A DNA stretch of 32,462 nt, from the IMG/VR virus record IMGVR_UViG_3300020183_000286, positions 1-32,462 of that record; one strand, 5' to 3'. This stretch comes from a virus. Both the position numbers and the translations under genes were made by a program. Each line of letters opens with the position of its first letter. Position 1 is the stretch's first letter. This document shows, in pieces, positions 1 to 32,462 of this stretch. The notes under the pieces are model-generated. The model was not told where the DNA came from. It was given only the letters and a program-made list of their open reading frames with translations, and did not search any database.

Positions 1-135
1 TCCGTTGATGATCTTGAGCCTCGATGGCGCGTCGGGAGCGGGGACAGGCGAGGGAGTAGGGCATCCGCCGAGCCCCAGGACGAGCGTCACAGCGGACAGG
101 ATAATTAGGATGCTGCGGCTTATTTTCGACTTCAT
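1..135 (-). CDS. Small lipoprotein, 3' end outside window (possible outer-membrane spanin)
   Basis: Reading leftward from an ATG at 135, the frame stays open to base 1, giving 45 residues. The N-terminus is a textbook lipoprotein signal: positive residues (MKSK), a hydrophobic core (ILIILSAVTLVLGL) and a lipobox L22-G23-G24-C25. The sequence after the cysteine is rich in proline (PTPSPVPAP). Small proline-rich lipoproteins beside the lysis genes are typical of Rz1-type outer-membrane spanins, but no inner-membrane spanin partner is recognised, so that role is inference. If the window ends are joined, the frame continues from 32462 to a stop at 32358-32360, giving 79 residues and overlapping the endolysin gene in another frame. 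It follows the 169-447 gene in the leftward late operon. Confidence 0.6.
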   Translation of the reverse strand, partial: MKSKISRSILIILSAVTLVLGLGGCPTPSPVPAPDAPSRLKIING

Positions 136-168
136 ACGCCGGATTCCCCATCGACTCGGTGAGCTGCG

Positions 169-447
169 TCAAGTAATTTGACCGGGCCCAAGGCGCAGCG
201 CAAGCAGCCTATACGCCGCGTTTTTGACCGCGTCGTACGTTGACCCGCTAGGGTCGACGCTTTGGTATTCTTCTTTTGAAAACGCGTGCGTCCCTGCGCG
301 CGCTGGCTCAATCGAACCATCAGCGGCCTCTGGTCCCTCGACATAGTTGCATGACACGACCAAGTCGCCATCGAGACGAATCATAATGGACTGGACTTTT
401 GCGGCCTGGATAGCGACGGTTTGCGGATCATTGAAAACTAATGGCAT
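169..447 (-). CDS. Hypothetical protein, 92 aa
   Basis: I do not recognise the family. I chose the ATG at 447 because a GAGGAG ribosome-binding site lies just upstream, and a longer frame from 504 would overlap the preceding gene. The protein starts MPLVFNDPQ and ends RLGPGQIT. It has an acidic, polar middle and no membrane segment or signal peptide. It is the last gene before the lipoprotein and follows small tail-type genes in the leftward late operon, so a virion or lysis-adjacent role is possible but unproven. Confidence 0.6.
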   Translation of the reverse strand: MPLVFNDPQTVAIQAAKVQSIMIRLDGDLVVSCNYVEGPEAADGSIEPARAGTHAFSKEEYQSVDPSGSTYDAVKNAAYRLLALRLGPGQIT

Positions 448-458
448 CGTCGTACTCC

Positions 459-1175
459 TCAAGTGCTGCCTGACACGCTCTGGTAACGGACCTCGACGGC
501 CCAATTAATAGTCGTAGCAGCGGCGCCCTGGCAAATAACACGGAAAGTGTTGCCGGTGACATCAATCGTTGCCTGGGTCAGTGCAACGCCTGCGCCCCAA
601 GTAGCCGGCATGTTCGTATATGTGGCCTCAACAGCGCCGACGAGCGCCGCAGAACCACCAGCTTGGCGCGTGACAAGCGCGCGACGTACAGCCATGCCTC
701 TGTTAGTGCTGCCAGTTTCACGACCGACAACGCGGACCTCAATTGACGTGCCGCTGTTATCCAGCAGCGCGGCGCTCGTAAACACCGCAGCTGAGGTCGC
801 GCTAGTCGTCTGAACGGCGCCATGTGTGACGTTTGCGCCTGAGCCGGCAAATCCAGTTCCCGCGTGATGATACACGCGGTTGATTCCAAGCATGCGAAAC
901 CGGACGGCTTCAGATGCGATATCTAAGCTGTTTCCAGAATAGGCGTTGATGCCAACTCCGATTGCCATGGTGGCAAAAGAAATGACTGTGTTGACGCTGC
1001 CATTTGGATCTACAAACGCCTGATTCGCGCTTGCAAGGCGTATATTAAGACCGTTATACGGAGCGTTTGCGTCTTGAATTGTGAGTCCAGCGCCCACAAA
1101 GCCGCCGGATGTGCCGCCGTATGCAAATTGGCGGATGACGCTTTGCCGCGCTGCCTTAGTATCAGGGCTGCTCAT
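459..1175 (-). CDS. Putative tail/fibre-associated virion protein, 238 aa
   Basis: The protein is rich in Gly, Ala, Ser, Thr and Asn, with short hydrophobic stretches alternating with turns (for example AIGVGINAYSGNS and TNMPATWGAGVAL). This composition is typical of beta-structured phage tail, fibre or head-decoration proteins, but there is no recognisable family motif. There is no signal peptide or membrane helix. It starts with MSSPDTKAARQ at 1175, 7 bases after the stop of the 1183-1575 gene, and lies in the chain of small genes at the end of the structural operon. The structural assignment rests on composition and position only. Confidence 0.6.
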   Translation of the reverse strand: MSSPDTKAARQSVIRQFAYGGTSGGFVGAGLTIQDANAPYNGLNIRLASANQAFVDPNGSVNTVISFATMAIGVGINAYSGNSLDIASEAVRFRMLGINRVYHHAGTGFAGSGANVTHGAVQTTSATSAAVFTSAALLDNSGTSIEVRVVGRETGSTNRGMAVRRALVTRQAGGSAALVGAVEATYTNMPATWGAGVALTQATIDVTGNTFRVICQGAAATTINWAVEVRYQSVSGST

Positions 1176-1182
1176 GATTGCC

Positions 1183-1575
1183 TCATGGAAGATCGAGGGT
1201 GAACAGGTAGATATCTACGCTGCCATTTGTGGCGGTGTTTAAGTTACCCCCAACGGTAAGTGCTCGGGCGTACACAGGATAGGGATTAACAAAATCCCCA
1301 AGGTACATAATTCCAAACGACTCCTGACCGGTGCTGCTAAGTACGCCCTGCCCACACTCAAACGGAGACGCTAGAACCTGCCCAGCGTTGCTGCCCGTGC
1401 CAATTCCGACGCTAATTCGGTAGGACGTAATTGATCCGCCAGAAAAATTGGTAGTGGGCCGAATAATGACGCCACACACTGCTTGCTTTTCCGTTAGAGT
1501 CGCCAGCACAATATCTCGTGACAATGCGGCGTTTGAAAAGTCAGTGAACGTGCGCGTGTACTTGGTGACGGCCAT
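1183..1575 (-). CDS. Putative small virion protein, 130 aa
   Basis: I chose the ATG at 1575 (MAVTKYTRTF) because a GGAGGAG site precedes it by eight bases. The frame opens further upstream to 1641, but that would overlap the preceding gene without a ribosome-binding site. The sequence alternates polar and hydrophobic residues and is rich in Gly, Ser and Thr (GIGTGSNAGQ, TVGGNLNTATNGS), consistent with a beta-rich tail or fibre component. No family is recognised. It lies in a run of three similar small genes after the large ejection-type proteins. Confidence 0.6.
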   Translation of the reverse strand: MAVTKYTRTFTDFSNAALSRDIVLATLTEKQAVCGVIIRPTTNFSGGSITSYRISVGIGTGSNAGQVLASPFECGQGVLSSTGQESFGIMYLGDFVNPYPVYARALTVGGNLNTATNGSVDIYLFTLDLP

Positions 1576-1653
1576 TTCCTGTGCTCCTCCAACGGATGAA
1601 TACTTGTGCGGCGTTACGAGGTCGATGCTGATCCCGATCATGCCGCCCTCCGG

Positions 1654-1938
1654 TCACCAGTAGATGCCGACGTTGGTCGCAGTCGTACCAGCCGCGACGA
1701 TAGCCTTAGCCTGGATTTCGAGCGTCTGACCGCCAACAATCGTGAGCGTAACGTTGGTACCGTCGCCTCGAGTTACGACAAGGTTTGTCACAGCGCCAAT
1801 CGCAGGCCCGTTAACCGAGATGCGACGGCACATGCGGTTTTGCTTTTTAGGGTCAAGTGCCATGATGTCCACGTTTGTCGCGATAGCGGCCTGGTGGACA
1901 TAGTCTGGCGACGAGTATAGGTAGGAAGTGGCGCTCAT
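1654..1938 (-). CDS. Hypothetical protein, 94 aa
   Basis: It starts MSATSYLYSSPDYVHQ, and its start overlaps the stop of the 882-residue upstream gene by four bases (ATGA), so the two are probably translationally coupled. It has a Thr/Val/Gly-rich C-terminal half (VTLTIVGGQTLEIQAKAIVAAGTTATNVG) suggesting beta structure. There is no membrane segment and no recognised family. Its position suggests a small tail or head-decoration component; this is inference. Confidence 0.55.
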   Translation of the reverse strand: MSATSYLYSSPDYVHQAAIATNVDIMALDPKKQNRMCRRISVNGPAIGAVTNLVVTRGDGTNVTLTIVGGQTLEIQAKAIVAAGTTATNVGIYW

Positions 1939-4583
1939 GACGCTCCAGATGTTAGCTCAGTTTCGCCGCTACCACTACGGAATGCGGCTGCCATGTCTGG
2001 TGCCTTTGCTCCACGTTGCGGCGCCGCAGCACCAGGTGCACCCTCGCGTGTCTCGGGCGACTGCTGCGCATACTGCCCCTGAACCGCCTGCATGACCTCG
2101 GGAGTCATGGTCGGGTCAGTCGGCATGCCCAGTACGATGCCGAGCTGCACGCGGTCGGCATACTTTGGCCTACGGCCTGAAGCTTCGAGCCTCGTGAGTT
2201 GCTCGAGCACCTGCGCTTGAATGTCCGCAAACGTCTCGGGGTACACCGTTCGCACGGCATCGACGGCCTCAGGCGTCAGCTTTCCTTTGGCCAGGTCGTC
2301 GAGGATGCTCGTCGGTGATTCAATGGCCTTGAGGCGCGCGAGCCAGCCTTGCATCTCCTGACGCGATGGGGGCAATGCGGGCGCAAATGGCGTCGGCGAT
2401 GCCAGACCACGAGGCATGTTGGCGTTCAAATAATCGATGGTTCGCAGCGCCGTACTAATTGCGGCCTGTTGCGCAACCGGAGCCCGGTCGCTCATCCATG
2501 CCGTCTGCTTGGCCAGCTCGGCGCGCACGGCATCAGACTGCGCGGCCAGGTCGCGCACGCGCTTGCTTCGCTCCTGATAGCGCACGGCAGCCGCGCCAAC
2601 GACTGGAGCGCGCTCAGCTGCGGCCACTGATCCATCGCGCATCGCACGAGCCACGCGAGCCACGCCTCGACCAATGCGACCAGCCTGACCGTTCGCAATG
2701 AGCTCAACGACCTGTGCGCCACGCATGACGAGGCGCGGTTTCATCAGCGGCGCAAGCAGTGCGAGTGCTGGGTTCCCGCTGCCAATCGCAGCGCCAGCAA
2801 CCACGCCTGCGAGCGAATCGCTTGACCCACTAATCTGATCCAGAAATGCTTTGGCCGTTACCGCCTCGGTTGAACGGTCGAGGTGTTGCAGGATGCGAGC
2901 ATTGACAGCGGCCTGGTCTGCAAACGCCTGACGCAAGTCGCCGAGGTTTTCAAAGTTGCCCAGCTCCACTGCGGCGCGCTGCCATGCCTGCTCGCTTGAG
3001 ATTTGCTCGCGAATTGCACGGTCTGCAAAGTCAGTTCCTGGGCTTGCTGCGTTTAGTAGGTTGGATTTGAGTTTCTTTGCGCTGGCAACTCGGCCAGCCA
3101 CCCAGGGGTTTGTTGGATCTGCTCCGAACGCTTGCTTTTCAAACCATTCGCTCATCATTGCAGGGTTTGCCCGAATGGCTCGCGTCATTGGTGCATTCAT
3201 CTCGGCCTGCAACTCGGCAGCTCGCCCCCACAGTTGCGAACTTTCGAGGCCCTGCCGGATGCGCTCATACATCGGCTCAAGCACCTCCTGCATAACGCGA
3301 TTGTCGGCAGCCGATGGATTTTTTAGTCGCTCAAACCTAGCAGTTGCGCGACCAATGGCGCGCTTCATCTGCACATCAAGCGCACCGTACAGATTCTCTG
3401 CTCCTCGCGTTCCGCCCTCTGCAATAGCCTCATCAGCCAGCGTCATTGCGCGCTGTAGCTCGGTCTCAAGTGCGTCCAGTCCAGTCTGACCAAACTGCAA
3501 TGGTCCAGCTCGTCGTGCTGCCTGTACGTCTTCCAGTGCCTGCACGATTTGCGTCGTCGCAAAGTCTCGCTGTGCAACAATTCGCTCGGCATCGTCGGCC
3601 ACGTTTCCGCGCACAAGCTCCAACTTCAAGTGACCGTCGCGAATTGCCTGAGACGTGACCTGTTGGCCAGCAAATTTGCGATCTAGGTCGTCTTGAAGCG
3701 ACCCAACTTGCGCGACGCGCCGACCAATTGGGCTTGCCTGTGCGCCTTGGATGACGTCGTCGACAATGCTGTCGGCCTCCAAAGCAATATTGCGCAACCT
3801 GGGCTCAGCCAACAGGTCAGCATATTGAGCGTCAGCCTCGGTGAGGCCCGCAACGCGAGCGCGGCCACGCAGCAGCGCCGACTCAATGCGCCGACCAAGG
3901 TTAGTCCCTTGAAGCGCAGGAGGAATGGCCTGTGCCGCACGATTGACAGCGCCGCCAAGCGCGCCAAGTCCAGCGCCGATGCCGGCGCCAACGCCAGCTG
4001 ACGTGAGGCCCGCAAGCGCAATTTGACCGATGCGCTCGCCCGATAGCTCATTGTCGATGGCGAGGCGCGTCGTTTCTTGTCCAATTCCCTGTAGCGCCGC
4101 CTCGGTAGCACCCTGCGCCGCGAATCGCGCCGCCGTCCCAACGATGCCAGTACCTACACGAGCGCCGACACTAGCCGCCGCAGCCTGACCAGCACGAGCC
4201 GCGAGACCAGCTGGCGTGGCCGCCGCAACCCGTGCAGCGACGCCAGTGCCACCAGTCAGCAAGGCCGGAGCAATCATGCCGCCGACCTCGCCAACCGTAC
4301 GAGCCGTCTGAAGTTCCGGCAGCGTACGGTACGCCTTGATCGCCTCCTCTGCCCCAAGCTCCTGTAGCGCGAGGTCGCTCAAGCCAAACGTCGCGCCAGA
4401 CAGCACGCCGGTCGTAGCTGCGCCGAGCTGGCCAGACAAGCCGCCGTACTCTTCGCGCGTCTTCTCGAGCGCGAGGTCTTCTGGTGTTGCTGCCCGGTAG
4501 CCGAGCCTGAGCGCCGATGACAGCTGCCCTTCGGGTACGGTCCCTAGCTCGCCCTGCGGATTGTAGACCTTGACGTCTGCCAT
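1935..4583 (-). CDS. Putative internal virion / DNA-ejection protein, 882 aa
   Basis: This is a very large Ala-, Gly- and Gln-rich protein. Residues about 50-220 are a long run of small hydrophobic residues with glycines (such as AGVGAGIGAGLGALGGAV), flanked by long predicted helices rich in Ala, Arg, Glu and Gln. Large helical proteins with amphipathic Ala/Gly tracts, encoded after the tail hub in podoviruses, are usually internal proteins ejected into the host envelope with the DNA. No lytic-transglycosylase motif is visible. The ATG sits in TAATG, overlapping the TAA of the preceding gene, which implies translational reinitiation. The function is inferred from composition, size and place. 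Confidence 0.7.
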   Translation of the reverse strand: MADVKVYNPQGELGTVPEGQLSSALRLGYRAATPEDLALEKTREEYGGLSGQLGAATTGVLSGATFGLSDLALQELGAEEAIKAYRTLPELQTARTVGEVGGMIAPALLTGGTGVAARVAAATPAGLAARAGQAAAASVGARVGTGIVGTAARFAAQGATEAALQGIGQETTRLAIDNELSGERIGQIALAGLTSAGVGAGIGAGLGALGGAVNRAAQAIPPALQGTNLGRRIESALLRGRARVAGLTEADAQYADLLAEPRLRNIALEADSIVDDVIQGAQASPIGRRVAQVGSLQDDLDRKFAGQQVTSQAIRDGHLKLELVRGNVADDAERIVAQRDFATTQIVQALEDVQAARRAGPLQFGQTGLDALETELQRAMTLADEAIAEGGTRGAENLYGALDVQMKRAIGRATARFERLKNPSAADNRVMQEVLEPMYERIRQGLESSQLWGRAAELQAEMNAPMTRAIRANPAMMSEWFEKQAFGADPTNPWVAGRVASAKKLKSNLLNAASPGTDFADRAIREQISSEQAWQRAAVELGNFENLGDLRQAFADQAAVNARILQHLDRSTEAVTAKAFLDQISGSSDSLAGVVAGAAIGSGNPALALLAPLMKPRLVMRGAQVVELIANGQAGRIGRGVARVARAMRDGSVAAAERAPVVGAAAVRYQERSKRVRDLAAQSDAVRAELAKQTAWMSDRAPVAQQAAISTALRTIDYLNANMPRGLASPTPFAPALPPSRQEMQGWLARLKAIESPTSILDDLAKGKLTPEAVDAVRTVYPETFADIQAQVLEQLTRLEASGRRPKYADRVQLGIVLGMPTDPTMTPEVMQAVQGQYAQQSPETREGAPGAAAPQRGAKAPDMAAAFRSGSGETELTSGAS

Positions 4584-6391
4584 TATCTCGCCGGAGTGAA
4601 TGTAACTGGCACGGGTTGGTCGATTGAGCGCGTGACAAATTGCGTCAGGTTGGTTGGCGACACCGGAGCGCGAGTCTCGACGCGCTGTGCTCCGCTTGCT
4701 TGACGGAACGCCTCGACGTTGCCTTGTGCCTGGCGCGCGAGAGCGCGATACGTTTGCATCTCGCCCGTGTCCATAACCGCAGCCGGTTTCGGCAAGATCG
4801 ACGCTGCGCGCTGCTCGTCTTGCTCGGTCGTCCTGCCACCAGCCTGAGCGCGTGCAAGCTGCGATGCCGCAGTTGCATGCAGAGCGTTGATTTCCTTACT
4901 TGTGGCTGTAAGTCCACCGGGCAAGTAGCCGGTTTTGGACGCTGCAATCAGAGAATCGACCGTGCGCGAGAAGTCGGTCGCAGCAGCTTGGCGCGTGACA
5001 AGCTCTTCGGCGATCTTAGCTGTCGGAGCCAAAAATTGCTCCTGGCCTTGCGCTCCAAGTGTGACCACTCGCGATGCAACATCAGCAGCCGTTTTTGCAT
5101 CAGGCTCGCCACTAATCTCGCGGCCAGACTTGACGATTTCTGCTTCCAACTTCCGCTCCTCGGCGATGCCGCGGAGTTCTTTCATCCGCTCCTTGCGAGC
5201 GCGCTCCTCAACTGATGCCGCGGCCATAGCACGACCAGCTGGCGATGAGGCAAACGCTTGCGCCGCAGCACGTTGGCGTTCAATTTCCTGGCGCTTGGCG
5301 TAGTCGTTGAAGTGCATGCCGAGAATCTGATTTTCGGTTGCATCGCTCATGGCCTTCAGCTTCGTTGACATTTCTCGAGCTTGGAGGCGGATGTTTTCCG
5401 TGCGACCTTCAGCTGCGAGTCGTGCAGCCGCATCGCTCGCCTTCTCGAGCTGTCGCGACTTGGCAAACAGAAACGCTTGCTGGTCGTCGCCTAGCTTTTG
5501 CCTAGCCATGCCGTATAGAGATTGCGACTCAGCTAGCGCGCTTTTCTTCGTCGCGAGGTTTGCGCGCTGCGCGTCAATGTCCCTATCGATGGCCGCATTG
5601 AGCTGTTGGAGTGCCGTGTTTTGGATGCGGCCTCCACTGTAGCCGCTTGCAAACCCGCCGATGCCAACGCTAATGAGCGATAGTACTTTCGACCACGTCG
5701 GCTGGTTTGAAAAGTAGTTTTGCGGGTCAATTTTGGTGGCCGCAATTTCGGTGCGGAGGCCATCCATCTCCTGACGACGGCCAACCAGCTCGGCTTCCAT
5801 CTCGCGCTTCTGCTGGCGAAATGTGGCCTCGTCTTGCTCGATGCGAGAAACGGCCTCCTCCTGCGCTCGCATCGCGCGCTCGGATAGTTCAGCCTCCATC
5901 GCAGACCGCTCCTGACCGATCGCGCCCAACGCCTGCTCGGCGCGGTGAGGGATGCGCATGCCCTCCTCAGTGATGCCCATGCCGGTCGAGGTCTTGGCCT
6001 GCCGATACATGTCGAGCGCCTTTTGCTTTTGCTCCGGGCTCATGGCGCTCGCGTTAACGCGAGCCTCGTAGTCGTCGCCGTATAGGGTGCCGAAACGCGG
6101 CTGAAACTCCGTGGGGATGCCAGCTTCACGAGCTTTTGCCACGGCCAGCGCCGCCGCCGGGCGCATCGATGGAGCTGGCCCAACTGGTCTGACTGATGGC
6201 GCAGGTCCTTGCGCGATGGCGCTGTCGCGAGGCGCAAAAAGTGCAACGTTTCCGGTTTTGGCTTGCAATGCACCGATTGCCGCAGCACCTGGATCGCTGG
6301 GCAATTCCTCGCGCAAACCACCAAGGGATTGGATTTCGGATGTGAGTAGGCCGACGCCTTGGCGGATGTCTCCAAAAATATCCTGCGGCAT
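4583..6391 (-). CDS. Putative internal virion protein with long coiled coils, 602 aa
   Basis: After a Pro/Ala-rich N-terminal third, residues about 150-230 form a charged heptad-like helix (EAELSERAMRAQEEAVSRIE). A short hydrophobic Gly-rich patch follows (VLSLISVGIGGFASGYSGG, about 240), then another long charged helix (about 260-420). This coiled coil, hydrophobic patch, coiled coil layout is common in phage proteins encoded between the tail hub and the large ejection protein. It starts three bases after the TGA of the preceding gene and ends in a TAATG overlap with the next, so the three genes are one translational block. It could alternatively be a tail-needle or chaperone-like protein. 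Confidence 0.65.
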   Translation of the reverse strand: MPQDIFGDIRQGVGLLTSEIQSLGGLREELPSDPGAAAIGALQAKTGNVALFAPRDSAIAQGPAPSVRPVGPAPSMRPAAALAVAKAREAGIPTEFQPRFGTLYGDDYEARVNASAMSPEQKQKALDMYRQAKTSTGMGITEEGMRIPHRAEQALGAIGQERSAMEAELSERAMRAQEEAVSRIEQDEATFRQQKREMEAELVGRRQEMDGLRTEIAATKIDPQNYFSNQPTWSKVLSLISVGIGGFASGYSGGRIQNTALQQLNAAIDRDIDAQRANLATKKSALAESQSLYGMARQKLGDDQQAFLFAKSRQLEKASDAAARLAAEGRTENIRLQAREMSTKLKAMSDATENQILGMHFNDYAKRQEIERQRAAAQAFASSPAGRAMAAASVEERARKERMKELRGIAEERKLEAEIVKSGREISGEPDAKTAADVASRVVTLGAQGQEQFLAPTAKIAEELVTRQAAATDFSRTVDSLIAASKTGYLPGGLTATSKEINALHATAASQLARAQAGGRTTEQDEQRAASILPKPAAVMDTGEMQTYRALARQAQGNVEAFRQASGAQRVETRAPVSPTNLTQFVTRSIDQPVPVTFTPAR

Positions 6392-6394
6392 CGG

Positions 6395-7516
6395 TCACTT
6401 CCTTTCGAGCTTTTCGACGCGCTTGTTCAAGCGGCCAATCTGCGCGGCGTTCAGCCCGCCAAGCTGACCTACGTCGACCACCTTTCCTTGCGGCGTCTCG
6501 CGCACAGTCGCGGCTCCGAGCGGACCAGACCTCTCCAGGTCCTGCGCCATCACGCCGGCTCGACGGCCAGCCGGGCCAGCGCCTGCGTCGTACTCGAACG
6601 TGTACGGCTGCACCATCGACGAGTCGAGCTGACGGTTCATCTGCGCATCCGCAGCCTGACGCGCGTCGAATGCCACAGGCTTTGCTCGCCGGTCAGCTGG
6701 CGTATACTGCGACGCGTCGACCTGGCCGCGGCTGAGCCGCCCGAGAAAGTCCCGACCGGCAGCATTGAGCGCGGCGCCAAGCTCCTGCGCTCGCATATCA
6801 GCCGTCTGGCGAGCGTTGGCCGCTTCGGCGCCCTCGACCACCCGCTCGTACTCGGCGTCGCGCCTGCGGCGCATCATGGCCTCCCACGGCGACACCTCGC
6901 CAGGCTGAAGCACAGCCACACGGCCAGCTGACACCCGCGGCTCACCTCGCATCGCGACCGCACCATCGGGCGCAGACATGAGGACTTGACGAGCTCGAGC
7001 AAGGCCGGCTTCGACCTCGGGGTTTGCCGGCAGCTCTGGCGCAGCCGCACGAGCTGCGCGCTGCCGAGCCGCGAGAGTGACCGGGCCAACGACACCATCA
7101 GCCGGGACACCGAGTCGGCGCTGCTCAGCTTTGATTTCTGCCACGGTCTGCGGTCGCGACAAGGCCACGATGCCAGCCGGCGCCGCAGCTGGCTGCGCCT
7201 GGCGAGCGGCCAGCATCGCAAGCTCGGGTCGCGCCGATGGGCCACGAGGCGTGAGCGCATCTTCGGCCTCCTGAAATTCGAGGTCTGGCAAGCCAGCCAG
7301 CAATTCATCCTCGAACGCCTGCGCCTCACGCTCCTGCGCTGCCTCTTCGGCTTGCGATTCGGCGATTAAGCGTGCCTCGATTTCGTCAGGAGTCTCGGCC
7401 AGTCGTCGGCGACCGGTGTAGACATTCATCGAGCGCGGCGCATACGGCAATCCGTACTCACCAGACTGCTCGCCATAGCCACCGAGGTTTCCGTTGATGA
7501 GGTCTTCGCGTGCCAT
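6395..7516 (-). CDS. Virion protein with PG-binding-like motif and C-terminal S74-like chaperone segment, 373 aa
   Basis: Three parts are visible. Residues about 40-90 are strongly acidic and helical. Residues 121-151 resemble a peptidoglycan-binding_1 repeat (QRRLGVPADGVVGPVT). Residues about 273-372 resemble the C-terminal part of the intramolecular chaperone/peptidase S74 domain of phage fibres: ADRRAK, then PYTFEYDAG, GVMAQDLER, ETPQGKVVDVG and a terminal coiled coil NKRVEKLERK. S74 domains normally trimerise fibres and cut themselves off; I cannot confirm a catalytic serine here. The upstream neighbour ends with the motif that normally opens S74 domains. Start ATG at 7516 lies one base after the previous TGA. 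Confidence 0.65.
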   Translation of the reverse strand: MAREDLINGNLGGYGEQSGEYGLPYAPRSMNVYTGRRRLAETPDEIEARLIAESQAEEAAQEREAQAFEDELLAGLPDLEFQEAEDALTPRGPSARPELAMLAARQAQPAAAPAGIVALSRPQTVAEIKAEQRRLGVPADGVVGPVTLAARQRAARAAAPELPANPEVEAGLARARQVLMSAPDGAVAMRGEPRVSAGRVAVLQPGEVSPWEAMMRRRRDAEYERVVEGAEAANARQTADMRAQELGAALNAAGRDFLGRLSRGQVDASQYTPADRRAKPVAFDARQAADAQMNRQLDSSMVQPYTFEYDAGAGPAGRRAGVMAQDLERSGPLGAATVRETPQGKVVDVGQLGGLNAAQIGRLNKRVEKLERK

Positions 7517-7517
7517 G

Positions 7518-8156
7518 TCATTTGTTTCCGTAGCTGCCTAGAGTGCCCATCATCGCATCAAGACTGCGCCCAACGGGACGGATACCACGCTTCACGCGCT
7601 CATCAGACAGGAGCGACAATGCGCCAGTACCAGCGCCTAGGATGCCTTGGAAGATGCTTTCTTGGTTTTGCCGCTCAATATCGTTGAGCTGCTGTTGAGT
7701 TTGGCGCTGCCAGTCTTGCTGGGCCAACTCCTGACCCATTCGTTGCGTCGCCATCTGCTGGCCCTGCACATCAAATTGCGAACGCTGGCGATACAGGTCG
7801 AGCATCTGCTGACGTCGCGCGGCCTCTTCCTGGGCCCGCAGCTGTTGGGCCATCCCGTATCCCTGCGACATCATCTCGCCGCTAGCTTGGCTCGCGGCTC
7901 GAGCTGCTGACGGGTCAAAGCCTCGCCGCTGCGCCTGCGCCTGTGCAAGCTGTTGTTGTTGGCCGAGGGCTTGCCACATCTGGCCCTCCGCACCTTCCGT
8001 GGCGCGCTGGCCAGCCTCGAGGCTTGGCCGCCGCAGCATGCCAAGCGCCGCCTGGAATGACTTGCCGTACGCTTCTTCATAGGGAGAGTCATAGCGACCA
8101 GCCACGTTTACCGGCAGCCCGGTTGCTGGATCTAAAATCTGCGACTTTGGCGGCAT
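7518..8156 (-). CDS. Gln/Ala-rich virion protein ending in an S74-like SDERVKR motif, 212 aa
   Basis: I chose the ATG at 8156 (MPPKSQILDP) because AGGGAGGGTGAG precedes it and the upstream stop is one base away (TGAGATG). Most of the protein is a long Gln/Ala/Arg helix (QQQQLAQAQAQRRG, RQQMLDLYRQRSQ), likely a coiled coil. It then has a Gly-rich turn (GILGAGTGALSLL) and ends with SDERVKRGIRPVGRSLDAMM plus about ten residues. SDER-K-IxPVG-xLD is the usual opening of S74-type intramolecular chaperone domains, here stopping where the rest of the domain would start. It is probably an internal or tail protein; the precise role is unknown. Confidence 0.6.
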   Translation of the reverse strand: MPPKSQILDPATGLPVNVAGRYDSPYEEAYGKSFQAALGMLRRPSLEAGQRATEGAEGQMWQALGQQQQLAQAQAQRRGFDPSAARAASQASGEMMSQGYGMAQQLRAQEEAARRQQMLDLYRQRSQFDVQGQQMATQRMGQELAQQDWQRQTQQQLNDIERQNQESIFQGILGAGTGALSLLSDERVKRGIRPVGRSLDAMMGTLGSYGNK

Positions 8157-8157
8157 C

Positions 8158-8739
8158 TCACCCTCCCTGACCAGGGCCACCGAATGCGGTAGCTGCACCC
8201 TGAGCGAACCCAGCAGCCGATGACAGCGTGCCGCCAATTAGTCGGCGCCGCTGCTCCTCGTCCGACACATCCTTTGCGATTTGCTGCGCGATGTATTGCT
8301 GCTGCGCTTGTTGGAGCAGCTGACGGCGCCGCATTTCTTCGTTTTCAAGGCCCTGCCCGTATCCGACCTGCCGCATCTGCGCTGCAAGCGCGGCCTCTCG
8401 GGCGCCCTGGATTTCTTGCGCTCGTCCAGCGGCAGCGCGCTGCGTCACGTTTGCTGCCTGCTGCCCACCGCCAAACATCGCCTGGCGCGCGGCCAAAGGA
8501 CCGCCGACAGCTGCGCCAGCCTGCTGAGCCGCTGCCTGGCCGAGCTCCAGACGCTGCGCTGCGAGCGCCTGCGACGTCTCACCAGTGCGCATGCCCTCCA
8601 TTATCGCCTGCGCCTGCGGCAGTTCCTCGGCATATCTGCTCATGGCGCGCTGACGATACTGTTCCTCGTATGCGCCGGGATAATACGCTCCCAACGCGCG
8701 CTGCGCCTGTGCCTGATACTCGGCCAATGTGTCTGGCAT
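8158..8739 (-). CDS. Gln/Ala-rich putative internal virion protein, 193 aa
   Basis: It starts MPDTLAEYQAQAQRAL two bases after the stop of the tail-hub gene. It is almost entirely predicted helix rich in Gln, Ala, Arg and Glu (LQQAQQQYIAQQIAKDVSDEEQRRR), ending in a Gly/Ala-rich hydrophobic tail (GGTLSSAAGFAQGAATAFGG). The helix plus glycine-rich tail pattern is shared with the next gene, so the two may be paralogues or partners. No family is firmly recognised. By position right after the hub gene it may be an ejection protein or an adaptor. Confidence 0.6.
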   Translation of the reverse strand: MPDTLAEYQAQAQRALGAYYPGAYEEQYRQRAMSRYAEELPQAQAIMEGMRTGETSQALAAQRLELGQAAAQQAGAAVGGPLAARQAMFGGGQQAANVTQRAAAGRAQEIQGAREAALAAQMRQVGYGQGLENEEMRRRQLLQQAQQQYIAQQIAKDVSDEEQRRRLIGGTLSSAAGFAQGAATAFGGPGQGG

Positions 8740-8741
8740 GG

Positions 8742-11700
8742 TCAGTTCCTTTGCTGCGTTCCTGGCTTATACAGCCCGCGCTTGCCGCTCAATTCTACCG
8801 CGAAACCGGCGCATTCGTAACCAGGACCGTTAATGACTGGAGGATTTGTTGGATCGTATAGGTCGCGCACCTGGACTTGGAATGCCGTGCATTTTTGCCG
8901 GTTAATGTGCATCTCGACCAGCTCATTGAGCCGCATGTTTTGTATGCTCTGCCAGCTCCAGGTGAACGTTTGCGACGAGGCTGCCTCGAAGTCCTGCCAC
9001 ACCTGCACCTCGAGCTCGTGAGCATCAATCGCTTCGCACATGGCTGCAACTTTGCGGATGCGCTGCCAGCCGCTCTGCTGCGTAATTTGAAGCCACCCCG
9101 TGCGGATCGTCATCTGCGTGTACAGCGTCGAATCGTCAAACCAGGTCGACTGATCCTCAAAGAAAACGGCGCCAGACTTATCGACCACATGGTAGACGCC
9201 GCGGTGCAAGCACGCTCCGACGATGTTCAGCAGCTGCCCAAGCAACCCAGCTCGAGGTTGCCATTCTATCCATGCGGTTTGATCAAAATCGTAGACCAAA
9301 ATCACCGAGACAAGGCCATCAAGGCGACAGGTAAACCGAACGTGATTGTCTGACGGCACAAGCACGGCGCTTGTGATTTCTGTGTAAACATCAGTGATGT
9401 CTCGTACGGCTGCTCCGATGAACGTCAGCTGTAGATCGCGACCGAGGACAAAGATGCCGCTTGAGCCGCGAAAGAACGTGCCGACAGGGCTGGCGACAAT
9501 TGAACGAGGCTCGATGCACCCAGTGTCGCTGGCAATAAGCTGCAAGCCACTGTAGTCGTTGCCGCGGCCACCGTCATCCGGCCCGTTGCCAGCGATTGCG
9601 TAGATGTTGGATGACGTGAAAACGATGGTTTTGTCGTCCATCTCGACAATGCCTGTAACGTTTTCGCCGCCCGGCAAAAGGAATGAAAATGCGTCGTTGA
9701 ACTCAGGAGCCAACGCAAACTCGTTAGCCGTCGCAGGCGTGTACGACTTGCTGTATTGCACTCGATCACGACGAAAAAACCCAGCCAACCACACGCGCTT
9801 TGAAGTCACGGCAACGAATGCCGCACCGTCTGGTCCGGTAGCCTCAAGCTCGGCTCCGCTTTGCGTATAGAGCACATCGTAGGCTTCGCCGTTGTCTCTA
9901 ATCGTGAGGAAGTAGTTGCTGCTGCGGATGCCGAACGCCTCTTTCAATGGCTGAATGCAGCGCCGATACACGCCATCGGAGCCAGCTCGGAAAAGGCTGA
10001 CACTGTACCAGTTCTCGGCGTCCCATCGTTGAGTAGCGCCCAAAATAAACCACTGCGTCTCAATGTAGTGATTCGCCCCGCCGCCGCCGCCGCTAATAGT
10101 CACACTAACTGGCGCGCTCGGCATGGAGCGAATAAGGTTTCCTTTTTCGTCATATGCCGTGAAAATGGCAATGTAACTGTAGGTGCCGTGATCAAGCGTT
10201 GACGTGCCGGGGTTTGCTCCGATTGCCACGGTAGCGGAAAAAACTGGCGCGCTTGCGTAGCCCAGCTCCTCGACACGACCGCCGGAATACGAGCACACGT
10301 TAGCGCCGCCGAGCGCGACGGTGCCTCTTGTTGTTGCGGCGTTTGTCGTGATTCCAGCAAAGTCTAGCATCAGCTCGTCGGCTGCTTGAATGTACTCTCG
10401 GAACGGAATAGCCCCGATGACACGACGCGTGGACATGCGCCACTTGCTCGTGACCGTACCGTGCTGTTGCACCTCACCGAATGAACCAAGGCCCAAATCG
10501 CGCTCGTCGTATGGTGGCGACAGGTTGGATTTTGTTGGAGCCACGCCGTGATTGTAGCGAGCTACAATGCTCGGATAATAGGGCGCAGTTGTGCCGCCGC
10601 CGAGCAAATCAAACACAACCTCCGACGAATACGGCACGTCAAAGTTAGACCCAAGCTGTGGCGCAGGAGACTGCCCGTAGCGAGCTCGAGCTGTAAAGTA
10701 GCACCGCAAGTTGACAAACCATGGCTTGCTGACAGCGACGGCATTGTATGTCTGCTGCACGCTGCTGAGCGTGACGCCGTTTGTATCCGTGTAGCTTGCT
10801 GTGATGTTGTAGTTGCCGGCGCTTGTCGCGGCTGCCATCGAGGCACTGTTAGCGACGACCACGTTGTTTGTGCTGCCGGCGATTGCGCCCTGCGCTACCG
10901 CGATGCCGGTGCACGGCTGCCCCGTTGTGTGCATGAGCCGCGTCCAGAACGTGGCGCCAGTTGTCCTGTTTTGGCTGTACAATCTAATCTGTTGCGCGTC
11001 GTCAATTGCGCAAACAAGAATGCGAGAGTTGGCCACGTCATCAGCAATGGCCACCCAGTTCCAATGCCTTCCGGCTGGTGGCGCAATGGTCCATGAACCA
11101 AGAAACGCAGCGCCGTTGTAAGTTGCGACGAAAATGTCGCCTGGCCCGCCCGCCGGAGAGGTCTTGACGTAGGCATAAGACCACGTCGCGGTTCCTGGCG
11201 CCGCGAGTGCCGTCATGTCGTAGCGGCGGAAATTCGTGTCGCTGGAAGCAACATATAGGTCGTTGTGCGTAATGAGCACAGCTGGCAAAGAAGTCGGCGT
11301 CGGAACGATTAGCTGGCGAATCTCAAGCCTGCTAAGCGACGGCTCGGTATGCGCAAAGCTGATGCGTGCGCCAGCTCCAGTGCCAGCAGCAACGGCTTTA
11401 ACGCCTCCGATCCCGCCGGTCGCGACAGCCGACGTTAAAAGCGTTGTTGTGCTGACGATTTCCGCTTGCGTGTTCTCGTTCTCGATGCGGTAACGCAGAT
11501 CGGTAGTGTAGCCAGGGACAACTGTTGCTGGGTCGGTGTATCGGACGCTGGCTCCAACATGCAGCACAATGCCATCAGCCGCCGCAGAGTCGTGACTGAT
11601 ACACGATGTGTTGTCCGAGAAAATGGGCCGCTCGGCGCCAGTAAACGGAGCCACCTCACCTTTCGCCAACCAGTTGTGCGCCGGGACAGCTGTCGTCGGT

Positions 11701-11948
11701 TCGACCAACGAATACAGCTGGTTTTCGGTTCGCAGCAAAAGATCATCGCCACTTGAGATAAGCGCGCGAGCATCAGACGTCGGCGATGATGCCGCAATGC
11801 GCGTGAAGCCATTGCGCTTCACTAGTGCATTGCCTCGCTTGTATTTGCCGTTGATCACGACCTGTAGCGAGTCCGCGTCTCTCAGTCGCTCGTCAAGCTT
11901 TTGGTCAATGCCGCGTCCGACTGGGACAAATGCGTTGGCTCTCGGCAT
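8742..11948 (-). CDS. Large tail hub / nozzle-like protein, 1068 aa
   Basis: I chose the ATG at 11948 (MPRANAFVPVGRG), one base after the upstream TGA. The open frame extends to 12206, but that part is Arg/Ser-rich and overlaps another gene. The N-terminus has the pattern seen in podovirus tail nozzle proteins: a segment ending KYKRGNALVKRNGFTRIA, where each virion gene product begins by listing parameters and a KRxG turn. The rest is beta-rich with repeated blades, matching the size and order of T7 gp12-like or beta-propeller tail proteins. It follows the tail-adaptor gene as in other podoviruses. Family membership is inferred from order, length and N-terminal pattern. Confidence 0.7.
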   Translation of the reverse strand: MPRANAFVPVGRGIDQKLDERLRDADSLQVVINGKYKRGNALVKRNGFTRIAASSPTSDARALISSGDDLLLRTENQLYSLVEPTTAVPAHNWLAKGEVAPFTGAERPIFSDNTSCISHDSAAADGIVLHVGASVRYTDPATVVPGYTTDLRYRIENENTQAEIVSTTTLLTSAVATGGIGGVKAVAAGTGAGARISFAHTEPSLSRLEIRQLIVPTPTSLPAVLITHNDLYVASSDTNFRRYDMTALAAPGTATWSYAYVKTSPAGGPGDIFVATYNGAAFLGSWTIAPPAGRHWNWVAIADDVANSRILVCAIDDAQQIRLYSQNRTTGATFWTRLMHTTGQPCTGIAVAQGAIAGSTNNVVVANSASMAAATSAGNYNITASYTDTNGVTLSSVQQTYNAVAVSKPWFVNLRCYFTARARYGQSPAPQLGSNFDVPYSSEVVFDLLGGGTTAPYYPSIVARYNHGVAPTKSNLSPPYDERDLGLGSFGEVQQHGTVTSKWRMSTRRVIGAIPFREYIQAADELMLDFAGITTNAATTRGTVALGGANVCSYSGGRVEELGYASAPVFSATVAIGANPGTSTLDHGTYSYIAIFTAYDEKGNLIRSMPSAPVSVTISGGGGGANHYIETQWFILGATQRWDAENWYSVSLFRAGSDGVYRRCIQPLKEAFGIRSSNYFLTIRDNGEAYDVLYTQSGAELEATGPDGAAFVAVTSKRVWLAGFFRRDRVQYSKSYTPATANEFALAPEFNDAFSFLLPGGENVTGIVEMDDKTIVFTSSNIYAIAGNGPDDGGRGNDYSGLQLIASDTGCIEPRSIVASPVGTFFRGSSGIFVLGRDLQLTFIGAAVRDITDVYTEITSAVLVPSDNHVRFTCRLDGLVSVILVYDFDQTAWIEWQPRAGLLGQLLNIVGACLHRGVYHVVDKSGAVFFEDQSTWFDDSTLYTQMTIRTGWLQITQQSGWQRIRKVAAMCEAIDAHELEVQVWQDFEAASSQTFTWSWQSIQNMRLNELVEMHINRQKCTAFQVQVRDLYDPTNPPVINGPGYECAGFAVELSGKRGLYKPGTQQRN

Positions 11949-11949
11949 G

Positions 11950-12276
11950 TCAAAACACCCAAACATCAATGGTAGCTGTGCCAGCCGCCGGGTTCCCAAA
12001 CGTGATTGACGTCGTCGTTGACGACGACTGAAACACACCGCCGGCCCCCAGCGACTGCGTGATGATGTATCCGCTAGGCATGCGCCCAAGGTTGTGCTGC
12101 ACGGTCGTCGTGCTCGCCCCGGCAATCGTGGTGCCGCGAATCCATAGGCCGCTCGAGAATGGCTGCGTATTGACCTCGCGGCGCACCTGGTCGAGCGCGT
12201 TGGCAAGCTGCTGTTTCGCGAACGCGTCGCTTGTCGGAGAAAACCCCTGCTTTGGAATGACGCGTGCTCGAGGCAT
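11950..12276 (-). CDS. Small tail protein with HNLGRxPxGYIIT motif, 108 aa
   Basis: The protein has a short basic N-terminus and a helix (AFAKQQLANALDQVRREVN). A beta-rich half follows, containing TTVQHNLGRMPSGYIITQS, a motif I recognise from small conserved phage tail proteins of unknown biochemical role. It lies between the tail-adaptor and tail-hub genes, with gaps of three bases and one base, so it is likely a small part of the tail. The DNA coding for SSSTTT forms a GTCGTCGT/ACGACGAC palindrome (12011-12028), which I attribute to the codons. Confidence 0.65.
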   Translation of the reverse strand: MPRARVIPKQGFSPTSDAFAKQQLANALDQVRREVNTQPFSSGLWIRGTTIAGASTTTVQHNLGRMPSGYIITQSLGAGGVFQSSSTTTSITFGNPAAGTATIDVWVF

Positions 12277-12279
12277 GCG

Positions 12280-13002
12280 TCACCAATTCCAGCTGTTTCT
12301 GCGGTTATAGGCGCCCATGTCTGCCCAATCCTTCATCGTGTCGCCAACCGACTCTGGCCTGCCAGCATCGCGGTTGCCTGCGAGCTGGTCAATCTGCTGG
12401 TCGAGCGTCTGACGCTGCGCCTGGAGCGCCGCGGCCTGCTCCATCGATTCTTCTTTGATGAGCATGTCGATGGCGGCACCGTAGCAGGCCCAATCCTCCC
12501 AGCCATTCACGCCATCAAACGTATCTCCGGCGCTCACGAGCTGGACGAAGGCCGGAAGGTAGAATAGCGTGAACGTGTAGCCTGCCGTTTTTGGCGCTGG
12601 CCTTACCTCGACGTTTGCCCCGGTGAGCCTATACCGCAAAAGCGCGAGGTCGCCGCTTGAGACGTTTTGCAGGTATCGCAGGTCAGCCCACTCTTCAAGG
12701 TTGTATCGCGGCACGGTCCAGTAGCGCGTGCCGTCGCTCACGATGAGTTTGAGCAACTGAAAGAAGTTGGCCGGGACAGCGTACGTCGCCTGGTTTGCGA
12801 CGCTAGAAAACGTCGTCTGCGTCGCGTAGTAGTCGTCGCCTCGAAGCGTAATGAGCTTTTGGTAGAGCGACTTGAGGTGCCGATTCAATGTGCGGTCAAG
12901 CTCGGCGTCATTAACGAACGCCTGTGCCTGGTTGCTTGTCTGCATGTCGGCCATGTCACGAGCTCGCTCGCGCATTTGGCTAAGTGTCACGTTAGCTGGC
13001 AT
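12280..13002 (-). CDS. Tail adaptor / head-tail connector protein, 240 aa
   Basis: Helical N-terminus (MPANVTLSQMRERARDMADM, then AELDRTLNRHLKSLYQKLI), a central beta segment, and near residue 165 the pattern NGWEDWACYGAAIDMLIKEES followed by a long helix with QRQTLDQQIDQ. These are features of podovirus tail-adaptor proteins (gp11/gp4-type connectors) that bind the portal and start the tail. The order capsid, small head genes, adaptor, tail hub supports this. It is separated from the head genes by a perfect 13-bp inverted repeat, so its expression may be set separately. Confidence 0.75.
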   Translation of the reverse strand: MPANVTLSQMRERARDMADMQTSNQAQAFVNDAELDRTLNRHLKSLYQKLITLRGDDYYATQTTFSSVANQATYAVPANFFQLLKLIVSDGTRYWTVPRYNLEEWADLRYLQNVSSGDLALLRYRLTGANVEVRPAPKTAGYTFTLFYLPAFVQLVSAGDTFDGVNGWEDWACYGAAIDMLIKEESMEQAAALQAQRQTLDQQIDQLAGNRDAGRPESVGDTMKDWADMGAYNRRNSWNW

Positions 13003-13023
13003 GGCTTGACCTCACAAATAGCA

Positions 13024-13065
13024 CAACGGGTCAGGGCGCGTGTGGAATGGCACCCTGACCCGTTG
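13024..13065 (-). terminator. 13-bp perfect inverted repeat between head and tail genes, terminator-like
   Basis: CAACGGGTCAGGG (13024-13036) and its exact complement CCCTGACCCGTTG (13053-13065) flank a 16-base loop, 16 bases below the stop of the 13082-13447 gene. The stem is strong. The leftward transcript continues with TGCTATTTG rather than a run of T, so this is either a weak or attenuating terminator or an RNA processing or stability hairpin. It would reduce tail-gene transcription relative to capsid genes. Confidence 0.55.
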
Positions 13066-13081
13066 CATACATCACGTCACG

Positions 13082-13447
13082 TCACGAATCGTAGCCGTAG
13101 AAGGCGAGAGTAGCGACGGCACCAGCGGCATCGTCGGCAACACCAGCTTTGTCCGTAAACGTCACGGTGATCGTGTTGTTCGCCGTTCCGCCGGCAACGA
13201 CATTTGTGACCTTGGCATCGCGCAGCAGCGCGTCCGTAGTGACTACGGCCTGAACGCGGCTATATCGACGCTTCAGCGTGATCACATAGACGCCCGTCGT
13301 CATCGCAGGCTTTGCAATGCTTGCGACGATGCCGCCGGGGTCATTGCTCACAAACGGGACGGCGTTGGCCACCACTTGGAAGGACCCAACCGTAGCGCCA
13401 CGATGGTGCGCATACGGATGGTACATGCCCTTTTGCGTTGTAGCCAT
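13082..13447 (-). CDS. Putative head-associated small protein, 121 aa
   Basis: The ATG at 13447 lies in GTGATG, overlapping the TGA of the upstream gene; a GTG one codon earlier is an alternative. AAGGTG precedes it. The sequence starts MATTQKGMYHPYAHHRGA and becomes beta-rich with a Gly/Thr/Val C-terminus (VVAGGTANNTITVTFTDKAG). No family is firmly recognised. Two small beta-rich genes directly after the major capsid often encode capsid decoration or stabilising proteins. The inverted repeat just downstream ends this block. Confidence 0.6.
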   Translation of the reverse strand: MATTQKGMYHPYAHHRGATVGSFQVVANAVPFVSNDPGGIVASIAKPAMTTGVYVITLKRRYSRVQAVVTTDALLRDAKVTNVVAGGTANNTITVTFTDKAGVADDAAGAVATLAFYGYDS

Positions 13448-13917
13448 CACTGCACCTTAAAGGTGACGGCAATGGTGCAGGCTCCGACAATCTTGCCTGC
13501 CCCTGCCTTAGTCACGTTAAGGCAAAGTCTCTGGTTTGCGGAAATCTGCGACGAGCCGCTGTAAAGCGTCTTGGCCACGTTGCTGGCGAGGCCATTGAGC
13601 GACGCCGCTCGGGTGTCAGGCGACGCAACGGGGGTCCCCAGGGCGCCTCCAGCCACATCGCCGACAGCAATGTTCAGCACGGCATAGTCGGTGTTATCCG
13701 CCGCCGTCGCGGCTTCGGAAAGAATCTTTACCGAGAGCAGCGTCGTGGCCACATCGAAGAAGCCGAGGCGGTGCTCGGTGGCGGTGTTAGGCGCCATGTC
13801 CGCTGGCAGGCGTACGAAAAACGTGTGCGAGCGCAGCGCGTAGTCGAGGTCGTCTTCGCCGGTAGTCAGAGTGTGAGCAAACGGCGTGACCAGGTCAGTT
13901 GCGGGCTTGATAGGCAT
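13447..13917 (-). CDS. Putative head decoration/stabilising protein, 156 aa
   Basis: It starts MPIKPATDLVTPFAHTL 26 bases after the capsid stop. It is beta-rich, with LRSHTFFVRLPADMAPNTATE and a C-terminal strand pattern LCLNVTKAGAGKIVGACTIAV. There is no membrane segment or signal. Its position right after the major capsid gene, and its translational overlap with the next small gene, suggest a capsid accessory protein. The function is inferred from context. Confidence 0.55.
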   Translation of the reverse strand: MPIKPATDLVTPFAHTLTTGEDDLDYALRSHTFFVRLPADMAPNTATEHRLGFFDVATTLLSVKILSEAATAADNTDYAVLNIAVGDVAGGALGTPVASPDTRAASLNGLASNVAKTLYSGSSQISANQRLCLNVTKAGAGKIVGACTIAVTFKVQ

Positions 13918-13943
13918 TGCATGTCTCCTAGTTGAGCCCGTTA

Positions 13944-15170
13944 TCAGGGCGCGTCAAAGCTGATGACGATGTTGTCAATGGGACGATGACAGATAAGGTT
14001 TGCGTACGCCTTGAGGCGGAACTCGATACCATCCGACGTCGACTCACGAAGGAAGCGGCGCCCGTCCTCTTCGGAAAAGTGCGGAGCATCGCCAAGCGAA
14101 GCAAATTCCCACGCATCGCGACGGGTGAGAAGGCCGGTGGCGTACGGACAGTTCGGATCGTCCATAACCATAAGCGGACCCTGCGGCGTCACAATCTGGA
14201 AGCCGTTGAAGCCGACCTTGGCTTTGCCGGCAGACTGCACCTCAACAAAAGCCTTTGCCTGCATCGACTTTTGGAGCTCTGCGGCGCGCTCGGAGTTCAT
14301 CCACAAACAGTCGAACCTTCCGCCGTTAGTGCGACCGCGACCGAGGCTGTCAAAGATGACCTCCTCGATCGTCTTGGCGCCACCATTGACTCGACCACCG
14401 GCAAGGCGAACCGGGTTAACGGAACGGTCGACGCCAAAGAACGGCGAGGATGACGGCGAGGCCGTTGGAATCCACGCAAACACGCCGCTGATGCAGTTTG
14501 AGTTGCCAACACCAGCGACAAAGTCGCCGTTGCGCCCGAGCTGGGTTTCGTTGCCGATGACCGGAGCAACGGCGCCGCCCGACAGCGAAAACGTCACAGT
14601 TCCAGCGTCGAGGTCGACCGCCGTTACGGTGTAGAGGCCAGGGAGAATGGCGCCGGAGGCGGCGTTTTTCACCTGGCACTCCATGCCGATTTCAAAATAC
14701 ACAGCGGCGCGACGGTCGCTGAGGGTCGCGACGTTGGTGCCGGCGTTGTACGCGGTCATCGTGGCGCGAACGCCAGAGCCGTCGCCCCACGCCTGAAACG
14801 CAGCCGAGCGACCGTACTCATACGCTGCGGCGTCCACCTGAGTCTTGATCGCCTTCGCGATTGCGCCCTTGTTCGAGGCGCTCGCCATCATCGTTTCGTT
14901 GTCGATAGAGCCGATGACGTAATCCTTCTTTCGGGTGACGTTAAACTTCACCATCGCGGGCGCCGACTTGGTATTCAGCGCGGTTCCGAAATCGGTTGAC
15001 CCACGAATACCGCTGATGATCGCGTTGGTCTGCTTGGTCACACCCTCGAAGTCGTAAGACTTCGGGACCCAGGCCAAGAAAGGCGCTTCGGGGTACCAGA
15101 CCTCCTCGAGCGAATCGGGATAGATAATTTTCAGCGCCGAGCTGAAGGACGTCATGTTCATAGATGCCAT
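13944..15170 (-). CDS. Major capsid protein, 408 aa
   Basis: The protein starts MASMNMTSFSSALKIIYP and contains the N-terminal pattern VWYPEAPFLAWVPK with a following FEG, typical of HK97-fold coat proteins. Further on are GSTDFGTALNT, RKKDYVIGSIDNE and the C-terminal P-loop/A-domain-like segment with RLKAYANLICHRP. The length is usual for the family. It is placed after portal and scaffold, the universal head order, and is preceded by GGAGA. A separate scaffold gene precedes it, so no N-terminal delta domain is expected. No cleavage protease is recognised in the window. Confidence 0.85.
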   Translation of the reverse strand: MASMNMTSFSSALKIIYPDSLEEVWYPEAPFLAWVPKSYDFEGVTKQTNAIISGIRGSTDFGTALNTKSAPAMVKFNVTRKKDYVIGSIDNETMMASASNKGAIAKAIKTQVDAAAYEYGRSAAFQAWGDGSGVRATMTAYNAGTNVATLSDRRAAVYFEIGMECQVKNAASGAILPGLYTVTAVDLDAGTVTFSLSGGAVAPVIGNETQLGRNGDFVAGVGNSNCISGVFAWIPTASPSSSPFFGVDRSVNPVRLAGGRVNGGAKTIEEVIFDSLGRGRTNGGRFDCLWMNSERAAELQKSMQAKAFVEVQSAGKAKVGFNGFQIVTPQGPLMVMDDPNCPYATGLLTRRDAWEFASLGDAPHFSEEDGRRFLRESTSDGIEFRLKAYANLICHRPIDNIVISFDAP

Positions 15171-15208
15171 AATGTGTCTCCAGAAAAAAATGATTTGTTA
15201 GCCGCCGA

Positions 15209-16276
15209 TTACTCGGACGCCCAAAGCAGCTTTTCGGCTTCGCGCAATCGCTCGTCGACGGTCATTCGACGCGGCGCGCTGGATTCAGCGGCAGCCGCAG
15301 CAGTCGGGATGTACCGGCCATTGGAGCCGTTGCGCGGCTGTGGCGCCGCTCGCCTCGACTTTTCTACCGTAGTAGCAGGCGCGGAGGCAGCCCGTGATGT
15401 CAGCCTACCAGCTACACCCATCTCGTCAAGCGTCTTGCGGACCACATTGTTGGCCGCTTGCAAAACCTCAAAGCGCCCTACCTGATAACCGTTAGACAAA
15501 AACCAATTAACGGCATCGCTAACCTGACGCTGCATAGCTTCGGGCGACAGTGCCGCGAGGTCAGGGAATTCCTCGGCGTAACCGCTCGCCAGCTCTGAAC
15601 ACAGCTGCGTTTCGTGCTGCGCAACCTGCGCAAGCTGTTGCTGGTACGCAGCCTGTTGCGCCTCGGCCTCGGCCTGTTGGCGCTCGGCACGCATGCGCTC
15701 AAGCTCCTGGCGCACCTCGGCCAGCTCACGCGCCACCGGGTCGTCGGCGCGCCGCTGCGGCTCGTCGCCGTGAATATACGCGTGCTGTAGGCGCTCAAGA
15801 TACTGCGATGGCGTCATGTTTGCGATTTTGGCCAGGCGCTCGACTGCCTGGATTGGATCGCGTCCCATGAGTTGCGCCACCTCGCGAGCAGTCGCTTGCT
15901 CGGCCTCGACCTGTCGCGCACGCTCCTCCAACTCCTGCGCTCGCTTCACGTTCGCCTGCTGCGCACGCCTCGCGGTTGCCCACTCTGCGGCAAGGTCGCG
16001 AATCTGGTTTCGCGTCTTTGGCTTTTCGCTGTCCTTGCCCTTTGGTTTGGCGTTTAGCTCATTTTTGCCGTCTGCCTTAGCCTCGGCGTCGTCGGTCGCC
16101 TCCTCAGCGTCCTGCGGCGCTTCATCGGCCTTTGGCGCGACCTTAAGCGCAGGCGGCAGCGCCTCGTCGTCATCGATGCTGATAGCCTCGGCTGCGGCTG
16201 CAAGCCGCTCGTCAAGGGAAGGCGAGCCGGTATGCGTCACCGGCGCTGGCGTGGTCTCAATTGCTTGTTCGCTCAT
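15209..16276 (-). CDS. Capsid scaffold protein, 355 aa
   Basis: Acidic, low-complexity N-terminus (DDDEALPP, EEATDDAEAKADG), a long Glu/Gln/Arg/Ala coiled coil (residues about 90-230: LEERARQVEAEQATAREV, ELERMRAERQQAEAEAQQ), and a basic C-terminus. This matches scaffolding proteins, which shape the procapsid and leave before DNA packaging. It lies between portal and major capsid. A basic C-terminal region is commonly the capsid-binding part. No protease active-site motif is seen. Confidence 0.8.
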   Translation of the reverse strand: MSEQAIETTPAPVTHTGSPSLDERLAAAAEAISIDDDEALPPALKVAPKADEAPQDAEEATDDAEAKADGKNELNAKPKGKDSEKPKTRNQIRDLAAEWATARRAQQANVKRAQELEERARQVEAEQATAREVAQLMGRDPIQAVERLAKIANMTPSQYLERLQHAYIHGDEPQRRADDPVARELAEVRQELERMRAERQQAEAEAQQAAYQQQLAQVAQHETQLCSELASGYAEEFPDLAALSPEAMQRQVSDAVNWFLSNGYQVGRFEVLQAANNVVRKTLDEMGVAGRLTSRAASAPATTVEKSRRAAPQPRNGSNGRYIPTAAAAAESSAPRRMTVDERLREAEKLLWASE

Positions 16277-16289
16277 CTCTCGTCATCTC

Positions 16290-18125
16290 CTAACTGGGAA
16301 GCGGCATCGCTCCCATCATCTCGGGCGGCATCGAAGGCATGGCCTCGGGTCCAGGCATCGGCGGCATGCCGGCCATGTCGGGTGGCATCGGCGACATCGC
16401 AGCAGGCGGCGCAGCGGCAGCGGCCTGTAGCATCTGCACATGCGTCAAGAATTGTCGAAGCAGGTCGACGCGCTCTTCAGGGATGTCGTCGATTTCGGCG
16501 CGCTGAATGGAGAGCGTCGTTTCGCGCAACGCAAGCGCCAGGTCCATCGTTGGCTCCGGCGGCATGTACACGTTGTCGTAAAGCATCTTGGCCAGCCGTT
16601 TGTGGATTAGCTCAATTGGCGCGACCACACGGTTGCGCACGCTCTCAAGGTCGGGCACGTCTAGCGCCAGCTCGTAGAAGCTTTGCTGGTCGATTACGCC
16701 ACCCGCCAGCATCTCTTGTAGCATCTGAATTTTGGCAGCTGGCGACGTGGGGAACGCAGACGCTGGGAATACGCGAGCGCGAAAACGCCCTTCCTCCAGG
16801 TCGATGTCTTGCCACTTGATGCGCGTCGTGCGTGACGGGCCATCGCTGCACACAATCTCGTGGCTCGGGTCTTCGTCGCTGATTTCCTTGTGCAGCGCGA
16901 CGACCAGCTTTGCTAGGTCGACGTACAGCTGCTCATACTGCCGCTCAAGGCCGATAAAGCGTCGCGACTGGACGTCGTTGTAAGCCTGAAGCGCGCGCCC
17001 ACTGTTTAGGCCAGCGGGCTTCAACGACGTTGCCGCAAGCTCGCTAGCGCCCATGAGCCTAAACACGCGCTGCTCGCACTGCTCAATGTACGCCGACACC
17101 TGTGGGTGCATGATGGCCGGCGTCATCTGCTGCGGAGGAGGGCCGTCGTGCTCCACGATCGAGCCGATGCCGTTGACCATGTGAGCCTTCACAACGCGTG
17201 ACTGACGGTTTAGAAACCACAACGCGGTCGCGTTAAGCCGGAGGCTTTCATTCCATCGACGCAGCACGCGATTGAGCTCGGTTTGCGTTGGCGCAGCGCG
17301 CTGCACAAGCGATAGGCCCCAGAAGCGACGCAGCGGCTTTACAGCGCGGATGAAGCAAAACGGCGGCTCGTCATAGGTGTACTCACCATCGGCAAGCACT
17401 GCGGTCTCGATGACCAGCACATGCCTTCCGTCGCCAGCGTCCTTGCCGCTGGGAAGGTGGATGGCTTCGATCACCTCAATGATGTCGCTCGAGCGCGGCC
17501 CGTCGACATACCAGGCGCGAGCGTCGACAGTCGGAGCCATCTCGATTTCGGATGCCTTCGACGGATACAGATTTGCCAGCTGCCAACGGTCAATGAGGTG
17601 TCTGACAAAGAACGACCGAGGCATGACGTCGACAGCGCCACGATCGTCCACCAGGAAGTTTGGCGGGAAGATGCGCTCGACAATGACTTGACTCGGGTTT
17701 GTTGGGTCGATACGAGGCCGCAAAATTCCGAGCCCGGCAATCACAGCATCGCGCGCTGCTTGCTCTGCCAAGGAATGCACGCCGCTCGCGTCAAACTCCG
17801 CATCGCAAAAGTAGGTGAGCTTGCGGGCGCGCTCTTGCTCGAGCCAATCGCCGCCGATTGTCACAAACATCGGTCTAGGTCTAGTCTGCGTGATTTCGCT
17901 GATGACAGTATCGACGGCGAGCGCCAGCACGTTGCGCGTCACGCTCGGATGCGCTCGCAGCTCAATGACGTTTTCGGGTAGCGCCGTTTCGTCACCGTAC
18001 AGGCAGTAGGCTTCGAGAATCTGCGCGCGCCTGGCGCTGGTGGCCGTATCGACAGCTCGAGCAGCCCCAATTGTGTCGGCTGCCAACGTGTTTTCTTCTG
18101 CGGTCCACCAACGATTAGGCTTCAT
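16290..18125 (-). CDS. Portal protein, 611 aa
   Basis: I prefer the ATG at 18125 (MKPNRWW) because GAGGAATTGAGC precedes it; an upstream ATG at 18149 lacks a good site. Portal features: early helical region with RNVLALAVDTVISEITQTRPRP, a mid segment CFIRAVKPLRRFWGLSLVQRAAPTQTELNR typical of the stem/crown core, and SGRALQAYNDVQSRRFIGLERQYEQL in the C-terminal half. It ends in an odd Met/Pro-rich tail (about 35 residues). The portal is the dodecameric ring through which DNA enters and leaves. It follows the terminase block. Confidence 0.85.
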   Translation of the reverse strand: MKPNRWWTAEENTLAADTIGAARAVDTATSARRAQILEAYCLYGDETALPENVIELRAHPSVTRNVLALAVDTVISEITQTRPRPMFVTIGGDWLEQERARKLTYFCDAEFDASGVHSLAEQAARDAVIAGLGILRPRIDPTNPSQVIVERIFPPNFLVDDRGAVDVMPRSFFVRHLIDRWQLANLYPSKASEIEMAPTVDARAWYVDGPRSSDIIEVIEAIHLPSGKDAGDGRHVLVIETAVLADGEYTYDEPPFCFIRAVKPLRRFWGLSLVQRAAPTQTELNRVLRRWNESLRLNATALWFLNRQSRVVKAHMVNGIGSIVEHDGPPPQQMTPAIMHPQVSAYIEQCEQRVFRLMGASELAATSLKPAGLNSGRALQAYNDVQSRRFIGLERQYEQLYVDLAKLVVALHKEISDEDPSHEIVCSDGPSRTTRIKWQDIDLEEGRFRARVFPASAFPTSPAAKIQMLQEMLAGGVIDQQSFYELALDVPDLESVRNRVVAPIELIHKRLAKMLYDNVYMPPEPTMDLALALRETTLSIQRAEIDDIPEERVDLLRQFLTHVQMLQAAAAAPPAAMSPMPPDMAGMPPMPGPEAMPSMPPEMMGAMPLPS

Positions 18126-18154
18126 GCTCAATTCCTCGCGCGTATACATATCAC

Positions 18155-18214
18155 GTCCCGCTCGCCATCTCGCGGGACCGTGCCTGGGTGCGTCTCATCG
18201 GTCGCATGCCAGGC
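18155..18214 (-). promoter_or_regulatory. Leader of the portal gene with two predicted hairpins
   Basis: The 93 bases between the preceding stop (18219) and the portal start hold two inverted repeats. One is GCCTGG/CCAGGC (18182-18187 and 18209-18214). The other is GTCCCGC/GCGGGAC (18155-18161 and 18172-18178), which has a ten-base loop. It is the longest gap in the packaging/head block. Possible roles are mRNA processing or attenuation between packaging and head genes. A weak -10-like TATGTA lies near 18150, but I cannot support a promoter. Confidence 0.35.
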
Positions 18215-18218
18215 GTTT

Positions 18219-18590
18219 TCATTCCTTGGGCTTTGATGGCCGACCTCGGCGCTTGGCTGGCTCTGACGACTCTCGAGCGGCAAGGCCCGCAAGGTCACTG
18301 GACACAGCGCCAGACATTGCGGCCAGGAACGCATCGCGCTCGACGACTACGCTGTCGCTGACGGGCTCGTCGCCAACATGCCTGGCTACGTTTGCGCCAT
18401 CGACGGTCAGCCGACGAAACATGTGCATCGGGTACACGTCTTCGCCAGCCATGACGCCAAGCGGGCCCAGCCACAGGTCGGCAACGTAACAGTCTTTCCG
18501 TTGCGGCTCGGTTGATTGCAGAAACGCCACGCGGTCATGACGACCAGGCGCTTCGGTTGATGACACAAAGATTGCTCGCTTCAGTTTCAC
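18219..18590 (-). CDS. Hypothetical protein with AT-hook-like C-terminus, 123 aa
   Basis: It starts with GTG at 18590, overlapping the previous stop as GTGA, with GAGG upstream. The sequence contains DCYVADLWLGPLGVMAGEDVYPMHMFRR and ends AKRRGRPSKPKE, an RGRP core like an AT-hook, which contacts the minor groove of AT-rich DNA. It is not recognised as a family. It sits between the large terminase and portal, with translational coupling to the preceding gene, so a packaging or head role is possible. Confidence 0.55.
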   Translation of the reverse strand: MKLKRAIFVSSTEAPGRHDRVAFLQSTEPQRKDCYVADLWLGPLGVMAGEDVYPMHMFRRLTVDGANVARHVGDEPVSDSVVVERDAFLAAMSGAVSSDLAGLAARESSEPAKRRGRPSKPKE

Positions 18591-18829
18591 CGGTCTACCT
18601 CATCGTTACGTCGCGGCCTAATGGCCACATGGTCAAACCTGCCGTCATCGCCCTCGGACTCGACGCCAGTCGTCGCAAAGTCATCAAGCGTCCTCGGCGG
18701 CATCAATGGCCCAAGCTCAAGCTCGAGCTCGGCCTCACGGTATCGAGTCACACCATACGCTCGCAGCACCTCGAGCACCTCTCGCAATCGGTCAGTCCCA
18801 GGGGTCGAGCTCGCTTTCTTGGTCGTCAT
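18587..18829 (-). CDS. Hypothetical protein, 80 aa, overlapping the large terminase 3' end
   Basis: I chose ATG 18829 because AGGAGG precedes it by eight bases; it overlaps the terminase stop by 38 bp. The sequence MTTKKASSTPGTDRLREV is followed by LRAYGVTRYREAELELELGPL, an amphipathic helix-loop-helix, and an acidic/basic tail ending RRNDEVDR. No family is recognised. Its stop overlaps the next start (GTGA), so the terminase, this gene and the next are translationally linked. Confidence 0.5.
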   Translation of the reverse strand: MTTKKASSTPGTDRLREVLEVLRAYGVTRYREAELELELGPLMPPRTLDDFATTGVESEGDDGRFDHVAIRPRRNDEVDR

Positions 18830-20453
18830 CCTCGTCGCCTCCTCGTAAACGCCGAGCAAGGCGGTCGGCCTCCTCGACTTCCCACGCCTCCCACCCATCG
18901 GGCAGAGATCGCGAATTGTCGGCAGGCTCGCCCACGGGCTGCGCTAGCGCAAGCGCCGCAGCGAACGCGTAGTCGCAATGTCTACCGCCAGCGCGTGGCA
19001 GCTCAATGCTGATGCCCGACTGCGTCACGCGCTTTCGTACGCGACGAATGTCGTCCAGCAGCTCGCGCACGGGCGGCAGTTCCACGCCTCGAGACAGCAC
19101 CAGCGCTCTCAGCGACTCGAACAACTCGACCTTGCGCGATGCGGTGATTGCCTCCGACGCCAAGAACAGGCCGTGCCGAGCGCCAATGTCGGCCAGCGCA
19201 TCGGCTGCCCATTGGTCGGTGGCCACGCGCGCGACGTCGTAGCGGCGCAGCTCCTCGGCTACTTCGCGCAACACCTCGTCAGGCGACAGCGGAGCGCCGC
19301 GCGTCGCCTGCCATTGGCGCGCCTTAACCACGGCCAGCTTGCCGCCTTTCAACCTCGTCGCGACTACCAGCGTCCATGCATCGGCTCGCGTAGCGGGGTC
19401 CATTGCTGCGACGTAATGGTGGCCGTCAATTGGCGGCAGCTCGACGGCATCGCGCCTTGTCACGGCTGCGAGGTCGTCAGTTGTAAACAGCGCCGCTTCA
19501 GGGTCGGCAAACTCTCCCAGCACGTCGGTGCGGAACGCCATCGGATCGCGACGACGCAACTCTTCGCAGCGCTCAGGCGTCCAATAGACAGGATTCATTG
19601 CGGGCCCGACCGCGCGAATGATGACGCGCTCGCGTGTGGGCGCCTGCCACGCCTCAGTGACGAGCCTGTAGGCCGGTCCGAATGGCGCCCAAGGCGAGCC
19701 GATGCCGCATAGCTGCGCGCCTGGCAATAGGCGACCCGACACGGCGGCGCGAGCGTCGTCGAAGTTTACCACGCCGTCCTCGTGCCCCGTCATGCGGGTG
19801 AACTCATCAAACACAACGCCCGCTGACCAGCGCGCGACAAGCGACCCGCCAGCGCGAGCGCCAGCAACAATTTTGACCTCGACCGGGACGCCGGTCGGGT
19901 GACGAAACATGACGCTATCGGACGTCGCGTCGCCCATCGTCAGGCGCTTCAAAGCCGGTGACGCCGTCGACCTGCCGACAACGTGCTGGTGCACGACGCG
20001 TGCAAGGTCGGTCGTCAGCGACACGACGGACACGCGCGGCACCTCGCCTGGCCCGACTAGCGACAGGTCGCACCGCTGCGTCGCAGCGACGCTGACCGCT
20101 GCCGTCATCAGCGACTTGCCGCTGCGGATAGGTCCAACAATGTAGAGCTCGGCTGGCCTGTGCCTTGGCAGAGCATCTACGTCGCCAATCGACCACGCCA
20201 GCGTTGCGCGCTCGCGTATGTCCTCAGCGTATGCGCCAGGGTTTGCGAGCAGCTGCACGCGCTCGAGGCCGTCTAGCGACCGACCGTCAGCGATGCGGCA
20301 GATTGCCTGTTGGAGCGGCGTTGCCGTGCGAAGGTCAAAGCCCTTTGTCGACGTCAGCAGGCGCTCAAGCGTAAGCGATGACGCATCAGTGCGTTGCGCC
20401 GCCTGCGCCTTGATTTGCTGTATCCGCTTCGCCGCTATCGCCTGCAAGCTCAC
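18792..20453 (-). CDS. Terminase large subunit, 553 aa
   Basis: This is the motor ATPase and nuclease that packages DNA through the portal. Walker A is GPIRSGKS (107-114), with the usual catalytic Walker B VVFDE (213-217, Asp216-Glu217). The C-terminal RNase H-like nuclease shows AMDPATRAD (Asp352), ATDQWAAD (Asp413) and HCDYAFAA (Asp494), the expected acidic triad. It starts at GTG 20453 with a near-perfect GGAGGTG site; the frame overlaps the small terminase by 68 bp. It ends in an acidic tail (RRLRGGDEDDDQESE). Length is in the normal range. Confidence 0.9.
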   Translation of the reverse strand: MSLQAIAAKRIQQIKAQAAQRTDASSLTLERLLTSTKGFDLRTATPLQQAICRIADGRSLDGLERVQLLANPGAYAEDIRERATLAWSIGDVDALPRHRPAELYIVGPIRSGKSLMTAAVSVAATQRCDLSLVGPGEVPRVSVVSLTTDLARVVHQHVVGRSTASPALKRLTMGDATSDSVMFRHPTGVPVEVKIVAGARAGGSLVARWSAGVVFDEFTRMTGHEDGVVNFDDARAAVSGRLLPGAQLCGIGSPWAPFGPAYRLVTEAWQAPTRERVIIRAVGPAMNPVYWTPERCEELRRRDPMAFRTDVLGEFADPEAALFTTDDLAAVTRRDAVELPPIDGHHYVAAMDPATRADAWTLVVATRLKGGKLAVVKARQWQATRGAPLSPDEVLREVAEELRRYDVARVATDQWAADALADIGARHGLFLASEAITASRKVELFESLRALVLSRGVELPPVRELLDDIRRVRKRVTQSGISIELPRAGGRHCDYAFAAALALAQPVGEPADNSRSLPDGWEAWEVEEADRLARRLRGGDEDDDQESELDPWD

Positions 20454-20868
20454 GCACCACCTCCTCGGCTGCCTCTCCTAGCCCGCGCTTCTCGAGCACG
20501 CGAACAAGCGTTTCGAGCATCGACTCGCGCTCCTGGTCAAGTTTTGCCTGCTGGCCGCGAGTCTCGCCCCACCGCAGCGGGAAGCGCCGCTCCAGCCACC
20601 ACGCCATTGCTCGCCAGTCGTCCTTGCCTTTGAGCTGAATCGCAATAATGGCGCGGGACTCACACTCGGCCTCTGCCTCGCGCACACGCCGAGCAAAGTC
20701 TACCCATCGCTCGTCGCCCTCGTCAGCGCGGGCCAGCCACGTCCGCAGCGTGCGGTCTGCCACGCCGACGGCCTGGCACGCCGTCGACCGATGCTGTCCA
20801 GCTTTGAGCAATTGCACAATGCGGTCGGCGCGCTCTGGCGTGAGCTTGGTTGTTCCGTCACGACTCAT
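20386..20868 (-). CDS. Terminase small subunit, 160 aa
   Basis: I chose ATG 20868 (MSRDGTTKLTPERADR), in ATGA overlap with the methyltransferase stop; a longer frame from 20913 overlaps more. The N-terminal helix-turn-helix (residues about 14-47: QHRSTACQAVGVADRTLRTW) would recognise the packaging site. A second helical part contains DDWRAMAWWLERRFPLRWGE, a motif I recognise from many phage small terminases, followed by a coiled coil for oligomerisation. It directly precedes and overlaps the large subunit. Confidence 0.8.
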   Translation of the reverse strand: MSRDGTTKLTPERADRIVQLLKAGQHRSTACQAVGVADRTLRTWLARADEGDERWVDFARRVREAEAECESRAIIAIQLKGKDDWRAMAWWLERRFPLRWGETRGQQAKLDQERESMLETLVRVLEKRGLGEAAEEVVRELAGDSGEADTANQGAGGATH

Positions 20869-22127
20869 AAGGCTACCGCAAGCTCTGCTTTCTTCCCGGT
20901 GAGCGTCTCCCATCGCTTCACGATCACGTCGCAGTAGTGCGGGTCAATTTCCATCCCGTAGCACTTGCGGCCTAGTTGCTCGGCGGCGATTAGTGTCGTG
21001 CCCGAGCCAAGAAACAAGTCGAGAACCTTGCCGCCTTCGCGCGTGTTGTTCTGCATCAAAAACGCGCACAGAGCGACGGGCTTCATCGTTGGGTGCAGGT
21101 CGCTTTTGTTTGGTCGGTCGAAGTTCAGCGTGGTCACGCACGACGACGAGCCGAAAAACTCGTGAGTGCCTTCTTGCTTCCAACCGTAGAACACCGGCTC
21201 GTGCTTGTAGTGGTAGTCGCAACGACCAAGCACATGGTTATTTTTCACCCAAACAAGCGTGTGCTTTAACTGCCATCCGGCACGCTCCATGCTCATCATC
21301 ATCATCAGGTCGCCGCCTTGAGGCGAGAAGATGTAATAGCTCGATTTGTTGGAGCAGACGGCGTGCGCGTTCGACAGCACGCGAAACCAGAACTCGTTCA
21401 TCTCCTCGGGCGTGCGGTGGTCGTTCGCGATTTCTCGTTGAACGCGATTTCCCTGACTTTTTCGACGCACCCCTAAAAACTGGTTCTTGCTTGCGTAGCT
21501 GACACCGTAGGGCGGATCGGTGAGAAGCAAATCCGCCTGCGCGCCATCCATCAACCGCGCCATGTCTTCGTCGCTTTCTGACGTGCCGCACAGCAGACGA
21601 TGCTCGCCGAGGAGCCACAGGTCGCCCGACTTCGTGACCGGCTCGGCGGGTGGCTCGGGCACCTCGTCCTCGCTCACTTCCTTCGGCGCGTTCGCGCCGA
21701 GCTCGTCGGCAAGCTTGTCCAGGTCGTTGCTGTCCCAACCTGCGAGCGCGGCGTCCTCAAGCGAAAAGTCGGAGAGGATGCTTGCCGCCGCTGCGGCATC
21801 CCACTCGGCCTCCTCGTTGAGCTTGTTGTCCGCGAGCGCCAACAAGTGCGCCTCGGCGGGGTCGAGGTCCATGTAGCGCACGGGCACGCGGTCGAGGCCG
21901 AGCGCCTCGGCTGCCTTCAGCCGCGTGTGCCCTGCGATGACTTCGCCGTTCGTACGGGCGACGATGGGCGCGGCGAAGCCGAATCGCCTGATCGACTCCA
22001 TCACGCGGCGCACCGGTTCGCCGTTGTTCTTGCGCGGGTTTGCCGACCAAGCATGCAATTCGGCCCGGTCAACCCATACTGCGGCGGGTTCGCTTTCGCG
22101 AATCGGATCTTTCGGCTTTCTGCTCAC
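20865..22127 (-). CDS. ParB-domain DNA methyltransferase (N6-adenine or N4-cytosine), 420 aa
   Basis: Residues about 30-100 form a ParB/Srx-type nuclease-like domain (GFAAPIVARTNGEVIAGHTR). Residues about 165-410 form a beta-class amino-methyltransferase: catalytic motif IV DPPY (204-207), HPTMKPVAL (345-353) and SAM-binding motif I DLFLGSGTT (370-378). The order IV before I marks the beta class. Start is GTG 22127 (GTGA overlap). There is no adjacent restriction enzyme, so it is an orphan methyltransferase, which in phages usually guards against host restriction or alters packaging or expression. A four-methionine run follows GGDL at 275-278. Confidence 0.85.
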   Translation of the reverse strand: MSRKPKDPIRESEPAAVWVDRAELHAWSANPRKNNGEPVRRVMESIRRFGFAAPIVARTNGEVIAGHTRLKAAEALGLDRVPVRYMDLDPAEAHLLALADNKLNEEAEWDAAAAASILSDFSLEDAALAGWDSNDLDKLADELGANAPKEVSEDEVPEPPAEPVTKSGDLWLLGEHRLLCGTSESDEDMARLMDGAQADLLLTDPPYGVSYASKNQFLGVRRKSQGNRVQREIANDHRTPEEMNEFWFRVLSNAHAVCSNKSSYYIFSPQGGDLMMMMSMERAGWQLKHTLVWVKNNHVLGRCDYHYKHEPVFYGWKQEGTHEFFGSSSCVTTLNFDRPNKSDLHPTMKPVALCAFLMQNNTREGGKVLDLFLGSGTTLIAAEQLGRKCYGMEIDPHYCDVIVKRWETLTGKKAELAVAL

Positions 22128-22267
22128 TTCTTCTTGATCGCCTTCTTCTTTGCCTTTTCGGGCAGCTTGGCGCGCTGTTTTTTCGAGGTTTCTTCCTCGT
22201 ACTTCTTGGCAAGCTTTGGGTCAGTCGCCCACAGGTATCGCTCCTGAGCCTTCGACTTCAGTGGCAT
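22124..22267 (-). CDS. Small conserved phage protein (MPLKSKAQERYLW type), 47 aa
   Basis: ATG at 22267 with GAGG eight bases upstream; stop at 22124-22126 overlaps the methyltransferase GTG. The protein begins MPLKSKAQERYLWATDP and continues KLAKKYEEETSKK, ending in a very lysine-rich tail. This opening is shared by a widespread family of tiny phage proteins of unknown function. It overlaps the sigma-like gene by ten bases. Confidence in it being real is high; its function is unknown. Confidence 0.75.
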   Translation of the reverse strand: MPLKSKAQERYLWATDPKLAKKYEEETSKKQRAKLPEKAKKKAIKKK

Positions 22268-22584
22268 ACAATCCTCGCTGCTTTGCGTAGTTTCATCACG
22301 GCGCTGCGCTCTATTTGCGCCGTTCGCTCACGACCCACGTTACCAATTGTGTCCCCCACTTCCCATAGCGGCATGTCGAGATAGAATCGGTCATGCACCA
22401 CGACAGCTTCGCGCTCGGTCAGCTTTGCCGCCGACATGATGCGCGCCACGAGCTGCTCATCCTCGACCTGGCGCTGGCCTCGTGTATCTGGCTCGACTAG
22501 CGGCAGCTCGCGCAAGCGAATGCGCCGCCTCGTGCGAGTCAGCGCCGCGTCGAGTTCGCGATCAGTCCTCGTCCTCTTCGTCAT
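22258..22584 (-). CDS. Sigma-70 region 4-like transcription regulator, 108 aa
   Basis: I chose ATG 22584 (MTKRTRTDREL). The N-terminus is basic. Residues about 55-103 match sigma-70 region 4: LTEREAVVVHDRF, then WEVGDTIGNVGRERTAQIE and a C-terminal helix VMKLRKAAR, where sigma 4.2 has the helix-turn-helix reading the -35 box. There is no region 2, so it is not a full sigma factor. Small region-4-only proteins just upstream of terminase (ArpU/RinA-like arrangement) usually switch on late genes. The role here is inferred from that. It overlaps the upstream gene by 23 bp. Confidence 0.7.
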   Translation of the reverse strand: MTKRTRTDRELDAALTRTRRRIRLRELPLVEPDTRGQRQVEDEQLVARIMSAAKLTEREAVVVHDRFYLDMPLWEVGDTIGNVGRERTAQIERSAVMKLRKAARIVCH

Positions 22585-22816
22585 ACGCCTCGTTCTTGCC
22601 GCTAGGCTTCGAGCGCGGCCCCTCTCCTTCGCGCTCGTCCAAGGGCAGCTGGTCGATGAGCCTGTAAAGCGGCTTCGACGGTCGCTTGCCGGCCTCGTAC
22701 ATCTCGGCCAGCGCACAGCACCGGTCGCGCATGTCCTGAGCGCCCTGCTCGTACTCGGACAGGTCCTCACTCTTGCCAGGCTTACCCATACCAATTGCGA
22801 TCATCATTTTTGGCAT
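22562..22816 (-). CDS. Hypothetical acidic protein, 84 aa
   Basis: ATG at 22816 follows AGGGTGA. The protein begins MPKMMIAIGMGKPGKSEDLSE, has a helix with CCALAEMYEAGKRPSK and PLYRLIDQLPLDER, and ends with an acidic tail (EAYDEEDED). No family is recognised. It overlaps the sigma-like gene start by 23 bp, so the pair is probably coupled. Other in-frame methionines (22807 and 22804) could also serve. Confidence 0.55.
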   Translation of the reverse strand: MPKMMIAIGMGKPGKSEDLSEYEQGAQDMRDRCCALAEMYEAGKRPSKPLYRLIDQLPLDEREGEGPRSKPSGKNEAYDEEDED

Positions 22817-22862
22817 GTCGTCACCCTACCACTTCGCATGGCATCTCGCAGCCGCCTAATCG

Positions 22863-23132
22863 TCAGTAGAAGGTCAATTCCAGAGCATCGATGATTCGGT
22901 TCTGGAGCAGGACGAGACGGTTGTACTCCTCCCCACCGACGATACGCAGGCCGCCGGTCTCATATTGTTGCTCTCGGGCGAGCTCTTCCCGCATCCGTTC
23001 ACGGACGATGTCCAAGCCTTCGAGGATGAGCCGCAACTCGGTTCGATTAAATTCGTTTATGGCTTCCTTGTGCGTCTGCGCCAATCCTCGAAGCGCACGC
23101 CGCTCCTCAATCGTGAGTGCTGTCATCACCAT
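22863..23132 (-). CDS. Hypothetical helical protein, 89 aa
   Basis: ATG at 23132 with GAGGTGGAGC just upstream. It is strongly helical and charged: ALTIEERRALRGLAQTHKE, then RTELRLILEGLDIVRERMRE and NRLVLLQNRIIDALELTF. This suggests a two- or three-helix coiled coil. No DNA-binding motif is evident and no family is recognised. It lies between the helicase-loader block and the sigma-like gene. Confidence 0.6.
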   Translation of the reverse strand: MVMTALTIEERRALRGLAQTHKEAINEFNRTELRLILEGLDIVRERMREELAREQQYETGGLRIVGGEEYNRLVLLQNRIIDALELTFY

Positions 23133-23245
23133 GCTCCACCTCTGCCATCCGTTGCCTGACCCGCTATACGGTCGCTGTCGTGCTCATCAAACAGTTTTCG
23201 GTCTGTAGGGTACATACGCCTTAGTTTGAAATAGTCGAGCTTCAC
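23126..23245 (-). CDS. Possible micro-gene, 39 aa (49 aa from a TTG at 23275)
   Basis: From GTG 23245 a frame reads MKLDYFKLRRMYPTDRKLFD and continues to a stop at 23126-23128 that overlaps the ATG of the next gene. Its tidy stop/start overlap is like its neighbours, but it lacks a clear ribosome-binding site. A TTG at 23275 would add QPRNFPVAIV. It shares DNA with the 23187-23408 frame, and at most one is likely real. No family is recognised. Confidence 0.35.
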   Translation of the reverse strand: MKLDYFKLRRMYPTDRKLFDEHDSDRIAGQATDGRGGAW

Positions 23246-23408
23246 AATCGCGACAGGGAAATTCCGGGGTTGCAAGGATCGGCCATCGCCGGAATGAATC
23301 TAGACTGGCCCTGCGGCATATGGACAGCGTTGAGCTGTGCCGCCGATCGAACAAGTGCGACTTCCCGTCATGCTCGCCAGCCCTGCGCCGCCATACGAGA
23401 CGCATCAC
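23187..23408 (-). CDS. Doubtful frame, 72-73 aa, in the 23133-23404 gap
   Basis: A GTG/ATG start at 23408/23405 overlaps the previous TGA (GTGATG), as is usual in this operon. The product is Arg-rich, with a CRDC pair (EFPCRDCEARLF) and VPYRPKTV at the end. Composition and lack of a family make it doubtful. If it is not coding, the stretch from 23246 to 23404 is noncoding and may hold regulatory sequence; I saw no clear promoter in it. Confidence 0.25.
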   Translation of the reverse strand: MMRLVWRRRAGEHDGKSHLFDRRHSSTLSICRRASLDSFRRWPILATPEFPCRDCEARLFQTKAYVPYRPKTV

Positions 23409-23593
23409 ACCTCGCGCTCCGTGATGGCGACCTCGACCACAGCGTATTCGCTCGCCCGTTCGGAGCTAACCGGATGCCACATGGCTCGGAACGTCTCGAC
23501 CTGGCTGCGCGCCTGCTCAAGGTCGTCATGCACATCGAGTGTCGCGCCTTTCCATCTTACTTCGTAGCGCACAGTAGCGTTAGCTTCTGTCAT
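23405..23593 (-). CDS. Hypothetical protein, 62 aa
   Basis: ATG 23593 is preceded by GAGGTGGACA and overlaps the helicase-loader stop (ATGA). The sequence TEANATVRYEVRWKGATLDV is followed by HDDLEQARSQVETFRAMWHP and SEYAVVEVAITEREV: a small alpha/beta fold resembling other short phage proteins of unknown role. Nothing suggests catalysis. It is likely co-translated with the loader. Confidence 0.6.
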   Translation of the reverse strand: MTEANATVRYEVRWKGATLDVHDDLEQARSQVETFRAMWHPVSSERASEYAVVEVAITEREV

Positions 23594-24300
23594 TGTCCAC
23601 CTCGAAGTAGGTCGACCACCTTCGCCTGGTTTTCCATTCGTCTCGTGATGGCAACTCCGTAACGCTTTCCAAGCTGCGCCAGCGAAAGCCCTGATGTCAC
23701 GACCGTGGCAAGTTCCTGGTCGTAACGATTGCCCAAAATGTCGAGCCCCACAGGCGTGCGTCCTTTGATGGCGTCGTGACCTCCGGCAAAGCCAAACTCA
23801 TCCAGCACCAGCATCGACACTTCGCGAGCGTCGTTCATGAGCTGGAAGTTTCGTTCGTCCTGCGCCGAAAGAAGCTGCTGCTCAGTGACCCACAGGATGC
23901 CTGGTGGATACCTTACGGTTGACCTGCCTTCGATGGTCGCATCCTTCAGCCGCTTTGATGTTTCGTACAGCCTAGCCAGGATAGCTGTTGATTTGCCGCT
24001 GCCGCTCTGAGCGCACACGACCATGCTATGGGCCACGAGCTTTCCGTTCGTGAGCTTCATTGGTGACCATTCGCGAACGGCTCGCAGTACGCGTGGGTCG
24101 CATTTGCTTTCCCACACCTTGTTGCCAAAGCGCGCGAACTTCCAGCTTGGGATGTTCTTTCGCGTCTGCGACCACCATTCGTCAATGAAGCTCGCTCGCC
24201 ATTCGTATTCGCGCTGCTTCGCCTGTTCGTCGTCGATCGTCACCTTGGCCAAGATATTGGCCCACACGTTGATGTCGTCGGTTTTCGTGTCGTCGCTCAT
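23590..24300 (-). CDS. DnaC-like helicase loader (AAA+ ATPase), 236 aa
   Basis: AAA+ core with Walker A AQSGSGKST (97-105), Walker B MLVLDE (163-168, Asp167-Glu168), sensor 1 TS (202-203) and a basic C-terminal end TRRME (219-223). The N-terminal ~80 residues are helical and could bind the helicase. These are features of DnaC/DnaI/IstB-type loaders that put the host replicative helicase on an origin. It follows the replication initiator containing the iteron array, as in lambda O-P or DnaD-DnaC pairs. Start ATG 24300 has GAGGTAACCC upstream. No phage helicase of DnaB type is present, so host DnaB is the likely partner. Confidence 0.8.
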   Translation of the reverse strand: MSDDTKTDDINVWANILAKVTIDDEQAKQREYEWRASFIDEWWSQTRKNIPSWKFARFGNKVWESKCDPRVLRAVREWSPMKLTNGKLVAHSMVVCAQSGSGKSTAILARLYETSKRLKDATIEGRSTVRYPPGILWVTEQQLLSAQDERNFQLMNDAREVSMLVLDEFGFAGGHDAIKGRTPVGLDILGNRYDQELATVVTSGLSLAQLGKRYGVAITRRMENQAKVVDLLRGGQ

Positions 24301-24308
24301 GGGTTACC

Positions 24309-25187
24309 TCAAAACTGGACCTCGCTCGGGTCGACTGGTCGATTGTTGAATTCCTCGATGTCGGCGTAAATCTTCGCCATGCCGGCCTCGTAGGTCGCAT
24401 CATCCCCCTGTACTCGAGGCACCTTCGTCTTTCCGCTGGCCGCATCCTTCAGCTTCCAGCCAAGCACCTGCCTGAGCCGTCGCTCCGTCGCTCCCGACTC
24501 CGCCTCGGCTGCCGCCTGCGCCACCGCCTCGGTCACTCGCTCATCAGTGAGCCCAAGCGCCAGGCTTCCAAGCCCGCCTAGCAGCTCCTCGGCCACGACG
24601 GCGTGCTCAAGGCCCGCAAACTTTCGGTGCGCTGCTAGCTCGAGCGCGATGCGCCGAGCCTTTGGATCGACATCAGCCGCCGCCGCCGCTCCCTCGCGCG
24701 CGCGCGCGTCTCTGCTCTGCTCTGCTCTCTTCTGATCTGATCTACTCTCCTCTCCTCTTATCGTGACATCCCGTGACGGCGTGTGACTCGGCGTGACATC
24801 GCGTGACTTCGCGTGACTTCGCGTGACATCGCGTGACGCCTCGTGACTGCGCTTTTTTTGCCGTGATTCCCGCTGTCTAGCAGCGTCGCTGCTGCGAGAC
24901 GCCTGCTGCTGTATGTGCTCTGGAAGCACGATAGAGCGTTCGCGCTCTACGACGTAACCGGCCTCGACCAGTTCTGTGACACTCGGCGCAATCTCGTCCC
25001 ACTGCGCATGCAACAGCGCCCCGATGCCGCGCATACCGGTCACACCGAGCTCAATGGCTCCAGTCCGGTCAGCCACGCGTTGCAGCAGGAGGTAAACGCC
25101 TCGAGCCTGGACGGACATCGAAACCCAGGTTACCGAGTCGCACAAAAACACCTTGATCCAGCGTTCCTCGCTCCAGTCACGAGGCAT
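24309..25187 (-). CDS. Replication initiator protein containing the iteron array, 292 aa
   Basis: Residues about 8-85 look like a winged-helix DNA-binding domain (RWIKVFLCDSVTWVSMSVQ, with GIGALLHAQWDEIAPSVTEL and EAGYVVERE), as in DnaD-like and lambda O-type initiators. A highly charged linker (about 95-165) includes three exact ten-residue units (114-143) of form SHxxSRDVTx, encoded by the iterons. A helical C-terminal domain (about 180-260) likely binds the loader. It is followed by a DnaC-like loader. Start ATG 25187 overlaps the preceding stop by 11 bases. The role is inferred from domains, linker iterons and neighbour. Confidence 0.75.
   Translation of the reverse strand: MPRDWSEERWIKVFLCDSVTWVSMSVQARGVYLLLQRVADRTGAIELGVTGMRGIGALLHAQWDEIAPSVTELVEAGYVVERERSIVLPEHIQQQASRSSDAARQRESRQKKRSHEASRDVTRSHAKSRDVTPSHTPSRDVTIRGEESRSDQKRAEQSRDARAREGAAAAADVDPKARRIALELAAHRKFAGLEHAVVAEELLGGLGSLALGLTDERVTEAVAQAAAEAESGATERRLRQVLGWKLKDAASGKTKVPRVQGDDATYEAGMAKIYADIEEFNNRPVDPSEVQF
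24711..24760 (-). repeat. Ten tandem NNAGA pentamers (purine-rich strand)
   Basis: On the + strand the tract is TCTGC x3, TCTCT, TCTGA x2, TCTAC, TCTCC x2, TCTTA, exactly 5 bp apart with no gap. On the coding strand this is NNAGA x10, strongly purine-biased. The period is half that of the adjoining decamers. It has strand asymmetry useful for helicase loading or unwinding. Confidence 0.75.
24761..24850 (-). repeat. Nine iterons: GTCAC pentamer core every 10 bp
   Basis: Cores are at 24761, 24771, 24781, 24791, 24801, 24811, 24821, 24831 and 24841 (decamer starts), with GTGAC on the + strand in every unit. Spacing of exactly 10 bp places each core on nearly the same face of the helix. Because 10 is not a multiple of 3, the same core is read in all three frames, giving the protein pattern SH / SR / VT. 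This is the signature of selection on DNA rather than protein. Confidence 0.85.
24932..24949. repeat. Seven-bp perfect hairpin TAGAGCG-TTCG-CGCTCTA
   Basis: A perfect 18-base palindrome with a four-base loop, about 60 bp from the decayed last iteron, still within the initiator gene (coding around RERS). Small palindromes beside iterons occur in other phage origins. Chance cannot be excluded. Confidence 0.5.
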
Positions 25188-25392
25188 CGGCCACCTTGGC
25201 AGCTCGAGCGCGCCAGCCAGTGACGGCCTTGTTTTGCGGAGGCGGATTATCCAGGCCCAGCATCACGGCGGCAGCTTCGATGCGGCGATACGACGCGCCA
25301 AATGTCGTCATGCCGGCGTACACGCGCTCCACCGTGACAAGCGCACAATCGGCATGCGCAGCCAGTAGCTTTTTCTGCTTTATGGTTAGCAT
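25177..25392 (-). CDS. Small HTH DNA-binding protein, 71 aa
   Basis: It begins MLTIKQKKLLAAHADC and contains a helix-turn-helix-like stretch (about 18-46: LVTVERVYAGMTTFGASYRR, then IEAAAVMLGL), as in small Cro-like regulators. No ribosome-binding site precedes ATG 25392, and a promoter -10 ends six bases upstream, so the mRNA may be leaderless. Its start codon lies in an inverted-repeat operator, hinting at autorepression. It is the first gene of the replication block. Confidence 0.7.
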   Translation of the reverse strand: MLTIKQKKLLAAHADCALVTVERVYAGMTTFGASYRRIEAAAVMLGLDNPPPQNKAVTGWRARAAKVADAS

Positions 25393-25413
25393 GTCATCTT
25401 AATACGACATGCT
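25388..25413. promoter_or_regulatory. Inverted-repeat operator AGCATGTC-N10-GACATGCT
   Basis: Perfect 8-bp arms (25388-25395 and 25406-25413) separated by ten bases, centred at 25400.5 over the -10 element of the promoter below. A further ATGTC half at 25431-25435 repeats the core. The left arm includes the start codon of the HTH gene. This is a strong candidate for an operator bound by a dimer, probably the product of this HTH gene. Confidence 0.6.
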
Positions 25414-25427
25414 TTTAGCGACGGCAA
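25399..25427 (-). promoter_or_regulatory. Leftward promoter of the replication operon
   Basis: On the minus strand TTGCCG (-35, 25422-25427), 17 bases, then TATTAA (-10, 25399-25404), then GATGAC and the ATG at 25392. The transcript would start at or within a few bases of ATG, so it would be leaderless. The operator overlaps the -10. Confidence 0.55.
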
Positions 25428-25786
25428 GTTATGTCGGCAAGCGGCAGCCCTATCAGCACGCGCACGCCTGGCTTGCCGCGCTCCTGGGCGTAGATCCATT
25501 CCCAGGACGGATGGCCGTCGTCCACGCCGCGCCAGTCAGCTACGCCGTCACGCACGGCCTTGAGGGCGCCCCGCAGGTTGTCGTCGTCGAGGCAGCGTCC
25601 TGTTCGCACCAAGAGCACGCGCACCAGCTCGGCGTCGCGGTACTCGGTGACGTCAACGCGCTGGCATCGCAGCGCCAGCAGCATGGCCGACCGCTGCGCC
25701 TTGGCACGCTTCGCTCGAGCCGCCCAGTGCTCGCGCCGATTGGCTTCGGACACCGTCCTAATCGGGAGCCACAGCTCAACGGGCAC
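25415..25786 (-). CDS. RusA-like Holliday-junction resolvase, 123 aa
   Basis: The pattern PIRTVSEANRREHWAARAK at the start and LDDDNLRGALKAVRDGVADW (66-85) followed by GVDDG (87-91) matches the RusA family. The acidic residues Asp67-69, Asp80 and Asp89-90 are candidates for metal binding. RusA nucleases resolve recombination junctions or clean branched DNA before packaging. GTG start at 25786 with AGAGG; it overlaps the previous gene by 11 bp. Length is normal for the family. Confidence 0.8.
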   Translation of the reverse strand: MPVELWLPIRTVSEANRREHWAARAKRAKAQRSAMLLALRCQRVDVTEYRDAELVRVLLVRTGRCLDDDNLRGALKAVRDGVADWRGVDDGHPSWEWIYAQERGKPGVRVLIGLPLADITCRR

Positions 25787-26030
25787 GCTGAAACCTCTCG
25801 AGCACGATGCGCCGGTTGCGCTCGTCCAAGCTCGTCATAATGCTCGCGGCTCGATATGGAGCCGGAATAACGGCTGCGTGCGCCACGCCGTCGGGGGCGC
25901 GCACCTCGGTCCACCAGCCTCGAGCCCTGGTCGATGCTCGAGCATAATCGAGCGCCGCATACAGGTCGCCTCGCCTCGCCACGACGCGCTTGCCCCTGGC
26001 CAGCACCAGCCAGTCACGCCCCGTCGTCAT
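25776..26030 (-). CDS. Hypothetical protein, 84 aa
   Basis: I chose ATG 26030 (MTTGRDWLVLARGKR), overlapping the repressor-like gene by 17 bp. It has a beta-rich basic N-terminus, LYAALDYARASTRARGWW, and a C-terminal helix SLDERNRRIVLERFQRAR. No family is recognised. It is co-transcribed between the HTH gene and RusA. Confidence 0.55.
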   Translation of the reverse strand: MTTGRDWLVLARGKRVVARRGDLYAALDYARASTRARGWWTEVRAPDGVAHAAVIPAPYRAASIMTSLDERNRRIVLERFQRAR

Positions 26031-26292
26031 CTTGCGGCAACCCCTGAAGCGGTCGAACAGTCGCCAGCGCCCGCACAAGCTCGAGTTCGCTCCCCGCTAG
26101 CCACGACACAGCTGGCACTGCGCCAGCTGTCCACCGCTCCATCGCCACGCGGAACGGTGCCGACGGCGTGCGTTTGCGCTGTAGCCAGTCATGGACGCAT
26201 GGCGCTGATACGCCAAGCACGCGAGCCGCTAGCACCTGCGGAGCTTGGTTTTTCTCTAGAAATTCGCGCAAAAGCTCGGGACCTACGCTCAT
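26014..26292 (-). CDS. Cro/CI-like HTH regulator, 92 aa
   Basis: ATG 26292 (MSVGPELLREFLEKNQ) with a helix-turn-helix at about 17-38 (APQVLAARVLGVSAPCVHDW), typical of Cro/YdaS-type regulators. No ribosome-binding site precedes ATG, so translation may be leaderless. It is the first leftward gene at the divergent control region and may bind the GTTCGC operators there. There is no integrase, so it need not be a lysogeny repressor. Confidence 0.7.
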   Translation of the reverse strand: MSVGPELLREFLEKNQAPQVLAARVLGVSAPCVHDWLQRKRTPSAPFRVAMERWTAGAVPAVSWLAGSELELVRALATVRPLQGLPQDDDGA

Positions 26293-26319
26293 TCTGGCAA
26301 GGTAACGGCACGAGGCCCA

Positions 26320-26335
26320 GTTCGCAAGCGCGAAC
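26320..26335. promoter_or_regulatory. Operator O1: GTTCGC-AAGC-GCGAAC
   Basis: A perfect 6-bp palindrome with a four-base centre in the divergent region. On the minus strand it overlaps an extended -10-like TGGTAATGT (26342-26334) and also a weak TTGCGA -35 (26327-26322). It lies 34 bp centre to centre from O2. Confidence 0.6.
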
Positions 26336-26343
26336 ATTACCAG

Positions 26344-26371
26344 TTGACAACGTGTTCGCACGCGCTAACAT
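26344..26371 (+). promoter_or_regulatory. Rightward promoter P1 with embedded operator O2
   Basis: TTGACA (26344-26349), 16 bases, TAACAT (26366-26371). Operator O2, GTTCGC-ACGC-GCTAAC (26354-26369), fills the spacer and -10 start. ATG 26381 lies nine bases beyond -10 with no ribosome-binding site, so the mRNA is probably leaderless. CATAAT at 26369 with a 19-bp spacer is a weaker reading. Confidence 0.7.
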
Positions 26372-26380
26372 AATCGCACC

Positions 26381-26677
26381 ATGAACACTCACCGACATCG
26401 CCACGAACACCTGCTGCTCGCATCCCGCATCGCTGACATCCGCCACTCTGCCGACTACCGTCAAGGCGCGTACATCTTGGCCGTCATCGCTCGCATGGCC
26501 GATGACATGGTACGCAGGCCCGAGTCTGCGCCGCGAATCGGGCGCCTCATCGCCATCGCATGCCGTCTGGCCGAGCCCGCGGCTCGCGACCAGCGATACG
26601 CGGCCTCGAGCGCGCCCAAGTGCCGTGCGACCGACCGCACCGTGGCACGCCTGCAGTCGCTACGAGGTGCAGCGTGA
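26381..26677 (+). CDS. Hypothetical protein, 98 aa, first gene of the rightward operon
   Basis: It begins MNTHRHRHEHLLLASRIA and is helical and basic, with DYRQGAYILAVIARMADDMV and ARLQSLRGAA at its end. A run of His/Arg at the N-terminus is unusual. No family is recognised. It starts directly after promoter P1 and has no ribosome-binding site. Its stop overlaps the next start (GTGA). First genes of phage early operons often modify host functions, but nothing shows that here. Confidence 0.6.
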   Translation: MNTHRHRHEHLLLASRIADIRHSADYRQGAYILAVIARMADDMVRRPESAPRIGRLIAIACRLAEPAARDQRYAASSAPKCRATDRTVARLQSLRGAA

Positions 26678-26757
26678 CTGTCCGCGAGCTGGCCGCTGAC
26701 GCGGCATTCGTCGTCGCCATGTGCGCAGCATTCGTTGTCGCCATGGCGGTGCTATGA
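26674..26757 (+). CDS. 27-aa hydrophobic micro-protein
   Basis: GTG 26674 overlaps the previous stop (GTGA) and the TGA at 26755-26757 overlaps the next ATG (ATGA). A strong GAGGTG site lies seven bases upstream. The peptide starts MTVRELAADAAFVVAMC and ends in VVAMAVL, enough for one membrane segment. Perfect tiling between two genes plus the ribosome-binding site support it. Function unknown. Confidence 0.6.
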   Translation: MTVRELAADAAFVVAMCAAFVVAMAVL

Positions 26758-27014
26758 GCGCCGATGCCTGGTCGCTCATCGCCAGCGACGCGCCGCGCAT
26801 GTGGGACTGGCACGACGCCCAAGGCCGCTGGCTCGGTCGCGAGCTGGCCACCGATGCCACTGCGGCGCTCGATGATGCGACGTCGTATCTCGCCACCGAC
26901 GCCGGACTGGCCGGCACCACTGTCACCATCACCGTGCGATGCCGAGCGACCGACGAGCGCGCACGCACCACTACCATCATCGCCACAGGTCTGTCATGTC
27001 TGCCACTCTACTAA
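26754..27014 (+). CDS. Hypothetical protein, 86 aa
   Basis: ATG 26754 (MSADAWSLIASDAPRMW) overlaps the micro-gene stop. There is a helix with RELATDATAALDDATSYLA, then beta-rich TTVTITVRCRATDE. Its end overlaps the exonuclease start by 19 bp. No family is recognised. Confidence 0.55.
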   Translation: MSADAWSLIASDAPRMWDWHDAQGRWLGRELATDATAALDDATSYLATDAGLAGTTVTITVRCRATDERARTTTIIATGLSCLPLY

Positions 27015-28432
27015 TCGTCGACTTTTCCGCCGTTTTCTGGCGCAACTGGCACGCTAGCGCGTCCGAGGCGCTGACCTATGCTCGGCAGCGCACTGTCGAG
27101 CATGTGCGCGCGATGGCCGCCGACTACACGCACACCATCGTCGCGCTCGACAGCCCAAACTGTTGGAGGCGCGATATTTGGCCGGAATACAAGGCAAACC
27201 GGCCACCAAAGGACGAGGCCGCGCTTGAGCAGATGCGCCAGGCGCAGGCCGACCTTGCCGCGCTGTATCCGATTGCAGCGCATGAGCGTTGGGAAGCCGA
27301 CGACGTAATTGCAGAGTTGGCCGCAAACCTGCCTCACGATTGGACCGCGTGCATCCTGGGCGCCGACAAAGACCTCGTGCAGCTCTTGGGCGAGCGCGTG
27401 ACGATGCACCACCTATCGCGGAGCGAGGTCATCACTGCGGCTATGGCTGAGGACACGATCAAGCTGCCGCTACACAGTTATTCAGATTACCTCGCGTTGT
27501 GCGGCGACAAGTCGGACAACGTGCTCGGCGTCCAGGGCGTGGGCCCCGTGCGCGCGGCCGAGCTGCTTGCCAAGTACGAAAGCATCGACGGCATTTACTA
27601 CGCGCTTGACGAGGACGAGCAGGAGTTCACGCCTAAGCTGCGACAGGCGCTAAAGGACGCGCGAAAGCGCGAAAACTGCTCCATCTGGACCGCACAAAAG
27701 CTCGTGAAGCTGCCCGCTGGATACGCTCCCGCGTGCGTCATTGACCCTGTAACGATCATCAAAACCTGGAACCCACCAACGAAAGACACCGACGCCATGA
27801 ACACCATTGACGATGCAGACTTCGACGAGCCGCAGCCCGCGCCCGCTGCACCGGCGCCCATCCCCGCCATTCCGCCGCCTGCGCCGTCGCAGCCCTCGAG
27901 CTCGGCGCGTGCCATTGTGCCGACCGGCGACTGGCAACGCGCGCTTGAGCCGGCCGACAGCAAGGGCGCATACGGTTTGGCTAAGGTTGTCGTGGCCTCG
28001 CGCATGTTCTCTGGCTACGGCACGCCAGAACAGGCAATGCTCGTCATCATGGCTGGCCGTGAGTTCGGCCTTGGAGCCATGGCCAGCCTGCGCTCGTTCC
28101 ACGTCGTGGAAGGAAAGCCCACGATGAGCGCACAAGCCATGATGGCGCGCTGCCTCGAGCACGGCTCGTGCAAGATGTTTCGCGTCGTGCGGTCAAAGTG
28201 CAGCAACGATCTCGCCGTTGTCGAGGTCCAGCGTCACGGGTGGCCAGAGGCTGAAACGTACACTTGGAGCATCGAGGACGCGAAGCGCGCGGGCCTCGCG
28301 AGTCGACCAAATTGGAGCAAGTACCCACGCGAGATGTTGATCAATCGGTGCATTGCTGAAGCTGCACGGTTTGTGTGGCCCGAGGTCATGGCTGGCGTCT
28401 ATGCGCCCGAAGAATTTGGAGGTGCGTCGTGA
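26996..28432 (+). CDS. 5'-3' exonuclease fused to RecT-like recombination domain, 478 aa
   Basis: Residues 1-260 are a FEN/Pol I-type 5'-3' exonuclease: metal-ligand acids at VDF (Asp9), EADD (100-103), GADKDL (Asp124 and Asp126), GDKSDN (170-175), followed by the helix-hairpin GVQGVGPVRAAELL. A Pro/Ala-rich linker (280-300) joins residues about 320-478: EQAMLVIMAGREFGLGAMAS, SIEDAKRAGLAS, YPREMLINRCIAEA, a pattern of phage RecT-like/recombination-associated proteins. An internal Met at 268 (MNTIDDADFDE) looks like an old start. Start ATG 26996 has CAGGT. Together they could resect and anneal DNA ends. The second domain's family is less certain than the first. Confidence 0.75.
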   Translation: MSATLLIVDFSAVFWRNWHASASEALTYARQRTVEHVRAMAADYTHTIVALDSPNCWRRDIWPEYKANRPPKDEAALEQMRQAQADLAALYPIAAHERWEADDVIAELAANLPHDWTACILGADKDLVQLLGERVTMHHLSRSEVITAAMAEDTIKLPLHSYSDYLALCGDKSDNVLGVQGVGPVRAAELLAKYESIDGIYYALDEDEQEFTPKLRQALKDARKRENCSIWTAQKLVKLPAGYAPACVIDPVTIIKTWNPPTKDTDAMNTIDDADFDEPQPAPAAPAPIPAIPPPAPSQPSSSARAIVPTGDWQRALEPADSKGAYGLAKVVVASRMFSGYGTPEQAMLVIMAGREFGLGAMASLRSFHVVEGKPTMSAQAMMARCLEHGSCKMFRVVRSKCSNDLAVVEVQRHGWPEAETYTWSIEDAKRAGLASRPNWSKYPREMLINRCIAEAARFVWPEVMAGVYAPEEFGGAS

Positions 28433-29319
28433 TTTGGTATCCGCATGACATTGGCCCGGTGCTCGACGCCGCCGAGCCTCCCCCCAGGCGATGGCTACTG
28501 CACCAGCGGAACGGCAATGGGATTGTCCCGCTTGGCAAGGTGGGCCTATTGACGGCTTCCGGTGGAGTTGGCAAGACGATGGCGAGCCTGCAGCTCGCCC
28601 TCGCCGTCGCGACGGGCAAAGACTGGCTAGGCGAGTTTAAGGTGCCCGCCGAGGGCCAGGGGCGCGTGCTGCTTGCCCTGGGCGAGGAGGACGAGGAGGA
28701 GGTGAGCCGGCGCATGTTCTACTGCGCTCAAGCGATGCAGCTTACCTCCGAAAAAAGGCGCCTAGCGAGCAAGCGCATTGTGGTGCTCCCCCTCGCCGGG
28801 ATGCACGTCTCGCTGACAGGTGCAATCGGCGCTGAGAAAATCGAAACGGCCGAAGCCGAATCGCTGCTCGCACAGCTACGCACCGAAGCCGGCGAGGAGG
28901 GGTGGCGCCTCGTCGTGCTCGACCCGCTCGCTCGGTTCGCTGGCCCCGACGCTGAGAAGGACAACGCAGCCGCAACAAGGTTTGTCGAGACGGTCGAGCG
29001 ATTCTGCTCGGTGCCAGGGAATCCGACCGTGCTCGTCGTGCATCATTCGGCTCAGCATGCTCGAGGCGGTGACGCTTCGCAGGCTGACTCGAACACCGAT
29101 GTCTCTAAAATGGTGCGAGGCGCAACCGGGCTAACCGATGGCGCTCGGTTCGTCCTGACGTTGCAGAACGAGCGCACGACAAATGGAGCACACCTTGTCG
29201 CTTTGCGGGCGCCCAAGACGAACCTGTCCCCACCTCTCAAAGATAAACTTATGTTGCGCCGCGATACCGAGAACATGGGCGCTTTGAGCGTACCGTACAA
29301 AGGGTCGCGCTATGGCTGA
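28429..29319 (+). CDS. RecA-fold AAA ATPase (RepA/Sak4-like), 296 aa
   Basis: GTG 28429 (GTGA overlap) follows a perfect GGAGGTG. Walker A ASGGVGKT (43-50), an acidic GEEDEEE box (85-91), Walker B RLVVLDPLARF (160-170, Asp165) and VLVVHHSA (201-208) mark the AAA_25/RecA-like group to which RepA helicases and phage Sak4-type ssDNA recombinases belong. It lies between the exonuclease fusion and SSB, so a recombination or replication role is likely. Helicase versus recombinase cannot be decided from the sequence alone. Confidence 0.8.
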   Translation: MIWYPHDIGPVLDAAEPPPRRWLLHQRNGNGIVPLGKVGLLTASGGVGKTMASLQLALAVATGKDWLGEFKVPAEGQGRVLLALGEEDEEEVSRRMFYCAQAMQLTSEKRRLASKRIVVLPLAGMHVSLTGAIGAEKIETAEAESLLAQLRTEAGEEGWRLVVLDPLARFAGPDAEKDNAAATRFVETVERFCSVPGNPTVLVVHHSAQHARGGDASQADSNTDVSKMVRGATGLTDGARFVLTLQNERTTNGAHLVALRAPKTNLSPPLKDKLMLRRDTENMGALSVPYKGSRYG

Positions 29320-29372
29320 CACTAACAGGCGATAGCGTTTTGGCAACATCGCAAACACTTAAAAACAAACAA

Positions 29373-29399
29373 ATGGCTGATACTGAGGGAAAGTCGTGA
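29373..29399 (+). CDS. Eight-residue leader ORF (MADTEGKS) coupled to ssb
   Basis: ATG 29373 to TGA 29397-29399, overlapping the ssb GTG (GTGA). A near-repeat begins at 29312 (ATGGCTGAC versus ATGGCTGAT) and reads MADTNRR then stops. The coding of this small frame is uncertain, but its stop/start overlap would couple translation to ssb. Confidence 0.3.
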   Translation: MADTEGKS

Positions 29400-29782
29400 A
29401 CAAAACCATTCTATGCGGGCGCCTTGGCGCTGACCCTGAGCTGCGCGGTTCCGTTTTGAAGCTGCGACTTGCCACGAGCGAGCGTCGCAAAGACAAAGAC
29501 GGCAATTGGAGCGATCACACCGAATGGCACGCCGTCGTCGTGTTCGGCAAGCGAGCCGAGGCGTTGTCGCGACTGCTCGGCAAGGGCTCGCGCATTCTGG
29601 TCGAGGGCAAGCTGCGCACCTCGAGCTGGGAGAAGGACGGCCAGAAGCACTACAAGACCGAGGTCGCAGCCGACGACATCGAGCTGCTCGACGGCAAGCG
29701 CGACGCTGGCGGACCTCGAGCTGATGCGCCAGCTCATGCGCAGCCACGGGTCGACTGGTCGGACGACGATATGCCATTTTAG
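29396..29782 (+). CDS. ssb: Single-stranded DNA-binding protein, 128 aa
   Basis: OB-fold pattern MNKTILCGRLGADPELR, followed by KLRLATSERRKDKDGNW, TEWHAVVVFGKRAEAL and GSRILVEGKLRTSSWEKDG, ending in the acidic DDDMPF tip that binds partner proteins. Length is slightly short of bacterial SSBs. GTG start at 29396 with GAGGGA. It coats single-stranded DNA in replication and recombination, and the neighbours fit. Confidence 0.95.
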   Translation: MNKTILCGRLGADPELRGSVLKLRLATSERRKDKDGNWSDHTEWHAVVVFGKRAEALSRLLGKGSRILVEGKLRTSSWEKDGQKHYKTEVAADDIELLDGKRDAGGPRADAPAHAQPRVDWSDDDMPF

Positions 29783-29804
29783 CAGCGCACCTGGGACGCC
29801 TCGG

Positions 29805-29837
29805 CCCCGGTAGCATAACGGCTGCCGGGGTTTTTTT
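29805..29837 (+). terminator. Rho-independent terminator after ssb
   Basis: CCCCGG (29805-29810) pairs with CCGGGG (29825-29830), extended by AGC/GCT with a mismatch, followed by seven T (29831-29837). It ends the first rightward operon 22 bases after ssb. Confidence 0.9.
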
Positions 29838-29847
29838 CGTCGTGCGC

Positions 29848-29875
29848 TTGACATCATGTTCGCAGGTGCTAATGT
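29848..29875 (+). promoter_or_regulatory. Rightward promoter P2 with operator O3
   Basis: TTGACA (29848-29853), 16 bases, TAATGT (29870-29875). The spacer holds GTTCGC-AGGT-GCTAAT (29858-29873), placed exactly as O2 is in P1 (four bases after TTGACA). The ATG 29883 is seven bases past -10 with no ribosome-binding site, so the mRNA is probably leaderless. It restarts transcription after the terminator. Confidence 0.7.
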
Positions 29876-29882
29876 GGCTTCC

Positions 29883-30083
29883 ATGACGAACACGACCATC
29901 ATCAACACAATCAACGATATCGCGTGGGACCTCGTGAATGAGTGCCCGCATATCGCATACGATGCCACCGAGACGCTGAAGGCCAACGGCATCGAACCCA
30001 CTTCGCAGCACGAAGCATGGCTTATCGAGGCCATCGTCACAGAGTCGCTGGCTCGACTCGAGGCGCTCGGGGGTCTGCGATGA
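29883..30083 (+). CDS. Hypothetical protein, 66 aa
   Basis: ATG 29883 (MTNTTIINTINDIAWDLVNE) was chosen from the promoter position. The sequence is helical and acidic: CPHIAYDATETLKANGIEP, then EAWLIEAIVTESLARLEALG. No family is recognised. It overlaps the next ATG (ATGA). It is the first gene from P2. Confidence 0.6.
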   Translation: MTNTTIINTINDIAWDLVNECPHIAYDATETLKANGIEPTSQHEAWLIEAIVTESLARLEALGGLR

Positions 30084-30406
30084 GTGCCATTGTGTCGCAG
30101 CTCCGCTCGCGGATGCCGGCATACCGCGACGGCAAGCCTCAGCCGATGCCGTGGGAACTCGCAATCGCGCCATACGCGCCATGGTACGGTCGCGACTGGG
30201 GTGATCACCATGTGGCCATCTGGCGCACAGCGCCGAATGGTCACCACTACGAGATCGTCGTCTCGGTCGAGGCCGAGCGTGCCGATGGATACTGGGCCAT
30301 GGAAGCCTACCACAAGCGTCACGGGTGCTGGACCCGCTTGCACCTCACCGACGAGGACCGCGAGCAAATCTCGGCGTACTACGACGCCGTCTACGAGATC
30401 CGATGA
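30080..30406 (+). CDS. Hypothetical protein, 108 aa
   Basis: ATG 30080 in ATGA overlap. It contains many aromatic and histidine residues (PYAPWYGRDWGDHHVAIW, GYWAMEAYHKRHGCWTRL) and ends in a helix EDREQISAYYDAVYEIR. It has no signal and no recognised family. It overlaps the FGE-like gene start. Confidence 0.6.
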   Translation: MSAIVSQLRSRMPAYRDGKPQPMPWELAIAPYAPWYGRDWGDHHVAIWRTAPNGHHYEIVVSVEAERADGYWAMEAYHKRHGCWTRLHLTDEDREQISAYYDAVYEIR

Positions 30407-30963
30407 TGCCGCTCGTGTCATGGCTTATGGTCGCCTGTCCTGCCGGCATGGTGTGGGCAGGCGACCGCTCGTGTATCGACGTGTGGCCCATGTCTCGTGT
30501 CGATGGCCGCCCCGTGCTCGGTCTGTCGGCGCTGCCTGAGACGTACCTCGATCTACGCGGCGAGACGTGGGACCTCGAAGAAGCGTGCGCTTCTCGCGGT
30601 GCGCGCATGTGTACCGCTGCCGAATGGCAGCATGCCTGCGAGGATACGCCTCGTGACGCTTGCCCGTCGCAGGAGCTGCCGTACCGCGTGCCAGATTGGT
30701 CGCTGGTAGCTCGTCGGGACGCGCGCGAGATGATGCGCCTCGACCGGTCGTCGTCATGGCATGACTACCCGTCGTGCGTCGGACAGACCGGCGCGCGCAT
30801 GATGGGCGCGATCGAGGAATGGGTGCGCACGCCCACTGGCTACGCCTTTTCGCGCGGCTTCTGGTCGCGGGAGGGAGGCTGCGGAGCCTTCGTTTCGTCG
30901 CACGATCCGCGCTGGCACGACTACGCGACGGGAGGTCGATGCTGCATCGACATCGCACCGTGA
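30403..30963 (+). CDS. FGE/SUMF1-like protein, 186 aa
   Basis: ATG at 30403 (a second at 30406) in ATGATG overlap with the previous stop. A short hydrophobic N-terminus (MPLVSWLMVA) leads into CPAGMVWAGDRSCID, then ETWDLEEACASRGARMCTAAEW (near 54-75) and a C-terminal GFWSREGGC and GGRCCIDIAP. This layout is that of the formylglycine-generating enzyme/SUMF1 (C-lectin-like) domain, though shortened. There are ten cysteines (12, 24, 62, 70, 79, 87, 125, 160, 180, 181), suggesting disulfides and an exported protein. The catalytic cysteine pair of true FGE is not evident, so a binding role is as likely. Start and export are inferred. Confidence 0.65.
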   Translation: MMPLVSWLMVACPAGMVWAGDRSCIDVWPMSRVDGRPVLGLSALPETYLDLRGETWDLEEACASRGARMCTAAEWQHACEDTPRDACPSQELPYRVPDWSLVARRDAREMMRLDRSSSWHDYPSCVGQTGARMMGAIEEWVRTPTGYAFSRGFWSREGGCGAFVSSHDPRWHDYATGGRCCIDIAP

Positions 30964-31079
30964 ATTGCTCCTGCCCCAAATGCGCCGAGCGTCGTGAGTC
31001 GCTCGGCGAATCTGCTCACCTCGCCATGCTGATCGCCATCACGAGCCTGCTCGTGCTCTGGTTACTAGGAGTTTTATGA
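30960..31079 (+). CDS. 39-aa membrane micro-protein with CxCPxC, possible lysis factor
   Basis: GTG 30960 overlaps the previous stop (GTGA), and its TGA at 31077-31079 overlaps the next ATG (ATGA). It starts MNCSCPKCAERRESLGESAH and then has one strongly hydrophobic helix (LAMLIAITSLLVLWLLGVL). A tiny single-helix protein directly before a muralytic gene suggests a holin- or pinholin-type role, but that is context only. The CxCPxC could bind a metal. Confidence 0.6.
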   Translation: MNCSCPKCAERRESLGESAHLAMLIAITSLLVLWLLGVL

Positions 31080-31711
31080 CCGAAATTCTCATCACCATCC
31101 TGATCATGCTTGCCCGAGTCGAACAACCACAGCTCGACGAGGTCAAACACGCTCGTTACCTCGCCAGCATTCGCACCATGGCATCGGCCTATGTCGAGGT
31201 TGGAAAGGAGGGCGCGCTTGTGTCGCCAGCTGCCGATGCTGCATTGCTCGCTGCTATTGGCTATGAGGAATCGCGCCATCGCACATACATCAGGGATGGC
31301 GACTGCGCCTACCCGATGAGTGGCGGCAAAGTGTGCGACTCGATTGGGCCCATGCAATTGAGCAGAGCCATCAACCGTTGGCCTGAGTTCCCACAGTTTG
31401 CACACACAAAGCCGCAGCACATGCGCAGTGCATCGGACAGCGTTGCCATCGCGTATGACATTCTAGTCCACTACAAGCAAAAGTGCGGGAAAACGCCTGC
31501 CGTCTGGCTGTCTGCGTATGCAATGGGTCGATGCCCATTGCAGCCAATCAAGCTTGGCAAGCGTCGCGCTGCGCTTGCATGGGCCATTGCTCACGCTGCT
31601 GGGTCCGATGACCTGCCGCGCGTAAATGCTCCTGACGCAAAGTCACAGAGCAAAGTTAGTGCAATTGCCACAGATAAGGTGCACTCAGGCGCGAACCAGG
31701 CCGAGGAATAG
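31076..31711 (+). CDS. Lytic transglycosylase-like muramidase, 211 aa
   Basis: An N-terminal hydrophobic stretch (ILITILIMLA) could be a signal anchor. Residues 55-160 match an SLT-type fold: AAIGYEESRHR with the catalytic Glu at 64 or 65, CDSIGPMQLS (87-96) and the active-site Tyr/Asn-like region LSAYAMGRC. Such enzymes cut peptidoglycan glycan strands. The C-terminal tail from 175 is low-complexity. It overlaps the minus-strand endolysin end by 27 bases (convergent). Confidence 0.7.
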   Translation: MTEILITILIMLARVEQPQLDEVKHARYLASIRTMASAYVEVGKEGALVSPAADAALLAAIGYEESRHRTYIRDGDCAYPMSGGKVCDSIGPMQLSRAINRWPEFPQFAHTKPQHMRSASDSVAIAYDILVHYKQKCGKTPAVWLSAYAMGRCPLQPIKLGKRRAALAWAIAHAAGSDDLPRVNAPDAKSQSKVSAIATDKVHSGANQAEE

Positions 31712-32416
31712 CTCCCACGGCCAACGAGCGTCACCCTGGCAGCCCGGGTCGATGTGCGTCGACTTCTTGAACGCCTCAGTGACACTCGCGTGCGTCGTGA
31801 TGCCACGCTTGCCGGCGACAAGGCCAGCCGCATCGACGCGCTCGAGCGGGATGTGCCATCGCTCGCAGATGGCTCTTGTAAGCTCTGCTGCGCGCTCGAG
31901 CACATCGTATCCATCGGTCTGGCCAAGTCCCTTGCTTGCCCAGTCCGTTTTTGCGGCTTGGCCGACCATTTCAATCTGGATGCCGTGATGGTTTGCGCCT
32001 GGAGCTGCCCACGCCACGGCAGCTTCTGGCACGCATCGAATGACCGTTTCGGGACCGACAACGTAATGCGCTGACGCCTGCGGCGCGCTCGGCCCGCCAA
32101 ACCAGCGCGCCACATTGCGCGCGATCCCTGGTCGGATCGGGTTCTCAGTCGAATGCAAAACGACGAGGTCAACGGCTGCGCGCGACGTGCGCGTGTAGTT
32201 GCGCGCCTCGATGAACTCAACCTGCGCGCTAGGAAGCACTATCGCGCGCGACGCGGCAAGCGCAACCGTCGCGGCCTCAGTCTTCGCGCCATGCACGCCG
32301 TCGATGGTGCCTGGGTCGAAGCCGTTGGCGCGCAGGTGACGCTGCCACGCCTCGACGTCAGCGCCGCGCTCGCCAAGCGACGTGCGACGAGGCCCCGTGT
32401 CCTCGCCAGGCCGCAC
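31685..32416 (-). CDS. Endolysin: N-acetylmuramoyl-L-alanine amidase with PG-binding domain, 243 aa or longer
   Basis: From GTG 32416: residues about 13-52 match a peptidoglycan-binding_1 repeat (LGERGADVEAWQRHLRANG then DGVHGAKTEAA). Residues about 82-225 form Amidase_2: VVLHSTE (zinc His88), AHYVVG, GIQIEMVG, THASVTEAF (His209) and KSTHIDPG (Lys218, Asp223 as third ligand). It cleaves the bond between muramic acid and the peptide. The GTG has no ribosome-binding site and the frame remains open to 32462 (DYATTTHAV), so the true N-terminus may lie past the edge. It converges with the transglycosylase gene. Confidence 0.85.
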   Translation of the reverse strand: MRPGEDTGPRRTSLGERGADVEAWQRHLRANGFDPGTIDGVHGAKTEAATVALAASRAIVLPSAQVEFIEARNYTRTSRAAVDLVVLHSTENPIRPGIARNVARWFGGPSAPQASAHYVVGPETVIRCVPEAAVAWAAPGANHHGIQIEMVGQAAKTDWASKGLGQTDGYDVLERAAELTRAICERWHIPLERVDAAGLVAGKRGITTHASVTEAFKKSTHIDPGCQGDARWPWELFLGLVRA

Positions 32417-32462
32417 CGCATGCGTCGTCGTCGCGTAGTCGGTGTGAGTTGAGCTGCGGTGC

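Follow-up and report, generated by a model that had tools for sequence, protein, structure and literature searches.

The linker of the predicted replication initiator encoded in the virus record IMGVR_UViG_3300020183_000286 (IMG/VR) carries nine pentameric cores spaced by exactly 10 bp, followed by a tract of 5-bp repeats. This segment is very likely an intragenic theta-type origin of replication, at which the initiator would bind the GTNAC cores and the pentads would serve in melting and helicase loading. Calculations established the two arrays and the fixed register between them, along with DNA-level conservation of both and the gene neighbourhood. The window analysed here is the whole stretch of 32,462 nucleotides (positions 1 to 32,462 of the record), and its relevant features are listed in Table 1.

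Table 1. Coordinates of the initiator gene, its repeat elements and the adjacent gene in the window.
Feature	Position	Strand	Details
Initiator gene, 292 aa (N-terminal domain, linker with both repeat arrays, C-terminal region)	24309..25187	-	ORF
N-terminal domain, aa 1-112, predicted winged-helix-like DNA-binding	24852..25187	-	AlphaFold2 model
A7 tract (T7 on +)	24853..24859	-	in the spacer slot between the ninth core and the decayed tenth
Decayed tenth core	24863..24867	-	ATCAC in sense (GTGAT on +); same 10-bp phase
Iteron array, nine GTCAC cores (sense)	24763..24847	-	exactly 10 bp apart, all three codon frames
NNAGA pentads, ten in sense, 5-bp period	24711..24760	-	directly 3' of the iterons; putative melting/helicase-loading tract
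C-terminal region of the initiator	24309..24701	-	no relative among the loci compared
DnaC-like helicase loader, next gene	23590..24300	-	phrog_50 (E 3e-8), phrog_3277 (E 3e-8)

The earlier note on this DNA had described nine consecutive GTGAC decamers, a decayed tenth one spacer decamer further on and a core read in three frames as three SHxxSRDVTx repeats, all of which was found again. On the + strand, GTGAC starts at 24763, 24773 and so on up to 24843 (n = 9) in exact 10-bp steps with no gap or slip. The decayed tenth core, GTGAT, follows two steps past the ninth, and the slot between them is filled by T7, a possible intrinsic bend. The ORF translates the array as SHEASRDVTR SHAKSRDVTP SHTPSRDVTI, and three frames are used. 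A second site with four such decamers in a row does not occur in the 32.5-kb window, even with 3 mismatches, and none was generated in 100 dinucleotide shuffles of it. The GC skew showed no clean switch at the iteron array.

The initiator was weakly matched to phrog_9474, 'replication initiation protein' (E 0.008), and a Pfam search with the full-length protein returned 0 families. With phmmer, 15+ initiator ORFs with GTGAC arrays were retrieved from a small database of 118 ORFs (E 1e-31 to 1e-9), and PHROGs annotated representatives of this ORF set as replication initiation proteins or replisome organizers. No match was obtained by tblastn in 50,697 phage records or by searching IMG/VR with the window initiator alone; relatives were only reached via an alignment of the N-terminal domain (A1). 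The C-terminal region had no match among the relatives compared. The N-terminal domain was modelled with a mean pLDDT of 91.6, and the top solved structures were the N-terminal domains of pSK41-type Rep proteins (4pql, 5kbj, 4pt7 and 4pta, one with DNA). These matches were modest, with VIA Z of 8.0-8.3 (approximately common-fold level) and Foldseek E of 0.02-0.06. Phage replication initiators and replisome organizers were among the best viral model matches. A profile search of PDB sequences yielded nothing useful and no RepA_N match.

The iteron array lies in the initiator linker just upstream of the DnaC-like loader gene. Among the relatives, a P-loop ORF was located just downstream of the initiator in only 21 of 48. 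Two further ORFs of the window encode fused proteins: a ParB N-terminal domain with an N6/N4 DNA methylase (20865-22127, - strand; phrog_498, E 8e-132), and a 5'-3' exonuclease part with a RecT-like annealing part, so that two recombination functions are apparently joined in one ORF (26939-28432, + strand).

A first survey covered loci that had been chosen for the GTGAC motif. It was biased by construction and therefore, a second survey without motif selection was run. Runs of four GTGAC cores with a period of 10 or 11 bp were present in many viral contigs, with 106 matches at period 11; the totals at periods 10 and 9 are at least those listed and thus not comparable. As a control, the core was reversed to CACTG, which was found at 10-bp spacing in 22 contigs in all with 18 distinct arrays. 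The arrays of periods 10 and 11 were mostly inside ORFs and often had randomised spacers (period 10: among the matches listed). Among the matches listed, most non-redundant array ORFs shared one N-terminal superfamily, 75 of them in one cluster. In L050, L061 and near-identical enterobacterial loci of the 'primosomal protein I' type, the GTCAC array is located within the folded N-terminal domain (around aa 42) and not in a linker. Short 10-bp GTCAC arrays outside any long ORF were seen in four isolate prophage contigs (L024, L045, L051 and L086).

The spacers bear on the question whether the repeats are functionless products of neutral tandem duplication, i.e. minisatellite slippage of a 10-bp unit. 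Spacers within the window are partly alike (GCGAT and GCGAA are repeated), so duplication helped to build this array. However, cores were kept while spacers were randomised elsewhere: spacer identity was below 0.5 in 31 of 87 period-10 arrays (among the matches listed) and 20 of 99 period-11 arrays, compared to 2 of 99 period-9 arrays (among the matches listed), which were near-identical minisatellites or in-frame repeats, and 0 of 18 CACTG control arrays with their mean spacer identity of 0.92. One core moreover dominates all 1024 pentamers, as described below. Slippage as the sole explanation is already contradicted by these observations and highly improbable.

For the second survey, relatives were collected with the N-terminal-domain-only alignment A1. 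It led to 56 loci, 49 of them non-redundant, and 40 of these were absent from the GTGAC-selected sets (clean set). Chains of at least three GT.AC at 10 or 11 bp were found in 28 of the 40 clean loci, while the runner-up among 256 motifs reached 3. GTCAC also ranked first of all 1024 pentamers for 10-bp chains of three (16 loci), followed by the overlapping TCACG with 3. After shuffling of the codon order in a 50-locus set, 0 loci contained GT.AC chains compared to 38 observed. Within the clean set, the GTCAC spacings peaked at 10, 20/21, 30/31, 40-42, 50-53 and 60-63 bp, with a phase coherence of 0.71 at 10.2-10.4 bp versus 0.09 at 3 bp. The remaining 12 of the 40 clean relatives had no GTNAC chain of three or more. 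Likewise, no chain was detected in the initiators of Rac prophage (ydaU), epsilon15, P12026, VvAW1, PBR31 and Bacillus phage 035JT001; the pattern is therefore common but not universal.

An alternative origin of the pattern would be selection for a linker peptide rich in S, R, H, V and T, with the DNA repeat as its by-product. The regular SHxxSRDVTx of the window phage would fit such a peptide, but neither 10 nor 11 is divisible by 3 and all codon phases are used. When the linker was redrawn synonymously with the phage's own codon usage (20,000 trials), 0-7 GTCAC were obtained (typically 1-2) in contrast to the 9 observed, and the product probability of the nine GTCAC spellings is 4e-10. The synonymous choice was skewed to GTCAC in the linkers of the relatives as well, compared to the rest of the same genes: 53/76 versus 16/56 for xH, 94/197 versus 28/166 for Sx and 90/158 versus 24/61 for VT. 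GTNAC is retained in relatives whose peptides differ, and an inserted domain in L418 and L427 is followed by the GTNAC cluster. Selection on the peptide is thereby already contradicted and retains hardly any probability. Selection at the DNA level, as claimed in the earlier note, is strongly supported by the redraws and by the GTNAC kept in relatives; a linker conserved as protein with loss of the repeats was not what was found, but the opposite, as linker peptides vary and GTNAC at 10 bp persists. Insertions between the N-terminal domain and the linker were observed in L418, L427, L410 and L096, and these domains resemble GIY-YIG/T5orf172 by eye only.

The spelling of the core in relatives differs from the one that the earlier note had proposed. 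Several relatives without GTCAC chains had GTGAC, GTAAC or GTTAC at 10-bp steps (e.g. L436 and L425), and where GTCAC cores of relatives were separated by 20-bp gaps, GTGAC occupied the middle slot in 22 of 38. In the clean set, the middle base N was C in 64 cases, T in 2 and G or A in 0 where TNA is in frame, while it was G in 79 of 207 cases in the other two frames. As judged from these spellings, the core is a palindromic pentamer GTNAC and not a directional GTGAC; the recurrence at 10 bp stands, but the directional reading does not. Its orientation is a coding constraint. Since N is never G or A where TNA is in frame and G is common elsewhere, stop avoidance fixes the middle base at every third slot, and the GTCAC sense orientation at these frame-critical slots follows from the avoidance of TGA and TAA stops. 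Duplication may have spread the GTCAC spelling to the remaining slots in the window.

The second element, the pentad tract, was absent from the earlier note. In the sense strand, it consists of TAAGA, GGAGA (twice), GTAGA, TCAGA (twice), AGAGA and GCAGA (three times) in this order. Its G+C content is approx. 48% (counted) compared to 61% for positions 24001-25500; the tract is thus less G+C-rich, but not AT-rich. In the 60 nt past the last phased core, identity within the window initiator family peaked only at lags 5, 10 and 15 (0.43, 0.38 and 0.38 versus approx. 0.22-0.33 at other lags; clean set of 40 loci). The pentad-tract identity of the relatives was 0.475, compared to 0.356 (sd 0.009) in a null of synonymous resampling. 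A 5-bp tract upstream of the array was looked for in the relatives and was absent.

The two elements are phase-locked in the relatives, as AG and TAG keep one register mod 5 counted from the last core. AG fell into this register in 89 of 179 cases, with 20-27 in each other register (clean set: 55 of 117), and TAG in 42 of 49. Where the frame would turn TAG into a stop codon, GAG or GTG was commonest. We abandoned the idea that a pentad represents the footprint of DnaT, since each DnaT protomer binds 2 nt (PMC4132743).

Origin iterons inside an initiator gene are an already known kind of system. In lambda, the iterons within the O gene lie between the DNA-binding and the helicase-recruiting parts of the protein; they are longer, with approx. 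18-20 bp, and are followed by an AT-rich region. PMC6022878 places the ori of lambda within the O gene. The parallel to lambda O drawn in the earlier note holds for the position of the iterons in the initiator linker, which is present in the window, but lactococcal phage origins and pSK41 Rep are nearer in plan, and the window protein gave no Pfam match to the O family (Phage_rep_O).

The replisome organizers of the phages TP901-1 and Tuc2009 bind direct repeats in their own genes, and these repeats are the ori (PMC8965321). The rep gene of Tuc2009 (rep/orf16) carries the annotation 'contains origin of replication', and the organizer genes of r1t and Tuc2009 are documented or proposed to hold the origin. 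As in the window, tandem short repeats of about one helical turn are located within the initiator gene, run through all three codon phases and are followed at once by a tract with 5-bp period (lag-5 identity of 0.71 for Tuc2009 and 0.63 for r1t). Four cores at 11 bp are found mid-gene in Tuc2009 rep (CAACC, extended CAACC(A)) and r1t pro11 (GGAAC, extended GGAAC(C)), whereas the window has nine at 10 bp and its family uses GTNAC. The profile match between the N-terminal domains of the window family and of Tuc2009/r1t was weak (probability 9.6), and the common plan may therefore be convergent. TP901-1 rep, whose repeats are essential, contained neither a 10/11-bp chain nor clear pentads. Together with the relatives, these documented phage origins support a spacing of one site per turn of the helix as well as an origin within the initiator linker, both of which the earlier note had suggested.

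The pSK41-type RepA_N origins are similar in that boxes in the middle of rep form the ori; the N-terminal domain of their protein is a winged HTH, which gave the best, albeit modest, solved match to the model of the window domain. The pSK41 Rep binds four boxes located centrally in rep, where a dispensable protein linker is encoded (PMC5703833). pSK41 is a plasmid with four boxes and the window a phage with nine cores, and the window protein had no sequence match to RepA_N in Pfam or in the profile search of PDB sequences.

In Firmicutes prophages, initiators of the Phage_rep_org_N type (PF09681) have a site at the same gene position as the window array. Among 80 of these loci from bacterial genomes (69 non-redundant), GT.AC was the top motif, with chains of four or more in 28 of 69. 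They show spacings of 5/6 and 11 bp followed by a 6-bp purine tract, in contrast to 10 bp and a 5-bp tract in the window. This 6-bp tract could be protein-driven because 6 is a multiple of three. PF09681 was weakly matched by 7 of 49 members of the window family (best E 1.4e-4; hhalign E 7e-6), and the window protein itself was below the Pfam cut-off. On these profile scores, the two groups appear only remotely related. A recurrent block GTAACGTTACAGTAACG...GTAACGCAACAGAT followed by the 6-bp purine tract AGATATAGATAAAGA was observed in the Firmicutes loci (L466-L545). The linkers of the clostridial L476 and L509 contained other repeated cores, GACAGTCG-like, at approx. 11/22 bp, which suggests initiator-specific divergence of the core.

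These comparisons also bear on the identity of the binding protein. An array conserved at the DNA level might instead be bound by another factor, as an operator through which the replication operon regulates itself, a centromere-like partition site or a site for a host factor. GTNAC is palindromic like many operators and the window also encodes the ParB-N/methyltransferase fusion; however, the array is located mid-gene and not at a promoter, and it tracks the initiator family and not the host. Moreover, the spacing is family-specific (10 bp with a 5-bp tract versus 5/6/11 bp with a 6-bp tract) and a similar layout has been documented or proposed to be an origin in Tuc2009 and r1t. Another binder is thus considered improbable.

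For the origin, we infer that the protein bound to the array is the initiator, that replication begins at this segment and that the pentads take part in it. The predicted winged-helix-like N-terminal domain of the initiator would bind the GTNAC pentamers. Nine cores spaced by 10 bp would place nine protomers on one face of the helix in a continuous nucleoprotein array, or possibly dimers at each site as GTNAC is palindromic. The pentad tract beside it would serve in strand opening and helicase entry, or would receive single-strand-binding parts of the complex, and DnaB would be delivered by the DnaC-like loader that the adjacent gene encodes.

No description of GTNAC arrays or of the 5-bp tract in phage initiators was found in the openly readable literature searched, and the grammar of GTNAC at strict 10 bp with a 5-bp tract locked in phase to it, which is common among phages, is new in this literature. 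There is an even chance that it reflects a two-part origin code in a large proportion of the phages whose replisome organizers are of the winged-helix type. Helically spaced GTNAC would be combined with a short tandem tract in fixed register (5-nt pentads, or 6-nt units in Firmicutes) for sequence-specific strand opening and helicase entry; in its role, this tract would resemble the bacterial DnaA-trio, which is built from another unit. The two parts would be written around the codons of the initiator, with stops forcing the middle base.

Since the relatives show many phages with the same pattern, origins could be found from sequence; if the reading is true, those of very many uncultured phages would be readable directly from the genome. 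The specificity code between initiator and origin could then be tested from family to family. In the phase-locked 5-bp tract there would be a second origin element, and its part in melting, in a filament on single-stranded DNA or in helicase entry would be testable in a small system. One stretch of DNA would then stand under two codes, in which stop avoidance dictates the central base of a putative protein-binding site.
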